From the NCBI RefSeq assembly GCF_003575965.1, contig NZ_QWJJ01000014.1, positions 86,912 to 150,911 of the forward strand: DNA of 64,000 nucleotides. Direction: 5' to 3'. The DNA comes from Pseudooceanicola sediminis (lineage in GTDB: Bacteria > Pseudomonadota > Alphaproteobacteria > Rhodobacterales > Rhodobacteraceae). Position 1 is the first letter of the stretch. Every line of letters begins with the position of its first letter. The notes under the pieces are model-generated. The model was not told where the DNA came from, did not search any database, and saw only the letters and a list, made by a program, of their open reading frames with translations. Shown piece after piece: positions 1 to 64,000 of the stretch. A program made the position numbers and the translations under genes.

Positions 1-2
1 TG

Positions 3-2555
3 TCGCTGTCGATCTATTGCACCGCATGGACGTTTTATGGCGCGGTCGGGTACGCGGCCCGCTCGGGGCTGGAATATCTGACGATCTACATAGGTCCCTC
101 GATCGTGATGATCGGCTGGGTCTGGGCGCTGCGCAAGATCGTGCGCATCGGCCGCAGCCAGCGCATCACCTCGGTCGCGGACCTGATCTCGTCCCGCTAC
201 GGCAAATCCAACCTGCTGGCCGTCGCCGTGACGCTGATCGCGGTTGTCGGCACCACGCCCTATATCGCGCTGCAACTGCAATCGGTGACGCAAAGCGTCG
301 CGGCCTTTGCGGCCGCCGACCCTTCGGTGGTGATCCCCGCAGACAACCGCGCCACCGCGCTCTGGGTGGCGGCGGGGCTGGCGGCCTTCACGGTGCTGTT
401 CGGCACGCGCAACCTCGATTCCAACGAACGCCATCACGGCGTCGTCATGGCCATCGCACTCGAGGCGGTGGTCAAGCTCTGCGCGCTGCTGGCCGTCGGC
501 ATCTTTACCGTCTGGGGCATCGGCGGCGGGGTGGGCCAGACTCTGGCGCGCATCGATGCCTCGGCCCAGCTGGGCCAATGGCAGATGGCGCCGGGGCGCT
601 GGTCCGGCCTGATCTTCCTGTCCGGCGCGGCGCTGCTGTGCCTGCCGCGCATGTTCCAGGTCCTGGTGGTCGAGAACGAGGACGAGCGCCACCTGCGCAC
701 CGCCTCCTGGGCCTTTCCCGCCTACATGATCGCGATGAGCCTGTTTGTCATGCCGATTGCCGTCGCCGGCCTGTCGATGCTGCCCGACGGCGCCAACCCC
801 GACATGTTCGTCCTCACCCTGCCGCTGTCCGAGGGGCGCACGGGGCTGGCGGTGTTTTCCTTCCTGGGGGGCTTTTCCTCGGCCACTTCGATGGTGATCG
901 TCGCGGCCATCGCGCTCTCGACCATGGTGTCGAACCATATCGTCATGCCGATCTGGCTGTCGCTCAACGGCAAGGGCGCGATGGTGTCGGGCGACGTGCG
1001 CCACGTCGTCATCATGGCCCGCCGCGTCTCGATCATCGGGGTGCTGTTCCTGGGCTACCTCTATTACCGCCTGTCCGGTGGGGGCACGGCGCTTGCGGCG
1101 ATCGGGTTGATCTCGTTTTCGGGCGTGGTGCAGTTTCTGCCCTCGATGCTGGGCGGCATCTTCTGGCGCGGCGCCACGCGCAACGGCGCGCTGGCGGGGC
1201 TGATCCTGGGCTTTGCGACCTGGCTCTGGTGCCTCTTCCTGCCGTCCTTCGGGGATGGCGTCGTCCTGCCTGCCGGGGTGTTGGCCCACGGCCCCTGGGG
1301 CATCGGCTGGCTGCGCCCCTATGCGCTGTTCGGCATCACGGGCCTCGACCCGCTGGTGCATGGGGTCCTCTGGTCCATCCTGCTGAACACGCTTGCCTTT
1401 CTCGGCCTGTCGATCTTTTCCTTCCCCTCCCCGATGGAGCGGCTGCAAGGCGCGCAGTTCGTCAACGTCTACCAGCATTCCGCCAGCCCGCGTGGCTGGT
1501 CCGGCGGCATCGCGCAAAGCGAGGACCTGATGATCATGGCGCAGCGCCTCCTCGGGGCGCACGAGGCGCAGAAACTGTTCCAGTCCGAGGCCGCGCGCCA
1601 GGGCGTGCAGGGCTATTTGCCCGATCCCAACGCCGCCTTCCTGCAACGGCTTGAGAGAGAGCTTTCCGGTTCGGTCGGGGCGGCCACCGCGCATGCCATG
1701 GTCGGTCAGATCGTCGGCGGTGCGGCCGTGTCCGTCGAAGACCTGATGGCCGTGGCCGATGAAACCGCGCAGATCATGGAATATTCCAGCCAGCTCGAGG
1801 CGAAGTCGGATGAACTGGTGCGCACGGCCCGCCAGCTGCGCGTCGCCAACGCCAAGCTGACCCAGCTTTCGGTGCAAAAAGACGCGTTCCTCAGCCAGAT
1901 CAGCCACGAACTCCGCACCCCCATGACCTCGATTCGCGCCTTTTCCGAAATCATGCGCGACGCCCCCGGCCTGACCGAGGGGCAAAAGCATAAATATGCA
2001 AACATCATCCACGACGAAACCGTGCGCCTGACGCGCCTGCTGGATGATCTGCTGGACCTTGCGGTGCTTGAAAACGGCCAGGTCAGCCTGAACCTGACGC
2101 GCGCCCGGCTCGGTGATATCCTGGATCATGCGGTGGCGGCGGCGAACGGCGATCACAGCACGATCAAACTGCGCCGCGACCGTGCGCAAGAAGCGATCTG
2201 GCTACAGACCGACAGCGACCGCCTGGCCCAGGTCTTCATCAACCTGATCGCGAATGCGGGCAAGTATTGCGACGCCCGCACCCCGGAACTGCGCATCGCG
2301 GTGCGCCGCGCCGACGCCGCCCTGATGGTCGATTTCATCGACAACGGCGCGGGCATCGAAACCGAACAACAGGGCCTGATATTCGAGAAGTTTTCGCGCA
2401 TCGGTGATCAGAAGGCAGGCGGCGCGGGCCTCGGCCTTGCCATCTGCCGCGAGATCATGTCGCGCCTCGGCGGGTCGATCACCTATCTGCCCGGGCAGGG
2501 GGGGGCGGCATTCCGTGTCACCCTGCCGTTGCAGGCGGCAATTGCTGCGCAATAG
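3..2555 (+). CDS. Sodium:solute symporter-fused sensor histidine kinase (5' truncated by window edge)
   Basis: The frame is open from base 3, so the start lies upstream of the window. The first ~450 codons form a multi-pass membrane region like the SSS (PutP) family; then comes a linker and a cytoplasmic kinase. The H-box SQISHELRTPMTSIRAF lies near 1890-1940, the N-box NLIANAGKY near 2240, and DNGAGI and GAGLGLAI ATP-binding boxes near 2340 and 2425. There is no receiver domain at the C-terminus. The layout matches CbrA-like kinases, in which transport or sensing of a solute is thought to be tied to phosphorelay signalling. The solute and partner regulator cannot be read from this window. 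Confidence 0.9.
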   Translation, partial: SLSIYCTAWTFYGAVGYAARSGLEYLTIYIGPSIVMIGWVWALRKIVRIGRSQRITSVADLISSRYGKSNLLAVAVTLIAVVGTTPYIALQLQSVTQSVAAFAAADPSVVIPADNRATALWVAAGLAAFTVLFGTRNLDSNERHHGVVMAIALEAVVKLCALLAVGIFTVWGIGGGVGQTLARIDASAQLGQWQMAPGRWSGLIFLSGAALLCLPRMFQVLVVENEDERHLRTASWAFPAYMIAMSLFVMPIAVAGLSMLPDGANPDMFVLTLPLSEGRTGLAVFSFLGGFSSATSMVIVAAIALSTMVSNHIVMPIWLSLNGKGAMVSGDVRHVVIMARRVSIIGVLFLGYLYYRLSGGGTALAAIGLISFSGVVQFLPSMLGGIFWRGATRNGALAGLILGFATWLWCLFLPSFGDGVVLPAGVLAHGPWGIGWLRPYALFGITGLDPLVHGVLWSILLNTLAFLGLSIFSFPSPMERLQGAQFVNVYQHSASPRGWSGGIAQSEDLMIMAQRLLGAHEAQKLFQSEAARQGVQGYLPDPNAAFLQRLERELSGSVGAATAHAMVGQIVGGAAVSVEDLMAVADETAQIMEYSSQLEAKSDELVRTARQLRVANAKLTQLSVQKDAFLSQISHELRTPMTSIRAFSEIMRDAPGLTEGQKHKYANIIHDETVRLTRLLDDLLDLAVLENGQVSLNLTRARLGDILDHAVAAANGDHSTIKLRRDRAQEAIWLQTDSDRLAQVFINLIANAGKYCDARTPELRIAVRRADAALMVDFIDNGAGIETEQQGLIFEKFSRIGDQKAGGAGLGLAICREIMSRLGGSITYLPGQGGAAFRVTLPLQAAIAAQ

Positions 2556-2621
2556 CGTCGGCTCTAAAGGCGATGGTAACCTTCTGGCCCCTACAACCGA
2601 GGGGATTGTCCGCATGAGGCG

Positions 2622-3872
2622 GTGGCGGAGCGTATGGTAAACGGCAATTCAAATGCAGTGCTGCGCAGAAAGGCGGTGGCTGCGCGCGAGGTCTATCAGG
2701 CCCGTGCGATGTCGCCTGAAAAAGCCTTGCGTCTGGCCCTGTCCAAAAGCGCGGATGATCTGCTGGATCTGCCGCTTGTCGTGATGTCGACCGAGTACGA
2801 ATTCATCGCGGCCGAAGCACTCAGCGCCATGCTCAGCGATGAAGAGCTGCTGATGCTGCTGGATGGGCACGGCGGGACCGCGGGTGCGGTGTCGCTGGAT
2901 CTTCAGGCAACCTCGGCACTGGTCGAACAAAGCACGATGGGCCGTGTCAGCCCGCTGGCCGCCGATCCCCGCGCAACCACCGCGACCGACGCCGCGCTGG
3001 TCGCTCCTTTGCTTGACGATGTGTTGCTGCGCGCCGCGATGATGCTGGAGGGCGACCCGGCGGCGGACTGGCTCACCGGGTATTGCTTTGGCGTGCGCAT
3101 CGAAAACAAGCGGCTGCTGGGGTTGGCGCTGCGCGCGACCGACTTTCACGTCTTCCGCATTCAGATCGACCTGGCCGGGCTGAAACAGGGCCGCATCCTG
3201 CTTGCCCTTCCCGACCGCGAGGCGATCCCGGACGAGGCCGCCTTGCAGGAAGGCGCGGATCGGGACCGCAGCAATATCAGTGCGGCTGTCATGTCGGCCC
3301 CGGCTGTCATCGACGCCGTGCTGCATCGCCTGTCGATGCCGCTGGCGCAGGTCACGCGCCTCAAACCTGGCGACATGATCCCGATTTCGCGCGAGGCGCT
3401 GTCGTCGACGCGCCTGGAAACGGGCCGTGGGCAATGCCTGGGCAAGGTGCGGTTGGGGCAGGTCAACGGATTTCGTGCGGTGCGCCTGACCATGGATGGC
3501 CTGGCCGAAGCGCGCTCCGCGATCGAGGCGGGCGAGGGCGATGGCCTGGGCACCTCTGCCTTTGGCGGCGGGCGTGGCCTTGGCGCAGATGCGGACGATG
3601 CCGACGAACTGCCGATGCTGGGCGGTCTGCCGGGCGCGGATGATCTGCCCGATCCGGGCGATTTTTCCGCCGACGCCGCTGTCGGGGAAACAGAGACCGA
3701 CGATCTGCCCGCACTCGGCGATTTTCCCGCGATGGGCGACCTTCCCGACCTGCCGGACCTGTCCGACCTGCCGGAACTGTCCGGCGGCGACGACACGGAC
3801 GAAGAAGATGGCGGATTCGCCGGCGGCTTTCCGATGATGTCCATGGGCGACCTGCCAGACCTCGAACCCTAG
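2622..3872 (+). CDS. FliM/FliN-family (SpoA-domain) protein with acidic Asp-Leu-Pro repeat tail
   Basis: The protein has 416 residues from the GTG at 2622; an in-frame ATG at 2634 is an equally plausible start, and neither has a good ribosome site. The body resembles FliM/FliN flagellar switch proteins, with the SpoA-like core (LSMPLAQVTRLKPGDMIPIS, then VRLGQVNGFRAVRL) at about residues 235-295. The last ~95 residues are very acidic and low-complexity, with repeated D-L-P and GDFP units such as DDLPALGDFPAMGDLPDLPD. No other flagellar gene is visible nearby. The family call is moderate; a role in the motor C-ring is inferred. Confidence 0.7.
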   Translation: MAERMVNGNSNAVLRRKAVAAREVYQARAMSPEKALRLALSKSADDLLDLPLVVMSTEYEFIAAEALSAMLSDEELLMLLDGHGGTAGAVSLDLQATSALVEQSTMGRVSPLAADPRATTATDAALVAPLLDDVLLRAAMMLEGDPAADWLTGYCFGVRIENKRLLGLALRATDFHVFRIQIDLAGLKQGRILLALPDREAIPDEAALQEGADRDRSNISAAVMSAPAVIDAVLHRLSMPLAQVTRLKPGDMIPISREALSSTRLETGRGQCLGKVRLGQVNGFRAVRLTMDGLAEARSAIEAGEGDGLGTSAFGGGRGLGADADDADELPMLGGLPGADDLPDPGDFSADAAVGETETDDLPALGDFPAMGDLPDLPDLSDLPELSGGDDTDEEDGGFAGGFPMMSMGDLPDLEP

Positions 3873-4383
3873 ATGGCGCGCATCGGGTGATGTCCCAGCA
3901 AGCCGAGCGATTGTCGCCCCACCGCTGAACGACCGCGGTGCTGGCGCGCATGGCCCCTGTCATGGCGGCTGTCCGATGATCAGGGATCAGCGACCCGCCA
4001 ATTTGACCCGCCAGATTTCCCGCGCTCGGGGCACCTTGGAGGCGAGGTTCGGCGCCGGGCTGCGCAAAGGCGTCGTCCCGCCCCGGACTGTTCCGGCCAT
4101 CGCAAGAGGCTCTTGCCTTTGGTGGTCACCCGGTGCGTTGCGAACGCGCCCGCCGGATATGGGGCCGGGGGACCGTCCCATCAGACCTCGCACCGCCACG
4201 CCGACCCTCATCTGGGGCTTGCGCCTTTGGTCGCGCCTTGGCCACCCCGCGTCACGGGCGTGATCCGGGGCGCCTGCTGGCGTGTCTTTGATGGGGCACT
4301 TCAGGCGACAGACACCGCCTTGTTACCGCCCAAATACCGACGTGAATACCGCCGCGAATTTGCGCCGTTTCGTGGCGTCGACT
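3873..4383. other. 511-bp gap without a convincing gene
   Basis: Open frames exist on both strands, but none has a ribosome site, a recognisable protein or the codon bias of its neighbours. The region separates the FliM-like gene from the convergent end of the sulfur operon. I see no clear terminator hairpin or repeat. Confidence 0.5.
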
Positions 4384-4809
4384 CTATTCGGCCAGCTGTG
4401 CCAGACGGGGCCGCAAACCGGACAGGTCATAGCCGGCCTTGGCCGCGGTCGACAGGATCTCGTCGACATCCCCGCCCGCCGATGCCTGTCCCAGCGACCA
4501 GATTACCGTGCAGCGGGTGCCCGATGCGCAATAGGCCAGAACCGGCCCACCCGCCGAAGCTGCGGCGTCCATCTGCTTGGAAATGTTGTCAGAAGTCATG
4601 GTGTCATGGGTCAGAGGCAGGACGAAAAAGTCGATACCTGCGGCCTTTGCGGCCTCCGCCATGGCGGCGGCCTGCAAGGGTTCGGGGTTCTCGCTGTCGG
4701 GCCGGTTGCAGATCACACGGGCGAACCCGGCATCCTTGAGGGCCGTGAAATCAGACGGCTCGATCTGCGGCGAAACGGCGTATGCGGGGGTGATCTGACG
4801 AATATCCAT
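4384..4809 (-). CDS. DUF442 / TIGR01244-type sulfurtransferase-phosphatase protein
   Basis: The 141-residue protein has the tyrosine-phosphatase/rhodanese-like fold signature of the DUF442 family. The catalytic loop is YCASGTRC (about residues 92-99), giving a CxxGTR active site. In Agrobacterium and Xylella this domain is fused to a metallo-beta-lactamase domain in Blh, a sulfide-detoxification enzyme. Here it is the last gene of an operon whose first gene is the separate metallo-hydrolase. It begins 9 bases after the stop of the upstream YeeE/YedE gene, so co-transcription is very likely. The exact reaction (persulfide transfer or hydrolysis) is inferred. Confidence 0.85.
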   Translation of the reverse strand: MDIRQITPAYAVSPQIEPSDFTALKDAGFARVICNRPDSENPEPLQAAAMAEAAKAAGIDFFVLPLTHDTMTSDNISKQMDAAASAGGPVLAYCASGTRCTVIWSLGQASAGGDVDEILSTAAKAGYDLSGLRPRLAQLAE

Positions 4810-4818
4810 GACTGATCC

Positions 4819-5250
4819 TTAGTCCGCCGGAACCGACCTGTCCAGCCAGCTCCGCAGCTTCGGCGCCGCGCCCATGCCGATCAACATCGCGATGAGGAAA
4901 ACCGCGCCGCTTGTTCCACCATAGGTAAGTGACGCGACAGCGGGGCCAGGGCAGAGGCCGACCAGACCCCAGCCGATTCCGAAAAGGACCGAGCCTATCA
5001 CCAGTTTGCGATCAATCGATCTGTTGGGTACCGGAAAGGCCTGTCCAGCATAGGGCCGCGCCATCCGTCGTGCGATCTGCCAGGCGACCGCCATCGGCAG
5101 GATCGCCCCCCCCATGACAAAGGCCAATGTCGGATCCCAGTCGCCAAAAACATCGAGCCAGCCCTGAACCTTGCTTGTGTCGGTCATGCCGGAAATGAAA
5201 AGGCCTGCGCCGAAAAGGCCGCCAGCCAATGCGCCGATCCGCTTTTTCAT
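4819..5250 (-). CDS. YeeE/YedE-family membrane protein, second half-size subunit
   Basis: A 143-residue integral membrane protein starting MKKRIGALAGG. It carries the conserved GWGLVGLCPGPA motif with a cysteine in a membrane segment (about residues 100-111), as in YeeE/YedE (PmpB-like) sulfur-compound transporters. The start overlaps the stop of the preceding YeeE/YedE gene by one base (TGATG), so the two half-size proteins are probably made together and form one transporter for thiosulfate or a persulfide-type compound. The substrate is inferred from family and context. Confidence 0.85.
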   Translation of the reverse strand: MKKRIGALAGGLFGAGLFISGMTDTSKVQGWLDVFGDWDPTLAFVMGGAILPMAVAWQIARRMARPYAGQAFPVPNRSIDRKLVIGSVLFGIGWGLVGLCPGPAVASLTYGGTSGAVFLIAMLIGMGAAPKLRSWLDRSVPAD

Positions 5251-5675
5251 CAGATCCACCCCAGGAGATGCCGAAAGAAAACAATCGAGAGACCGCCCGC
5301 CAGAATATAGAACACCGTAGCGACGATCCCGCGCAGCGACAGGCGCGATATGCCGCAAACACCGTGACCGGAGGTGCAGCCATTGGCGATACGGGTTCCG
5401 GTGCCAACCAGCAGTCCGGCCGCGATCAACGCCCACACGTTCGCCGTGGCGTGCGTGTCCGGGAGCTGGGTGAACAGGCCAAGCAGCAACGGCACGAGGA
5501 GCATGCTTGCCAGAAATGCCAGTCGCTCTCCGAGGTTGCCGCGTCCTGATCCGTCGACCACACCGCCAATGAGGCCGCTCGCGCCCATGATCCGACCGTT
5601 GCCCAGCAGGTAGACGGCGCCGCCGGTGCCAATCAGCAGGCCTCCGATCAGCCCTAAAATCCAATCAATATGCAT
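5250..5675 (-). CDS. YeeE/YedE-family membrane protein, first half-size subunit
   Basis: A 141-residue multi-pass membrane protein. The motif TRIANGCTSGHGVCG (about residues 93-107) contains the paired cysteines typical of YeeE/YedE (PmpA-like) proteins. Its start lies 11 bases inside the 3' end of the metallo-hydrolase gene and its stop overlaps the next YeeE/YedE gene by one base. The arrangement indicates a two-part sulfur transporter made from a single message with the hydrolase. Confidence 0.87.
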   Translation of the reverse strand: MHIDWILGLIGGLLIGTGGAVYLLGNGRIMGASGLIGGVVDGSGRGNLGERLAFLASMLLVPLLLGLFTQLPDTHATANVWALIAAGLLVGTGTRIANGCTSGHGVCGISRLSLRGIVATVFYILAGGLSIVFFRHLLGWI

Positions 5676-6561
5676 CGCTTATCCCTTGATGTTTCTGTGA
5701 CAGCTTGTTGATCGGAACCTTGAGAAAGACGTTGCCGTCCTTGTCCGGCGCGGGCATCCGGCCGCCGCGCATGTTCACCTGAAGCGACGGTATGATCATC
5801 TTGGGCATGGCCAGCGAGGCGTTGCGGGCATCGCGCATCAGGATGAAATCTTCGGCTGACTTTCCGGTGGCGACGTGGATGTTCAGCGCCTTCTGCTCGC
5901 CGACCGTGGTTTCCCAGGCATAGGTGTCGCGGCCGGGCGCCTTGTCGTCATGCCCGACGAAAATCCGGGTCGAGTCCGGCAGCGCCAGAATTTTCTGGAT
6001 CGAGTTGAACAGGACGCTGGAGGAACCGCCGGGGAAATCGCAGCGTGCCGTTCCAAAATCCGGCATGAAAAGAGTATCACCGACAAAGGCGGCGTCACCG
6101 ATCACATAGGTCAGACAGGCCGGAGTGTGCCCAGGCGTGTGCAATACCTGCGCCTGCAAGGCGCCGATGTTCAGGACGTCGCCTTGGCTGAAGAGCTGGT
6201 CGAACTGGCTGCCATTGCGCTGAAACTCGGTGCCTTCATTGAAGACCTTGCCGAACGTGTCCTGCACCTCTGTGATCTGATCACCGATGCTGATTTTACC
6301 GCCCAGGTGTTCCTGGATATAGGGTGCGGCTGAGAGGTGATCGGCATGGACATGGGTTTCCAGCAGCCAGTTCACATGCAGGTCATGATCGGTGATGAAT
6401 GCGATGATCGCGTCCGCGGAGCGTGTATCGGTACGGCCCGAGGCATAGTCAAAGTCCAGCACGGAATCGATCACGGCGCAGGCGTCGCCCGTCGGGTCGC
6501 TTGCAACATAGGAAATCGTGTTGGTTGCGACGTCGAAGAATGCTGTCACGTCCGGTTTCAT
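5665..6561 (-). CDS. MBL-fold metallo-hydrolase (persulfide dioxygenase / Blh-like)
   Basis: The 298-residue protein begins MKPDVTAFFD. The start at 6561 is chosen because GAGGCAGGAC precedes the ATG; an ATG four codons upstream (6573) is an alternative. It has the metal-binding THVHADH motif (HxHxDH), a downstream H in HTPGHTP, the aspartate in FVGDTLF and the later FVGHDD. These fit glyoxalase-II-type persulfide dioxygenases and the hydrolase half of Blh. It leads an operon with two YeeE/YedE genes and a DUF442 gene, so its job is probably oxidation of glutathione persulfide during sulfide detoxification. Function is inferred from family and context. Confidence 0.88.
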   Translation of the reverse strand: MKPDVTAFFDVATNTISYVASDPTGDACAVIDSVLDFDYASGRTDTRSADAIIAFITDHDLHVNWLLETHVHADHLSAAPYIQEHLGGKISIGDQITEVQDTFGKVFNEGTEFQRNGSQFDQLFSQGDVLNIGALQAQVLHTPGHTPACLTYVIGDAAFVGDTLFMPDFGTARCDFPGGSSSVLFNSIQKILALPDSTRIFVGHDDKAPGRDTYAWETTVGEQKALNIHVATGKSAEDFILMRDARNASLAMPKMIIPSLQVNMRGGRMPAPDKDGNVFLKVPINKLSQKHQGISDAY

Positions 6562-6595
6562 GTCCTGCCTCATTGGTTGCACCAGATCACGCGGT

Positions 6596-6621
6596 ATACA
6601 TATAATAAAAACGGAATGTAT
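6596..6621 (-). promoter_or_regulatory. AT-rich inverted repeat upstream of the sulfur operon (candidate operator)
   Basis: ATACAT at 6596-6601 and ATGTAT at 6616-6621 form a 6-bp inverted repeat with a 14-bp AT-rich spacer. It lies 23-60 bases upstream of the metallo-hydrolase start, in a GC-rich genome where AT-rich palindromes stand out. Sulfide operons of this kind are usually repressed by ArsR-family persulfide sensors (BigR, SqrR). The site could serve such a regulator, none of which is encoded in the window. Confidence 0.4.
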
Positions 6622-6804
6622 TGCAAGCCTCGACCTTGCAGGGGCACGTGTCGTTTTGTTTGGCATGCGAGAGGGGGCTTGGTTATAATCAAACCAAGCT
6701 GGATCGCGGATGGAGGAGCGCCCGGCCCAATCGTTAAATCTTCGGGTTACGCCCTGTGTGCCACCACACAGGCCTGCATTCCCGTTAGTCGAGGAGGAGA
6801 AGGT

Positions 6805-7029
6805 ATGACGCCTACGACCACGCAAGAGTTGCAGAGAAAATTCGCTGATATCGCGGATCTGATCTCGGGGACACGGCCGGGCGCAAGACATCAACACCTG
6901 CCCAAACTGCATGAACTTGTTGGAGATTTTGCCCGCAAAGGGGTGGGCGTGCCAACAACGCTTCGCCAGATGCAGGAAGACCTGACCAACGAGGCGATTG
7001 AATCACGTTTCGACAATATGCCTGTTTGA
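6805..7029 (+). CDS. Small protein of unknown function (74 aa)
   Basis: The start is set by a strong ribosome site, GAGGAGGAGAAGG, just before the ATG at 6805. The 74-residue soluble protein (MTPTTTQELQ... ESRFDNMPV) is predicted mostly helical and has no membrane segment or cysteine. I do not recognise a family. It is divergent from the sulfur operon, with which it shares an AT-rich upstream region, so joint regulation is possible but unproven. Confidence 0.6.
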   Translation: MTPTTTQELQRKFADIADLISGTRPGARHQHLPKLHELVGDFARKGVGVPTTLRQMQEDLTNEAIESRFDNMPV

Positions 7030-7291
7030 GACCGTTCGGCGCATCTGAAGTGCGCGCAGTCCCTAGGACGTTTGACCACGAAGCCCGGCGCGCAGAGATA
7101 TCGCGGCGGGTTTTTCGTATTGGTACCAATGAGTTTCGCTGCTTTGCAGCACCGTTTGCGCACCTTCGATTCGAGCGCTGTTGGGCCGAAATCCGCCGTT
7201 TTAGTGCGCGATGAAGGGCCGATCGCTGCCTTGGCTGCTGGCATAAATTGTCGCAGGGCGCAGTAGCTGCGCTGCGAATGTATACGGCACT

Positions 7292-7507
7292 TCAGCCAAG
7301 AGAGATCCCGGCGATGACCGCCATCAGGCCCAGAACCGACAGGAACATACCGCCCATGTTGTAGGGCATCGCTGCCCTAATTGCCGCGCGCAGAGCATCG
7401 TCGTCGGCGGCGCTGCGTTTGGCTCGGGCGACCATGACGATCGACCAGACCAGCGATGCCAGCCCGACGAGCGAAACACAGGCTCCGATCCAGATCATCC
7501 ATTCCAT
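7292..7507 (-). CDS. Small two-helix membrane protein (71 aa)
   Basis: The frame starts at ATG 7507, preceded at good spacing by GGGAGG. The product begins MEWMIWIGACVSLVGLASLV and has two hydrophobic segments (about residues 3-26 and 48-70) joined by a basic/acidic loop rich in Arg, Lys and Asp. No family is recognised. It stands alone, divergent from the GapR gene. Confidence 0.65.
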   Translation of the reverse strand: MEWMIWIGACVSLVGLASLVWSIVMVARAKRSAADDDALRAAIRAAMPYNMGGMFLSVLGLMAVIAGISLG

Positions 7508-7672
7508 GTTTCGGCGCCTCCCGATTGTCCGATATGCAACTGCGCGTAATCCAGTCACGTCAGTGTTGCAAGCCTCGGGCAAAGGGCTTCTCACCTCTTG
7601 CGGCAGGGGGCGGGGGCGGCTAGCAAGGGGCCTGCTGCCGATCAACACCTATCCGAAGACGCAAGGAAGACC

Positions 7673-7936
7673 ATGGAAGACGAAACCAGTGCCGATTCCA
7701 ACTATCGCGTAACTGCTGGCGAGTTGCGCCAGTTCATCGAGCGGATCGAGCGTCTCGACGCGGAGAAGAAAGACCTCGCTGATCAGCAAAAAGAGGTCAT
7801 GGCCGAGGCAAAGGGCCGTGGCTACGACACCAAGGTCATCCGCAAGGTCATTGCACTGCGCAAGCGTGAGCCCGACGATATTGCCGAGGAAGAGGCGGTG
7901 CTCGAGATGTATAAAGAAGCGCTCGGGATGAGCTGA
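7673..7936 (+). CDS. gapR: GapR-like nucleoid-associated protein (DUF2312)
   Basis: The 87-residue protein belongs to DUF2312. The conserved core runs from ELRQFIERIERLD through EVMAEAKGRGYDTKVIRKVI, a helical coiled-coil with a basic DNA-facing patch. In Caulobacter, GapR binds overtwisted DNA ahead of replication and transcription and is essential. An AAGGAAG ribosome site precedes the ATG. Length and motif fit the family fully. It is monocistronic, and a hairpin-like sequence lies just downstream. Confidence 0.92.
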   Translation: MEDETSADSNYRVTAGELRQFIERIERLDAEKKDLADQQKEVMAEAKGRGYDTKVIRKVIALRKREPDDIAEEEAVLEMYKEALGMS

Positions 7937-7940
7937 GACG

Positions 7941-7978
7941 GTCGGCCCGGCCTGCGTCGCAAGCGCAAGGCGGGCCAC
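7941..7978 (+). terminator. Imperfect hairpin after gapR
   Basis: GGCCCGGCCTGCG and CGCAAGGCGGGCC can pair with a few mismatches around a short loop, followed by a T-containing stretch (acttcgtttgttc). This suggests an intrinsic terminator for the gapR message. Pairing is imperfect, so confidence is modest. Confidence 0.4.
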
Positions 7979-8149
7979 TTCGTTTGTTCTGCCGCGATTA
8001 CTGTGCTCCGCCTTATGGCGGGGCGCGCTTTTATTACGTCCTTTGGCGAGATTGACAGCGCGGGCGTCCAGAGGTCAGCGGATGGAACCCGTTGTGTCGG
8101 ATCATCGCAGATCTGGACAGGCCGGGCGGTTTAGGGCAACCAGTCGGCC

Positions 8150-9823
8150 ATGCAGCGCAACGCCTCCTCTTCCTCTTTTCCCGCGATCGGCGCCGCGCGC
8201 AGATGGCTTCGGAACACCGGACTGTGGTCCATTGGGGCGGCTCTGATCGCGCTTGTCGTTCTTGGGCCGATCCTCTCGGTGCTTTGGACGGCGCTCTGGC
8301 CTGAAGAGAACATCTGGCCGCATCTGGTCGCCACAACCTTGCCGCGTTACCTCTCGAATTCGCTGATCCTGATGGCCTCGGTCGGGGCACTGACGGCGGC
8401 GACTGGCACCGGGGCGGCCTGGCTGATCACACGCTATCGTTTTCCCGCCTCGCGCTGGCTGGAATATCTGCTGCTTTTGCCGCTGGCGATCCCGGCCTAT
8501 ATTGGCGCCTACGCGCTGGTCGACTTTCTGGAATACGCCGGGCCGCTGCAAACCGGTTTGCGCGGACTTTTCGGTTGGTCCAGTGCGCGGGACTACTGGT
8601 TTCCTGATATCAGGTCGAAAACCGGCGCGATCATCGTGCTTTCAGCCTCGCTTTACCCCTATGTCTACCTTTTGTCGCGCGCGGCGTTCCGCGAGCAATC
8701 GGGCGGCGCGGAAGAGGTCGCGATGTCGCTGGGCAAGGGGCCATTCGCGCGATTTTGGAGCATAGGTCTGCCGATGGCGCGTCCTGCCATCGCCGCAGCG
8801 GTTGCCATCGTGATGATGGAGACGGTCAACGACTTTGGGACGGTCGATTACTTTGCGGTGCAGACGCTGACGACGGGGATCTTTTCGGTGTGGTTGCAGA
8901 GCTACAATGCCGGCGGCGCGGCGCAGATTGCCTGTGTTATCCTCGGCTTGGTGGTGGCCCTTGTCCTACTTGAAAAATCGAGCCGCCGCCGTCTGCATTT
9001 CTACACGCTCTCAAGCAGGCATCGTCCAGTGACGCGCGTGCACCTGCCTGGCTGGCAGGGCCGGGTTGCAACGGTGTTGTGCGCCTTTCCATTCGTACTC
9101 GGCTTTGTGCTGCCCTGTGGAGTGATCCTGTCGCATGCCCTTTCGCAATCGGGCGGGTGGAGCGATCCGGGCCTTTTGCGCGCCCTCGTGCATACGGTCA
9201 CCGTCTGCGGCATTGCGGCTGTGGTCACGGTGCTGGCTGCGGTGTTCCTGGTCTACGGTGTGCGGGTCTCCGGCGCGGGCCTGCCCAAACTCCTGATGCC
9301 GGTAACAACAATAGGTTATGCCGCACCGGGTGCGGTGTTGGCCGTGGGTATCTTGATCCCGTTGGCGCTGATGGATCACCGCCTGGCCGATGCGGTGGCC
9401 GCAGTGACAGGTCACGATCCCGGGCTGGTTCTGACAGGCACCGCCTTTGCCGTCGTGCTTGCGTATTGCGTGCGGTTTTTTGCCATCGCACAGGGCGCCG
9501 CAGACAGTGCCATGGGGCGGGTGCCGCCATCCTTGCCGATGGCGGCGCGGTCGTTGGGGCGAAACCGGGCGGCCACTCTGCGCGAAGTGCATTTTCCCCT
9601 TATACGCGGCTCTCTTGCTTCGGCGCTGCTGCTGGTCTTCGTGGATTGCGTGAAGGAACTGCCAGCGACACTTTTGCTGCGTCCTTTCAACTACGACACG
9701 CTCGCAACGCGTGTCTTTGAAAAAGCCAGCCTTGAGCGCCTGGGTGAGGCCGCACCAGCCGCCGTGCTTGTGATCCTGGTCGGACTGTGTGCGGTAGGGT
9801 TGCTGGCACGGACGAACCGCTGA
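8150..9823 (+). CDS. ABC transporter permease, iron(III) FbpB/SfuB type (two fused permease domains)
   Basis: A 557-residue inner-membrane protein with two internally homologous permease halves and about 12 membrane segments. Each half carries an EAA-type loop that contacts the ATPase: EEVAMSLGKGPFARFWSIGLP (around residues 190-210) and MAARSLGRNRAATLREVHFP (around 463-483). This doubled architecture is typical of FbpB/SfuB iron importers and related thiamine-type systems. No substrate-binding protein or ATPase gene is adjacent, so the partners must be elsewhere. The ribosome site is weak. Confidence 0.85.
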   Translation: MQRNASSSSFPAIGAARRWLRNTGLWSIGAALIALVVLGPILSVLWTALWPEENIWPHLVATTLPRYLSNSLILMASVGALTAATGTGAAWLITRYRFPASRWLEYLLLLPLAIPAYIGAYALVDFLEYAGPLQTGLRGLFGWSSARDYWFPDIRSKTGAIIVLSASLYPYVYLLSRAAFREQSGGAEEVAMSLGKGPFARFWSIGLPMARPAIAAAVAIVMMETVNDFGTVDYFAVQTLTTGIFSVWLQSYNAGGAAQIACVILGLVVALVLLEKSSRRRLHFYTLSSRHRPVTRVHLPGWQGRVATVLCAFPFVLGFVLPCGVILSHALSQSGGWSDPGLLRALVHTVTVCGIAAVVTVLAAVFLVYGVRVSGAGLPKLLMPVTTIGYAAPGAVLAVGILIPLALMDHRLADAVAAVTGHDPGLVLTGTAFAVVLAYCVRFFAIAQGAADSAMGRVPPSLPMAARSLGRNRAATLREVHFPLIRGSLASALLLVFVDCVKELPATLLLRPFNYDTLATRVFEKASLERLGEAAPAAVLVILVGLCAVGLLARTNR

Positions 9824-9893
9824 AGGTTTTGTGGTGCACAAGGTTGAAATTAGCCTTGATCGTCGTTGTCGCACCGCGTAAATGGCAGGAAAT

Positions 9894-9969
9894 GCCCCTA
9901 TAGCTCAGCTGGTAGAGCAACTGATTTGTAATCAGTAGGTCCGCGGTTCGAGTCCGTGTGGGGGCACCA
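9894..9969 (+). tRNA. tRNA-Thr (anticodon TGT)
   Basis: A complete cloverleaf can be drawn: acceptor GCCCCTA with TGGGGGC, D-arm around AGCTCAGCTGGTAGAGC, anticodon stem ACTGA/TCAGT enclosing TTTGTAA (anticodon TGT, threonine) and a T-arm with GGTTCGAGTCC. Discriminator A is at 9966 and the CCA end at 9967-9969 is encoded. The gene is isolated. Confidence 0.97.
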
Positions 9970-11355
9970 CTTTCAAGAAACTCATTAAGACATTCAGTAA
10001 CCTTTCAGTTTTGCCCCACCTGAAAAAATGGTGTGGTGCATCTCAGGTGTCGTCCGATTGAAAATTCCTTGGCAGAATCCGAGGCGGCCGTCGCTCTTCT
10101 GTGGCAAGCCGCCTTTTCGGTGTAGATTACCGTTGTGGCTGGCTAAGCATGTACCATCGCCCACGTGATCGGTTGTTGAGTGCCCCCGGCTTCGGTCAGA
10201 ATCTCAAACATAGCATTGAACAAGCCATGCTGGCTTAGACCTTCCTCTTCAACTCCGGCGATCAATCGGCGTAGCCTTTTGTGCAGTAATGCCGAGATGT
10301 GTAGTGGATGACCGGCTCTTCCGGCGAGTGACCATGACGCACAGCGCAATTATGCTCGGTGAATATTGCTATACCGGGCCGATAGGAACCTGGATGCGCC
10401 GCGACGTCCTTCCCTCGACGCGAACATGGCGGCGTATCGGCCCTTACGTCTTCCGCTGGGGCAGGTAACGGGAGTCTTTCTCCTACATAGAGCCTGGTGC
10501 CTGTCCAACTTCCGTTAGGCATTTTGGATATTGGATGTGATGCGCTTACCCGCTCTTTTGCTTCGACAGAGAAGCTTTCGTCGAGGCCAACGCGGACGGC
10601 TCCGAGGGAAACCGCCTTTTCGGCGGACTATCGGCCCATGAGGCGCAGGCACGTGCGGATCGGCAGCGGCCTCAGCCTGACGGTGCCCCGGGTGCTTCCT
10701 TCTGTGTGCGGCGAGCGGCTCGACCTGCAGGACCGAAAATTGTTCAACCAGGTCTGCCTGAGAGAAAGGATGGCGTCGGAGATCCTGGAACGGGCGAACT
10801 GGGCGCTGAGCTGGACCGCGCGGCGCAGCTGCACCGAAGCCATGGCCGAGGCGCTCGAGCGGATAATGGGCCCGGCGCGCGGGCAGGTACTGGGGGTGGC
10901 GCACTTCGGCGACGACCCGCAGGCGATCTGGGCTGCCTGAAGGCGAGCCCGGTCTGTTCCCTCGGGGGGCAATCTGAAAATCTCGGCGCACCCGAAGTGA
11001 CCGGTACGAAAGCAGCTGTTTCCATATGCGCGGCCTTTGAACAAAGCCTGACCGGACGGGGGGTGAGGTTCTTTCTGTTGTCAGCCAACCTTCGAAATTC
11101 CGGAGAGGTCTGCTCAAGGGTCACTCCCTGCTTGGTGTTTTTGCAGCCCGTGGCATTGGCGCTCGCGTCGAGATGGTGCCGTCAGGTAGCGTCGATCCGC
11201 TGGGCGATCTGGATCATCACTCTGCCGGGCTTCGCACTGGTCGATGGGCGCGGAGACGTCATGACAGGAAGCAGAGCCAATGGCGTTGGCATGCCGAAGG
11301 TCAGGGGCGCGAGCGGGGCAATATCGACCACTGTTCGCGGATCCCAAGGGAGAGA
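9970..11355. other. Gene-poor, apparently decayed region after tRNA-Thr
   Basis: About 1.4 kb lies between the tRNA and the catalase terminator. Several open frames occur on both strands, but none has a recognisable domain or clear ribosome site. Coding-like codon bias appears only in pieces (for example 10690-10940). The 3' end of a tRNA is a common integration site, so this may be the eroded trace of an inserted element. No integrase or repeated tRNA end is visible. Confidence 0.4.
10497..10940 (+). pseudogene. Possible gene remnant, unrecognised
   Basis: The 3' part of this frame (from about 10690) has an almost purely G/C third codon position and reads as a plausible helical protein tail ending MASEILERANWALSW... 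DPQAIWAA. The 5' part lacks this bias, while another frame (about 10563-10680) looks more protein-like there (EAFVEANADGSEGNRLFGGL). That switch suggests a frameshifted remnant. I do not recognise either piece. Confidence 0.25.
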
Positions 11356-11356
11356 G

Positions 11357-11389
11357 GTCCGCGCGCACCGTGTAGAACGCGCGCGGACC
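11357..11389 (-). terminator. Strong hairpin terminator of the catalase gene
   Basis: GGTCCGCGCGC at 11357-11367 and GCGCGCGGACC at 11379-11389 form a perfect 11-bp inverted repeat with an 11-base loop. Read on the minus strand it lies just after the catalase stop and is followed by the pyrimidine-rich TCTCTCCCTT. It should act as an intrinsic terminator. Confidence 0.75.
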
Positions 11390-11398
11390 CGTTTCGCA

Positions 11399-13462
<2,064 letters not shown>

Positions 13463-13498
13463 CTGGGCCTACCTTTGATGTTGGGGTGCATTTGGGAG

Positions 13499-13523
13499 AA
13501 CAAGGCCCTGTTCCGATTGTTCC
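13499..13523 (-). promoter_or_regulatory. EcfG-type (GGAAC-N16-TGTT) promoter upstream of katE
   Basis: On the minus strand GGAAC (13523-13519) is followed after 16 bases by TGTT, close to the alphaproteobacterial general-stress consensus GGAAC-N16/17-CGTT. The -10 element ends 37 bases before the katE ATG. A second GGAAC at 13514-13510 lacks a matching -10. The neighbouring sigma factor gene strengthens the case. Confidence 0.55.
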
Positions 13524-13557
13524 TCGGGGCAGAGCCTGACTGCGGAAAACCGCCGGG

Positions 13558-14088
13558 TTACGGTGGAGCCTCCGGTTCGGGTGGTTCGGGCGAAAGGTCG
13601 GCCATGACTAGTGCGCGGGCACGGCTGACGCGGCTTTTGATCGTACCGGTGGCGCAGCCGCAGATCCGCGCGGCGTCTTCGTAGCTTTCGCCTAGCGCGA
13701 CAACCAGGAGCAGGGCTTGGCGAAAATGATCTGGCAAACGGTCGACGGCGGCCATCAGTTCGTTTCCTGCGACGGTCCAGTCCTGCGTGGCTTGGACGAT
13801 AACCGTGCTGGCGACGCAATCCTCGACACCGGTGGGTTCGCGCGTACGCTTGCGGATATTGGTGTAGAAGGTGTTGCGCATGATGGTGAACAGCCAGGCA
13901 CGCAGGTTGGTACCTTGGTGGAACTTGTTGCGATAGCGGATCGCCTTGAGCAGGGTTTCCTGCACCAGGTCGTCGGCATCGTCGCGGTTGCGGGTCAGCG
14001 AGCGGGCAAAGGCGCGCAGTGCCGGGATCATCTGGACCACGAGATCCGGGTCGAGAGAGACCGACTGGGTCTGGGAGTCATGCGTCAT
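13558..14088 (-). CDS. ECF-family RNA polymerase sigma factor, EcfG-like
   Basis: A 176-residue sigma factor starting MTHDSQTQ. Region 2 is visible as ALRAFARSLTRNRDDADDLV followed by QETLLKAI, then LRAWLFTIMRNTFYTNIRKR; region 4 contains LPDHFRQALLLVVALGESYE and the helix-turn-helix AARICGCATGTIKSRVSRAR. The sequence resembles the EcfG general-stress group, but no anti-sigma factor (NepR) or PhyR gene adjoins it. Its start overlaps the preceding glycosyltransferase gene by 11 bases, making it the last gene of a long overlapping operon and directly upstream of katE. Confidence 0.85.
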   Translation of the reverse strand: MTHDSQTQSVSLDPDLVVQMIPALRAFARSLTRNRDDADDLVQETLLKAIRYRNKFHQGTNLRAWLFTIMRNTFYTNIRKRTREPTGVEDCVASTVIVQATQDWTVAGNELMAAVDRLPDHFRQALLLVVALGESYEDAARICGCATGTIKSRVSRARALVMADLSPEPPEPEAPP

Positions 14089-15058
14089 GCGTAGCGATTT
14101 GGGGCAGTCCAAAAGGGGAGATCCGTGTGTCACCTGCCAGAATGCCTTCCAGCCGGCGGATGTGGGGCGCGAGCTCGCTCGCGCGGAGCCGCTGGTCGGG
14201 CGGCAGATGCGGCGGCCAGACACCAAGTGTGCCCTGCGCGCGGTGCTTCACCAGCCAGTCCGGCGGCGGCAGGGCATCGTCGATCAGGTAGTCACTGCCG
14301 CAGGTGCGATCACGAAGCGCTGCTGCCATGCCACCCTTGGCGCGACCTGCAAGGCGGCATGACGCCTGTACCCGCACGTCGCCCGCATGACGCACGCTAT
14401 GACCGGCGGTTTTCAGGCGGCGGACAAGATCGCGGTCCTCGCCCGTGGCAAGAGCGCGGAAGCCGCCGACGGAGAGGTAGGTCGCGGCGCGCAGGGCAAG
14501 GCTGGCGCCTGCGGCTTCGCCATGGTGATCGGATGGGCTGGTGGTTTCGGGCGCGTGGGCGGCGTAGAAGGCCAGCACCAGCGCGCGATAGCGGCCCTCC
14601 ATCGTGGCAAGTTGTGCGTCCATCCGGTCCAAGATCGCGGCTTCACTGACCATCGGGGTAACGTGGCCACAAACGGCTTCGACTTCTGACAGATGGCTCA
14701 AACTCCGCTCCAGCCAGTCGGGAGCGACTATGCAGTCGGCGTCGGTGGTCAGGATATGGGCCAGTCTGGGTTGGGTGCGCAGGGCGGCGGCGGCACCGCG
14801 GGCCCGGGCCGTTCCGACGCCCTGTGAGGGTGTCAGGCGCAGGGTCTGCACAAGGATCGGCACGGCGGTCTGGTCGGCGAAGGCGCGCACACGCTCGGCG
14901 GTGTCGTCCGCGCTCTCGCCGGCCGTGTTGTTGACCACGACATGGATCGCGGCGCGGGTGCCGCATTGCGCAACCAGGGCCTGAAGGCAGAGCAGGATGC
15001 GCGCGGATTCGTTTCGCGCCGGGATGACGATGGCGGTGGGGCAGAGGAGGTCAGGCAT
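14078..15058 (-). CDS. Family 2 glycosyltransferase
   Basis: A 326-residue GT-A-fold enzyme. It starts LLCPTAIVIPARNESARILL; the nucleotide-sugar DxD-type motif is TTDADCIVAPDW (about residues 103-114), and VGGFRALATGEDRDLVRRL provides the acidic catalytic-loop motif (ED). No membrane segments are evident, so it probably acts on the cytoplasmic face. It overlaps the methyltransferase stop by 8 bases and the sigma gene by 11. The sugar and acceptor are unknown. Confidence 0.87.
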   Translation of the reverse strand: MPDLLCPTAIVIPARNESARILLCLQALVAQCGTRAAIHVVVNNTAGESADDTAERVRAFADQTAVPILVQTLRLTPSQGVGTARARGAAAALRTQPRLAHILTTDADCIVAPDWLERSLSHLSEVEAVCGHVTPMVSEAAILDRMDAQLATMEGRYRALVLAFYAAHAPETTSPSDHHGEAAGASLALRAATYLSVGGFRALATGEDRDLVRRLKTAGHSVRHAGDVRVQASCRLAGRAKGGMAAALRDRTCGSDYLIDDALPPPDWLVKHRAQGTLGVWPPHLPPDQRLRASELAPHIRRLEGILAGDTRISPFGLPQIATHDA

Positions 15059-15614
15059 GATCGGCCCCCGTGGCTCGGTCTATGCGGTATCCTTGGGTGC
15101 GGCGCAGGAGCGTAAAGCGGCGGGTCGGCATCGCGGCGGTAAAACAGGCCAGCGACTGCTCGCCGCTGAGCGCATGGCTGGTGTTGCCGAGGTAACTGAC
15201 GCACAGCAACTCGGCCCTTGGCCAGCGCCCCTCGATGTCGCGCGCAAGGTCGGTGATTTCGTCGGCGTCGAGGAAATACAGGATCTCGGACAGCACGATC
15301 AGGTCGAATCTGGTGGTGGGCAGGGCGCAAGGCAGAAACCCTTGTATGAAACGCCCCTGCGGGAGCGCGCTTTGCGCGGCCAGCAGTGCGGTCTCAACGG
15401 CATCCAGCCCGGTGTAGCTGTTGCAAAGCGGCGCAAGATGCCTGGCCAGAGCGCCATTCCCACAGCCCAGTTCCAGCGCCGCTTCGTAGCGGTCATGCGA
15501 CAGGGCGGCACGGGTGGCGCGGAACTTTTCCTGCTCGTACGGGCTGGTGGCGAAATGCCACGGGTCATCGCCATTGGCATAGATCGCTTGTAAGGCGCTG
15601 GCGGTAACACTCAT
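15051..15614 (-). CDS. NodS-like SAM-dependent methyltransferase
   Basis: A 187-residue class I methyltransferase. Motif I is ALELGCGNGALARHL (about residues 45-59), with GLDAVETALLAAQ as the post-I acidic region and FDLIVLSEILYFLD as motif IV. The opening DPWHFATSPYEQEKF is typical of NodS, the N-methyltransferase that acts on deacetylated chitooligosaccharides. Its immediate partner is a PIG-L deacetylase, so deacetylation followed by N-methylation of an amino-sugar is a reasonable inference. The start overlaps the PIG-L stop (ATGA). Confidence 0.85.
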   Translation of the reverse strand: MSVTASALQAIYANGDDPWHFATSPYEQEKFRATRAALSHDRYEAALELGCGNGALARHLAPLCNSYTGLDAVETALLAAQSALPQGRFIQGFLPCALPTTRFDLIVLSEILYFLDADEITDLARDIEGRWPRAELLCVSYLGNTSHALSGEQSLACFTAAMPTRRFTLLRRTQGYRIDRATGADHA

Positions 15615-16357
15615 GCTCGGATTCTCCAGAAAATCTCGTCCTCGGTCAGGAATTTTTCGACAAAGCCGGGGGCGATGGTGAACCCGTCGGGGTCGTCGAA
15701 GACGCGTTGGCCAAGCTGGCTGGCGTGGGCTTGGATGGCTGCGCGTTTGCGCGCGTGCGCGGGGGCAGTACGCAGCAGAAACGGGCGGTGCCGCGCGATG
15801 GTCCGGGCGAAGTTCGGATCGTCCCAGCGGGACCAGACCGGATAGCTGTAAAGCCGCAGACCGGGGCAGAACGCCAGCACGCGGCGGGCGATGTCGGCGG
15901 TGACCTTGTGATCGGCGTGGTGATCTTCCTCGGCGGGGGCAAAGAGGCGGTGCGCGCCGAGGGTGCGGCAGATTTCGGCGATGCTGCGCGCGACGGCGAC
16001 CCTGTCCGACAGGTACAGCCGACTGTCGGACAGGCCGAGCCAGGTCAGGTCCGTCGGCCAGCCGCCGAGGTGCACGATGGCCTGTTCCAGTTCCTGCCGA
16101 CGCAGGCAGGACAGGCGCTGTGGCGGCCAGTCCTGGGAGCCCGGGTGCGAGGCGGCACCATCGCTGACGCAGATGACGTGGGCGCCGCGATCAGCAAAGG
16201 CATGGGCCAGCAGAGCGCCGCAGCCAAGGGATTCGTCATCCGGGTGGGGGGCGAGCACGACGGTCGGGCGGGTGCCGGTCAGCGTGGCGGCGCTGACATG
16301 GCGGCCGGGCAAGGTGGTGGCGCGGGGCCGGTTCTGAGGAAGGTCATGCACACTCAT
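15611..16357 (-). CDS. PIG-L / LmbE-family deacetylase
   Basis: The 248-residue protein starts at 16357 because ATGA overlaps the upstream stop. It has the zinc-binding LAPHPDDESLGCG motif (HPDDE, about residues 34-46) and the second motif EEDHHADHK. Members remove N-acetyl groups from GlcNAc-type sugars. In this operon it sits between an acyl-CoA dehydrogenase-like protein and a NodS-like methyltransferase, suggesting tailoring of an amino-sugar in a glycan or glycolipid. Confidence 0.9.
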   Translation of the reverse strand: MSVHDLPQNRPRATTLPGRHVSAATLTGTRPTVVLAPHPDDESLGCGALLAHAFADRGAHVICVSDGAASHPGSQDWPPQRLSCLRRQELEQAIVHLGGWPTDLTWLGLSDSRLYLSDRVAVARSIAEICRTLGAHRLFAPAEEDHHADHKVTADIARRVLAFCPGLRLYSYPVWSRWDDPNFARTIARHRPFLLRTAPAHARKRAAIQAHASQLGQRVFDDPDGFTIAPGFVEKFLTEDEIFWRIRA

Positions 16358-17430
16358 CCGACCAGGTCCCACAGGGCGCCATCGCGCGTGAAGGCATGGT
16401 CGGCCAGCCGCATCAGCATTGCGTCGCGCGCCGCCTGGCGCATGTAGACCGACAGGTCCTGTGCCATCCGCAGCGTGGTGGAACCGGGCCCGAAATGGCC
16501 CAGCCCGAGGCTTTGTTCGACCGCGCGGACGGTGTCGAGGCCCAGCTCTTCGGTCATCAGACGCGTGGCTATGGAGGTGGCGACGCTATCCTGCGCGGCC
16601 TCGCTGGCGGCGCATTGCGCGGCGTGGCGGACCAGCGTGGCCGCCGCCAGGGCGCGGGTCAACTGGGTGGCAAGGCGTGTCTTCTGCGCCTCGGCGGCCA
16701 TGCGGTCTCGTCCGCGCAGGGTCTTGGCGGCAGTATCGAGCAACCCGAGCGCCGCGCCCAGTTGCAGCGCCGCGATGCGCCAGACGCCGCCGACGAAATG
16801 TGGTTCGCGCAGATAGTCGCCGGGTCCGCCGATCCAATCAAAGGCCGACAGCGTCAGCCCGTCGCAGTCGAAGCGGCCCGAGGTGGTGGCGCGCATACCG
16901 GGCATCTGCCAGGCGCTGGCATCGGAACGCGCGGCATCGCTGGCGTCGATCAGGGCCAGGCGCACCTGGGGGCCGGAGTTCACGGTGATGATCGCATGGG
17001 TAGCGGTGCCAAGGCCCGAGGCAAAGACCTTGGCCCCGGTCAGGCAACCACGGGCGCTGTCCCAGGTGACGGGATCAGGGCCATCGGCGCCCCAGACGCC
17101 CAGCAGTCCGCCGGCCAAGATCAGCCTTTCGATGCGGTTTTGCTGCGCTGGTCTGGCGTGGGCACGCAACAGGGCCAGCGCGTTGACGTGCCCTTCCCAC
17201 AGCCGCCCGAGCGAAAGGTTGACGGCGCCGATGCGCATCAATCGGTTCGCTGTCGCGTCCGGCGTGCGCAGGCCATCGTCAAGCATCAGGCCAGCGCGGT
17301 GCAGCAGCGCGACGGATCTGGCGATGGCGGCTGTGCCCGCGTCCTCTTGCTCGGCGTTCAGGGCGAGGGTGTCGAGGATATCGACAAGCTCGGTACGGGG
17401 GGCAGAGGTCGGGCGCAATGGCGAGGTCAT
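16354..17430 (-). CDS. Acyl-CoA dehydrogenase-family protein
   Basis: The 358-residue protein starts at the ATG overlapping the preceding stop (ATGA, 17430). It follows the acyl-CoA dehydrogenase fold: N-terminal helices, a middle domain (GGLLGVWGADGPDP, then AKVFASGLGTATHAII) and a C-terminal helical domain (LGLGHFGPGSTTLRMAQDLS). The usual catalytic glutamate region is not obvious, so it may bind flavin without classic fatty-acyl oxidation. Its place among glycosyltransferases and PIG-L is unusual and suggests a modification enzyme. Confidence 0.75.
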   Translation of the reverse strand: MTSPLRPTSAPRTELVDILDTLALNAEQEDAGTAAIARSVALLHRAGLMLDDGLRTPDATANRLMRIGAVNLSLGRLWEGHVNALALLRAHARPAQQNRIERLILAGGLLGVWGADGPDPVTWDSARGCLTGAKVFASGLGTATHAIITVNSGPQVRLALIDASDAARSDASAWQMPGMRATTSGRFDCDGLTLSAFDWIGGPGDYLREPHFVGGVWRIAALQLGAALGLLDTAAKTLRGRDRMAAEAQKTRLATQLTRALAAATLVRHAAQCAASEAAQDSVATSIATRLMTEELGLDTVRAVEQSLGLGHFGPGSTTLRMAQDLSVYMRQAARDAMLMRLADHAFTRDGALWDLVG

Positions 17431-18467
17431 GCGGTCACCGCGCGCTGAGGGCAAAGGGCGGTTTCGTGCAGCAGTTGCGACCATTGTGCGGCGACGTTGC
17501 GCAGGCGGAACTGCGGGTTGGCCTGGACGTCGGGGGGTGTCGTCTGCCAACGCTGGATGACTTGGGCAAGGTGCGCGGTGTCAAGGGTGCTCAGGTACTG
17601 GCCGGGCGTCAGCACCTCTTCGTTGGCGCCAAGGGCGGCGCTTGCAAGGACCGGCGTACCAACCGCATTGGCCTCGGCCATCACGAGGCCGAAGGTTTCG
17701 GCAAAGCTTGTCTGGGGCATGAACAGGCAAAGCGCGCGGCGCATCTGGCGCATCAGCGCGCCGTGCGAAAGCGTACCGAGGAAGCGGACGTTTTTGGGCA
17801 CGGGTCCGGTGTTCCAGCGCAGGTAACCCGGATCGGCGACGGCAAGCGTGAGGTCAGGCAGCACCGCGCGCAGGGCATCGAAGCGGCCGAAAACCTCGGC
17901 CAGGCCCTTGTGCGGAGAACTGGCAAACAGCAGGCGGTTGGGATCGCGTCGGGTCGCGTCAGGCGCCAGCGTGTCGGCGATAGGGTTGTAGATGAAGCCG
18001 GTACGGGGCAGGGCGCCGTCGCCCAGAAAGGCGCGCAGCCAGTCCATGTGGCTGCGCGAGACGCAGATGATACGGACCCCGGCGGCATGAAGCGCCGGAC
18101 CCATCTTGCGGTTGTGGCGACCCGGGCGAATGTGCAGCCACAGCAGGATCGCGGCTTCGGGGTGCAGCTTGCGCAGCTTGACCGCGACCTTCCAGGTGTT
18201 CAGCACGATTATCACGTCCGCCCCGGCCGGCCCCGCAGAAAGAGGTAGCATCAGCCCTGCTGAGGTGGCCAGCGGCTCGCGCCGGGTGGCCTGGTAATGG
18301 CGTACTTCAAAGTCGCGGGTTAGCGTGGCGCAGACGCGCAGCACGGTCGCCTCGGTCCCACCCAGGCCGCCACGGGTCAGCGACAGTGGATCATAGGGCG
18401 CGCCGCAGCACGGATCGACGATGGCGATCCGCGGGCGGGACCGGTGCGGGCGGGACATCAGGTGCAT
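17427..18467 (-). CDS. Glycosyltransferase, GT-B type (group 1)
   Basis: The 346-residue enzyme starts at ATG 18467 (AAAAGG upstream) or at ATG 18458, which would overlap the preceding stop by one base. It has a GGLGGTEATVLRV loop near the N-terminus, FASSPHKGLAEVF in the second Rossmann domain and the nucleotide-sugar motif MPQTSFAETFGLVMAEANAV (EX7E-like). This matches GT4-type enzymes. It is cytoplasmic. The donor sugar is unknown. Confidence 0.85.
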   Translation of the reverse strand: MHLMSRPHRSRPRIAIVDPCCGAPYDPLSLTRGGLGGTEATVLRVCATLTRDFEVRHYQATRREPLATSAGLMLPLSAGPAGADVIIVLNTWKVAVKLRKLHPEAAILLWLHIRPGRHNRKMGPALHAAGVRIICVSRSHMDWLRAFLGDGALPRTGFIYNPIADTLAPDATRRDPNRLLFASSPHKGLAEVFGRFDALRAVLPDLTLAVADPGYLRWNTGPVPKNVRFLGTLSHGALMRQMRRALCLFMPQTSFAETFGLVMAEANAVGTPVLASAALGANEEVLTPGQYLSTLDTAHLAQVIQRWQTTPPDVQANPQFRLRNVAAQWSQLLHETALCPQRAVTA

Positions 18468-19465
18468 ACGGCAGCCTTTTGGGGGGCGGAGAGCGGAGGG
18501 GAGACAAGCGCGGGCCCTTGGGCGAATTCCGCCAGCAGCCGGGTGATGCTTTGGTGCGTTGCCTGTGTGGTGGGAATATCGCGCCGCGCGAGCTGCGCGG
18601 GGTTCGTAACCTCGGCCAGCGCCAGACCGGGCAGGTCGATCTGCACTGGGGGAATGGTGCCGGTTGCGCGCCATCCGCGCACCTTGGCCCAAACGCGCTG
18701 GCGGTCGGCGCGACGGCGGTCGCTGTCGTAATCCGACGCGGCGGACTGTGTCAGGCTGTCGGGTGTCTCGATCTTCGTCAGCAGCAATTCGGGGATGACC
18801 CACATGATTTCGCCGTTCAACATCAGACGATTACGCAGTTCGCGATCCTCCTCGATGATGTCGTCGAAGCCGCCGTTACGGCGCAGCACATCGGTGTGGA
18901 ACAGGCCAGAATTGATATGGGTCCATTCACCCGGCACGCGCGCGCCCATTTGCAGGTTGGGAAAGACGTCATCCAACAATGACAGATCACGCCGAATCGC
19001 CACGCGCTGACCATCGGGCAGGATCAGCTCGTGATGCACCAGCGCCACGCCGACTTGGAGGCGGGTATCGGCCTGCCGTCCGATCAGCTGCCAGTTCAGG
19101 CAGGCATCGGCACCGATGTCCTGGCGTGTCAGTACGCGAACTTGGTGCAGCAGCTTGTCGCGGTGTGGAATGTCGTCGGAATCGTGAAAGGTGACGGCGG
19201 GACCATCGGTCAGCAGTAGCCCGGCGTTCTTGGCCTGCGCCGTGCCAACGTTGCGGGCCAAACGAATGTAATTGAAATCCGCACGATCAAAGAACGGCAT
19301 CAGCGCCGCGCGGGTGTCGTCGTTGCTGGCGTCGTCGATGACTGTTACGCGGCGATTCCACCACGATTGTTCCAGCGCCGCACGCACGGCTGTCACGACC
19401 ATGTGCGCCCGGTTGTAGGTGGGGATGATGATGTCGACGCAGGGAGCAAGTTCCGGCTGTGTCAT
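18458..19465 (-). CDS. Family 2 glycosyltransferase
   Basis: The 335-residue enzyme starts at 19465, where ATGA overlaps the stop of the upstream membrane glycosyltransferase. It opens VDIIIPTYNRAHMVVTAVRA, with VIDDASND and the metal-binding FHDSDDIPHRDKL (DxD-like) at about residues 88-100, and an acidic IIEEDRELRNRL loop near 190. This is a classic GT-A (GT2) protein. The fourth glycosyltransferase in the operon implies assembly of an oligosaccharide or polysaccharide. Confidence 0.88.
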   Translation of the reverse strand: MTQPELAPCVDIIIPTYNRAHMVVTAVRAALEQSWWNRRVTVIDDASNDDTRAALMPFFDRADFNYIRLARNVGTAQAKNAGLLLTDGPAVTFHDSDDIPHRDKLLHQVRVLTRQDIGADACLNWQLIGRQADTRLQVGVALVHHELILPDGQRVAIRRDLSLLDDVFPNLQMGARVPGEWTHINSGLFHTDVLRRNGGFDDIIEEDRELRNRLMLNGEIMWVIPELLLTKIETPDSLTQSAASDYDSDRRRADRQRVWAKVRGWRATGTIPPVQIDLPGLALAEVTNPAQLARRDIPTTQATHQSITRLLAEFAQGPALVSPPLSAPQKAAVCT

Positions 19466-20913
19466 GGCATGTCTTTCTGAAGGGCGCAGTCGACCGCGCG
19501 GCGGTAACTGTGCAGGTGGCGGGCGGTCAGCAGTGCGGCGGGCAGCGGCAGTATCAGCGCCAGCGTCGCAGCGCCGATCAGCGGCCCGAGATGCAGGGCT
19601 GTCGGAAGCGCGAGCAGTGCGGCAACCATGGGCAGGACGTGATGCGCCGAGATGTCGTGGCCGCGTCTTGCGGTGCGGGGTGATTTGTCGGTGACGGCAA
19701 AGCCCGTGCGGCGACCAAGCAGCGTGGCAAGCGTGGCCAGTGCCGCCACCGGGGTCAGCGCCAGGCGACTGGCCAGCGCGCTGGCGATATGGCGCGTCGA
19801 CAAACCGTCGCGGATGCCGCGGTAGATCAGCCGCCAACCGAGGTCATAGAGGCTGAGCAATATCGTCGCTGCGCTGAGCAACATAATCGGCAAGCTGCCC
19901 AGCCCGCTGAGCAGGCACAGGATGAGTATGACCGCGGGCAAAAGCGAGAGGTTCAGCCAGGCTGTCAATTGCGACAGAACGGCCAGACGTCTTGGCAGGC
20001 TGAGCCCGCAGCGCCGCGTGGCAAAAAGTGCGGTATGATGCAGCAGCGTCTGAAGGTTGCCGCTGGCCCAGCGATAGCGCTGCTTTTCCAGGCCGCGCAG
20101 GCTGAGAGGCAAAAGGCCCTTGCCGACCACTTGCGAGATGAAGTGCCCCGTATAGCCCGCCCGGCAAAGGTAGACGCCAGTATCCGCGTCCTCGGTGGTG
20201 GTGGCCATGGACCAGCCGCCGATTGCCAGCAGCGCGGGGTGCGATATGACGCAGAGCGTGCCGGTAAGCAGAACAGCTTCGGCCCCGTCGGCAAGCTGGG
20301 CGGCGGTGCGGAAATACTCCTCCAGATCGGCATCGACGCCAGGCGCGATTTCGGAGGATAGATCATATGCCTGTGGAAACTGTACATAGTCTGCACCTGT
20401 GTCGGCCAAGGCGCGGGCGGCGGCGCTCAGGAAATGTGGCGCGACCCGGTAGTCGGCATCGACGGTGACGATATGGGTGGCATCGGGACGGGTCAGCGAA
20501 AGCGCGATGTTCAGTGCCCCCGCCTTTGCGCCGCCTACGCCCATGCGGTGTATGAAGTTGATGTTGCGGGGGCCGTCACAGAACTCTGCCACGGGTTGCC
20601 ACAGCGCGGGATCGGCGGTGTTGTTGTCTATTACAATGATCTCATAATCCGCCTCGGCCCAGTCCTGCGCCAGGAGCGTGCGCAGGGTCTGGCACACCAT
20701 GGCGGGCGGTTCGCTGTGGATCGCGACGTGAATCGAGAAGACAGGGGTACCTGATTGCCAGGTGGGCAGGGTGCGACCACTGCGGTCGGGCTTGCAGATT
20801 TCGCCAGCGAGACGCAGCGCGATCAGGACAACTTGCAATGCGAACACAAGTGAAGTGATCAGTAGCGCCGCGTTCGAGATGAACACCGAAAAGCTGGCAA
20901 GGCCAACGAACAT
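19462..20913 (-). CDS. Membrane-embedded processive glycosyltransferase (cellulose-synthase-like)
   Basis: The 483-residue protein has an N-terminal membrane helix, a GT2 catalytic domain and several C-terminal membrane helices. Catalytic motifs are IIVIDNNTADP, TVDADYRV (DxD), TTEDADTGV (TED) and QRYRW at about residue 290, the hallmark of processive enzymes such as BcsA and hyaluronan synthase. It is the first gene of the overlapping operon and is a good candidate for the polymerase that extrudes the product. The GGAGG element abuts the ATG directly, an unusually short spacing. Confidence 0.9.
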   Translation of the reverse strand: MFVGLASFSVFISNAALLITSLVFALQVVLIALRLAGEICKPDRSGRTLPTWQSGTPVFSIHVAIHSEPPAMVCQTLRTLLAQDWAEADYEIIVIDNNTADPALWQPVAEFCDGPRNINFIHRMGVGGAKAGALNIALSLTRPDATHIVTVDADYRVAPHFLSAAARALADTGADYVQFPQAYDLSSEIAPGVDADLEEYFRTAAQLADGAEAVLLTGTLCVISHPALLAIGGWSMATTTEDADTGVYLCRAGYTGHFISQVVGKGLLPLSLRGLEKQRYRWASGNLQTLLHHTALFATRRCGLSLPRRLAVLSQLTAWLNLSLLPAVILILCLLSGLGSLPIMLLSAATILLSLYDLGWRLIYRGIRDGLSTRHIASALASRLALTPVAALATLATLLGRRTGFAVTDKSPRTARRGHDISAHHVLPMVAALLALPTALHLGPLIGAATLALILPLPAALLTARHLHSYRRAVDCALQKDMP

Positions 20914-21135
20914 CCTCCACCCCCTTAGGTGTTGTTATCGCTGCAATACCTCAGCATCACTCTTGAAAAGGAGGCAGGCACACGCCTCAGGCAACAGACG
21001 ACGCGTGCAGTCTCCCGCGCCATACCAATGGTCGCGGGAAACAGAACGCTCGTCGCTGAGAGGGTATGCCGTCGGGGACGGTCGCGCTTTAAACTGGATT
21101 TAGGCGGATGATGATTTGGGTACCGATGCGCGGTA
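20914..21135. promoter_or_regulatory. Upstream region of the glycosyltransferase operon
   Basis: This 222-bp gap lies between the 3' end of the Crp/Fnr gene and the operon start. All genes around it run leftward, so it must contain the promoter of the eight-gene operon. I see no GGAAC-type element or clear palindrome. Confidence 0.4.
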
Positions 21136-21885
21136 TCACGCCTGCGTGCCGTCGCTCGGCAGCCAGGAAATATCGATGTCGTCGTACCGATTATGAAAGT
21201 CAGTCATCTCGCGAAGGCGGTCTTCGCGAAGGATTTGTATGTGGAGACCGTCACGGCGAATGTAGCCTTCAACCTCCATCCGCGAAAATGTCTTGCTGAT
21301 ATAGACATTCGTCAGGCCGAGGTATTGGGCAATCTGGGTCTGGTTCAGCGGCAGGCGGAATCTGTCTGTCAGCTCGGAGCTGGTAATCCGCAGCCGCGCG
21401 ATCAGATCCAGCAACATGTAGCCGATGCGTTCGAGCGCGCTCATCCGGCCCATGGCACGCAGCAGGTCGATCAAAACGACCTGATCGCGCAGGGCGAGGG
21501 ACATCAGAAGTGCAGTCAGACGCGGAGACGTACGAAAGACCTCGTCCATCGCCTGCTTGGCGAACGGGCAAAGGACCACATTTTCGACGGCACACAACGA
21601 GGTTGAAACATCCTTCAGTGCGATATCGGTAAAGCCGACAATGTCGCCGGGATGATGAATTTTCACGATCTGTCGTCTGCCGTCCGGCATGTCGGCATAG
21701 CTGATAAGCCAGCCGCGCTTGACGACAAACAGCTCCTTGTTGGTATCGCCGCCTTGATAGATTTCCTGCCCAGCCTGGTAATTCCGCTCGGACTTCTCGA
21801 TCTCTCGCAACAAGGCGCGGTCGGTTTCGCTGAGGGGGACGTAATGCTGCAGCTTGGTGACGAGGCAGCTTGATGTCTTTTGCAT
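21136..21885 (-). CDS. Crp/Fnr-family transcriptional regulator
   Basis: The 249-residue protein has a cyclic-nucleotide-binding-like beta-roll (IYQGGDTNKELFVVKRGWL, then IVKIHHPGDIVGFTDIAL), a dimerisation helix and a C-terminal winged helix with the recognition element QIAQYLGLTNVYISKTFSRM. There is no Fnr-type N-terminal cysteine cluster, so an iron-sulfur oxygen sensor is unlikely. Its position directly upstream of the glycan operon, in the same direction, makes it a candidate regulator of that operon. Confidence 0.9.
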   Translation of the reverse strand: MQKTSSCLVTKLQHYVPLSETDRALLREIEKSERNYQAGQEIYQGGDTNKELFVVKRGWLISYADMPDGRRQIVKIHHPGDIVGFTDIALKDVSTSLCAVENVVLCPFAKQAMDEVFRTSPRLTALLMSLALRDQVVLIDLLRAMGRMSALERIGYMLLDLIARLRITSSELTDRFRLPLNQTQIAQYLGLTNVYISKTFSRMEVEGYIRRDGLHIQILREDRLREMTDFHNRYDDIDISWLPSDGTQA

Positions 21886-22565
21886 TCTTCTTCCTAGTCT
21901 GTGTCAGGTTGCGGAGGACTGTGCAGGCGCGGCTGATCTGTCGTGTCCATGCCAAGGCTAGTGGTGCATGTTCAGCTGCACGTTAAACCCCTGAGAGGGC
22001 ATTCGGTTCAGTCGGTCAAATTGGCATGTATGTGTGGGCAAATGCGTCAGGGCGGTGCTGCGGGGCATCATCCATAATCGATGCGGCCGGCTGGTCGCCC
22101 AGCAGAGGGATGCGCGAGGGAAGCGAACTTCGCAAGTCGGCTGTGCTGAGAAGAGGGACATGGTTCGCGCCGCGCTGCCGCGAACAAGTGGGGCCTTCGT
22201 ACGCCGCGGACGCATCTCTTCCAGTTAACCATTGATGGTGCGGGGGACGTTTAACCTCGGTCCAATGGCCGCCGCGCCAAGTGCATGGCGCGGCGAGGGT
22301 AACTGTTGCGTTGGCCATTTGAATGCACGCCGCAGCACCTCGTTCTGCGGATTTCGCAAGGTGACGGGCCACGCCCGTTGTGGTCAAGGCGGCGCTTTGG
22401 CAGGAGAGTTGCCCGAGATTGGACATCTCGATCGCCGGCTGTCTTGCGAAGGACCCCGCGGATTTCCAGGCTGATGCTGGTATGGCGCAGCAGGTGAACG
22501 GTGATGCCCGACCCGACCGAAACCCCGGGCGCAACCGTCGTTGGAAAGGCGCATTGGTCCGTTTG
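21886..22565. other. 680-bp gap without a convincing gene
   Basis: Open frames of up to ~190 codons occur on the minus strand but read as low-complexity Arg/Pro/Ala-rich sequence with no domain or ribosome site. The stretch must hold the promoter of the Crp/Fnr gene at its left end. I see no RNA gene or strong repeat. Confidence 0.45.
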
Positions 22566-23612
22566 TTAAGGGGCCGTCTCCTCGGCCTTGGCAAACAAGC
22601 CCGTCAGGGCCGTTTGGATGATCGAGGTCACACGGGGGCGTCGACCCGGTGAGAACGGCATTGGACGGCAAACCTCCATGGCGGCGACACCGACGCGGGC
22701 TGTCAGGGCGCCGTTGACCACGCCTTCGCCGAACCGCCGCGACAGGCGTGCCAGCAGGTTACCCCCAAGGACCGAATGCAGCATGTCATCGCCCATGGCC
22801 ACAGCACCCGTCGCGACGAGGTGGGACATCACGGCCCGCAACAGACGCCAGCTGCCCAGCGTCCCGGATCGCCCGCCATATACTTCGGCAATGCGGCGGA
22901 TCATGCGCACATTAGAACTGAGCGCGGTAATGACGTCGGCAAACGCCAGGGGCACGAGCGCGGTGACAGTGGCAACCTGGCGGGCAGCCGCCTCGACTTC
23001 GCGGCGCGCGGCAAGGTCGAGAGGGGCAAGAAGCTCCGTTTCCGTCAGGGCCAGCAGCGCGGTGGCATCGAATTGTTCGTCCCGCCGCTCCGAAAGACGC
23101 TCGACATGCCACTTCAACTCGGGTCGCGTGGCATAGAGCGCTGAAAGGCTCTTGGAAAAATCGCGTGCCTTCGAAAGATCGTCGAGTGCCGCAGCTTCGG
23201 TCGCGCGGACATGCAGATGATCCATGCGCGCCAGTCGCGCGAAGGCAGACAGTTCCTTTACCACGATAGCGAGCGCGACGAGCAGGAATGCCGCGATGAG
23301 GGCGGCGACACCATAGCCGAGCCAGGGCGTGCTGGTGACAAGGCCGATGACGAAATTCCAGGCGGCGGTGGAGATGACAACACCGATCAGCGCAGCAAGC
23401 AGGGACCAGAACCATCGGGCCAGACGCGAGGGCTTGCGGCTCGCCAGGACGGCGGCCGAGCGCATTGCGTTCCCGCGTGTCCCATACCCTGGCTCGTGCT
23501 CGGGCACTGGCGGGGCCGCATCGGGACCCGGAATGGTGTCCTCGTTGCCATATTCGATCAAAACGGGTCCGCGTGCGCGTGGTTCCGTCTGTTTCGAAGG
23601 GGTATCGCTCAT
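22566..23612 (-). CDS. TIGR01620 / DUF697 membrane protein (YcjF-like)
   Basis: The 348-residue protein has a Pro/acidic N-terminal region, two membrane helices (about residues 66-115) and a C-terminal DUF697-type region ending in VTSIIQTALTGLFAKAEE. It matches TIGR01620, the usual genomic partner of YcjX. The start overlaps the stop of the acetyltransferase gene (ATGA). YcjX-YcjF pairs are envelope-stress-associated in Proteobacteria, but the biochemical role is not established. Confidence 0.88.
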   Translation of the reverse strand: MSDTPSKQTEPRARGPVLIEYGNEDTIPGPDAAPPVPEHEPGYGTRGNAMRSAAVLASRKPSRLARWFWSLLAALIGVVISTAAWNFVIGLVTSTPWLGYGVAALIAAFLLVALAIVVKELSAFARLARMDHLHVRATEAAALDDLSKARDFSKSLSALYATRPELKWHVERLSERRDEQFDATALLALTETELLAPLDLAARREVEAAARQVATVTALVPLAFADVITALSSNVRMIRRIAEVYGGRSGTLGSWRLLRAVMSHLVATGAVAMGDDMLHSVLGGNLLARLSRRFGEGVVNGALTARVGVAAMEVCRPMPFSPGRRPRVTSIIQTALTGLFAKAEETAP

Positions 23613-24124
23613 GCCGTATCCTGCCTGTGAACCTGAGGTTTCTGCCAGATCATCAAAACTTCGGGCAAGGCTTCGTCATTGCCGCTGCCATCGCCATAGG
23701 CGGCCGTTGAAAACCCTTCGGCGGCGTAAAAACGTCGCGCCGTGTTGCTCTCTACTGGTGTCCAGAGCGCGAGCAGCGTGCGGGTCGCCTTTGCCTCTGA
23801 CAACAGGGCGCGGCCATGTCCACGGCGGCGCGCGCGTGCATGGACATAGAGAGCATGGATCAGATCGCCTTCGCGCGCGATAAAGGCGCAAGGGCCATCG
23901 TCGTCGCAGATCAGGCGGACGGAGCCGCGCAGTACCAGCCGGACCAGCAAAAGCACATCCATCCCCCGATGGCGGACCTGCGGCATCCAATCGGTGTCAC
24001 GGGTAAAGCTCCACAGGATGCGGGCAAGCGCGGGCACATTGTATAGGCGCGCGGGCCGTGGCACGACGTCGCGCCGGGTACGATCCGTGGCAGCGGCGAA
24101 GGGACGCAACGCGCGCGCGATCAC
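23609..24124 (-). CDS. GNAT-family N-acetyltransferase
   Basis: The 171-residue protein starts at a GTG (24124) that overlaps the ycjX stop as GTGA. It has the GNAT acetyl-CoA loop VHARARRRGHGRALLSEA (Q/RxxGxG/A type, about residues 94-111) and the C-terminal NTARRFYAAEGF motif. It is wedged by four-base overlaps between ycjX and its DUF697 partner, an insertion into a usually adjacent pair. The target is unknown. Confidence 0.82.
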   Translation of the reverse strand: MIARALRPFAAATDRTRRDVVPRPARLYNVPALARILWSFTRDTDWMPQVRHRGMDVLLLVRLVLRGSVRLICDDDGPCAFIAREGDLIHALYVHARARRRGHGRALLSEAKATRTLLALWTPVESNTARRFYAAEGFSTAAYGDGSGNDEALPEVLMIWQKPQVHRQDTA

Positions 24125-25539
24125 AACCTGTCCCCGATCAGGAATTGGGCGGCACGGTCCAGGCGAATGTGTGGCGGCCCTTCGCCGGGCTTCAACGATA
24201 TATCGGCAGGTGCAAAGGACATGATGGAATAATCCTCGTCCAGCCACTGATCGCCGGACAAATGTCCGCGCGTTATGCGGCTGGGATCCTCCGGCAAGGC
24301 GCCGGGATACATGGCAGCCTGCTTCCCGGTGTCCAGCAGACGGCCACGAACCGCCTGCAGGGCGGCACCTTCATGCCGGATTGTCTCCTCGACTGTGGCG
24401 CGTAGCGACGCGATGGACATGGCCTGCGTTCTGGCACCGGCAAAATCGGCACGTGAGATCGCATTGCTGACCAGGGCTTCCATGATTGCGGTCAGGCGCG
24501 CGTGCTGAGTGTGATGCAGATGATCTGCCTTGGTGGCCGCGAACAGGATCTTTTCAACGCGTTTACCCAGCAGCAGACGTGACGCCCAGGCGTTGCGGCC
24601 GGGGCGGAAGGCCGACAGGATCCCCTCCAGCCCCCTGTTGAGGTCATCGACGGCTGCGGGTCCCGCATGAATTGCCGAAAGCGCATCGACCAGGACGACC
24701 TGACGGTCGATCCGCGCAAAGTGTTGCTGAAAGAACGGCTTCACGACGCGGAATTTATAGGCCTCGTACCGACGCTCCATCTCTCGCCACAGGCTTTTGC
24801 GCGGCGCGCTGTCCTGTGGCGGCAGCGGTGCGAAGGTCAGCACGGGCGAGCCCTCCATTTCACCGGGCAGCAGGAACCGACCCGGGGTCACATCGGACAT
24901 GCCTTCAAGCCGCGCCTGACGCAAGTAGGCCGTATAGCTGCGGGCAAGCGCCTGGGCGTCTGGTTCCTGCCAGGTCCCGGTGGCGGCAGCAGCCCGCGCA
25001 GCATCGAGAAAGTCGGAGCCGTAGGAGCGCGCGTCCATGCGCGCCAGAACTTCGCGGGACCACTCAGCGTAGGTCTTGTCCATCAGGGGCAGATCCAGCA
25101 GCCATTCGCCGGGATAGTCGATGATGTCCAGGTGCACGGTGCGCGGCCCGGACAGACCGGCGATCAGACCCGCAGGACGCACGCGAAATGACAGGCGCAA
25201 TTCGGAAATGGTGCGCGTGCTTTCCGGCCAGTGTGGCGCAGGACCGGTCAGCGCGGCGAGGTGAGCCTCATAGTCGAAACGGGGCAGGGTGTCGTCAGGT
25301 TGGGGTTGCAGGTAGGCGGCAAGGATGCGGTTGTCAGCCTCTGCCAGCAACTGCGGCATTCTTGAACGGTTCAACAGGTTGGCGACAAGAGAGGTAATGA
25401 ACACGGTCTTGCCGGCACGTGCCATACCCGTCACGCCCAGGCGAATGACCGGTTCAAAGAACGTCTCGGATAACGTGTCACCAACAGTTTCAATCTGTCG
25501 TGTTATGCCATCGGTCAGCGAGGTAATGCCAAATGCCAA
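24121..25539 (-). CDS. ycjX: YcjX-family P-loop GTPase-like protein
   Basis: The family Walker A motif is [12 protein letters not shown], then [20 protein letters not shown] as Walker B/switch, [14 protein letters not shown] and the TKADHLH recognition motif. The start is uncertain: a TTG at 25539 giving [17 protein letters not shown] fits family N-termini best and has CAGGG upstream; a TTG at 25602 would add 21 residues. From 25539 the protein has 472 residues. It leads the ycjX-GNAT-DUF697 operon, divergent from truA. Confidence 0.88.
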
Positions 25540-25662
25540 ACGTGTTGCCCTGCCAGTCTGTTGGGTTTTTACATAGATAGACGGGGTGCGCGCGGTTTCC
25601 AAGGTTGCGTGGCTGTGCAGGAAGGCATTGCCCGTGTCGCGCGGATTAAGTATTTGCCGGAC

Positions 25663-26445
25663 ATGCCCAGATACGCCTTGAAAATCGAATATAACGGAGC
25701 GCCCTTCGCCGGTTGGCAGAAGCAGGCCGAGTTGCCCTCAGTCCAGAGGGCAATCGAGACCGCTCTGGACCGGTTGGAGGCAGGCGAGCACCAGATCGCG
25801 GCGGCGGGGCGAACGGACGCCGGAGTGCATGCCCTTGGTCAGGTGGCTCATTGCGACACGACGCGCGAATGGACGCCCTTCCGTCTGCAAGAGGCCGTCA
25901 ACTTTCACCTCAAGCCACATCCGATTGCGCTGGTCGATGTCGCCCCGGTCGCACCGGACTGGCACGCGCGCTTTTCAGCGCAGGAGCGTCATTACATGTT
26001 TCGCATCGTCATGCGCCGCCCCCCGGTGACGCATGAGGCCGGGTTGGTTTGGCAGGTCAAAAGGCCATTGGATATCGAACGGATGCGTGCCGGGGCGGCC
26101 CGACTGATTGGGCACCACGATTTCACGACGTTTCGCAGCACGATATGCCAGGCGAAAAGCCCATGTAAAACGCTGGATGAAATTCGGATCGAGGAGTTCG
26201 ACGGCGCGTCCGGACCGGAGATGCGCCTTTATGTGCGCGCCCGCAGCTTTCTGCACAACCAGGTTCGATCGATTGTCGGCACGCTTGAAAAGGTCGGCGT
26301 CGGGGCATGGGACCCCGAGGACGTCTCGAGGGCACTGGAGGCGCGGGATCGGGCGGCGTGCGGACCGGTCAGTCCGCCGCACGGGTTGTACCTCGAAAGT
26401 GTCCGGTATCCCGAAGATCCGTTTGCCGGGATCTCCGGGGAATAA
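25663..26445 (+). CDS. truA: tRNA pseudouridine(38-40) synthase
   Basis: The 260-residue enzyme isomerises uridines 38-40 in the anticodon stem. It starts [12 protein letters not shown] and has the catalytic aspartate in [20 protein letters not shown], the substrate-binding [13 protein letters not shown] and the C-terminal [15 protein letters not shown] motif. Length is normal for TruA. It is divergent from ycjX with about 120 bp between the chosen starts. Confidence 0.96.
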
Positions 26446-26488
26446 GGCGCTCCGTCTCCTGCCTGCTGTCTGTCGCCAATCGCGTTCT

Positions 26489-26524
26489 GCAAGATGACAG
26501 ACCTTTGGCTGGCCGTCATCTTGC
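26489..26524. terminator. Bidirectional hairpin between convergent truA and aminotransferase genes
   Basis: GCAAGATGAC at 26489-26498 and GTCATCTTGC at 26515-26524 form a perfect 10-bp inverted repeat with a 16-base loop, placed 43 bases after truA and 67 before the end of the convergent gene. It can fold on either transcript. Confidence 0.55.
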
Positions 26525-26591
26525 TTGATACGCTCACGTCAGAGGCATTTGCTGCCCTTCGACAGCAAGCTCTGCCCGCGCGAGGTGGAGA

Positions 26592-27809
26592 TCAGGTCCC
26601 GTACGCGATTTCCGCCGGTCGCATCACGTCTGCCGCCGCCGAGACAAGGGCGGCTGCGATGCTGTCGCAGTCAGCAAGTGTCAGGCGGGCAGGCAACCGG
26701 CAGTCGCAGGCGCGCATCAACATCGCACGCGTCTTCGGCAGCTCCGGCAGGTTTTCGATGAATTGCCAGTTCCAGAAGGCACGAGCATTGTCGGTCGACA
26801 TGCCAAAGACCTGAACCTTGATCCCATAGCTGGCTGCGGCGGCCTGAAAGGCGAGGGTTTCCTCGTCGCTCATACCGATCAGGTTGAATTGCAGGCTGTC
26901 AGGCGCGCGTTCCTCGGGCGCAAGTTTCGCGGGAACGTCGATCCAGGGACTTTGCGAGATGCACGCAGCCGTGTGGTCGTGGTTGCGACGGCCATCGCTG
27001 ATGCGGCGGGCGACCTCGGGCAGCTGGGCGCGTGCAATGGTGGCAGACATGTTCGACAGGCGCAGATTGTAGAGTGGCAATTGGTTCTGCCAGCGCTGCA
27101 GGGCCGTCACAAGTTCGTCAGAGTTTTCGCCTCGGCGGGCCTGGTGCTTTTTCCACATGTGTTCATAGGCGCCCGACATGATGATTGCGCGGGCCACCAG
27201 GTCGGCGTCGTCAGTGACCATGATCCCGCCTTCGCCGGAATTGATCATCTTGTAGCTTTGAAACGAGAAACAGCCGATCCGCCCGATCGTGCCGATATTC
27301 CGGCCTGCCCAGGTGGTGCCGAGGGAATGTGCGGCGTCTTCGATGACCGGAATGTCGCGCGCGTCACAAAGCGCCATGATTGCGTCCATGTCAGAGGTAT
27401 GGCCGCGCATATGAGAGATTATGACCGCCTGAACATCGTCGAGGCGCATCGTGAAATCATCGATATCGATCCGGTAATTATCGCCGACTTCGCAGAGCAC
27501 TGGAATGCAATCGGCATGTACGATCGCGGAAGGAACTGCCGCAAAGGTAAAGCCGGGGATCATCACGCGCGCGCCGCGCGGCAGGTTCAGTGCCTTGAGC
27601 GACAGGAAAAGTGCAGCGGAGCAGGAGGAAACAGCCAGCGCGAAACGGCTGCCCATCATCTCGGCGAATTCGGTTTCCAGCAGGGTAACGGGCGCGTTTT
27701 CAGGAGCCGTGTAACGAAACAGGTCGCCGGAGGTCAGCAGCCGCTCGATCTCGGCGCGGGCGGCTTCTGGGATCGGTTCGGCGTCATAGACGTTCGGCGG
27801 CAGGGACAT
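26592..27809 (-). CDS. DegT/DnrJ/EryC1/StrS-family PLP aminotransferase
   Basis: The 405-residue fold-type I enzyme has a phosphate-binding SSCSAALFLSLKAL loop (about residues 61-74), the PLP-contacting VIEDAAHSLG and the Schiff-base lysine in FQSYKMINSGEGG (about residue 184). The family makes amino-sugars or acts on cyclitols. It lies downstream of the amine cluster in the same orientation, separated by 155 bases, so it may or may not be part of that transcription unit. No sugar-nucleotide genes adjoin it. Confidence 0.85.
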   Translation of the reverse strand: MSLPPNVYDAEPIPEAARAEIERLLTSGDLFRYTAPENAPVTLLETEFAEMMGSRFALAVSSCSAALFLSLKALNLPRGARVMIPGFTFAAVPSAIVHADCIPVLCEVGDNYRIDIDDFTMRLDDVQAVIISHMRGHTSDMDAIMALCDARDIPVIEDAAHSLGTTWAGRNIGTIGRIGCFSFQSYKMINSGEGGIMVTDDADLVARAIIMSGAYEHMWKKHQARRGENSDELVTALQRWQNQLPLYNLRLSNMSATIARAQLPEVARRISDGRRNHDHTAACISQSPWIDVPAKLAPEERAPDSLQFNLIGMSDEETLAFQAAAASYGIKVQVFGMSTDNARAFWNWQFIENLPELPKTRAMLMRACDCRLPARLTLADCDSIAAALVSAAADVMRPAEIAYGT

Positions 27810-27964
27810 TATGTTCGGCTTTCCTGAAGGTGGTATTCGGGAAAGTTAAACGAAACCCGCCGGGATGCAAAATGAAATCTGTGTAACGGCGCGGAAAGGC
27901 TGCGCGCCGCTTGTCACCGATTTTGTGCTGTTCGGGCGGGATAGACCCGATCCCGTGTGCGAGG

Positions 27965-29269
27965 TCAGAGGCCGAGGCGGTCGCGGATGGCAAACCATGT
28001 CATCGCGAGAACCAGCAGCGGTGAACGCATGGCCGGGCCCCCTGGAAAGGGCGGTGCTGGCATTTTCGACATGGTGTCGAAACCCGCGGCCTGACCTTGG
28101 ATGGCGAGGGCCATCAATTGCCCGGCATGTGTCGCCGTGCCGAGGCCATGCCCCGAATATCCCGAAGCTGTGAGGATATTGGGCGAAAGCCGGGCAAGGA
28201 AGGGAGCACGCTTCATGGTGATGCCGAGAGTGCCGCCCCACGCATAGTCTATCGCGACATCCTTGAGGTGCGGAAATATCTGCGTCATGGGCGCGCGCAC
28301 CTTGGCGGCGATATCGTCAGGAAAACGGTATCCATAACTTTCGCCGCCGCCGAACAGCAGACGATGGTCTGGGGTCAGGCGGAAGTAGTTGACCACGAAC
28401 TTGCTGTCCGCAACTGCAACGTCGCGTGTCAGCACCCGGTCGACGTCGTCGCCAAGAGGCTCGGTGACCGCAATGAAATTGTTGATCGGCATGACCCGGC
28501 GCGAGGGTTCCCTGTGCAGCCGCGTCATGTAGCCGTTCCCGGCAAGGATGACATGATCCGCCACTACCCTGCCCTGGGCAGTGTGCAACGTGGCAGGCTG
28601 ACCCTCATCCAGGGAAAGAACTTCGGATGCCTCGCAGATCCGCACACCTGCTGCGGTAGCAGCGCGGGCGAGGCCGAGCGCGAACCTGAGGGGATGCAGA
28701 TGCGCTGCGCCGTGATCAAGGATGCCGCCAGCATAGGCGGGTGACGGGCAAAGTGCATGCGACGCGGCGGCGTCCAGACGTTCCATCTGGGTATAGCCAT
28801 ACCGGTCCTGCAACAGATCGGCGTAGTCGTGCAGGTGCTTGGCATCACCGGCGGAACAGCCGACCCAGGCAACGCCGGGCTTCAGATCCGCATCGATATC
28901 ATGGTCGCGGATCAGGGATTTGACGAGGTTCTTCGCATCTTCGCCCAGCTGCCAGAGCGTGCCCGCATCCTCCGCGCCGAGCCATTTTTCGAGGTCGTCC
29001 TGATATGGACGTTGCCCCGATCCAAGCTGGCCCCCGTTGCGACCCGAGGCCCCGAAACCGACGCGCTGTGCTTCGAGAAGAATAACCGAAAGCCCGGCCT
29101 GGGCGGCATGGAGCGCGGCGGAGAGGCCGGTATACCCCCCGCCGACGATTGCGACATCCGCGCGCGCATCGCCTTCGAGCGGTGGAAAGGGGGGCAGCAG
29201 CGTCGCCGTTGCCGCGTACCAGCTGGGTGGGTAGGCACCTGTGGCATCGTTGGCATAAAGGAGTTTCAT
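27965..29269 (-). CDS. FAD-dependent amine oxidoreductase (gamma-glutamylputrescine oxidase-like)
   Basis: The 434-residue DAO-fold flavoprotein starts at ATG 29269 after GGAGG. The Rossmann motif is DVAIVGGGYTGLSAALHAA (GxGxxG, about residues 38-56), followed by GFGASGRNGGQLGSGQ, typical of PuuB/OrdL-like oxidases. It ends with GYSGHGLGTATHAGQLMA. In the Puu pathway this enzyme oxidises gamma-glutamyl-amine to an aldehyde. Its neighbours are two glutamine-synthetase-like genes and a GATase, which supports this role. Confidence 0.87.
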   Translation of the reverse strand: MKLLYANDATGAYPPSWYAATATLLPPFPPLEGDARADVAIVGGGYTGLSAALHAAQAGLSVILLEAQRVGFGASGRNGGQLGSGQRPYQDDLEKWLGAEDAGTLWQLGEDAKNLVKSLIRDHDIDADLKPGVAWVGCSAGDAKHLHDYADLLQDRYGYTQMERLDAAASHALCPSPAYAGGILDHGAAHLHPLRFALGLARAATAAGVRICEASEVLSLDEGQPATLHTAQGRVVADHVILAGNGYMTRLHREPSRRVMPINNFIAVTEPLGDDVDRVLTRDVAVADSKFVVNYFRLTPDHRLLFGGGESYGYRFPDDIAAKVRAPMTQIFPHLKDVAIDYAWGGTLGITMKRAPFLARLSPNILTASGYSGHGLGTATHAGQLMALAIQGQAAGFDTMSKMPAPPFPGGPAMRSPLLVLAMTWFAIRDRLGL

Positions 29270-29399
29270 TGTCGGCCTCCGGTTGCTGGCCGCCTTCACG
29301 GGCGGCGACTTCGGCAAAAGTATCGGTGACGGAATTCTGAGGGCGGTGCGCGCAGGATGGCAAATGGGCCATCCCGCGGCCGCTCAAATCTGGCGTGGC

Positions 29400-30761
29400 T
29401 CAGGCATTCAGCAGCAGGTGCTCGCGCTCCCACGGTGAAATCACGTTGAGGAATTCTTCGTACTCCGTGCGCTTCACGATCGAGTAGACGCGCAGGAATT
29501 CGGGTCCCAGCACCTCGCCCAGGGCTGTGGCACCATCCATCACGTCGAGGGCTTCGCCAAGTGTGCGGGGGAAGTCTCCCTCTCCCTCGTAGGCATCGCC
29601 GCGAAATTGTTTCTCGGCCCGCTCCTCGTTCATCAGACCAAGATAACCCGCGGCGAGCGAGGCGGCGATGCCGAGGTAGGGGTTGCAATCCATCCCGGCG
29701 ACGCGGTTTTCGACGCGCCGGGCCTCCGGTGCGGAAATCGGGACGCGGATGCCGGTTGTGCGGTTGTCACGCCCCCATTCCAGGTTGATCGGTGCTGCGT
29801 GATCCTTGACGTAGCGGCGGTAGGAATTGACGTAGGGTGCTAGCAGGGGGATCGCCTCGGGCAGATGTTTCTGCAAGCCACCGATGAAGGTGTAGAACGC
29901 ATCCGTTTCGCCGCCTGCGGGGCCGGTAAAGATGTTCTTGCCGGTTTCGATGTCCATCACCGAGTGGTGGATGTGCATGGCCGAGCCGGGTTCGCCCGCG
30001 ATGGGTTTCGCCATGAAGGTGGCAAAGCAATCGTGGCGCAGCGCAGCTTCGCGGATCAGTCGCTTGAAATAGAAAACCTCGTCCGCGAGTTTCACCGGGT
30101 TGCCGTGGCGCAGGTTGATTTCCAGCTGGCCGGCGCCGCCTTCCTGGGTGATGCCGTCGATCTCGAACCCCTGGGCCTCGGCAAAGTCGTAGATGTCGTC
30201 GATGACGGGGCCGAATTCGTCGACCGCCGTCATGGAATAGGCCTGTCGGGCGGCGGCGGGGCGACCCGAGCGGCCCATCATCGGCTCGATCGGCTTGGCC
30301 GGGTCGATGTTGCGCGCGACGAGGTAGAATTCCATTTCGGGGGCAACCACGGGCTTCCAGCCTTGGGCGGCGTAGAGGTCGCAGACCCGTTTCAGGACGT
30401 TGCGTGGGCTGAAGGGGATCGGGCGGTCCTTGCGATCATAGGCGTCGTGAATGATCTGCAGGGTCCAGTCGCCGGTCCAGGGGGCGGCCGTCGCGGTAGA
30501 GTAATCAGGCTTGAGGATCATGTCCGGTTCGGTGAAGCCTTCGGCCCCCGCGGCATCGGACCAGTCGCCGGTGATCGTCTGGAAGAAGATAGAGTTGGGC
30601 AGATGAAAGTATTTCTGCCGGGTGAACTTGGTGGCCGGCACGGCCTTGCCACGCGCGATGCCGGGCAGGTCCGAGATAATGCACTCGACCTCGTCCAGGC
30701 GGCGGTTCTCCAGGTATTCCTGGGCGCTTTGCGGGATTTGTGTGGTCCAGTCGTCAGTCAT
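29400..30761 (-). CDS. Glutamine-synthetase-family protein (gamma-glutamylamine synthetase, PuuA-like)
   Basis: The 453-residue enzyme has the GS catalytic core: EMEFYLVARN (metal-binding glutamate), GAGQLEINLRHGNP, FMAKPIAGEPGSAMHIHHSV, and GWGRDNRTTG-type sugar/ATP region (LEWGRDNRTTGIRVP). It lacks the adenylylation-tyrosine loop of true GlnA. It probably ligates glutamate to an amine as in putrescine utilisation. Its ATG overlaps the GATase stop (ATGA). A second paralogue lies upstream. Confidence 0.88.
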   Translation of the reverse strand: MTDDWTTQIPQSAQEYLENRRLDEVECIISDLPGIARGKAVPATKFTRQKYFHLPNSIFFQTITGDWSDAAGAEGFTEPDMILKPDYSTATAAPWTGDWTLQIIHDAYDRKDRPIPFSPRNVLKRVCDLYAAQGWKPVVAPEMEFYLVARNIDPAKPIEPMMGRSGRPAAARQAYSMTAVDEFGPVIDDIYDFAEAQGFEIDGITQEGGAGQLEINLRHGNPVKLADEVFYFKRLIREAALRHDCFATFMAKPIAGEPGSAMHIHHSVMDIETGKNIFTGPAGGETDAFYTFIGGLQKHLPEAIPLLAPYVNSYRRYVKDHAAPINLEWGRDNRTTGIRVPISAPEARRVENRVAGMDCNPYLGIAASLAAGYLGLMNEERAEKQFRGDAYEGEGDFPRTLGEALDVMDGATALGEVLGPEFLRVYSIVKRTEYEEFLNVISPWEREHLLLNA

Positions 30762-31438
30762 TTTGCTGTACCTTTGAATAGGGCGGCCATGCGATCGGCC
30801 TCGGCCTGAGCCGTTGTAGGGGTGTCGACGGCGCGGGTAGCGGCCTCGATCAGATCGGGCGGCACGACGCCGGGCGCGCGGGTCGCGAGCAGAGAGGCGA
30901 CGACCGGAGCGGTGAATTCGGGATGCGCCTGTACGGTGTAGATCTGGTCGCCGTACAGCAACGCCGCGTTTTCGCAGAACGGAGACGAGGCAACGACGCG
31001 CGCGCCCTGCGGCACCTGTGTCACCTGATCCTGATGCCAGGCATTCAGCGTGGCTTCGCCCAACTCTCCACTATAGCGGGTCGACCCGACGGACCAGCCA
31101 CCGGAAAACTTTTCGACTTTCCCGCCGAGCGCCTTTGCAATGATCTGGTGCCCGAAACAGACCCCGACCATCGGGCGCCCGGTGTCGCGGATGGCACGGA
31201 TCAGATCCTCGAGCGGGGGGATCCAGTCGTGGTCCTCATAGGCGCCATGGCGCGAGCCGGTGATCAGCCAGCCGTCACAGGCCAGCGGCCCGTCGGGAAA
31301 GATCCCGTCGACCACCGCGTAGGTTTCGAAGGTGAAACCATGCCCGTCCAGAAGCTGGGCAAACAGTTTCGGATAGTCACCGATCGTGGCGCGCAGGTCG
31401 TCTGGCGCATGGCCGGTCTGGAGGATGCCGATTTTCAT
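30758..31438 (-). CDS. Class I glutamine amidotransferase-like hydrolase
   Basis: The 226-residue protein has the full class I triad: Cys94 in VGVCFGHQII and His172/Glu174 in VQAHPEF. It stands alone with no synthetase domain. Between two gamma-glutamyl ligase-like genes it may hydrolyse a gamma-glutamyl intermediate, the role played by PuuD, although it resembles GMP-synthase-type amidotransferases more than PuuD. The ATGA overlap couples it to the downstream synthetase gene. Confidence 0.85.
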   Translation of the reverse strand: MKIGILQTGHAPDDLRATIGDYPKLFAQLLDGHGFTFETYAVVDGIFPDGPLACDGWLITGSRHGAYEDHDWIPPLEDLIRAIRDTGRPMVGVCFGHQIIAKALGGKVEKFSGGWSVGSTRYSGELGEATLNAWHQDQVTQVPQGARVVASSPFCENAALLYGDQIYTVQAHPEFTAPVVASLLATRAPGVVPPDLIEAATRAVDTPTTAQAEADRMAALFKGTAK

Positions 31439-31563
31439 GAAACACCGATGCTTGTCTTGCGGAGGGTAGTGGAGCGGAAGAGGGGCGGCAAGGGGCGCGC
31501 CTCGCGCTGCGTGCCATTTGGCGGCGCGACCATCGCGCCGTGCGACGGTTGCGCCGATCCGTC

Positions 31564-32880
31564 TCAGACCGTTTCGAGGTAGACCATCCAGTGTTCTTCG
31601 GGCGGCAGTTCGGCCAGGCGGCGGACCTCCTGACGTTTCGTCATCGTCAGGTTCTGGATCAGGTCCGGCGTAAAGATACGCGCCATCAGGGGATCGGTTT
31701 CAAAGCGATCTATGGCAGAGGCCCAGTCAGGCATGATACCGGGCAGATCCAGTTCGTAGGCGTTGCCGGTGATCGGTTCGGGGGGCACCATGGCGTCTTC
31801 GATCCCGGCGAGGGCCGACCCGAGAATGGCCGAGAGCGTCAGGTACGGGTTGATGTCGCCACAGGCGACGCGGTGTTCGATGCGCCGCGCCTTGTGGGGG
31901 CCCGAAGGGATGCGAATGGCGGCTGTTCGGTTTTCGTAGGCCCAGCAGGCGCCAGTCGGCGCATGGGCACCGGGGGCAAAACGGGCGTAGGAATTGCCGT
32001 GAGGCGCCCAGAGCAGGGTGCCGCCGGGCATCCCTGCGATGCAGCCGGCCACGGCGTGACGCAACAGGTCTGTGCCCCTTGGGCCGCCGTCGTCGAAGAC
32101 GTTGTTGCCATCCTCGTCGAGCACGGAAAAGTGCACGTGCATGCCGTTCCCGGAATCGTTGGGAAAGGGCTTTGCCATGAAGGTCGCCGCCATATCGTGA
32201 CGCCGCGCCATGCCGCGCACCAGGCTTTTGAACAGCCAGGCGTCGTCGGCGGCAGCCATGGCGTCGCGATGTGCGAGGTTGATTTCGAACTGCCCCAACC
32301 CTGCCTCGGAAGAGGCGGAATCGGCGGGGATGTCCATCGCGTCGCAGGCCTCGTAGAGGTCGGTCAGGAAGCTGTCGAAGGCATCGAGCTGGCGGATCGA
32401 CAGAATGGCATTGCCAAACACGGGCCGCCCCGAGATCGGGTTCTGCGGCGCCGAGAGTTGATGGCCGGTATCGTCGACAAGGTAGAACTCCATCTCGACC
32501 GCCGCCTGCACGGTCCAGCCGCGCTCCGCATAGCGATCCAGAACGCGGCGCAGAGCGTGGCGCGGATCGCCCGCGAAGGGGCGGCCGTCGTCGTGGAACA
32601 TCCACATCGGCACCAACGCCGAGGGGCTGTCGAGCCAGGGCATCGGCACCGGGCCATGCTCGGTCGGTTTCAGGACGCCGTCTTCGTCACCGGTTTCGAA
32701 CACGAGGGGGGAATCTTCGATGTCGGCCCCCCAGATATCGACGTTGAGGACGGACAGCGGCATCCGCGACCCTTCGGTATCAAGCTTGGCGTAGGCGCTT
32801 TGGGGCACGCGCTTGCCGCGCATCTGGCCGTTCAGGTCAGCGGCGGCAACGCGGAAGGTGCGAAACTGGTCAAATTGCAT
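31564..32880 (-). CDS. Second glutamine-synthetase-family protein
   Basis: The 438-residue protein starts at MQFDQFRTFRVAAADLNG (32880). It has the GS motifs EMEFYLVDDTG, GLGQFEINLAHRDA, FMAKPFPNDSGNGMHVHFSV and the late CWAYENRTAAIRIP. Despite its shared fold it differs clearly from the downstream paralogue (for example in the spacing after the first motif). Two GS-like ligases in one cluster may use different amines or act in sequence. A 125-base gap separates it from the GATase gene. Confidence 0.87.
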   Translation of the reverse strand: MQFDQFRTFRVAAADLNGQMRGKRVPQSAYAKLDTEGSRMPLSVLNVDIWGADIEDSPLVFETGDEDGVLKPTEHGPVPMPWLDSPSALVPMWMFHDDGRPFAGDPRHALRRVLDRYAERGWTVQAAVEMEFYLVDDTGHQLSAPQNPISGRPVFGNAILSIRQLDAFDSFLTDLYEACDAMDIPADSASSEAGLGQFEINLAHRDAMAAADDAWLFKSLVRGMARRHDMAATFMAKPFPNDSGNGMHVHFSVLDEDGNNVFDDGGPRGTDLLRHAVAGCIAGMPGGTLLWAPHGNSYARFAPGAHAPTGACWAYENRTAAIRIPSGPHKARRIEHRVACGDINPYLTLSAILGSALAGIEDAMVPPEPITGNAYELDLPGIMPDWASAIDRFETDPLMARIFTPDLIQNLTMTKRQEVRRLAELPPEEHWMVYLETV

Positions 32881-33051
32881 AGGGGACTCTGTCTGCGCAT
32901 GCCGATGGACCGGCACACTGGAAACCTTTTCGCAGCCCTGGCTTGGCGGGCGGCGGGACATCGTGTCAAACGCTCAGGACGCCCAGGGAGGGCGGGCCTG
33001 CCGATTGGCAGAGGATGGGGTGTCCGGTGAGAGATACGCCTGAGTCATACC

Positions 33052-33891
33052 CTATCTTAGCATGGCTGGCCGTGGGCGCAGCCTGCGTCTCGCGTTGGAG
33101 GGTAAATGGCGATTGAGGCGTCGATAGACGGCACCGTAGATCAGCACGACCGCCACCGTCAGCAGGATGAAATACATCGCCAGGATGGGATAGGGGATGA
33201 AGGGGTTGAAGGTCTTGTCGGCAAAGTAGTTTGCGTAATACAGCGCATCGCCCTTTTGCTGGCGCGCGGGGAACGAGCTGAAATAGACCAATGTCGTGGC
33301 GTGGAACAGAAAGATGGCCTCGTTCGTGTAGGCGGGCCAGCCGAGGCGCAGCATGGTCGGAAAGGTGATGTGGCGAAACTTTTTCCAGCCGGAAAACCCA
33401 TAGGCATCAGCGGCCTCCAGGTCACCCTTCGGGACCGACCGCAGCGCCCCGTAAAAGATTTCGCCCGCGTAGGCCGTGGTGTTGAGGAACAGCACGATCA
33501 GCGCCCCCGCCCAGGCGCGGGTCAGCCAGCTGGTGTCGGCGGTCAGGGTGACCAGCCCGAGGTTCAGCGACAGACCTTCGCGCGGCAATAGCGTGAAAGC
33601 CTCGTAGAAAAAGAAGAACTGGATGAACAGCGGTGAGCCGCGAAAGAAAAAGATGAACCAGTCCGCAGGTTTGCGGATGAAACGGTTTGAGACGTTGCGC
33701 GCGCAGGCCAGGGCGATCGACGCAAAAAAGCCGAGGAACAACGCCGCAATGCCGAAATAGAGGTTCCACACCATCCCCGATCCGATGAGCACGAACTGGT
33801 CGCACAGGGTAAAATCGCTGCGTGGCAACAGGCGTTCGCCCAGACCGATGGAGCGCAGACCATAGGTCTGGATGACGTCGATGCAGCTCAT
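33052..33891 (-). CDS. Polar amino-acid ABC transporter permease (HisM-like)
   Basis: The 279-residue membrane protein has the HAAT-family permease signature around RSVPKGDLEAADAYGFSGWK followed by FRHITFPTMLRL (EAA loop). It is paired with a second permease whose stop lies 13 bases upstream. Together with the binding protein and ATPase genes it makes a complete importer. The substrate is likely a basic amino acid or an amine-bearing compound. Confidence 0.9.
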   Translation of the reverse strand: MSCIDVIQTYGLRSIGLGERLLPRSDFTLCDQFVLIGSGMVWNLYFGIAALFLGFFASIALACARNVSNRFIRKPADWFIFFFRGSPLFIQFFFFYEAFTLLPREGLSLNLGLVTLTADTSWLTRAWAGALIVLFLNTTAYAGEIFYGALRSVPKGDLEAADAYGFSGWKKFRHITFPTMLRLGWPAYTNEAIFLFHATTLVYFSSFPARQQKGDALYYANYFADKTFNPFIPYPILAMYFILLTVAVVLIYGAVYRRLNRHLPSNARRRLRPRPAMLR

Positions 33892-33904
33892 CCGTGGACC
33901 CCGA

Positions 33905-34780
33905 TCATGATTTTGCCTGCGTCATGCCGGCCAGCGTCGCCTGCCCGCGCGAGAGGCGCTGGCCGAGGCGTTCGAACGCGATTTCCGACAGTTTTGTCAT
34001 GCCCAGGTAGAACACCAACAGCGCCATGAAATACCAAAGACGCCAGTCGCCGTGCGGATAGGCATAGGCGGTGGTCTTCATCCCGCCCAGTTCGCGGGCC
34101 CAGTACACGATATCTGTTATGCCCAGCAGGAACAGCAGCGGCGTTGCCTTGATAAGCACCATCCACAGGTTCGACAGGCCGGGCAGGGCATAGACCCACA
34201 TCTGCGGCACCAGAATGCGCCAGGTGATCTGGCGGCGGGACAGGCCATAAGCCTCGGCCGTTTCAAGCTGGGCCTTGGGCACCGCATTCATTGCGCCGGA
34301 CAGCACAAAGGCGGCAAAGGCCCCGAAAACAAAGGCGTAGGCGGCGATGGCCAGCGCAATCGCATAAAGGTCATGCACCAGGGGCGCAGCGCCCGATTGC
34401 GGCAGCTTTGCTGCCGCGCAGACCACGAAATCGTTGCCTTGGCGGATCGGCATGTCCCAATCGGGGCATTTGACCTTGTGACGCAGATATTCGAGGCCCT
34501 GGTCAAGGGCGAGGGGCACGAACAGGAAGAAGGCGATGTCGGGGACGCCGCGCACGATCGATGTATAGCCGACCCCGATCCAGCGCAGCGGAGCCAGATG
34601 CGACCGGCGTGCCAGCGCCCCGCAAAATCCGACGGCAAGCGCAATGGGGGCCGTGACGGCAAGCAGGGCGATGACGACCAGAAAGCTTTGGTAGAACATG
34701 ACCTGCTTGGCCGTCGTCAGATAGCAGGCCATCCACGGCAAGGTATCGAGCAGGGCAGGGTCGGCGCAGAAGTCAAACAT
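33905..34780 (-). CDS. Polar amino-acid ABC transporter permease (HisQ-like)
   Basis: The 291-residue protein starts at MFDFCADPALLDTLPW (34780). Membrane helices flank the conserved AVPKAQLETAEAYGLSRRQI EAA-type loop. A periplasmic insertion around residues 105-135 contains several cysteines and the motif LRHKVKCPDWDMPIRQGND. It is the HisQ partner of the downstream permease and begins about 300 bases after the binding-protein gene, past a hairpin. Confidence 0.88.
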   Translation of the reverse strand: MFDFCADPALLDTLPWMACYLTTAKQVMFYQSFLVVIALLAVTAPIALAVGFCGALARRSHLAPLRWIGVGYTSIVRGVPDIAFFLFVPLALDQGLEYLRHKVKCPDWDMPIRQGNDFVVCAAAKLPQSGAAPLVHDLYAIALAIAAYAFVFGAFAAFVLSGAMNAVPKAQLETAEAYGLSRRQITWRILVPQMWVYALPGLSNLWMVLIKATPLLFLLGITDIVYWARELGGMKTTAYAYPHGDWRLWYFMALLVFYLGMTKLSEIAFERLGQRLSRGQATLAGMTQAKS

Positions 34781-35043
34781 CGGGGCCCTCGGCGCGCAAA
34801 ATGGGGGGGACGCTGGGCAGGCGCGGCCCGACAGGGCGCCCGCGGTGCTGCGGCGCTTGCAGCCTGCGTCCAGACGGACGCACGAGACAGGAACGGCACG
34901 CCAATGATTGCAGGCTGCGATACCCGTACCAGTGCCCGTGCCCGGCAATCCCGCCAAATGCGGCGGGCGCGGCCAAACGGGCCGAGTGGGCCGTCCGGGG
35001 GGCGGCTCTTTTATGAACTGGGGTGCGGGTCATTCGCTATTGG

Positions 35044-35065
35044 GATGCAGGGCCCGAAGGCCCTG
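35044..35065 (-). terminator. Hairpin between binding-protein and permease genes
   Basis: TGCAGGGC and GCCCTGCA pair around a short CCGAAG loop (TTCG-type on the minus strand), just after the binding-protein stop. There is no following T-run, so it may act as an mRNA-stabilising or partial terminator that lets the binding protein be made in excess of the permeases. Confidence 0.5.
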
Positions 35066-35076
35066 CAAGGTTTCCC

Positions 35077-35796
35077 TCAGTAGGTCGAGGTTTCGTCGCC
35101 GAAATACTTCTTGAGCAGGGTATTCAGCGTTCCATCTTCCTTCATCGCGGTGATTGCGGTGTCGAACTTGGCTTTCAGCTCGGTGTCGCTTTCGCGCAGA
35201 CCCATACCGATGCCGCCGCCCAGCGGGACCGGATCACCCACGACGACCAGCGAACCGTCGTCGGTGTAGGGAAGCAGGAAATCCTTGTCAGCAAAAACCG
35301 CATCGGCTTCGCCGTTCTTGACGGCCGCGATGGTTTCGTCGCCGGTCGCGAATTCCAGCAGGGTGGCGCCGGTTTCTGCAACGTGACCCGCCTGGATGGT
35401 GCCGGTTTGAGCCGCCACGACGGCGCCTTCGAGGTCGATATCACCTTCGGGCGCGAGGTAGATCGAGTCGGTCGGCGGATAGTAATCCTGGGTGAAGTCG
35501 ATGACTTCGTCGCGCTCGTCGGTGATCGACATGCCCGCCATGATGGTGTCGTAGTTGCCGGAAACCAGGTTGGGGATGATCGAATCCCAATCATTGGTGA
35601 CCCAGGTGCAGGTCAGTTCGGCGCGGGTGCAGAGCTCATCGCCAAGCTCGCGTTCGAAACCGGCGACTTCACCGTTGTCGTCGATGAAGTTGTACGGAGG
35701 GTATGCGCCCTCGGTGCCCATGCGGATGGTGTCCTGCGCCAGCGCGCCGCCGGCGGTCAGCGCCAGAAGGGCAGTGCTGAGGATGAGTTTGTTCAT
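35077..35796 (-). CDS. Periplasmic amino-acid/amine-binding protein of ABC transporter
   Basis: The 239-residue protein has a clear Sec signal peptide (LILSTALLALTAGGALA, cleavage near residue 20) and the bacterial solute-binding family 3 pattern: RMGTEGAYPPYNFIDDNGEV, GFERELGDELC, then TWVTNDWDSIIPNL and MSITDERDEVIDF. It resembles lysine/arginine/ornithine/octopine-binding proteins. It captures the substrate for the adjacent HisQ/HisM/HisP-like importer. Confidence 0.92.
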   Translation of the reverse strand: MNKLILSTALLALTAGGALAQDTIRMGTEGAYPPYNFIDDNGEVAGFERELGDELCTRAELTCTWVTNDWDSIIPNLVSGNYDTIMAGMSITDERDEVIDFTQDYYPPTDSIYLAPEGDIDLEGAVVAAQTGTIQAGHVAETGATLLEFATGDETIAAVKNGEADAVFADKDFLLPYTDDGSLVVVGDPVPLGGGIGMGLRESDTELKAKFDTAITAMKEDGTLNTLLKKYFGDETSTY

Positions 35797-35873
35797 GAAA
35801 TTTCTCCCGTTTCTTCAGTTTGGGCGGGTTGATCCCACCCGGATTGGCCCCCGTTTCGGAGGGCGAAAGGTTG

Positions 35874-36662
35874 TCAGGCAGTTTGCGTCGCGCTGAGAAA
35901 TTGTTGCAGGCGCTCGGTCTTGGGGTTGCCGAAAATCTCGGACGGGGGGCCTTCCTCTATCAGGTTCCCCTGATGCAGAAAGACCACCTTGTCCGACACG
36001 TCCGCGGCAAGGCGCATGTCGTGGGTGACCAGCAGCATGGTGCGACCTTCGGCTGCCAGGGCCTTGATTACCTTGACGACTTCCTGCTCAAGCTCCGGAT
36101 CCAGTGCCGAGGTCGGTTCGTCGAAAAGCAGGGCCTCGGGTTCCATGCAGAGGGCACGGGCGATGGCGGCGCGTTGCTGTTGACCCCCCGAAAGCTGGGC
36201 AGGCCAGGCATCGGCCTTGTCCGCGATGCCGACCTTGTCCAGATAGGCGCGGGCCTTGGGTTCGACCTCGGCACGGTCACGGCCCAGCACGGTCAGAGGG
36301 GCCTCCATCACGTTTTGCAGGATGGTCATGTGCGACCACAGGTTGAACTGCTGAAACACCATCGACAGGTTCGTGCGGATGCGCAGCACCTGGCGGGCGT
36401 TGCCCGGACGGCGCATTCCGCCATGGCCCTTCCAATGGACGGCTTCCCCCTTGAACAGGATTTCACCCTGCTGACTGTCTTCCAGAAGGTTGGCACAGCG
36501 CAGCAAGGTGGATTTGCCCGACCCCGACGAACCGATGAGGGAAATCACATCGCCACGCTGGGCACGCAGGGACACACCCTTGAGGACTTCCAGGGCGCCG
36601 TAGGCTTTGTGCAGATCGCGGATCTCTAGGACTGATGGGGTCTGGCTCACGTCAGGGTGCAT
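35874..36662 (-). CDS. Polar amino-acid ABC transporter ATP-binding protein (HisP-like)
   Basis: The 262-residue ATPase starts at MHPDVSQTPSV (36662); a GTG four codons later is possible. Walker A is LIGSSGSGKSTLLRC, the Q-loop lies in MVFQQFNLW, the signature is LSGGQQQRAAIARAL and Walker B is ALLFDEPTSALDPE. These match HisP/GlnQ closely. It is the first gene of the importer and ligase cluster and is 78 bases from the binding protein. Confidence 0.93.
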   Translation of the reverse strand: MHPDVSQTPSVLEIRDLHKAYGALEVLKGVSLRAQRGDVISLIGSSGSGKSTLLRCANLLEDSQQGEILFKGEAVHWKGHGGMRRPGNARQVLRIRTNLSMVFQQFNLWSHMTILQNVMEAPLTVLGRDRAEVEPKARAYLDKVGIADKADAWPAQLSGGQQQRAAIARALCMEPEALLFDEPTSALDPELEQEVVKVIKALAAEGRTMLLVTHDMRLAADVSDKVVFLHQGNLIEEGPPSEIFGNPKTERLQQFLSATQTA

Positions 36663-36746
36663 TTCCGGTTTTGCTTTCGCGAGAGTAGGGCGCAGAATCG
36701 GGCGGAAATCAACAGCTTCGCGACCGCTTTGCAATCTGACTTGACG

Positions 36747-37493
36747 TTAGCGGGCCGTCGGTGGGACCGGCGGCAGAGGAATGGCGAAATATTCGGCGTC
36801 GGGGATCGCCACCAGCCGTTGAAACCCGATCAATGTGCGTTCGGCGGGCGAAAGCACGGAAATCGCGGCAGAAAGTGCCGTTCGCAGCGGCGCGGGATCG
36901 CGCCCGAGGGCCGTGATCAGGGGCAGGGCGGGCGTGGGCTGCGTACGGGCGATCACCCGCAGGGACCCGGCGAAGGGCTCGAAAGCCTCAAGCAGGTGCC
37001 ATGTCAGCCGATCAAGCGCGGCCGCGTCGGCACCCCCGTCCGCCACGGCACGGGCCGAGGCGGCGTGACTGCCCGTCGGCAGCAGTGGGCCGAGGGGGAT
37101 GTCATGCAGCGCGGCATGGGCGGCAAGCGCGGCCCAGCCCGATTGCGAGCCGGCCTCGTTATAAGCGAAACGCAGGCCAGCCAGGTCGGCAAAGCTGCGC
37201 GCAGGGGCATCGCGGTGCACCACGATCAGGCTGTGATACTGGCCGGGCGGCAAGCCGGGAAGGCCGGGGTCGGGCGTGCCGATCAGGGTGACGCGATCCT
37301 TGAGGCGTGAGCGAAAAGGCAGGCCGCAGGTTTGCGCAATCAGCAGGTCAGGGTTCTGCCAGGTGTGCCAAAGGTCACTGTCGCGCGTCACCTTGGCGGG
37401 ACCATAGCCCAGGGCGTTACGGGTTGCCTGCCACAGCCGATCATAGACGGGCGCGGTTTCGGGACGATCGTACATCTGAAAAGAGACAATCAT
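36747..37493 (-). CDS. PhnD-like substrate-binding-fold protein without signal peptide
   Basis: The 248-residue protein follows the PhnD/SsuA/transferrin-like fold: VSFQMYDRPETAPVYDRLW near the start, QTCGLPFRSRL, LIVVHRDAPARSFADLAGLR and FAYNEAGSQSGWAAL. Phosphonate-binding proteins share this layout. No signal peptide is visible, so if the start is right it would stay in the cytoplasm. There is no adjacent permease for it. It might sense rather than transport a ligand. Confidence 0.75.
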   Translation of the reverse strand: MIVSFQMYDRPETAPVYDRLWQATRNALGYGPAKVTRDSDLWHTWQNPDLLIAQTCGLPFRSRLKDRVTLIGTPDPGLPGLPPGQYHSLIVVHRDAPARSFADLAGLRFAYNEAGSQSGWAALAAHAALHDIPLGPLLPTGSHAASARAVADGGADAAALDRLTWHLLEAFEPFAGSLRVIARTQPTPALPLITALGRDPAPLRTALSAAISVLSPAERTLIGFQRLVAIPDAEYFAIPLPPVPPTAR

Positions 37494-37574
37494 TCCAGTA
37501 TGTTGTACCTTTTCTGCGGGGCTGGTACGGGGGCAGATGGCGGGATCATGTCACAGGGGCGCGGCGCCGCAGGT

Positions 37575-38018
37575 TCACGGTGCGGTGCCCTGCGCGGTCT
37601 GGCGGGCGCGCGCGCTGTCGGGGTCCGAGATGCCCAGCAGGTTGCTGACAAGACGCAGCACCGCGTCTTCTTCGGCCTCGCGTTCGCCGTCGACCAGAAC
37701 GACCTTCCACAGTTCCTCGACCACGGCCAGGCGGTTTTCGTAGGGAATGGCCTCCTTGATCGCGCGGGTAAAGCGCACGGTGTCGGGGGCCTGGGTTTCA
37801 AGCGTTTCGGCATCTTGCAGCAGCGCCTCGCATTCCGGCACGGACAGGGCATAGCGCTGCGACAAGATGCGCGCGATCATCGCCCGCTCGGCCTTGTCAT
37901 AGATGCCATCCGATCGCGCCACGCGCACCAGAAGGGCAGAAAGCGCCAGCCGGGCATCCCCGTCGTCAAGGGGATCGGGCTGTGGCGCGATGAGGCGGTT
38001 GAGGAAATCTGCAAACAT
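37575..38018 (-). CDS. TerB-family (tellurite resistance-like) protein
   Basis: The 147-residue all-helical protein starts MFADFLNRL. It contains the TerB/DjlA N-terminal pattern: ALSALLVRVARSDGIYDKAE (metal-binding-type acidic DG) and LVDGEREAEEDAVLRLVSNL. Such proteins are common in Rhodobacteraceae and their role is unclear; tellurite resistance is only a name here. It is monocistronic. Confidence 0.82.
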   Translation of the reverse strand: MFADFLNRLIAPQPDPLDDGDARLALSALLVRVARSDGIYDKAERAMIARILSQRYALSVPECEALLQDAETLETQAPDTVRFTRAIKEAIPYENRLAVVEELWKVVLVDGEREAEEDAVLRLVSNLLGISDPDSARARQTAQGTAP

Positions 38019-38191
38019 GTAAAGGTATATAGGCGGCGCACGCCGCGCCGCCAATGCAGAAGATACGTCAGCCGTTCACGTATTTGCGCCTGACCGGTTT
38101 TGCGCCTGACCGATCAGGACCGTGAAATCGTGCCGTGTAACAGGCCGCCAAGCCGTGAAATGTGCGCGTGATCCCCGAATGTTCGATTGGG

Positions 38192-39109
38192 TCAGTATTT
38201 CGAGGGAACGTAAAGGTCGGGTGGCAGGACCGCGCGTTCGTAATCGCCGTTATAGACGCGGCTGGGCAAGACGACCTCTTCGTGAGGGACATCGGCATAG
38301 GGGAACAGCGTCAGCAGGTGGTCCATGCAATTCAGGCGCGCGCGCTTCTTGTCGTTGCCGGGAACGATGTACCACGGTGCCTCTTCGATGTTGGTGCGCG
38401 CAAACATCTCTTCCTTGGCCTTCGTATAATCCTCCCAGCGGACGCGGCTTTGCAGGTCCATCGGAGAGAGTTTCCATTGCTTCAGGGGGTCGTGTATGCG
38501 CATCAGAAAGCGCATCTGCTGTTCCTCGTCCGTGATCGAGAACCAGTATTTCACCACCCGGATACCGGAACGCACGAGCATCCGTTCAAACTCGGGAACG
38601 TCGTCAAAGAACTGATTTACCTGAGAGTCGGTGGCAAAGCCCATCACCCGTTCCACCCCGGCGCGGTTGTACCATGAGCGGTCGAACAAGACGATCTCGC
38701 CCCCGGCGGGCAGGTGCGGCACATAGCGTTGGAAATACCACTGGGTTTTTTCGCGGTCCGAGGGCGCGGGCAGGGCGACGGTGCGCACGACGCGGGGATT
38801 AAGCCGCTGCGCAATGCGCTTGATCACGCCGCCCTTGCCGGCACTGTCGCGCCCCTCGAAGATCACCACGACCTTTTCGCGATGATGCACGACCCAATCC
38901 TGAAGCTTGATCAGTTCGGCCTGCAAGCGCAGGAGATTGCGAAAGTAATCCGCGCTTGGCAGCGATGGCGGATGGGCCTTGTTGTAGATCTCGCGGATCT
39001 TCATCGACAGGATGGCATCTTCCAGCTCGATCTCGAAGTCCTCGTCCAGGGTATCGCGCAGCTCGGCCTCGAGCCAGTCTTCGGAGGGGGCGTAATCGTC
39101 GTCGGGCAT
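38192..39109 (-). CDS. ppk2: Polyphosphate kinase 2 (PPK2)
   Basis: The 305-residue PPK2-family enzyme transfers phosphate between polyphosphate and nucleotides. Walker A is FEGRDSAGKGGVIKR (about residues 90-104), Walker B lies in EIVLFDRSWYNRAGVERVMG, and the lid is RFLMRIHDPLKQWKLSPMD. A single catalytic domain of about 230 residues is preceded by an acidic N-terminal extension, as in class I PPK2 (which generate NTPs from NDPs). AAGGAG precedes the ATG. Confidence 0.94.
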   Translation of the reverse strand: MPDDDYAPSEDWLEAELRDTLDEDFEIELEDAILSMKIREIYNKAHPPSLPSADYFRNLLRLQAELIKLQDWVVHHREKVVVIFEGRDSAGKGGVIKRIAQRLNPRVVRTVALPAPSDREKTQWYFQRYVPHLPAGGEIVLFDRSWYNRAGVERVMGFATDSQVNQFFDDVPEFERMLVRSGIRVVKYWFSITDEEQQMRFLMRIHDPLKQWKLSPMDLQSRVRWEDYTKAKEEMFARTNIEEAPWYIVPGNDKKRARLNCMDHLLTLFPYADVPHEEVVLPSRVYNGDYERAVLPPDLYVPSKY

Positions 39110-39417
39110 GAAGGCTCCTTCGGGTTGGCAAGGGCGTGCAAAAGCGGGCGCGCGCGGCGGCGCGCAACACGTCGGATCCGGTGTATCGCATCGGCATGTA
39201 ACGGTTTTATGCCAGCCTAGACTGACAGGGGGCGGGAGTGGAAGCCATGCAGTTTCGTCAAACCCGTCATGTTGTCACCTAAAATTTCAATAATCACCTT
39301 TCGGGCGCATCTTTGTTGCGTTAGGCCCGCCGAACCCGGCGGCCGGGCCTGCCAGAGCGCCTTTTTACCCCGTGCGCCAGCCCCCTGACCGCAGCCGAAA
39401 TCAACCGGACGAATAAC
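39110..39417. promoter_or_regulatory. Divergent promoter region between ppk2 and the MFS gene
   Basis: The 308-bp gap separates two genes transcribed away from each other, so it holds both promoters. It contains a GC-rich GCCGAACCCGGCGGCCGGGC segment that can fold. No other gene is supported. Confidence 0.45.
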
Positions 39418-40716
39418 ATGACACAGACCTCTCAGACCGCCGCGATGCCGGCGGCAGCCACGACGCCATTGAACAAGCCCAGCCGCGTGCTGCTGGCCAG
39501 TTTGATTGGCACCACCATTGAATTCTTTGACTTTTACGTCTACGCGACCGCCGCCGTTCTGGTGTTTCCCAGCCTGTTCTTTCCGGGAGAGGACGCCACC
39601 ACGGCGCTGCTGGCAAGTTTCGCGACCTTTTCCATTGCCTTTTTCGCGCGACCGCTGGGTGCCGTGGTCTTTGGCCACTTCGGCGACCGGGTCGGGCGCA
39701 AGGTGACGCTGGTCGCGGCGTTGCTGACGATGGGCATTTCCACCGTCGTCATCGGGTTGCTGCCGACCTATGCCAGTATCGGCGTGGCGGCCCCGGCGCT
39801 GTTGGCGTTGTGCCGTTTTGGCCAGGGCTTTGGCCTGGGGGGCGAATGGGGCGGCGCGGTGTTGATCGCGACGGAAAACGCCCCCGAGGGCAAGAAGAGC
39901 TGGTACGGCATGTTCCCGCAACTGGGCGCGCCGCTGGGCCTGTTCCTGTCGTCGGGGTTGTTCACCCTGCTGCTGACGTTCATGAGCCGCGACGACCTGC
40001 TGGCCTGGGGATGGCGTATCCCGTTCCTGGGGTCGATCCTGTTGATCGTGATCGGCCTTTGGGTACGTCTGTCGCTGGCGGAAACGACCGCGTTCCAGAA
40101 GGCCATCGACAAGGAAGAGCGCGTTTCGGTGCCGTTTGTCGAAGTTTTCCGCACCCACAAGCGCAGCCTGTTCTTGGGCACGTTCGTGGCGTTGGCGACC
40201 TTTGTGCTGTTCTACATTGGGTCGGCTTACCTGTTGAGCTACAACGTAAAAGTGCTTGAGATGTCGCTGACCGAGGCGCTGCATGTACAGCTGTGGGGCG
40301 CGGTCGTCTTTGGCGTGTTCATCCCGCTGGCGGGCAAGCTGGCAGACCGGATCAGCCGCTATACGCTGCTGGTCTGGGTGACCATCGGAATTGGCGCATT
40401 TTCCTTTGCGCTGGACCCGCTGTTGTCGGGCAGCCTGGCGGGCGTCTATGGTTTTGTCACCGTGGGGATGATGCTGATGGGGATCACCTATGGCGTGATC
40501 GGCGCGGCGCTGGCGGCCCCGTTCCCGACGGCAGTGCGCTATACCGGATCGTCGCTGGCGTTCAACTTTGCCGGGATCGTCGGCGCGTCGCTGGCGCCTT
40601 ATATCGCGACCTACCTGCAAGCGAGCTATGGCATGGCCTACGTGGGATACTACATGTTGATCGCCTCGGGGATCACGCTGCTGTGCGTGCTGGCGATGGG
40701 CCGCGACAAGGTCTGA
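39418..40716 (+). CDS. MFS transporter, metabolite:H+ symporter type
   Basis: The 432-residue, 12-helix transporter belongs to the MHS branch (ShiA/ProP-like). The motif TTIEFFDFYVYATAAVLVFP in helix 1, the loop 2-3 motif GHFGDRVGRKVTL and FGQGFGLGGEWGGAVLIATE are diagnostic. Members carry organic acids, osmolytes or aromatic compounds. The gene is monocistronic with a strong terminator. Substrate unknown. Confidence 0.92.
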   Translation: MTQTSQTAAMPAAATTPLNKPSRVLLASLIGTTIEFFDFYVYATAAVLVFPSLFFPGEDATTALLASFATFSIAFFARPLGAVVFGHFGDRVGRKVTLVAALLTMGISTVVIGLLPTYASIGVAAPALLALCRFGQGFGLGGEWGGAVLIATENAPEGKKSWYGMFPQLGAPLGLFLSSGLFTLLLTFMSRDDLLAWGWRIPFLGSILLIVIGLWVRLSLAETTAFQKAIDKEERVSVPFVEVFRTHKRSLFLGTFVALATFVLFYIGSAYLLSYNVKVLEMSLTEALHVQLWGAVVFGVFIPLAGKLADRISRYTLLVWVTIGIGAFSFALDPLLSGSLAGVYGFVTVGMMLMGITYGVIGAALAAPFPTAVRYTGSSLAFNFAGIVGASLAPYIATYLQASYGMAYVGYYMLIASGITLLCVLAMGRDKV

Positions 40717-40739
40717 TACCTTGCGCCAGGCCGGATGCG

Positions 40740-40768
40740 AAAGGGCCGCCCGATGGGCGGCCCTTTTT
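40740..40768 (+). terminator. Rho-independent terminator of the MFS gene
   Basis: AAAGGGCCGCC CGAT GGGCGGCCC is followed by TTTTT: a 9-bp GC-rich stem with a four-base loop and a T-run, 24 bases after the stop. It is the cleanest intrinsic terminator in the window. Confidence 0.92.
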
Positions 40769-40876
40769 GCATGTGAACGATGGGTAAACCCGGCGCGCCC
40801 CCCGTGTCGGTGTGCTGACCCGGCGCGGCCCCCCGCACACCAGTGTTAACAGGGAAAACCGGCCAAATCGCAACGT

Positions 40877-40916
40877 CGGTATCCGAACGGTATCGGTACG
40901 GTATCTGAGCGGTGTT
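40877..40916. repeat. Four phased CGGTATC repeats (11-bp period)
   Basis: CGGTATC begins at 40877, 40888 and 40899, and a diverged copy CGGTGTT begins at 40910. The spacing is exactly 11 bases each time, one DNA turn. The array lies in the 395-bp gap (40769-41163) between the MFS terminator and the end of the convergent HWE kinase gene, where I see no gene. Confidence 0.6.
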
Positions 40917-41163
40917 TGGCAGCGGTGGTATGGCATGGTTAACGCACCGACCGCCGCGCACGGCGGGACGGGGCAGGGCGGGAGAGGCCCGCAAAGGCGG
41001 GGGCGAACATGCGGAATTTGCGGCAAGGCAGAAGTTGCGGCAGGGCGCAGAGTGGGGCGGGCCGCCGGCTGGTGCATCGCCCTGACAGTGACCGGTTGGG
41101 CGGGTGAGGGTGCCGAGCCGCCCGCCCGCCCGGCACCCTGCGCAGAATGTGGCAGTGTGAGGA

Positions 41164-42198
41164 TCAGGCCGGAACAGAGCGTTCCGGCACGGACAGGTGG
41201 TAGAGGAAGGTGGATTGCCCGAAGTCGCGGCGCGCCTTGGCCTGCAATTGCATCGGCACGATGTCATCGAGGATGAGAGAGCCGAAACCGCGCGTTCCGG
41301 TGGTGGTGGGGGTCCCGGTCAGGCCGCCTTCGCGCCATTCGAGGTCATAGCCGGTGGGGCCGAGGCGGGACCACTGGACATTCAGACGCCCGCCGGGGGT
41401 CTTGAGTGCACCGTACTTGACGGAGTTGGTGGTCAGCTCGTGGATCGCCAGCGTCAGGATCTGTGCTTCGTTCGGGTTGAGGGCGATATCGGCCCCCACC
41501 AGGGTGATCTGGTCGCCGTCCAGTTCGAAGTAGTCGGACAATTGCCGCGAGACGATCTTTTCGATGGTCATGCGGTTCCAGTTGGTGCCGGTCAGGTAGG
41601 AATGCGTGCGTGACAGCGCCTGTACCCGGCCATCGAACTTGGTCAGGAAATCGGTCAGGTTGTCCGAGGTGCCGGCGGTGCGGCGCGCAATGACCGACAC
41701 CAGCCCGAGGATATTGCCGACGCGATGCTGGAGTTCGGCTGCGATGGCATCTTTCAGCGTCTCGGCCTTGACCTGCTGGGTGATGTCCTGGGCGTTCTGG
41801 ATCATGCAGAGCACGGTGCCATCGCTGTCCTTGACCGGCGTATGATGGCAGGTCCACCAGACCTCGCGCGTTTTTTCACGGCCATCGGCGTCGAGCACCG
41901 GGTGTCCGTCGGCGTCGACGACCGGCAGCGAGTAGGGCACCTTGACCAGCGTGTTCTCTTCGCCGTTCAGCGCCCGACGAAAGGCGTCTTGAAACCGTTC
42001 CAGCCGCTCTCCGGTTTCGGGGAAGGCGTCAAAGACGTATTGACCGACCAGATCGTCGAGGGTTCGTTCGACGGTGGCCAGATAACGCCCGGTCGCGGTA
42101 ACAATGCGCATGTCCTGATCCAGCACAAGGCAAGGGGCAGGGAGGTTCTTGAAAAGCAGATCGTACTTCAAATCGTCCGTGGGTCGAATAACGGTCAC
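41164..42198 (-). CDS. PAS-domain HWE-family sensor histidine kinase
   Basis: The 344-residue kinase starts at a GTG (42198) with AAGG too close upstream, so the start is uncertain. A PAS domain covers about residues 15-140 (LLFKNLPAPCLVLDQDMRIV). The phospho-acceptor is in AAELQHRVGNILGLVSVIARR and the N-box is ILTLAIHELTTNSVKYGAL, features of HWE/HisKA_2 kinases. There are no membrane helices, so it senses in the cytoplasm. HWE kinases often feed PhyR in the general stress response. No response regulator is adjacent. Confidence 0.9.
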   Translation of the reverse strand: MTVIRPTDDLKYDLLFKNLPAPCLVLDQDMRIVTATGRYLATVERTLDDLVGQYVFDAFPETGERLERFQDAFRRALNGEENTLVKVPYSLPVVDADGHPVLDADGREKTREVWWTCHHTPVKDSDGTVLCMIQNAQDITQQVKAETLKDAIAAELQHRVGNILGLVSVIARRTAGTSDNLTDFLTKFDGRVQALSRTHSYLTGTNWNRMTIEKIVSRQLSDYFELDGDQITLVGADIALNPNEAQILTLAIHELTTNSVKYGALKTPGGRLNVQWSRLGPTGYDLEWREGGLTGTPTTTGTRGFGSLILDDIVPMQLQAKARRDFGQSTFLYHLSVPERSVPA

Positions 42199-42463
42199 CT
42201 TGTGACTGGCCCCGCAGGGCGCGGCCCCTCACTATAAGGGGTCTGACATTTACGAATGTTAACGGGTCAGGGGCGATGTGGCGACTGAAATTTCGCTGTC
42301 TGAGGAGTAACCTTGTGGACCCCATGGTCAGTACCCCATGGTGAGTGCAGGCAGGCGCATATCCCGCCGCAGGCGCGCGGGGCGGGGGCGGTCGCATGGG
42401 CCGCGGCACCGAACGGATTGGCGCGTGGCGGGCGGCGTTGGATGGCGGTATCGCTGGCGCGGA

Positions 42464-42532
42464 TCAGGTAACGAAATTCATGATGGCCAGAACAATGACG
42501 ATGAGACCGATGAGGTAGATGATCGAGTTCAT
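42464..42532 (-). CDS. 22-residue membrane peptide, copy 1
   Basis: The peptide MNSIIYLIGLIVIVLAIMNF plus VT is one hydrophobic helix. It is supported by a near-identical second gene 440 bases away (copy 2 at 42975-43043), by substitutions that keep the residue or its type, and by GGA ten bases before the ATG. Similar very short hydrophobic peptides are common in Rhodobacterales. Function unknown; it should insert in the inner membrane. Confidence 0.7.
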   Translation of the reverse strand: MNSIIYLIGLIVIVLAIMNFVT

Positions 42533-42974
42533 GACAAATTTCCGTTTCGACTGAGCCTGTTTCGACGGGACCGTTGAAAGGCGGGATACTGGTATGCCCG
42601 TGATCCTGATGGGCGGTTGCGATAGCGGAGCGGTGATGCGCGAACCCAAGGGGGGGCAGGCGCATACATCGCGTTTGCTGCACATTATGTGGAGCGGGAG
42701 GCGACAAAAACCAAGAGTTGAGTTTATAACGCAACGTCTCTTGTCTGGGTTGCCGGGTGCGGTGCGGAGGAGAATTCAGAGAATTCAGGGGGAAGCGGTT
42801 TCGCGAACGACCGGGGCGCGGGACAGGTGCCAGATACAGCAGAACCGGCAATTGCGCAGGGAGGGACGCAGTGCCGGTTCTGGTGTGGGCCTGAAGGCCC
42901 GCAAATCTTTTGTCCGACCGCTCAGCGCCCGTCAGGGCAGGGCCGTGGGGGCCCGTGCGGTCTGTCGACCTTGA
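42533..42974. other. 442-bp gap between the two membrane-peptide genes
   Basis: It holds the upstream region of copy 1 and the downstream region of copy 2. A small GGGCCTGAAGGCCC hairpin at about 42885-42898 may end the copy 2 message. A plus-strand frame across it lacks support. Confidence 0.4.
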
Positions 42975-43043
42975 TCAGAGCACGAAGCCGACGATTGCAA
43001 GGACGATGACAACCAGGCCGACGAGGTAGATGATCGAGTTCAT
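42975..43043 (-). CDS. 22-residue membrane peptide, copy 2
   Basis: The peptide MNSIIYLVGLVVIVLAIVGF plus VL differs from copy 1 mainly by I/V exchanges, a pattern of selection on protein sequence. AGGAGAG lies eight bases before the ATG, an excellent ribosome site. A GGAAC-N17-CGTT promoter lies about 70 bases upstream, suggesting general-stress induction. It is one transmembrane helix, and its role is unknown. Confidence 0.78.
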   Translation of the reverse strand: MNSIIYLVGLVVIVLAIVGFVL

Positions 43044-43112
43044 AACTGCTCTCCTAAGTTTGCTTTGACGGGAGTGGGGGGCATCCCCGCTCTGTCGTTG
43101 TGTCAGTCATTC

Positions 43113-43138
43113 AACGAGGGTCGGGGCCGTTCAGTTCC
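43113..43138 (-). promoter_or_regulatory. EcfG-type (GGAAC-N17-CGTT) promoter of membrane-peptide copy 2
   Basis: On the minus strand GGAAC (43138-43134) is followed after 17 bases by CGTT (43116-43113), matching the general-stress promoter consensus exactly in both hexamer cores. It points at the 22-codon gene. Confidence 0.55.
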
Positions 43139-43160
43139 ACGCGTCCGTCACCAAAACGTG

Positions 43161-43188
43161 AAAAAGCCCCGACCAGCGGGTCGGGGCC
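43161..43188 (-). terminator. Rho-independent terminator of pyrG
   Basis: On the minus strand GGCCCCGACC CGCT GGTCGGGGC is followed by TTTTT. The stem is nine to ten bases with a short loop, 58 bases after the pyrG stop. Confidence 0.9.
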
Positions 43189-43245
43189 TTGAGCTTCGGG
43201 ACAGTTTTCGGCCCGCCGGGTCAGGAAAATCAGGCGATTGCCGGA

Positions 43246-44889
43246 TCAGACCAGACGCGAGACATCCTTGGCGGCGCGCACGAAATCCTTGAACAGGGGG
43301 TGTGGGGCGAAGGGTTTCGATTTCAGTTCGGGGTGAAACTGAACGCCGATGAACCAGGGGTGGTCGTCTATCTCGACGATCTCGGGGAGTTTGCCATCGG
43401 GGGACATGCCCGAGAAGGTCAGCCCGCAGGTTTCCAGCTGCTCGCGATATTTCACGTCGACCTCATAGCGGTGACGGTGGCGTTCCTCGATCGCGGTGTT
43501 GCCATAGATCTCGGCCACCCTGGAGCCGTCTTTCAGTGTCGCGTCGTAGGACCCGAGGCGCATGGTGCCGCCCTTGTCATCGCCAACCTTGCGTTTGACG
43601 GCGTGGTTGCCCTGCACCCATTCCTTGAGGTGGTAGACGACGGGTTCAAAGCGTTTCTGCCCCGCCTCGTGGTCGAATTCCTCGGACCCTGCGGTTTCGA
43701 TATGGGCAAGGTTGCGGGCGGCCTCGATCACCGCCATCTGCATGCCGAGGCAGATCCCGAGATAGGGGATCTTGCGGGTGCGGGCGAATTCGGCCGCCTT
43801 GATCTTGCCCTCGGTGCCGCGTTCGCCAAAACCGCCGGGAACCAGGATGGCATGGAAGCCTTCGAGGTGGTCCGCCGCATCCGCGTGATCGAAGATTTCG
43901 GCATCGACCCATTCGACATTGACCTTGATCCGGTTGGCCATGCCGCCGTGGATAAGCGCCTCCTTGATCGACTTGTACGCGTCTTCAAGCTGCGTGTACT
44001 TGCCGACGATGGCGATATTGACCGCCCCGTCGGTGTGATAGATGCGGTCCTGCACGTCCTGCCAGATGGTCAGGTCCGGCTTGGGCGCGGGGGAAATCTG
44101 GAAGGCATCCAGAACCGCCTGATCGAGGCCCTCGCGGTGATAGGCCAGCGGTGCCTCGTAGATCGACTTCAGGTCATAGGCGGCGACGACGGCCTCTTTG
44201 CGGACATTGCAGAAGAGCGCGATCTTTTCGCGTTCCTTTTCCGGGATCGGCTGTTCGGAACGGCAGACCAGGATATCGGGCGCGATGCCGATGCTCTGCA
44301 ATTCCTTGACCGAGTGCTGGGTCGGCTTTGTCTTCAGCTCGCCGCTGGCCGCCAGGTAGGGCAGCAGCGTCAGGTGCATGAAGATGCATTCGCCGCGGGG
44401 GCGGTCGTGGGAAAACTGGCGGATCGCCTCAAAGAAGGGCAGGCCCTCGATGTCGCCGACGGTGCCGCCGATCTCGCAAAGCATGAAATCGACCTCGTCA
44501 TCCCCGACGTGCAGGAAATCCTTGATCTCGTTGGTGACGTGGGGGACGACCTGGATGGTCTTGCCGAGGTAGTCGCCGCGGCGTTCCTTTTCCAGCACGT
44601 TGGAATAGACCCGGCCGGAGGAAATGGAATCGGTCATGCGGGCCGCGACGCCGGTGAAGCGTTCGTAATGGCCGAGGTCGAGATCGGTTTCCGCGCCATC
44701 GTCGGTGACGAAGACCTCGCCATGCTCAAAAGGCGACATCGTGCCCGGATCGACGTTGAGGTAGGGGTCGAGCTTGCGCAGGCGGACGGAAAAGCCGCGG
44801 GCCTGAAGCAGGGCGCCAAGGGCTGCGGATGCCAAGCCTTTACCCAGGGACGACACGACGCCGCCCGTGATGAAGATATACCGTGCCAT
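43246..44889 (-). CDS. pyrG: CTP synthase
   Basis: The 547-residue enzyme aminates UTP to CTP. The N-terminal synthetase domain has [32 protein letters not shown] and [16 protein letters not shown]-like motifs. The C-terminal amidotransferase domain has the nucleophile in [14 protein letters not shown] and the His/Glu pair in [13 protein letters not shown]. Length and motifs are standard. It is followed by a strong terminator and lies downstream of secG. Confidence 0.98.
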
Positions 44890-45173
44890 GGATCAGGCTC
44901 CCGTGAGTGGTCGGCGCGAAAGCGCAAATAACAATGCCCAAAGCGGCCAATCAGGCCGCAGCATCACGGGATTTGACCGATAACAGATTCGGAGCGATCC
45001 GGCAATGGCTCCGCAAGATGCTGCCCTTGGGGGGTGGGCTTCCCTCAAGGTGTTGTAGGTATATGGTTTTGCCGGAAGGGCGGCCGAGCGCGCGCCCCGG
45101 ATGGTGGAAGCAAGAGCAATGGCCGACGGCCCGGTGATCCGGGCCGTGCCTTTTCCGCTTGTGTCGGGACCGC

Positions 45174-45551
45174 TTAGTCGGCGGAGGGTGTCAGGTTGCC
45201 CGAGTCCGAGCTGCCCGCGGGGGGCGGCAGGAGAGAGCCGCTCTCGGGGGTGTCGACGGGGGCGGTTTCGCTGGGGGCGGGCACGCTGACCGGGCCGAGC
45301 CGGTCGAGAACCGATGCCCCGGAGGATTTTTCCGCCGCGATGATGGTCAGGGCCAGCGAGGTGCAGATGAACAGGCCCGCAACGATCCAGGTGAACTTGG
45401 CCAGCGCCGTTGCCGCCGCCCGACCCGAGATCGCGCCGCCACCGCCGCCGCCGCCCATGCCGAGGCCACCGCCTTCGGAGCGTTGCAGCAGGACCACGCC
45501 GATCAGCGCGAGCGCCAGGATCAGGTGGATGATGAGGACGACGTTTTCCAT
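45174..45551 (-). CDS. secG: Preprotein translocase subunit SecG
   Basis: The 125-residue protein starts MENVVLIIHLILALALIGVV, then LLQRSEGGGLGMGGGGGG, the conserved glycine-rich SecG loop, and a second membrane helix (FTWIVAGLFICTSLALTII). A Pro/Ser/Glu-rich tail of about 45 residues follows, longer than in E. coli but usual in alphaproteobacteria. It is part of the SecYEG channel. It lies upstream of pyrG, a common alphaproteobacterial order. Confidence 0.95.
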   Translation of the reverse strand: MENVVLIIHLILALALIGVVLLQRSEGGGLGMGGGGGGGAISGRAAATALAKFTWIVAGLFICTSLALTIIAAEKSSGASVLDRLGPVSVPAPSETAPVDTPESGSLLPPPAGSSDSGNLTPSAD

Positions 45552-45894
45552 CTTGGACCTATACGAACTTGTGCGGCTGCTTGGCGCAGGATGGGCGGTT
45601 TCTAAGACAGCTTGGCACAGGTCGCAAGCCGAAAGGGCGCACAGCGGCGTCGCGTGACAGGCGCGCGGGCCTGAGGGCCGCCCGGTATGGCGCCCGAGAT
45701 GGCAACGGCTGGTCGCAAAAAGACCGTGAAACCGGTCCGTGTCGGCCCGATTGCCCCGAGATTGTGGTTTCGCATGGTTGTGCCCTTCGATATACGGGCG
45801 CGGGTTTCCCTGCCATGTCACACCGCCACCGGCGGCGTTTTCAGGCGGGGCATGAGATACAGACCAATACCGACCAGAACCGAAAGGACCGGAT
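45552..45894. promoter_or_regulatory. Divergent promoter region between secG and purA
   Basis: A 343-bp gap between two essential genes transcribed in opposite directions. It contains both promoters. No gene, RNA or strong hairpin is evident. Confidence 0.5.
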
Positions 45895-47190
45895 ATGGCC
45901 AATGTCGTCGTTGTCGGCGCCCAGTGGGGCGACGAGGGGAAAGGCAAGATCGTGGATTGGCTCAGCGAACGGGCTGATGTCATCGCGCGCTTTCAGGGCG
46001 GCCATAATGCGGGCCATACCCTTGTCATCGACGGCAAGGTGTACAAGCTGAACGCGCTGCCCTCAGGCGTCGTGCGCGGCGGCAAGCTGTCGGTGATCGG
46101 CAATGGCGTCGTGCTGGACCCCTGGCACCTGGTCAGCGAGATCGCCAAGATCCGCGAACAGGGCGTCGAAATCACGCCCGAGACGCTGATGATCGCGGAG
46201 AACACGCCGCTGATCCTGCCGATCCACGGAGAGCTGGACCGCGCCCGCGAAGACGCCGCCAGCAAGGGCACCAAGATCGGCACCACAGGTCGTGGCATCG
46301 GCCCGGCCTATGAGGACAAGGTCGGCCGCCGGTCCGTCCGCGTTGCCGATCTGGCGGATGACAAGACGCTGGAAACCCGCGTCGACCGCGCGCTGGAGCA
46401 CCACAATGCGCTGCGCCGGGGCCTGGGCATCGACGAGGTCGACCGCGATGCGCTGCTGGCGCGGCTGAAAGAGATCGCGCCCGAGATCCTGAGCTATGCC
46501 GCGCCGGTCTGGAAGGTGCTGAACGAAAAGCGCAAGGCGGGCAAGCGGATCCTGTTCGAGGGGGCGCAGGGCGCGCTGCTGGACATCGACTTTGGCACCT
46601 ATCCCTTTGTCACGTCGTCGAACGTGATCGCAGGGCAGGCGGCGACAGGGGTCGGCATGGGGCCGGGCGCGATCGATTTCGTGCTGGGCATCGTCAAGGC
46701 CTATACCACACGCGTAGGTGAAGGCCCGTTCCCGACCGAGCTGCTGGACGACGACGGCCAGCGGCTGGGCGAACGCGGGCATGAGTTCGGTACGGTCACG
46801 GGGCGCAAGCGCCGCTGTGGCTGGTTCGACGCGGCCCTGCTGCGTCAGACCTGCGCCACCTCGGGCATGAACGGCATCGCGCTGACCAAGCTGGACGTGC
46901 TGGACGGCTTCGAGACGCTGAAGATCTGCGTCGCCTATGACCTTGACGGCGAACGCCTCGATTACCTGCCGACGGCGGCCGAACTTCAGGCGCGCTGCAC
47001 CCCGATCTACGAGGAGATGCCGGGCTGGAGCGAATCGACCGAGGGCGCGCGCAGCTGGGCAGAGCTGCCCGCGAACGCGATCAAGTACGTGCGCCGGGTC
47101 GAGGAACTGATCGACTGTCCGGTGGCCCTGCTCTCGACCAGCCCGGAACGGGAAGATACCATCCTGGTTACCGACCCCTTCGCGGATTGA
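45895..47190 (+). CDS. purA: Adenylosuccinate synthase
   Basis: The 431-residue enzyme joins IMP and aspartate using GTP. The P-loop variant is [17 protein letters not shown] at the N-terminus, followed by [50 protein letters not shown] and [11 protein letters not shown]. Length is normal. A small GAGGGC/GCCCTC hairpin at 47206-47220 may end the message. Confidence 0.98.
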
Positions 47191-47284
47191 GATGCCCCGG
47201 TGCAGGAGGGCGCTGCCCTCTTGCGCCCCTGGCGCAATTCACCCGGGATATTTGGGTACAGGGAAACATGGGAGAGGGACCGTT

Positions 47285-47506
47285 ATGGCGCTGAGTTACA
47301 AGGCGCGCAGGCGCTGGTCGTTGATCATTCTGGTGATAGGTCTGCCGCTGTATATCGTCGCGGCAGTGACGATCATGGGAATGCTGGGGCGGCCGCCGAT
47401 CTGGCTGGAACTGTTGATTTATATCGCGCTCGGCGTGATCTGGGCCGTGCCGTTCAAATTTGTCTTCAAGGGCATCGGCCAGGCGGATCCGGACGAGGAA
47501 AGCTGA
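47285..47506 (+). CDS. DUF2842 small membrane protein
   Basis: The 73-residue protein starts MALSYKARRRWSLIILVIG and has two membrane helices around a PPIWLELLIYIALGVIWAVP core, matching DUF2842, a short protein family of alphaproteobacteria. GGGAGAGGGACCGTT precedes the ATG. It has no known function. Confidence 0.85.
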   Translation: MALSYKARRRWSLIILVIGLPLYIVAAVTIMGMLGRPPIWLELLIYIALGVIWAVPFKFVFKGIGQADPDEES

Positions 47507-47561
47507 CGCGTCTCATGGCGCCCGATTGAACAAGTGCGCGCCATGACATGTTTCCCTGTGC

Positions 47562-47581
47562 AAAATATCCCCGCCGGAGGC
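47562..47581 (-). repeat. Intergenic GCCTCCGGCGGGGATATTT element, copy 1
   Basis: On the minus strand it reads GCCTCCGGCGGGGATATTTT. It lies between the convergent ends of the DUF2842 gene and valS. A near-identical element occurs at 57850-57869, and a partial one (CCGGGATATTTGGGTAC) near 47241. I recall this motif as a dispersed intergenic repeat in Rhodobacteraceae. Confidence 0.55.
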
Positions 47582-47633
47582 TTCGGGACGCCCGCAAGAT
47601 GCGCGCGTCCCGTATTCATTTGAGGTGGTTGCC

Positions 47634-50561
47634 TCAGCCGAGTTCCTGCATTCGCGCGAGGGCGGCCTTGAGCTTTTCCTCTTCGTCCTGCCGGGCGGCC
47701 AGGTTGGCGCGGGTTTCCTCGACGACCTCGTCCGGCGCGCTTTCGACGAACTTGGGGTTCTTGAGACGACCTGCCAAGCCGCCGATCTCCTTGGCGAGTT
47801 TGGCGAGGGATTTTTCCAGCCGGGCTTTTTCTTCTGCGACGTCGATGATTTCTGCCAGCGGTAGCCCGAACGTCGCGCCGTCGGCTGGGATGGTGATGGT
47901 GCCCTTGGGCATTTCGGTCACCGCTGTCAGCGTGTCGATCCGGGCCAGTTTCGTGATCAGCGTGACGTTGCGATCCCAGGCGCCCTGCGCCGTATCGTTC
48001 ATGCCGGTCACGACCAGCGGCACCTGAAGGCCGGCGGGCACGTGCATCTGCGCGCGGGCCGAGCGGATGTCTTCGATCAGGGCGATGACCCAGTTCATCT
48101 CGGCGTCTGCGTCGGTGTCTATCAGGTCGGTCGTGTAGGTCGGCCAGTCTGCGTGCACCAGCATCTTGGCGCGCGCGGCTGTGGTGCCCCAAAGCTCTTC
48201 GGTGATGAAGGGCATGATGGGGTGCAGCATGATCAGGCATTGGTCGATCACCCAGCCCATGACCTTTTGCGTCTCGGCCCGTTCGGAGGCTTCGTCGAAC
48301 AGCAGGGGTTTCGCGAGCTCGACGTACCAGTCGCAGACCTTGCCCCAGACGAAGGCATAGAGGCCGAGGGCGGCGTCGTTGAACTTGTAGGCTGCAAGTG
48401 CGGTATCCACCGTTTCGCGGATCCGGGCGGTTTCGCCGATGATCCACTTGTTCACGGTGGCGGTGGCGACAGGGATCTCGGGCGAGGGGGCGCCATGTTC
48501 GTAGACGCCGTTCATTTCGGCAAAACGGGTGGCGTTCCAGAGCTTGGTGCCGAAGTTGCGGTACCCCTTGATGCGTTCTTCCGACAGTTTCAGCACGCCG
48601 CCGATGGCCGCCATGGAGGCATTGGTCATGCGCAGCGCGTCGGCGCCGTATTCATCGACGATCTCGAGCGGGTCGATGACGTTGCCGGTGGTTTTCGACA
48701 TCTTCTTGCCCTTCTCGTCGCGCACCAGCTGGTGCAGGTAGACGGTGTCGAAGGGGATGTTGTCGACGACGGCAAGCTGCATCATCATCATCCGGGCGAC
48801 CCAGAAGAACAGGATGTCTTCGCCGGTGATCAGGGTCGAGGTCGGGAAATATTTCGAGGTGCTTTCGTCCCAGTTCGGCCAGCCGAGGGTGCCGATCGGC
48901 CAGAGGCCGGAGGAGAACCAGGTGTCGAGGACGTCGGGGTCGCGGGTCAGAACCTTGCCGGGGGCCTGGGCCTGAGCCTCGGCCTCGGAGGCGGCGCAGT
49001 ATTGCTTGCCATCCTCGTCGAACCACACCGGGATCTGGTGACCCCACCAGAGCTGGCGCGAGATGCACCAGGGTTCGATGTTTTCGAGCCAGTGGAAATA
49101 GGTTTTCTCGCCCGACTCGGGCATGATCCTGGTGCGGCCGGAACGCACCGCGTCCAGCGCGGGTTCGACGATTTTCACGGTGTCGACGAACCACTGGTCG
49201 GTCAGCATCGGCTCGATCACCACCTTGGAGCGGTCGCCGAAGGGCTGCATGATCATCTTGGGTTCGACCAGCGGGACCAGCTGCAATTCCGGTTCCTCTC
49301 CGCCTTCTTCGGAGGCGATGGGGGGCACGGCGTTATGGCCGAGGCGTTCGTCGTTCTGCGGCACCATGACGGCGAGGCCGGCGGCGGTGATGTCATCGAC
49401 CACCAGCTTGCGGGCCTCGTAGCGATCAAGGCCGCGGTATTTTTCGGGCACGAGGTTGAGGGCGTCGATTTCCATCTCGCTCGCCTCGGCCCCGGCGGCG
49501 ATTTCGCGGGCACGGTGGACGCAGGTTTCGTAAGCCTCGCCATCGGCGCGCATCGCGCCACGGGTGTCGAGCAGGCGGTACATCGGCAGGTTTGCGCGTT
49601 TGGCGACCTGGTAGTCGTTGAAATCATGCGCGCCGGTGATCTTTACCGCCCCCGAGCCGAAGTCCATTTCGGGGTATTCATCCGTGACGATCGGGATCAG
49701 GCGGTCGCAGAGCGGCAGGTGCACCATCTTGCCGACGATGGGCGCATAGCGCGCGTCATCGGGGTGCACGGCGACGGCGCCGTCGCCCAGCATCGTTTCG
49801 GGCCGGGTGGTGGCGATCGAGATGTAATCGCGATCCTCGGAGAAGAGAACCTCGCCGTCCTCGTCCTTTTCGACATAGGTGTAGGTTTCGCCGCCGGCGA
49901 GCTTGTACTTGAAATGCCACATGAAACCGGGGGTCTCGGTGTTCTCGACCTCAAGATCCGAGATGGCGGTTTCAAAGTGGGGGTCCCAGTTGACCAGGCG
50001 CTTGCCGCGATAGATCAGGCCCTTGTTGTACATGTCGACAAAGACGCGGATCACCGCGTCGTGGAAGTTGGGCGAATTCTCGTGCCCGGTGCGGGGGTCA
50101 CCATCGGCCCCGGCCATGGTGAAGGCGTTGCGCGACCAGTCGCAGGAGGAGCCGAGGCGTTTCAGCTGCTCGACGATGGTGCCGCCGTACTGGCCTTTCC
50201 ATTCCCAGACCTTTTCCAGGAATTTCTCGCGCCCCATGTCGCGGCGGCCGGGCAGGCCCTGCGCGGCGAGCATTTTTTCGACCTGAAGCTGCGTGGCGAT
50301 GCCGGCGTGGTCCTGCCCCGGTTGCCACAGGGTGTCGTGCCCCTGCATCCGGTGCCAGCGGGTCAGGATGTCCTGAAGCGTGTTGTTGAAGGCATGGCCG
50401 ACGTGCAGGGCCCCGGTGACGTTGGGCGGCGGGATCATGACGCTGAAAGTTTCGGCACCCGGTTTCGCATTGGCCCCGGCCTTGAAGGCGCCAGAGGTTT
50501 CCCATGCGGCGTAGATGCGGCTTTCCGCCTCGGCGGCGTTGAACGTCTTTTCCATGGCCAT
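47634..50561 (-). CDS. valS: Valine-tRNA ligase
   Basis: The 975-residue class Ia synthetase has the HIGH motif in [17 protein letters not shown] (about residues 45-61), the KMSKS motif in [15 protein letters not shown] (about residue 554), an editing domain in between, an anticodon-binding domain and a C-terminal coiled coil ([20 protein letters not shown]) typical of ValS. GGAAAG precedes the first ATG; a second ATG is two codons later. Confidence 0.98.
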
Positions 50562-50944
50562 GGTCGGTCTTTCCGTGTTCGCGGCCCGCGAGGGGCCGCC
50601 GTCTTTGACTTGAAAGCACCCGTGAAGCCGGGCCTTGCGATGAAATTGCCCGTACGCCGGGCCTTGCGCGAGGAAATAGCGAATTGGGGCGCAAAGGGGA
50701 AGAGGGGGCGCAGCGGCCCCCTGTCTGCCTTATATTGTGGCGCGCTGGCGGGTGTCGGGGGCTGATCTTGCAACGGTCAGGCTACGGTCGGGCCAGCTTC
50801 GGGCAACGATTGCACCGGCTTGGGACAAGGCGAAGTGAACCGGCCCCTCTGGACAGTGGCGGGTCAGGGGGTAGTGTCGCCCTGATGCGATACAGCGGCC
50901 ATGCGCGCGGCGCGGCCAGATGCGAAACCAGGGGAGCACCAGTC
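50562..50944. promoter_or_regulatory. Divergent promoter region between valS and the molybdenum hydroxylase gene
   Basis: The 383-bp gap holds the promoters of two oppositely transcribed genes. The long plus-strand frame that runs through it is continuous with the hydroxylase gene, but its upstream part has no protein likeness or ribosome site. Confidence 0.45.
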
Positions 50945-53254
50945 ATGGAAAAATTCGGACGCAGTCAGCCGGTGAAACGGGTCGAGGATGTACGGCTGGT
51001 GTCGGGCCGGGGCGGGTACGTGGATGATATCACCCCCGCAGGCGCGCTGTTCGCCTATCTTCTACGCTCGCCCGTGGCGCATGCGACGATCACCACGCTG
51101 AACCTTGAGGAGGCGCGGGCGGCCGAGGGTGTGCACCTGGTCGCGGGGATCGACGATCTGAAGGCCGCCGGGCTGACCGAGGGTCTGTCGGCGACGCTGG
51201 TGGCCACGCGGGACGGGGGCAAGGGGGCCAATCCGCGCTATCCGCTGTTGGCCGAGGGCAAGTTGCGCTTTGTCGGGGAAGCCGTCGCGCTGATCGTGGC
51301 GGAAAGCCTGACGGCGGCGCGTGACGCGGCCGAGATGATCGAACTGGACTACGATGACCTGGAGGTCGAGGTCGTGCCCGGCAGCGGCAATGCGGATCTG
51401 CATGACGATGTGCCGGGCAACCGCGGCGTGGATTACGTGCTGGGCGACGACGCTGCGCTGCAAGAGGCGCTGGCGGGGTCCGCGCATGTCGTGCGCACCG
51501 AGGTGACGGACAACCGGGTGATGGTCGTGGCGATGGAGCCGCGCGGCTGTTTCGCGGAATGGGACGGGGCGCGGATGCACCTGTCCTTTGGCGGTCAGGG
51601 GGTCTGGGGTCCGCGCACCGAACTGGCGCGTCTGCTGGATCTGCCGGTCGAGGACGTGCGCGTGACGCACCCCGATGTCGGTGGCGGATTCGGCATGAAG
51701 GCCAAGCTGTACCCGGAATATGCGCTTTGTGCCTTTGCCGCGCGCGCATTGGGCCGCCCGGTGCGCTGGATCGCGGATCGCACGGAATCGATGCTGAGCG
51801 ACAACGGCGCACGGGATCTGGTGCACGAGGTCGCCATGGGTTTCGACGAAGACATGAAGATCACCGGCTATCACGTCAAGACGCGGTACAACCTCGGGGC
51901 GTTCAACTCAAACTTCGGGCAGATCATCCAGAGCCATCTGTTCGCGCGGGTCCTGACCGGGGTCTACGACATCAAGACGGCACTGCTGGAGGCGGAGGGG
52001 TACTATACCAACACCACGCCGACAGATGCCTATCGCGGCGCCGGGCGCCCCGAGGCGATCTATCTGCTGGAACGCACGATGGATTACGCCGCACGGGCGC
52101 TGAATGTCGATCCCTGGGATCTGCGGCGCAAGAACTTTATCGCCGCGGATGCGTTCCCTTACAGGACGGTTTCGGGCGAGTTGTACGATGTGGGCGATTT
52201 CAACGGTTTGCTGGACAAGGTCGCGATTTCGGCAGACCGTGACGGCTTTGCCGCGCGCCGCGCGGAGTCGGAAGCGGCAGGAAAATTGCGCGGCCTCGGA
52301 CTTTGTTACTATATCGAAAGCATCCTCGGCGATCCTTCGGAAACGGCGAAAGTCGAATTCAATGCGGATGGCACGGTGAATATCTATGTCGGTACACAAT
52401 CCAACGGACAGGGGCATGAAACGGTGTACGCCCGTTTCCTGGCCGATCAGACCGGTATCCCGATGGAGATGATCCGGGTCATCCAGGGCGACAGCGACCG
52501 CATCGCGACCGGCGGCGGCACCGGCGGGTCGCGATCCGTCACGACGCAGAGCAATGCGACGCTGGCCGTCGTCAAGACGCTGGTCGAGGTGTTTACGGGC
52601 TTTGTCGCCGAGAAGATGGGCGTCAAGGTCGAGGACGTCAGCTTTGATGACGAAAGTTTCCGCATCAAGGGCAGCAACGCCGCGCCAACCATGCTGGACG
52701 TCGCCGACATGGCGCGCGAAGCCGGGCGTCTAGAACTGCTGGTGCAGGAAGAAAAGGCGACGCTGCCCGGGCGGTCCTATCCCAACGGGGCCCATGTCGC
52801 CGAGGTCGAGGTCGACCCCGAGACCGGCGGCGTGACGCTGGAACGCTATACGGTCGTTGATGATTTCGGCAACATGATCAACCCGGTACTGGCCGAAGGT
52901 CAGGTGCATGGCGGTGTCGTTCAAGGGGTCGGTCAGGCCTTCATGGAAAACGTGACCTATGACGAGGACGGCCAGTTGCTGACAGCGTCGTTCATGGATT
53001 ACGCGATGCCGCGCGCCAGCGACGTGCCGATGATCGGGTTCGATACCGCGCCCGTCCCCTCGACAGCCAACCCGATGGGGATGAAGGGCTGTGGCGAGGC
53101 CGGGACCGTCGGGTCGATGGCCGCAGCGGCAAACGCGGTGATGGATGCGCTGGCGACGCGCGGTGTGGGTCGGGCCGATATGCCCTTTACCCCCGCGCGC
53201 GTCTGGGCGCTGCTGCAAGAGGCGGACAGGGAAAATGCGGACCGGGCGGCTTAA
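50945..53254 (+). CDS. Xanthine dehydrogenase/CoxL-family molybdopterin subunit (form II type)
   Basis: The 769-residue protein starts MEKFGRSQPVKRVEDVRLVSG after GGGGAG. It has the aldehyde-oxidase a/b hammerhead domain and the molybdopterin-binding domain: THPDVGGGFGMKAKLYPEY, TDAYRGAGRPEAIYLLER and the catalytic GMKGCGEAGTVGS near the C-terminus. The loop AYRGAGR differs from the AYRCSFR loop of true CO dehydrogenase, so it is a form II-type hydroxylase. The usual FAD and 2Fe-2S subunits are not beside it. The next gene overlaps its end. Confidence 0.88.
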   Translation: MEKFGRSQPVKRVEDVRLVSGRGGYVDDITPAGALFAYLLRSPVAHATITTLNLEEARAAEGVHLVAGIDDLKAAGLTEGLSATLVATRDGGKGANPRYPLLAEGKLRFVGEAVALIVAESLTAARDAAEMIELDYDDLEVEVVPGSGNADLHDDVPGNRGVDYVLGDDAALQEALAGSAHVVRTEVTDNRVMVVAMEPRGCFAEWDGARMHLSFGGQGVWGPRTELARLLDLPVEDVRVTHPDVGGGFGMKAKLYPEYALCAFAARALGRPVRWIADRTESMLSDNGARDLVHEVAMGFDEDMKITGYHVKTRYNLGAFNSNFGQIIQSHLFARVLTGVYDIKTALLEAEGYYTNTTPTDAYRGAGRPEAIYLLERTMDYAARALNVDPWDLRRKNFIAADAFPYRTVSGELYDVGDFNGLLDKVAISADRDGFAARRAESEAAGKLRGLGLCYYIESILGDPSETAKVEFNADGTVNIYVGTQSNGQGHETVYARFLADQTGIPMEMIRVIQGDSDRIATGGGTGGSRSVTTQSNATLAVVKTLVEVFTGFVAEKMGVKVEDVSFDDESFRIKGSNAAPTMLDVADMAREAGRLELLVQEEKATLPGRSYPNGAHVAEVEVDPETGGVTLERYTVVDDFGNMINPVLAEGQVHGGVVQGVGQAFMENVTYDEDGQLLTASFMDYAMPRASDVPMIGFDTAPVPSTANPMGMKGCGEAGTVGSMAAAANAVMDALATRGVGRADMPFTPARVWALLQEADRENADRAA

Positions 53255-54296
53255 ACGGTTCCTTGCGAAGGCGCGGCCAGATTGGCTGCGCCGCACGAAA
53301 CGGGTGCCTGCGCGCCCGCAACGCGGCAGTGTAAACCACGTGATCATCCTGGACGGCACCATGTCGTCACTGGATATCGGAGAAGAGACGAACGCCGGTC
53401 TGATCTACAAGCTGGTGGCCGAAAAGGCTGGTGCGGGCATGACCGTCTACTACGAGGCGGGCATCCAGTGGACGAGCTGGCGCAGCACCATGGATGTTTT
53501 GCTGGGACGCGGCATCAACCGCCAGATCCAGCGGGCCTATGGCCATCTCGCCTCGCGCTATCGTCCCGGTGACCGGATCTTTCTGTTCGGCTATTCGCGC
53601 GGCGCCTATGCGGCGCGGTCCCTGGCCGGGGTGATCGACCGGATCGGGCTGTTGCGCGCGCCCCAGGCGACCGAGCGCAATGTGCGGCAGGCCTACCGGC
53701 TGTATCAGGAGTGTTACGACCAGACGCTGATCGACCGGTTTGCCAGCGGATATTGCCACCCCTCGGTCGAGATCGAGATGATCGGCGCTTTTGATACGGT
53801 GAAATCGCTGGGCCTGCGGTTGCCGTTCCTGTGGCGGCTGGCCGAGAACAAGCATGGCTTTCACAATCACGCGCTGTCGGCCTGCGTCAAATCGGGGTTT
53901 CACGCGCTGGCGCTGGAGGAAACGCGCCAGGTCTATGCCCCGGTGATGTGGGAAAGCGATCCGGACTGGGCCGGTCGACTGGAACAGGTCTGGTTCGCGG
54001 GCACGCACGGCGATGTGGGGGGACAGTTGGGCGGGTTCGAGGCCGCGCGACCGCTGGCCAACATCCCGCTGGTCTGGATGCTGGGGCAGGCCGAGATGCG
54101 CAAGCTGCCGCTGCCGGTCGGGTGGCGCGACCGGTTCGTGATGGATGTCGACGCGCCCTCGGTCGGGCAGTGGCGGGGCATTTCCAAGCTGTTCCTGCTG
54201 CGCAAGCCCCGCCACGTGGGCACGGACCCGTCGGAGCGGCTGCACGACAGTGCCATCGCCCGAGGCGCCTATCCGACACAGGGGCAATTGGCCTGA
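53235..54296 (+). CDS. DUF2235 alpha/beta-hydrolase-type protein
   Basis: The 353-residue protein starts at ATG 53235, 20 bases inside the hydroxylase gene, with AGGG close upstream. DUF2235 features: an early HVIILDGTMSS strand-loop with nucleotide-like Asp, the serine nucleophile in IFLFGYSRGAYAARSLAG (GxSxG, about residue 118) and GTHGDVGGQLGG providing the acidic/His residues. Relatives include Tle1-type phospholipases of type VI secretion. No secretion genes are nearby. Role unknown. Confidence 0.82.
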   Translation: MRTGRLKRFLAKARPDWLRRTKRVPARPQRGSVNHVIILDGTMSSLDIGEETNAGLIYKLVAEKAGAGMTVYYEAGIQWTSWRSTMDVLLGRGINRQIQRAYGHLASRYRPGDRIFLFGYSRGAYAARSLAGVIDRIGLLRAPQATERNVRQAYRLYQECYDQTLIDRFASGYCHPSVEIEMIGAFDTVKSLGLRLPFLWRLAENKHGFHNHALSACVKSGFHALALEETRQVYAPVMWESDPDWAGRLEQVWFAGTHGDVGGQLGGFEAARPLANIPLVWMLGQAEMRKLPLPVGWRDRFVMDVDAPSVGQWRGISKLFLLRKPRHVGTDPSERLHDSAIARGAYPTQGQLA

Positions 54297-54299
54297 GCA

Positions 54300-54464
54300 G
54301 GGCAAGCGCAGGGCCTGAACAGGGCCAGCGCATTGCCAGCGCAGGGCCATATCAAATGAAGAGAAAATGAGAGGTCGGAGCGCCCTGGCGCGCGGCCTGA
54401 GCTAAGAACAGGCGCGCCGAGGTACGGCATGACCGGCCAGCAGGAACAGGGCAGCAGGAACAGG
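54300..54464. repeat. Short degenerate direct repeats
   Basis: CAGGGC recurs at irregular spacing between 54300 and 54350, and CAGCAGGAACAGG occurs twice in tandem (54438-54450 and 54452-54464). This fills the gap between the DUF2235 and thioesterase genes, whose ends converge. It may be slippage-generated sequence. Confidence 0.4.
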
Positions 54465-54523
54465 CCCGGTGCCGCGCCTTGCCGAAGAAACCCCAGCGGG
54501 CGCGGCGCCAGGGCGCGCGACCG

Positions 54524-54970
54524 TCAGCGTTGCTGCATGACGATGCAGGTGGTGGAGCCGGTGGCATACAGGCGGCCATCACTGTCGCGGATCTCGCCCA
54601 CGGCAACCCCTGTCGAGCGGCCGACATGCTGGGCGGTGCCGGTGGCCGTGACCTCGGTGCCCAGGGGGATCGGGCGGATGACGTTCACCTTGTATTCAAG
54701 CGTCGTGTAATGGGTGTCGGCAGGCAGCTTGCTGAGAATTGCGCAGGCCATGCAACTGTCGAGAATCGCGCCGTACCAGCCACCATGGACTGTACCGATG
54801 GGGTTGGTGAACCCTTCGAGCGGCGTGCCGGCAAAGGTGACAACGCCGTCCTCGACCGCGACGGCCTTGAAATTCAGCGTGGCAGAGATGGCGGGGGCGC
54901 GGCCTTTGCCTGCGATCATGGCACGCAGCAATTCCAGCCCGCTGAGCGGTTTTTCTGTCGTTTCGGTCAT
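54524..54970 (-). CDS. PaaI-family hotdog thioesterase
   Basis: The 148-residue hotdog-fold protein has the PaaI pattern: GTVHGGWYGAILDSCMACAI (HGG, about residues 69-88) and SKLPADTHYTTLEYKVNVI, then GRSTGVAVGEIRDSDGRLYA. Members hydrolyse acyl-CoA thioesters. Its substrate is unknown. It lies downstream of metF in the same direction, 66 bases apart. Confidence 0.88.
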   Translation of the reverse strand: MTETTEKPLSGLELLRAMIAGKGRAPAISATLNFKAVAVEDGVVTFAGTPLEGFTNPIGTVHGGWYGAILDSCMACAILSKLPADTHYTTLEYKVNVIRPIPLGTEVTATGTAQHVGRSTGVAVGEIRDSDGRLYATGSTTCIVMQQR

Positions 54971-55036
54971 CGATGATCCTCCCTGCGGGGAAGGCTATTC
55001 CCGCAGGGTGAAATCGGCAACCGCAATGCGGACTTT

Positions 55037-55903
55037 TTACGCCACGTTTTCGAACCGCGCCTGCGGCGTCACGCCAAGGGCATGGCAGACATCGCGCGTC
55101 AGCTCAGGCTTGTTCAGCGTGTAGAAATGCAGGTTCTCGACGCCTTCGGACAGCAGACGATCGCACATTTCGGTGCACAGCGCGGTCGCCAGAAGATCGG
55201 CGCGACCGTCGCGGTCGGCCTTTTCAAACGCGTCGACCAGCGTGTCGGGGAAATGCGCGCCGCATCCGGCGGCAAACTTGCGCATGCCCTTCCAGTTCTC
55301 GATCGGCATGATGCCGGGGACGACGGGCTTGTCGATCCCCGCGCGGGCGCAGTCATCGCGAAAGCGCAGGAAGGTTTCGGTTTCAAAGAAGAACTGGGTG
55401 ATCGCCTCGTCCGCACCGGCCTGGAACTTGCGCTTGAGCCAGGCCACATCGGCGGCTGTGTCGGGGGATTCGGGGTGCGGTTCGGGGTAGGCCCCGACGC
55501 GGATGGTGAACTTGCCCTTGTCGGCCAGCGCCTCGACCAGCTCAACCGAATTGGCAAAGCCGCCGGGGTGAACGGAAAAGGCGCCCGCGCCCTTGGGGGG
55601 ATCGCCGCGCAGGGCGACCAGTTCGGTCACCCCGGCCGCGGCAAAGCTGTCGGCCACCGCAAGGGTTTCTTCGCGCGTGGCGTTGACACAGGTCAGATGC
55701 GCGGCGGTGTTCAGGCCCATGTGCTTGTGCAATGTCGCCACGGCATCGCGGGTCAGGTCGCGCGTGGTGCCGCCCGCGCCGTAGGTTACGGAAACGAAGC
55801 GCGGGGCGAGGGGGGAGAGAACCTGCACGGTATCCCAGAGCTTGAACGAAGCCTCGAGGTTCTTCGGCGGGAAAAATTCAAAGGAAACGGCGGGAACGGT
55901 CAT
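55037..55903 (-). CDS. metF: 5,10-methylenetetrahydrofolate reductase
   Basis: The 288-residue flavoprotein reduces methylenetetrahydrofolate to methyltetrahydrofolate for methionine synthesis. It opens VPAVSFEFFPPKN, with the catalytic glutamate in that first motif, SVTYGAGGTTRDLT, LVALRGDPPKGAG and VVPGIMPIENWKGMRKF. Length fits MetF. It is divergent from a metR-like regulator with phased TTCA sites between them. Confidence 0.95.
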   Translation of the reverse strand: MTVPAVSFEFFPPKNLEASFKLWDTVQVLSPLAPRFVSVTYGAGGTTRDLTRDAVATLHKHMGLNTAAHLTCVNATREETLAVADSFAAAGVTELVALRGDPPKGAGAFSVHPGGFANSVELVEALADKGKFTIRVGAYPEPHPESPDTAADVAWLKRKFQAGADEAITQFFFETETFLRFRDDCARAGIDKPVVPGIMPIENWKGMRKFAAGCGAHFPDTLVDAFEKADRDGRADLLATALCTEMCDRLLSEGVENLHFYTLNKPELTRDVCHALGVTPQARFENVA

Positions 55904-55949
55904 TGGAACAGCCTCATGTCAGTTGATCTCTTGTCGCAAAGGCGCTGAC

Positions 55950-55981
55950 ATGAGACAACTTCATAATATTCACGATCTTCA
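55950..55981. promoter_or_regulatory. MetR-type binding region: TGAG-N5-TTCA plus phased TTCA half-sites
   Basis: TGAGACAACTTCA (55951-55963) matches the MetR consensus TGAA-N5-TTCA with one mismatch. TTCA recurs at 55960, 55969 and 55978, exactly nine bases apart. The cluster lies in the 93-bp gap between divergent metF and metR, where autoregulated LysR control is expected. Confidence 0.6.
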
Positions 55982-55996
55982 TGAGTCCGAGACGAT

Positions 55997-56971
55997 ATGC
56001 ATATCGAGCTTCGCCACCTGCGCACGATCCGTGCGATTCACGAGGCAGGCGGTCTGGCCAAGGCCGCCGACCTGTTGCGCATCACGCAAAGCGCCTTGAG
56101 CCACCAGATCAAGGGGTTGGAAGACCAGGTCGGGATGGAGCTGTTCGGGCGGCGCACCAAGCCGATGCGCCTGTCCGCTGCCGGATTGCGCCTGTTGCGG
56201 GTGGCCGAGCGGGTGCTGCCCGAGATCGAGGCGCTGGAGGTGGAATTCGACAACCTGCGCGACGGCAGCGCGGGGCGGCTGCACATCGCCATCGAGTGCC
56301 ACGCCTGTTTCGAATGGCTGCTGCCGGTGCTGGAACTGTTCCGCCACACCTGGGCCGATGTCGATGTCGATATCCGCCCCGGCCTGGCCTTTACCGCCAT
56401 CGAGGCGCTGGAGCGCGAGACGGTGGACGTGGTGATCACCTCGGATCCCGAGGATATTCCGGGGATCACCTTCGCGCCGTTGTTCGATTATTCGCCGGTC
56501 TTCGTGGCGGCGGCGGGGCATCCGCTGGCCGATAAACCCTTTGTGGAACCACAAGATTTCCTGGGCGAGACGCTACTGACCTATCCGGTGGAGCGCAGCC
56601 GCCTTGACGTGTTCTCGATGTTGCTGGAGCCTGCGGGGATCGAGCCTGCGGCGATCCGCAGGGTCGAGCTGACCGAGGTGATCCTGTTGCTGGTGGCCTC
56701 GGGGCGGGGGGTGACGGTGCTGCCCGACTGGGTGCTGCGAGAGGTGAAATATCATTCCGACTACATCACCAAGCCGATCACCGAAAAGGGGCTGACGCGG
56801 CGCATGTTCGCGGCCTGTCGCGCCGAGGATACGGCCAAGCCGTTCATGGCGCATTTCACCCGGCTGGCGCGGACCGAAGCGGTCAAGTTGCAACGCGGAC
56901 GACAGGCTGTCGCCGTCGCGCCGCCACCGCTGTTGACAGCGACGGCAGGGCGGGGCCAAACCACGCCCTAG
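55997..56971 (+). CDS. metR: LysR-family regulator, MetR-like
   Basis: The 324-residue protein has a LysR N-terminal helix-turn-helix (GGLAKAADLLRITQSALSHQ, about residues 19-38) and a C-terminal ligand-binding domain (GRLHIAIECHACFEWLLPVL). The CHACFEWL segment is typical of MetR, which responds to homocysteine. It is divergent from metF. A Pro/Ala-rich tail of ~25 residues is longer than usual. Confidence 0.9.
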   Translation: MHIELRHLRTIRAIHEAGGLAKAADLLRITQSALSHQIKGLEDQVGMELFGRRTKPMRLSAAGLRLLRVAERVLPEIEALEVEFDNLRDGSAGRLHIAIECHACFEWLLPVLELFRHTWADVDVDIRPGLAFTAIEALERETVDVVITSDPEDIPGITFAPLFDYSPVFVAAAGHPLADKPFVEPQDFLGETLLTYPVERSRLDVFSMLLEPAGIEPAAIRRVELTEVILLLVASGRGVTVLPDWVLREVKYHSDYITKPITEKGLTRRMFAACRAEDTAKPFMAHFTRLARTEAVKLQRGRQAVAVAPPPLLTATAGRGQTTP

Positions 56972-57036
56972 CGCCCCTTGGCAAGCGGGGCCTTGCGGTC
57001 TATACGCGCAACTTCGGATCAAGGAGCCGCCCCAAC

Positions 57037-57825
57037 ATGCCCTTTAGTGCCAACCTCAACATCATGCTCAAGGCCGCCCGCAAGGCTGGCCGCAGCCTTG
57101 TGAAGGACTTCCGCGAAGTCGAGAACCTTCAGGTTTCGATGAAGGGGGCAGGCGATTTCGTCAGCCGCGCCGATCTCGCGGCGGAAAAGATCCTCAAGGA
57201 GGAACTGATGGGGGCCCGCCCGACCTATGGCTGGCTGGCCGAGGAAGGTGGCGAGGAACCCGGTGAAGATCCGACACGGCGCTGGATCGTCGATCCGTTG
57301 GACGGCACGACGAACTTTTTGCACGGTCTGCCCCATTGGGCGGTGTCGATCGGCCTGGAGCACAAGGGCCAGATCATCGCCGGCGTGGTCTATGACGCCG
57401 CGAAGGACGAGATGTTCCTGGCCGAGAAGGGCGAAGGTGCCTGGATGAACGAGAGCCGCATTCGCGCCTCGGGCCGGATCAAGATGATCGAGTCGATCTA
57501 TGCGACAGGCCTGCCCTTTGCCGGACGTGCCGATCTGCCGGCGACCCTGCAGGATCTGGCACGGCTGCTGCCGGCCTGTGCCGGTGTGCGCCGCTGGGGC
57601 GCGGCATCGCTGGACATGGCCTATGTCGCGGCGGGTCGCTATGACGGGTTCTGGGAGCGCCGCCTGAAGCCATGGGACATGGCCGCGGGCATCGTCATCG
57701 TGCGGGAGGCGGGTGGGTTCATCCAGCCGCTGAACCCCGAGGGCGACATCCTGGCCGATGGCGAAGTGATCTGTGCCAACGAGCCGCTGTTCGACAAGTT
57801 TTCCAAGATCATCCGCAACAGCTGA
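57037..57825 (+). CDS. Inositol monophosphatase-family protein (SuhB-like)
   Basis: The 262-residue phosphatase has the metal-binding WLAEEGGEEPGED acidic region, the signature IVDPLDGTTNFLHGLPHWAV (about residues 86-105) and KPWDMAAGIVIVREAGG near the C-terminus. Substrates of the family include inositol-1-phosphate and related sugar phosphates; SuhB also assists ribosome maturation in E. coli. It starts after AAGGAG. Confidence 0.93.
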   Translation: MPFSANLNIMLKAARKAGRSLVKDFREVENLQVSMKGAGDFVSRADLAAEKILKEELMGARPTYGWLAEEGGEEPGEDPTRRWIVDPLDGTTNFLHGLPHWAVSIGLEHKGQIIAGVVYDAAKDEMFLAEKGEGAWMNESRIRASGRIKMIESIYATGLPFAGRADLPATLQDLARLLPACAGVRRWGAASLDMAYVAAGRYDGFWERRLKPWDMAAGIVIVREAGGFIQPLNPEGDILADGEVICANEPLFDKFSKIIRNS

Positions 57826-57849
57826 GCCTTTGCCCGCCATGGCGAGGTT

Positions 57850-57869
57850 GCCTCCGGCGGGGGTATTTG
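57850..57869 (+). repeat. Intergenic GCCTCCGGCGGGGGTATTTG element, copy 2
   Basis: GCCTCCGGCGGGGGTATTTG, followed by AGGCCAGATGAGAG, matches the element at 47562-47581 apart from one base. It begins 25 bases after the stop of the inositol phosphatase gene, the same post-stop setting as copy 1. Confidence 0.55.
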
Positions 57870-57980
57870 AGGCCAGATGAGAGAGCCCGGTCGCGCGATA
57901 TGCGCGGCCGTTTCGCGTTTGTGGTCGTGGGATGTGGTGGGGGCTGGTCTGTGGTCCTGCTTGCTGCGGTCTTGTTTGCG

Positions 57981-58748
57981 TCAGTCCTGCCGGCGTTGGT
58001 CCTGCTTGTTACGGGGGACGCAGGGGATGTGGCTGCGGGATACTCGATAGGCTGCGTCGGGATGTGGCGGCTTGCCGTGATGGCGGCTCCAGAACCTTGG
58101 CCCGCCGCGCCGCACGAACAGGGGCAGGGTGAGTACCAGGCCGAGGAGGAAGCCGCCGGCATGTGCCCAGTAGGCGACGCCGCCTGTCGTCGGGTCGGAG
58201 CCTAGTCCATTGAAGAGTTGCAGCGCGAACCACAGCCCCAGCATGATCCAGGCCGGAACCGTGATACTGCGGAAGAAGACGAGCAGGATCACCAGGATAT
58301 CGACCCGAGCGCGGGGGAACAGCAAGAGGTAGCCACCGAGGACGCCGGCGATGGCGCCCGAGGCTCCGACGGTGGGAACCGTGGAGGCGGGGGCGGCGAG
58401 AGCCTGGGCAAGGCCTGCGCCCACGCCTGCGGCGAGATAGAAGCCGAGAAACCCGAGGTGGCCCATCTCATCTTCGAGGTTGTCACCGAAAATCCACAGA
58501 AAGAGCATGTTTCCGGCCAGGTGCAGCATCCCGCCGTGCAGGAACATCGACGTGATCAGTGTCAGCGGCGCCTCACCGGCCGTGATGTTCGCCGGGATCA
58601 TCGCATGGCGGGCAAAGATGGTCTGGATGCTGCGCGGGTCCTGAAACGGGCCGACATAGTAAAAGAACACCAGAATATTGAGGAAAATCAGCGCGTAGGT
58701 GACCAGGGGGCGGCCAAGGGAGGGGTTGTGATCGCGCAGGGGGAACAT
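57981..58748 (-). CDS. Rhomboid-family intramembrane serine protease
   Basis: The 255-residue membrane protein starts MFPLRDHNPSLGRPLVTYAL. It has the catalytic serine in VGASGAIAGVLGGYLL (GxSG, about residue 131), the catalytic histidine in YWAHAGGFLLGLVL (about residue 205) and the HGGMLHLAGNMLFLWIFG oxyanion-helix region. It cleaves membrane helices. A basic, His/Arg-rich cytoplasmic tail follows the last helix. Confidence 0.93.
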   Translation of the reverse strand: MFPLRDHNPSLGRPLVTYALIFLNILVFFYYVGPFQDPRSIQTIFARHAMIPANITAGEAPLTLITSMFLHGGMLHLAGNMLFLWIFGDNLEDEMGHLGFLGFYLAAGVGAGLAQALAAPASTVPTVGASGAIAGVLGGYLLLFPRARVDILVILLVFFRSITVPAWIMLGLWFALQLFNGLGSDPTTGGVAYWAHAGGFLLGLVLTLPLFVRRGGPRFWSRHHGKPPHPDAAYRVSRSHIPCVPRNKQDQRRQD

Positions 58749-58789
58749 CGCGCGACGCTGGGGGCAAAGACGCGCGAGGTCAAGCGGCT

Positions 58790-59392
58790 TTGGGGACGGT
58801 TTCGGGCCGTCTTTACACGGCGGGTTTTGCGGCTATGGTCCGGTGGCTTGTCCCTGGCGGGCCGCATGCGGTGCGCCAGGGACAAGCGGTGGCCCGCACG
58901 AGCAATATCTCTGGTCGGCAGGTAGGTAATTGGTGGGAGTGGTTCTTCGGGCCGTTCTCGGCCTACTCGGACAAGTTCATCGCGCTCGACATTCCGGGGC
59001 CGACGCGGCGCATCCTGATCGCCTTGCAGGGCGGGCAGGTGCGCCTGGGCGAGATCTTCCTCGGCACCAGTTTCCCGATTGGCGCGGCCCAGGTGGGCAG
59101 CACCGAAGGGCGCTCGATCAGCGGCAGCCGCTACAGCTTCAACGACTATGGCAGTCTGACCCTGGCCAAGGGCCCGACGCGGGTCGAGATGGATTATCGC
59201 GTCGTCGCCTCGAAGAGCCTCTGGGACCAGACCAAGCCCGAGCTGGATCGCAACTCCGGCTCGCTGGTGGCGGCCATCGGCTCCACCACGCGCGCCTCCA
59301 GCGTGCAGTTCGGCATCCTCGGCCCCGTCAAGTGGGGCGAGGACCTGCCGGATGAGTACGAATATTCCTTCACCATCACAGGAGTGGCCTGA
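58790..59392 (+). pseudogene. Phage tail protein, truncated 5' end
   Basis: The open frame holds 200 codons. The convincing part begins near 58925 (GNWWEWFFGPFSAYSDKFIAL) and continues with LQGGQVRLGEIFLGTSF and ends SFTITGVA. It reads as the C-terminal part of a phage structural protein that contacts tail fibre. The first ~45 codons have different character and span the inverted repeat, so the original 5' portion is probably lost. The stop overlaps the next ATG (TGATG), a phage-style coupling. Confidence 0.55.
58846..58887. repeat. Perfect 14-bp inverted repeat with inner palindrome
   Basis: GCTTGTCCCTGGCG (58846-58859) is repeated inverted as CGCCAGGGACAAGC (58874-58887). The 14-base loop itself holds the 10-bp palindrome CCGCATGCGG. 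The structure lies about 100 bases upstream of the rhomboid start and at the edge of the phage-like region, inside the apparent reading frame of a truncated phage gene. Confidence 0.75.
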
Positions 59393-59747
59393 TGCCCGTT
59401 CCCGAGTTTACCCCCTTCACCGGCCTTTTGCCCTCCGAAGGCGATCCCGCCACCTTTCCGCCGCGTGCACAGGCGCTGTTTGAATGGTTTACGGTCACCG
59501 GCGCGCCGCTGATATTCTTGGGGCGGCTGGCGGTGCGGGGCTGCGCTATTCCAACACGCCCGCCTATCCGATGGCGGTTCATGCCAGCAACAAGCTGATC
59601 GTCGGGGCGACACCCTCCAGCGTCATTACCTCGAATGCCAAGGTCGCGCTGGCCGAGATCCATGACGTCCTGTTCACCGACGCAGAGGTCGCGCAGGCCT
59701 ATCAGCAGATCAAGGGGATCATGGCCGAAGAGGGGGTCTCAGTCTGA
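59392..59747 (+). pseudogene. Phage tail-fibre protein, internally deleted and frameshifted
   Basis: The start MPVPEFTPFTGLLPSEGDPA is typical of tail-fibre N-termini in Rhodobacteraceae prophages and overlaps the upstream stop. Around 59510-59540 the protein-like reading moves to another frame, which continues SNTPAYPMAVHASNKLIVGA through DAEVAQAYQQIKGIMAEEGV to a stop at 59747. The middle of the protein is missing. The result looks like N- and C-terminal ends joined by a deletion. Confidence 0.6.
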
Positions 59748-59755
59748 GACCCCCT
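59731..59755 (+). terminator. Perfect 12-bp palindrome over the tail-fibre stop codon
   Basis: AGGGGGTCTCAG and CTGAGACCCCCT flank a single central T and cover the last codons and stop of the tail-fibre remnant. It would fold into a strong hairpin in RNA. There is no T-run, so termination would be imperfect. Confidence 0.5.
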
Positions 59756-59759
59756 GACC

Positions 59760-59921
59760 TCACATCGCGTCGAAGTCGCGGGAGTCATATTCCTCCCCCT
59801 GAAACGGCCGATATTGCCATGCGCCCTTGTGCCAGCGTCGCATCCGCTTCGTGCCGAACCACGACATGTGCGGATGCCATTCTGAATAAGATTGTGAACG
59901 TTTGGCCTGCCACCTGGCCAT
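59760..59921 (-). CDS. Possible small phage-region protein (53 aa)
   Basis: The frame MARWQAKRSQSYSEWHPHMS... SRDFDAM encodes a basic, Trp-rich, 53-residue protein, with a possible upstream GTG start (IRRLMARW). It lies between the tail-fibre remnant and the holin-like gene. No family recognised and no clear ribosome site, so it may be a remnant. Confidence 0.35.
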   Translation of the reverse strand: MARWQAKRSQSYSEWHPHMSWFGTKRMRRWHKGAWQYRPFQGEEYDSRDFDAM

Positions 59922-60343
59922 CAGACGGCGGATCACGCGGCGTCAGAGTGTGACTGAGGTGTGTCCGATTGGGAGACAGCGTGCCCCCTCATGTCAAGCG
60001 CGCGTCTGATCGTGAATTTTGGCATTATATTCTCCCCTTGGGCCGCAACATCACAGTTTGTCACTGAACTGTCACTAGAAAATTCTTCCTTCGGTTGAAA
60101 TCGGGGGAGAAGCAGAACGCAATCACGGGTGGCAGGAAGCCCGATCCCGCCACGGGTCCCGCTCGCACCAGTGGGCGACGTCATGGCTGTCAGGTCTCTT
60201 GCTCTCCATGCCGGTGTGCAGTCCCGGCCTGCGGATTGGCAGACCTATACGGAGGTCGCCGCGCGACCCGCGTATCACTTCACCGGTGAGGATGGCGCAA
60301 GCCTTACCGCCCAGACACTCAGCAGACACTTGGGGGCATGTGC
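59922..60343. other. Phage-region gap, no supported gene
   Basis: About 420 bases with lower GC in the first half (for example 60000-60110) and no frame with a protein likeness. A cgcaagcc-rich region leads into the holin-like gene. Confidence 0.4.
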
Positions 60344-60655
60344 ATGTCAGATCAGCAGAGGCTGGAACGGATCGAACAGACGCTCGACAAGCTGTCTGAC
60401 GTGGTGGTCCAGCAGGCCCGGATGCAGGAACAGCTGGTGACGCTGTTCAAGCGGATGGAGCGCTATGACCGGGACCAGGGCCTGCTGGCCCGCAAGCATG
60501 AGCAAGAGCAGGCGCTCCTGACGGAGAAAGTGGTGCTGCTGGAACGTCTCAGCATCGGACGCGGGATCTTCTTTCGTGCGCTCGACAAGGCGATCTGGCT
60601 GATCGCGGGCTGTCTGGTCGCGGCGGCAGCGACGCTTCTGGACCGACCGCCCTGA
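60344..60655 (+). CDS. Holin-like phage protein (coiled coil plus one membrane helix)
   Basis: The 103-residue protein starts at ATG 60344, with GGGGG at good spacing; an ATG two codons earlier is too close to it. It has a long charged coiled coil (QRLERIEQTLDKLSDVVVQQ onward) and a C-terminal membrane helix (AIWLIAGCLVAAAATLL). Proteins of this design precede endolysin genes in many alphaproteobacterial prophages and may act in lysis. Here it directly precedes an interrupted endolysin. Confidence 0.65.
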   Translation: MSDQQRLERIEQTLDKLSDVVVQQARMQEQLVTLFKRMERYDRDQGLLARKHEQEQALLTEKVVLLERLSIGRGIFFRALDKAIWLIAGCLVAAAATLLDRPP

Positions 60656-60686
60656 TACACCCGGCCCGCGCAACACCCTGACCCAA

Positions 60687-60713
60687 GGCCCCGGAAACTC
60701 CGGGGCCTTTTGC
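60687..60713 (+). terminator. Rho-independent terminator between holin-like and endolysin genes
   Basis: GGCCCCGG AAACT CCGGGGCC is followed by TTTTGCTTT: a perfect 8-bp GC stem with a five-base loop and T-rich tail. Confidence 0.85.
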
Positions 60714-60729
60714 TTTGAAGGAGACAGAA

Positions 60730-60822
60730 ATGCGGAAGAACTATCAGCTTATCCAATCCTGGATCGGCCTGTCGGAGGGGGGCTATGTGCATCATCCCGA
60801 CGATCCTGGCGGCGCGACGAAT
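60730..60822 (+). pseudogene. GH108-type phage endolysin, cut after 31 codons
   Basis: MRKNYQLIQSWIGLSEGGYV, ending HHPDDPGGATN, is the N-terminus of a family 108 muramidase, including the catalytic-glutamate SEGGY motif. GGAG lies seven bases before the ATG. After codon 31 the sequence changes to insertion-sequence transposase in a different frame, so no functional lysozyme is made. The lost remainder is not visible in the window. Confidence 0.75.
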
Positions 60823-62169
60823 CTACGAGTTCTCGATCGAGACGCATGTCCCGGCCGACCACATGCTCCGGGCGGTGAACCGGTTTGTCGATCTGGCCGG
60901 GATCCGGAAGCATCTGGCACCGTTTTACAGCTCCACCGGGCGACCGTCGGTTGACCCCGAGCTGATGATCCGGATGCTGCTGGTTGGCTACATCATGGGT
61001 ATCCGTTCGGAACGTCGGCTTTGCGAAGAGGTCCATCTTAACCTCGCCTACCGTTGGTTCTGCCGCCTCGATCTGACCGACCCGGTGCCAGACCATTCGA
61101 GCTTCTCCAAGAACCGGCACGGCCGCTTCCGTGACAGCGATCTGCTGCGCCATCTGTTCGAGACGGTGGTTGCCCGCTGCATCGCGGAGGGATTGGCAAG
61201 CGGCCAGCGATTTGCGGCAGACGCCAGCATCATTCAAGCAGACGCGAACCGGCAGAACTCGACACAAAAGGCGGATTGGAAACCGGACAAGATCGATCCC
61301 GAGGAAGCGCCGCGGGCGGTAAGGGAATACCTGGCAACGCTCGATGATGCGGCGTTCGGCGCGGCCAGCCCGGTCGAGCCGAAGTTCACCTCGCATTCCG
61401 ATCCTGCGTCGCAATGGAGCGGGGCACGGGGTGGTCCAGCCTATTTCGCCTATTCCACCAATTACTTGATCGATACCGACAGCGGCGTGATCCTCGTCGT
61501 GGAGGCCACACGCTCGATCCGCCAGGCCGAGGTTGGATCGGTGCGGACGATGATCGATCGTGTGAGCGATACCTTCGCCCTACAACCAGAACGCCTGATC
61601 GCCGACACTGCCTACGGCACGGGTGAGATGCTGGACTGGCTGGATCGTCAACGCGGGATCGCGCCTCATATCCCGGTGTTTGACAAGTCGGCGCGCCGAG
61701 ATGGAACATTCGAACGTGCTGACTTCACCTACGATGCCGAGCAGGACACCTACACCTGTCCGGGCGGCAAAGTACTGAAGCAAAACCGCCGGGCCTTCAG
61801 GACGGCCAGAGAGCAGAAGCCTGACGAGAATGGGATGCTGCGCTACCGGGCCATCAAGGCCGACTGCGATGTCTGCGAACTGAAAACACGCTGCTGCCCG
61901 AAGGCGCCTGCACGCAAGGTGCTCCGGTCGATCTACGAGCCATCCCGCGATCGGGCCCGTGCGATCGCTCAGACCACGGAATACGCGATATCCTGCAAAC
62001 TGAGGAAGAAGGTTGAGATGCTGTTCGCCCTTCTGAAGCGGATCCTGGGCTGAACCGTCTTCGATTGCGTGGCCCTCTCGGCGCGCGCGACGACTTCCAC
62101 CTCGCAGCCACCGCCCAGAACCTCCGGAAGCTCGCAAAGCTCCTGCCGCCACCACAAACCGCGTGCTGA
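60785..62169 (+). pseudogene. IS1182-type transposase, N-terminally truncated and frameshifted
   Basis: From about 60823 the frame matches IS1182-family transposases: YEFSIETHVPADHMLRAVNR, ELMIRMLLVGYIMGIRSERR, LCEEVHLNLAYRWFCRL and RFAADASIIQADA, with the late KVEMLFALLKRILG. The usual first ~12 residues and start are missing, replaced by endolysin sequence read out of frame from 60785. After ILG (62050) one base appears lost: the normal tail LNRLRLRGPLGARDDFHLAA continues in the +1 frame to a stop at 62169. Confidence 0.85.
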
Positions 62170-62250
62170 CCGGGGACAGATCTGGACGCGCTTAATCTCG
62201 CAAAACAATCAACGGGGATGCTGGGGCGAGTTTTTCAACGAAATAAGCCC
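60823..62250 (+). mobile_element. Damaged IS1182-family insertion sequence
   Basis: It spans the transposase remnant and a right-end flank with gcgagtttttcaac at about 62227, a terminal pattern I associate with this IS type. The left terminal repeat and the transposase start are absent, so the left boundary at 60823 is a deletion or recombination junction. The right boundary is an estimate. Confidence 0.65.
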
Positions 62251-62395
62251 TGAACGAACCCAAGGCACCAGACGCCGACTTGCGATAGCTGACCTTCGCT
62301 GCGCGGGTCGCGAACTAGTAAGATGCGGGACGAAGTGTGAATTCGCTGCGGCTGAGCCAATGGCTGCTTTCAGAGTTCCTTCGTTCAGAAGCGGC

Positions 62396-62698
62396 CTAAG
62401 ACAGCGAGGCCGCCCAGCCCAAAAAATCCTCAAAGAGGAAACGAACGCCCTCGTCTGGAATTACCCAGTCGCCCTTCGACTCTTTAAACCATAGTGAGCC
62501 TAGATCAGTCTCGTTGTTTGCTAAGAGTTTCTCGCAGTATGTGACTAATTCCCGCACTGCTTGATCACCGTATCGCATGGCGAAACTCTCATAGAGCTCC
62601 CTGCGCCCGTGCGGGGTGTCGGCCCAACCAGGATGAACGACATCAAGGTCCTGATGAAATTGCAGGGTGAAGTCATAGAATGATTGTGGGGGCTTCAT
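62396..62698 (-). CDS. Putative immunity protein to the RNase A-like toxin
   Basis: The 100-residue acidic protein starts MKPPQSFYDFTLQFHQDLDV and ends in FEDFLGWAASLS. Its ATG lies one base after the toxin stop, so the two are co-translated. Small acidic proteins of about this size directly follow toxins in contact-dependent inhibition and other polymorphic toxin loci. The QFHQDLDV opening resembles that of CdiI-type immunity proteins, a weak resemblance. Base composition is lower in GC than the surrounding chromosome. Function is inferred from position. Confidence 0.65.
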   Translation of the reverse strand: MKPPQSFYDFTLQFHQDLDVVHPGWADTPHGRRELYESFAMRYGDQAVRELVTYCEKLLANNETDLGSLWFKESKGDWVIPDEGVRFLFEDFLGWAASLS

Positions 62699-62699
62699 A

Positions 62700-63749
62700 T
62701 CAGTCAACCCTCGGATATGATGTGACAATGACAAAACCGTCTGGCATTTCAGGTGCGTGCCGAATGAACGTTCCGACATCAAAGGTCCGACGCACCCGGA
62801 CCGGTGAGGAAGTCCTTTGAGTTATCTTGTAAGCCTCTGTTCCTGTAACGGAATTGAATGTGCTTGTAACAAACGCATCTGGAAGCTCCCCACGTGCAAC
62901 AGCGTTTACGATTTCAGAGTTCTGAGCAAGATTGGAATTCGTAAGCTTTTGGGCCGCTTCAAGGGATGGAAACGTCCCGTGCCGCCAACGATAAAGGCTA
63001 AAGAAAAGCGTTCTCCCGCGCGGGGTGCTAACCGATCCGATTAGGAAGGCTTCACTTTTTCCGACATGCAGGGCAATGGTGTGACCACCGCCCGCCTCAT
63101 GGACTGAAAGGTCTTGTGAAGGAATGCTGCCATCGGAACCGGCTAGAATTACGTTGCTTTGAGGTGCTGGCGCAATCGGTTCCGCATAACATCTACAGTT
63201 ATGCGCTTCGCCAGGATGCCCGCTCGCCGGGGGATCATCCCAACGAAACACTAGGTCGTCATATTCTGCATGACTATCGCGCACCTTGGCATCGTCCTGC
63301 GAGCGCCAAATATACCTCTCAATGCCAAGGTCTTCTTGCCGGAGCGGATTGATCAGCCCGGCGAAGGCCCGCAAAAGGCGTTCTTCCATAGCCATTCGAA
63401 GCGGTCGAAGCCGTTGCGGGTGATTTTGATATTCGCTGAATATGCTCTCAAGCCGCGCGTCCCATGCGTTTAGCGCTTCCACCTTTGCATCGGACACATC
63501 TCGCAAATCGGATGCCGAAACAGTTGGCACTGTGTCAGGCGGCGTCAGCGTGCTCAGCAGCATCAGGGTGTTTTCGGAAATCGCCTGATCGAGGCTTTCG
63601 CTGAAATCGGCCCGTAAAGCTGAATAGTTTGGGAAAGTCGATTTGAGCGATAGCCCCGCGCGGCGACCAACGATGCGGCCATCGCGCCGTGCGAGAACAT
63701 AATAGCCGTTGCCGCCGTGTCTAAGGAAGTCGCTGAAACTGTGTTGCAT
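62700..63749 (-). CDS. Phage head-morphogenesis / RNase A-like toxin fusion protein
   Basis: The 349-residue protein starts at ATG 63749 after GGGAGG. Residues ~1-140 are a helical region. Residues ~143-191 hold the SPP1 gp7/Mu F head-morphogenesis motif: YIWRSQDDAKVRDSH, VFRWDDPP, then GHPGEAHNCRCYAEPI. Residues ~215-349 match the RNase A-like bacterial toxin domain of CdiA C-termini: HEAGGGHTIALHVGKSEAFL, with H228, and a C-terminal IVTSYPRVD with T343 and Y345. At position 239, where the family has an arginine (LLAR), this protein has Ser. GC content is lower than the chromosome's. The immunity-like gene follows. Confidence 0.8.
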   Translation of the reverse strand: MQHSFSDFLRHGGNGYYVLARRDGRIVGRRAGLSLKSTFPNYSALRADFSESLDQAISENTLMLLSTLTPPDTVPTVSASDLRDVSDAKVEALNAWDARLESIFSEYQNHPQRLRPLRMAMEERLLRAFAGLINPLRQEDLGIERYIWRSQDDAKVRDSHAEYDDLVFRWDDPPASGHPGEAHNCRCYAEPIAPAPQSNVILAGSDGSIPSQDLSVHEAGGGHTIALHVGKSEAFLIGSVSTPRGRTLFFSLYRWRHGTFPSLEAAQKLTNSNLAQNSEIVNAVARGELPDAFVTSTFNSVTGTEAYKITQRTSSPVRVRRTFDVGTFIRHAPEMPDGFVIVTSYPRVD

Positions 63750-63937
63750 GAAACCTCCCGGCAAGTGTGGAACAGGTTCTATTCACAATTGGTAAAGAAA
63801 GCCCAACATCACCGTTCGCAACGCTCTAGAGGAAAGCAACTCACTCCGCTCGCGTCAGAACCGGACATTCATGCGTTTCGCAGCATCGGTTACTCGGGCT
63901 CAAAGCCGCTGACGTTGCCTCCAGGAGCTAATCCAGT
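63750..63937. other. Gap between toxin gene and IS3-type element
   Basis: This 190-bp AT-richer stretch contains the toxin promoter region. A plus-strand frame across it lacks a family or ribosome site. Confidence 0.4.
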
Positions 63938-64000
63938 TTGAGATAGACTCTGGCCCCACCGAAAGGACCAGAGATGAAACGCAGCAGATTTACCGAAGAC
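63938..64000 (+). mobile_element. Left end of an IS3-family insertion sequence (runs off the window)
   Basis: TTTGAGATAGACTCTGGCCC resembles an IS3 terminal repeat (TGA-starting). A CTCTGG (63948-63953)/CCAGAG (63968-63973) inverted repeat lies just before the first gene. The rest lies beyond the window, so the class is inferred from the first codons. Confidence 0.6.
63974..64000 (+). CDS. IS3-family transposase OrfA, first nine codons
   Basis: The nine codons MKRSRFTED match the start of many IS3-family OrfA proteins (MKRSRFTE...). AAAGGACCAGAG precedes the ATG. The gene continues beyond 64000. Confidence 0.65.

Follow-up and report, generated by a model that had tools for sequence, protein, structure and literature searches.

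Toxin and immunity genes at the locus

The window, which is the whole stretch of 64,000 nucleotides that was analyzed, carries on its minus strand a gene for a MuF-type toxin and, directly behind it, a gene for a small immunity protein. The coordinates of both genes, their domains, and the surrounding features are summarized in Table 1. The toxin gene starts with the ATG at 63749, and its TGA ends at 62700. As the earlier note had described, the 100-residue gene follows after a single base (62699), with its ATG at 62698 and its end at 62396.

Table 1. Features of the toxin locus and its borders (positions are those of the window; gene coordinates of the pair include the stop codon)
Feature	Position	Strand	Basis
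IS1182-family transposase, beside the cassette and not part of it	60785..62053	+	NF033551, 358.5 bits (cut-off 270)
Largest extent of the discrete unit common to the stand-alone copies	62278..63907		blastn of the window stretch with 28 loci
3' (right) cassette end, other half of the dispersed repeat (AGCAGCCATTGG ... GCAGCGAA ... CTTCGTCC)	62278..62375	-	end alignment, nhmmer
Immunity gene, 100 aa	62396..62698	-	starts one base after the toxin stop
MuF-RNase A polymorphic toxin gene, 349 aa	62700..63749	-	ORF list, Pfam, full-length homologues with 63–81% identity
RNase A-like toxin domain, residues 222–346 (predicted activity)	62712..63086	-	Pfam PF18431, alignment with PDB 5e3e_B
Phage_Mu_F domain, residues 115–188	63186..63407	-	Pfam PF04233, phrog_324
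5' (left) cassette end, half of the dispersed palindromic repeat (GAGCCC ... GATGCTGCG ... GAATGTC)	63835..63913	-	end alignment, nhmmer

The N-terminal half of the toxin matched Phage_Mu_F (PF04233) with an E-value of 2.6e-12 and 47.9 bits, above the cut-off of 29.6, and phrog_324 (head morphogenesis) matched residues 133–198 (E 1.2e-26). PHROG head families covered residues ~129–198, and TIGR01641 (SPP1 gp7) reached 39.1 bits, just below its cut-off of 39.65. Thus, the MuF carrier proposed in the earlier note was recovered by the profile search, and the window toxin possesses the N-terminal MuF domain (PF04233) required of MuF polymorphic toxins. Full-length matches with 63–81% identity were found in other genomes and in viral contigs, and one further locus (L020) holds a broken toxin copy with a segment of 90% identity. 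As the MuF-RNase A architecture recurs in this way, it is neither a chance arrangement nor a local fusion. When phage records were searched with the toxin, 528 matched and none had a place covering 80% of the query, residues 11–203 being the most that was covered among the 20 matches listed of the 528. Similarly, 24 plasmid records matched, none of them covering >80% of the query.

The C-terminal half matched RNAse_A_bac (PF18431; E 2.6e-9, 38.3 bits, cut-off 27), and a significant match therefore lies within residues 215–349, where the earlier note had placed an RNase A-type toxin domain. The best match of the toxin among PDB sequences was 5e3e_B (phmmer E 0.0046, residues 221–346), the CdiA toxin domain of Yersinia kristensenii; this CdiA-CT/CdiI complex (PDB 5E3E) was reportedly described by Batot et al. 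in 2017. Its active site consists of H175, R186, T276, and Y278, according to a review (PMC9086364). In the phmmer alignment, for which the residue numbering of the 5e3e chain was derived by hand, H228, T343, and Y345 of the toxin align with the catalytic H175, T276, and Y278, and the fourth catalytic residue, R186, aligns with S239. Among 18 sequences, some of them nearly identical, T343 was present in 18, H228 in 17, and Y345 in 16. Because these residues align and are conserved, RNase activity of the C-terminus is likely, with one catalytic residue differing. The structure prediction for the toxin from 18 sequences yielded a pLDDT of 46.2 and the model was not used; accordingly, the RNase A assignment rests on sequence. 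An RNase A domain with 41% identity and no MuF domain was observed in a plasmid record of Methylobacterium bullatum (L162, 5860–7094), followed by two similar small frames, neither of which is found by the window immunity protein at E 1.

The 100-aa protein has the same fold as 5e3e_A, with ~10% sequence identity. Its match to CdiI_2, which is assumed here to be the family of the Y. kristensenii protein, was sub-threshold (E 0.083, 14.1 bits, cut-off 26.7), so that the CdiI profile did not recover it. Since the sequence match was insufficient, the protein was identified by its fold and by its co-occurrence with the RNase-type toxin (26 of 26 loci, see below), which together uphold the cognate immunity proposed in the earlier note. 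The 100-aa protein is a predicted immunity protein with the CDI-immunity fold, and it would neutralize the toxin. No regulator domain was matched on it in Pfam or NCBIfam, its search against plasmid records gave a chance match only, and its search against PDB sequences gave no useful match.

Pairing of the two genes and exchange of the C-terminus

In total, 79 toxin-related loci were collected, of which 55 came from genomes and 24 from viral contigs, some being copies of one another. The match reached residue 347 or 349 in 26 loci, which were designated as the RNase type. By frame search, an immunity homologue lay directly behind the toxin in all 26 RNase-type loci, matching over 98–100 residues in each, and in none of the 53 others. 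Of 394 genomes drawn from the family, nine, the window's own genome included, matched the immunity profile, each time behind a MuF-RNase gene (9/9), and three of these MuF-RNase genes are split over two frames. The N-terminal MuF lineage was detected in 19 of the 394 genomes at E up to 1e-30. No single open frame covered residues 1–347 in 7 of the 19 RNase-type genome loci, and some copies are therefore decaying. The idea that the immunity gene outlives the toxin was considered and dropped, as the contrast was not significant once length was allowed for ((349/449)^7 ~0.17, calculated by hand).

The first 203 residues also recur with other ends, namely, EndoU in L028, CdiA_C in L072, and several unassigned ones. 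Linkage clustering divided 54 proteins into ten C-terminal groups, including one of shortened RNase-type frames. For most of the 57 rows that were listed, the stop adjoins or overlaps a small frame. One carrier with different C-terminal toxin domains and a small gene directly downstream are both features required of MuF polymorphic toxins. Strict pairing was thus observed together with C-terminal swapping. Judged by its domains, the window copy is a MuF polymorphic toxin whose C-terminus is of the RNase A type, and it would work like one.

A diverged MuF toxin annotated as an HNH endonuclease was noted on plasmid p3 of Pukyongiella litopenaei (L163, 2721–8195), followed by an SMI1/KNR4 gene and adjoining three consecutive tyrosine recombinase genes; neither of the cassette-end profiles described below matches there.

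As an alternative origin, we considered the capture of a CdiA-CT/CdiI module behind an unrelated frame, in which case the MuF half would be of no importance. The RNase A domain and the immunity protein do both match a CDI pair. Moreover, a second piece that clusters with MuF proteins lies behind the first toxin and small gene in L024 (10001–12939) and L031 (10055–12597), with a second copy of the small gene after it in L024, and orphan tails of this kind are known in other polymorphic toxins. However, the MuF half is the part conserved across different C-termini and is under purifying selection. Furthermore, the carrier is a 349-aa MuF protein rather than a CdiA-type carrier with CdiB, and no long exoprotein frame was found within 55000–64000. 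This alternative is consequently regarded as highly unlikely.

Position of the pair in phage relatives

In L028, TerL, portal, head protease, major head protein, phrog_7787, and phrog_6367 precede the toxin pair, which lies on the opposite strand, and the genes that follow it are tail terminator, minor tail protein, tape measure, and tail assembly. The phage genes were opposite in strand to MuF in 46 of the 46 loci with at least two phage genes, and MuF lay between phrog_6367 and the tail terminator in 33 of the 35 loci with both border genes (repeat copies included in both counts). The two exceptions were L048, with two overlapping and doubtful matches, and L073 (9815–10399), where MuF lies beyond phrog_7787. 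Because of the antisense strand and the site at the head/tail junction, the pair is an accessory insert even in the phages of this lineage, and not the MuF gene of a packaging module. One metagenome-assembled record, named Exiguobacterium profundum (L047), carries a prophage otherwise seen in Rhodobacterales, and its name may be wrong.

A group of stand-alone copies

No gene of the related phage family was found beside the toxin pair of the window. In the 394-genome draw, six of the nine RNase-type loci (own genome included) had none of ten phage genes, and the others had 2, 5, and 9. When 88 neighbor proteins of 15 loci were compared with PHROG, no terminase, portal, capsid, or tail family was found among the 25 families listed of the 56 matched; these were transporters, transposases, one integrase, a replication initiator, a partition protein, a protease, two enzymes, and 13 unnamed families. 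In a more sensitive test, two of these 15 loci, L019 and L013, had two and one phage genes, respectively. "Phage-free" status here refers to the genes of one phage family and to the PHROG scan of these 88 neighbors. The solo RNase-type MuF genes were placed by homology because the gene map did not call them.

In a tree of the first 200 residues, which was unrooted and had a bootstrap that was not fully settled, 15 rows labeled solo, the window included, formed one group with support of 95/95, comprising the RNase type and two other C-terminal kinds. A second group of 30 (92/97) comprised 22 phage rows, five unclear rows, and three rows that were labeled solo (L012, L013, and L030) yet fell inside this mostly-phage group. 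Relatives in this second group do lie in phage loci; the window's own group has no genes of the related phage family alongside.

Selection was estimated from dN/dS. Among the eight intact solo toxins, all 28 pairs were usable for the MuF half, with a median of 0.087; for the RNase half, 16 of the 28 pairs had a usable dS, and their median was 0.080. For the twelve solo immunity genes, the median was 0.085 (48 of 66 pairs). These ratios are imprecise owing to the high dS, but the MuF half is clearly not evolving by drift. Purifying selection on the solo MuF half was thus observed. The GC content of the eight solo genes was 53–55% in loci of 57–65%, which fits transfer.

A stand-alone toxin–antitoxin or abortive infection system was also weighed, in which the RNase would act in its own cell when a phage disturbs the immunity protein or when the cassette is lost, with MuF sensing capsid or portal. 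The one-base coupling of the genes, the solo genomic setting, and the selection on all parts agree with such a system. So does the antisense orientation in phages, which points to expression independent of the late operon. On the other hand, a single carrier with exchangeable C-termini is characteristic of polymorphic toxins that are delivered, the immunity protein has the fold known from CDI immunity, and no regulator domain was matched on it. A system of this type was therefore judged improbable.

Cassette ends and a dispersed repeat

DNA homology among the solo loci extended from ~150 bases before the toxin start to ~70 bases after the immunity stop and then ended; the ends of the unit were alike and the flanks unlike. 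Inspection by eye shows one palindromic repeat divided between the two ends, its right half forming the left end and its left half the right end. The nhmmer profiles of the ends matched the window, which was in the training set, at E 2e-19 (left) and 2.4e-20 (right). The left-end profile gave 19 further matches with E below 1e-3 in 1.3 Mb, of which two (L023 and L025) were cassette ends by a distance rule and 17 lay elsewhere. A core pattern from the other repeat half, which was taken from the same loci, matched 57 times, cassette ends included, versus 4 for the reversed control in 11 genomes of solo or phage loci, and 3 versus 0 times in the window's own genome. The first pattern used, GCRGCGAANNNCNGCTTYGAGCCC, had 0 matches in the own genome, and a shorter pattern had 4 there versus 1 for the control.

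Both ends were present in 23 of the 45 loci without phage genes, in neither of the two loci with one phage gene, and in none of the 35 with at least two. Among 29 phage-free loci outside the training sets, some of which are second views of training genomes, the left end was detected in 8 and the right end in 10. Shared unit ends and a group of stand-alone copies were observed. In L008 (Tateyamaria), the unit lies beside a gene that we presume from its sequence to be smpB, and the same region holds other genes in all five other Tateyamaria genomes searched, so that no clean empty site was found; none of the five has MuF at the equivalent site, and each has a relative elsewhere. Altogether, these results suggest that the cassette moves. 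Four further repeat copies within ~4.5 kb were observed in L009 (4611–8952), bordering single accessory genes that are presumably a GST-like gene, a DUF-like gene, and a small membrane protein with an HTH gene; the array looks like a series of repeat-bracketed cassettes.

Surroundings of the window copy

The cassette is flanked by the IS1182 element and, by eye, an IS3-like element. The IS1182 transposase frame stops early at 62053, and similar residues seem, by eye, to run on in another frame to 62155; the element may be inactive. The start of the IS3-type element (63941–64000, by eye) lies ~35 bases past the left end of the cassette, where the contig breaks. Beyond the IS1182 element, ~2 kb from the cassette, a phage-like remnant was observed at 58790–60655, with frames matching phrog_6278, phrog_4390, and, weakly, holin. 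A short frame near 60730, which we take to resemble an endolysin start, runs into the IS1182 element.

These surroundings bear on whether the pair is an ordinary prophage relic, left by the decay of a MuF-toxin prophage in each genome and without present function. Such a relic would account for the phage-like genes nearby (58790–59747, and weakly 60338–60655, by PHROG), the flanking insertion elements, the 7 of 19 genome loci without a full open frame, the three solo-labeled rows inside the mostly-phage tree group, and the one and two phage genes kept by L013 and L019. However, the fifteen solo-labeled rows form one supported group apart from the phage rows, dN/dS is ~0.08 for each of the three parts, independent decay would not produce the same ends of the unit at unrelated sites, and the L008 site lacks MuF in the five other Tateyamaria genomes. 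Decay alone thus appears unlikely. The suggestion of the earlier note that the module is prophage-borne fits the window copy poorly, because it groups with copies without related-phage genes and lies between the two insertion elements; the small remnant beyond the IS1182 element is the part of the surroundings in its favor.

The window's own genome carries two GTA_TIM genes, in the region C35:256944-267325 and at C45:142221-143117. The gene on C35 lies <10 kb from a portal gene, another portal gene is located on C45, and there is a weak third portal. These genes point to a gene transfer agent cluster along with another copy of the cluster's tail part, and particles of this agent are candidate helpers for the solo toxin.

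Comparison with known systems

MuF-toxin fusions were described in 2012 by Zhang et al. (PMC3482391), and in 2017 Jamet et al. (PMC5576092) designated them a polymorphic toxin family and noted the small genes that follow. Thus, the earlier note was right about the MuF carrier, the RNase A-type domain, and the immunity gene, but the pairing is not new as a kind. Jamet et al. assigned 96% of the muf genes that bacterial genomes carry to prophages or their remnants, and their abstract places MuF toxins "exclusively" in temperate phages (PMC5576092). Packaging in, or delivery with, virion heads is a published hypothesis, and according to PMC11699363 it is unknown what biological role MuF toxins have. 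Like the toxins in these papers, including Apk2 (PMC12226406) and Bxa (PMC11699363), the window copy has an N-terminal MuF domain, a variable C-terminal toxin, a small immunity gene, and phage relatives. Unlike those of Jamet et al., it and its group have no related-phage genes alongside, and in the phage relatives of its lineage the pair is antisense and usually between head and tail genes, and not in the packaging module. The reported location in phages or prophages with head genes does not apply to the 15 solo rows of the window group. Since this location has been reported but does not enter the domain definition, and since relatives in the other group of the tree occur in phage loci, the window copy was filed as a variant MuF polymorphic toxin.

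The Y. kristensenii CdiA-CT/CdiI pair shares with the window the RNase A-like domain with aligned H, T, and Y (PMC9086364) and the immunity fold, but the window carrier is MuF and not CdiA, R186 has no aligned arginine, and the immunity proteins share ~10% identity. In phage polyvalent proteins, as presented by Iyer et al. 2017 (PMC5512222), MuF is likewise fused to an effector enzyme presumed to reach the host interior; the window has one toxin with a dedicated immunity gene instead of a large multi-enzyme protein. "RNase A" occurs 0 times in the main text of Jamet et al. (PMC5576092), and in the literature consulted, no description of a MuF-RNase A protein or of solo MuF cassettes in Rhodobacterales was found. 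The pair is thus of a known kind, but it belongs to a chromosomal lineage that, unlike those reported, seems to have no virus around it.

Proposed explanation and implications

We consider it probable that the pair is a MuF-type toxin with its immunity protein, from a lineage shared with phages, and that it belongs to a chromosomal cassette group using the particles of other elements. The predicted action of the RNase A-like C-terminus is cleavage of RNA in a bacterial cytoplasm; the 100-aa protein would bind to this domain and mask the active site, as CdiI masks that of the Y. kristensenii toxin. The MuF half would be a carrier that evolved to load into the virion head next to the portal. In tailed phages, the pair is an accessory insert antisense to the late genes; in the chromosomal group that includes the window copy, it is a ~1.6 kb cassette ending in the halves of a dispersed repeat. 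As purifying selection acts on the MuF half even where it has no phage of its own, the solo toxin most likely still uses the carrier. From this selection, we infer that the solo toxin uses helper particles, being loaded through its MuF carrier into particles made by another resident element, and the immunity protein would protect carriers and their kin. A more specific reading is that of a phage-free guild of MuF toxins that rides the particles of others, such as a gene transfer agent or a helper phage, and brings the RNase to cells without immunity, its cassette moving between dispersed palindromic repeats with ends that would rebuild one repeat in a circle; this reading is quite doubtful.

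A head-type domain under selection without its own phage raises the questions of what MuF does and whose particles it uses. The gene transfer agent genes of the host make the question of helper particles testable, and the toxin–immunity pair offers a clean set for cell assays.
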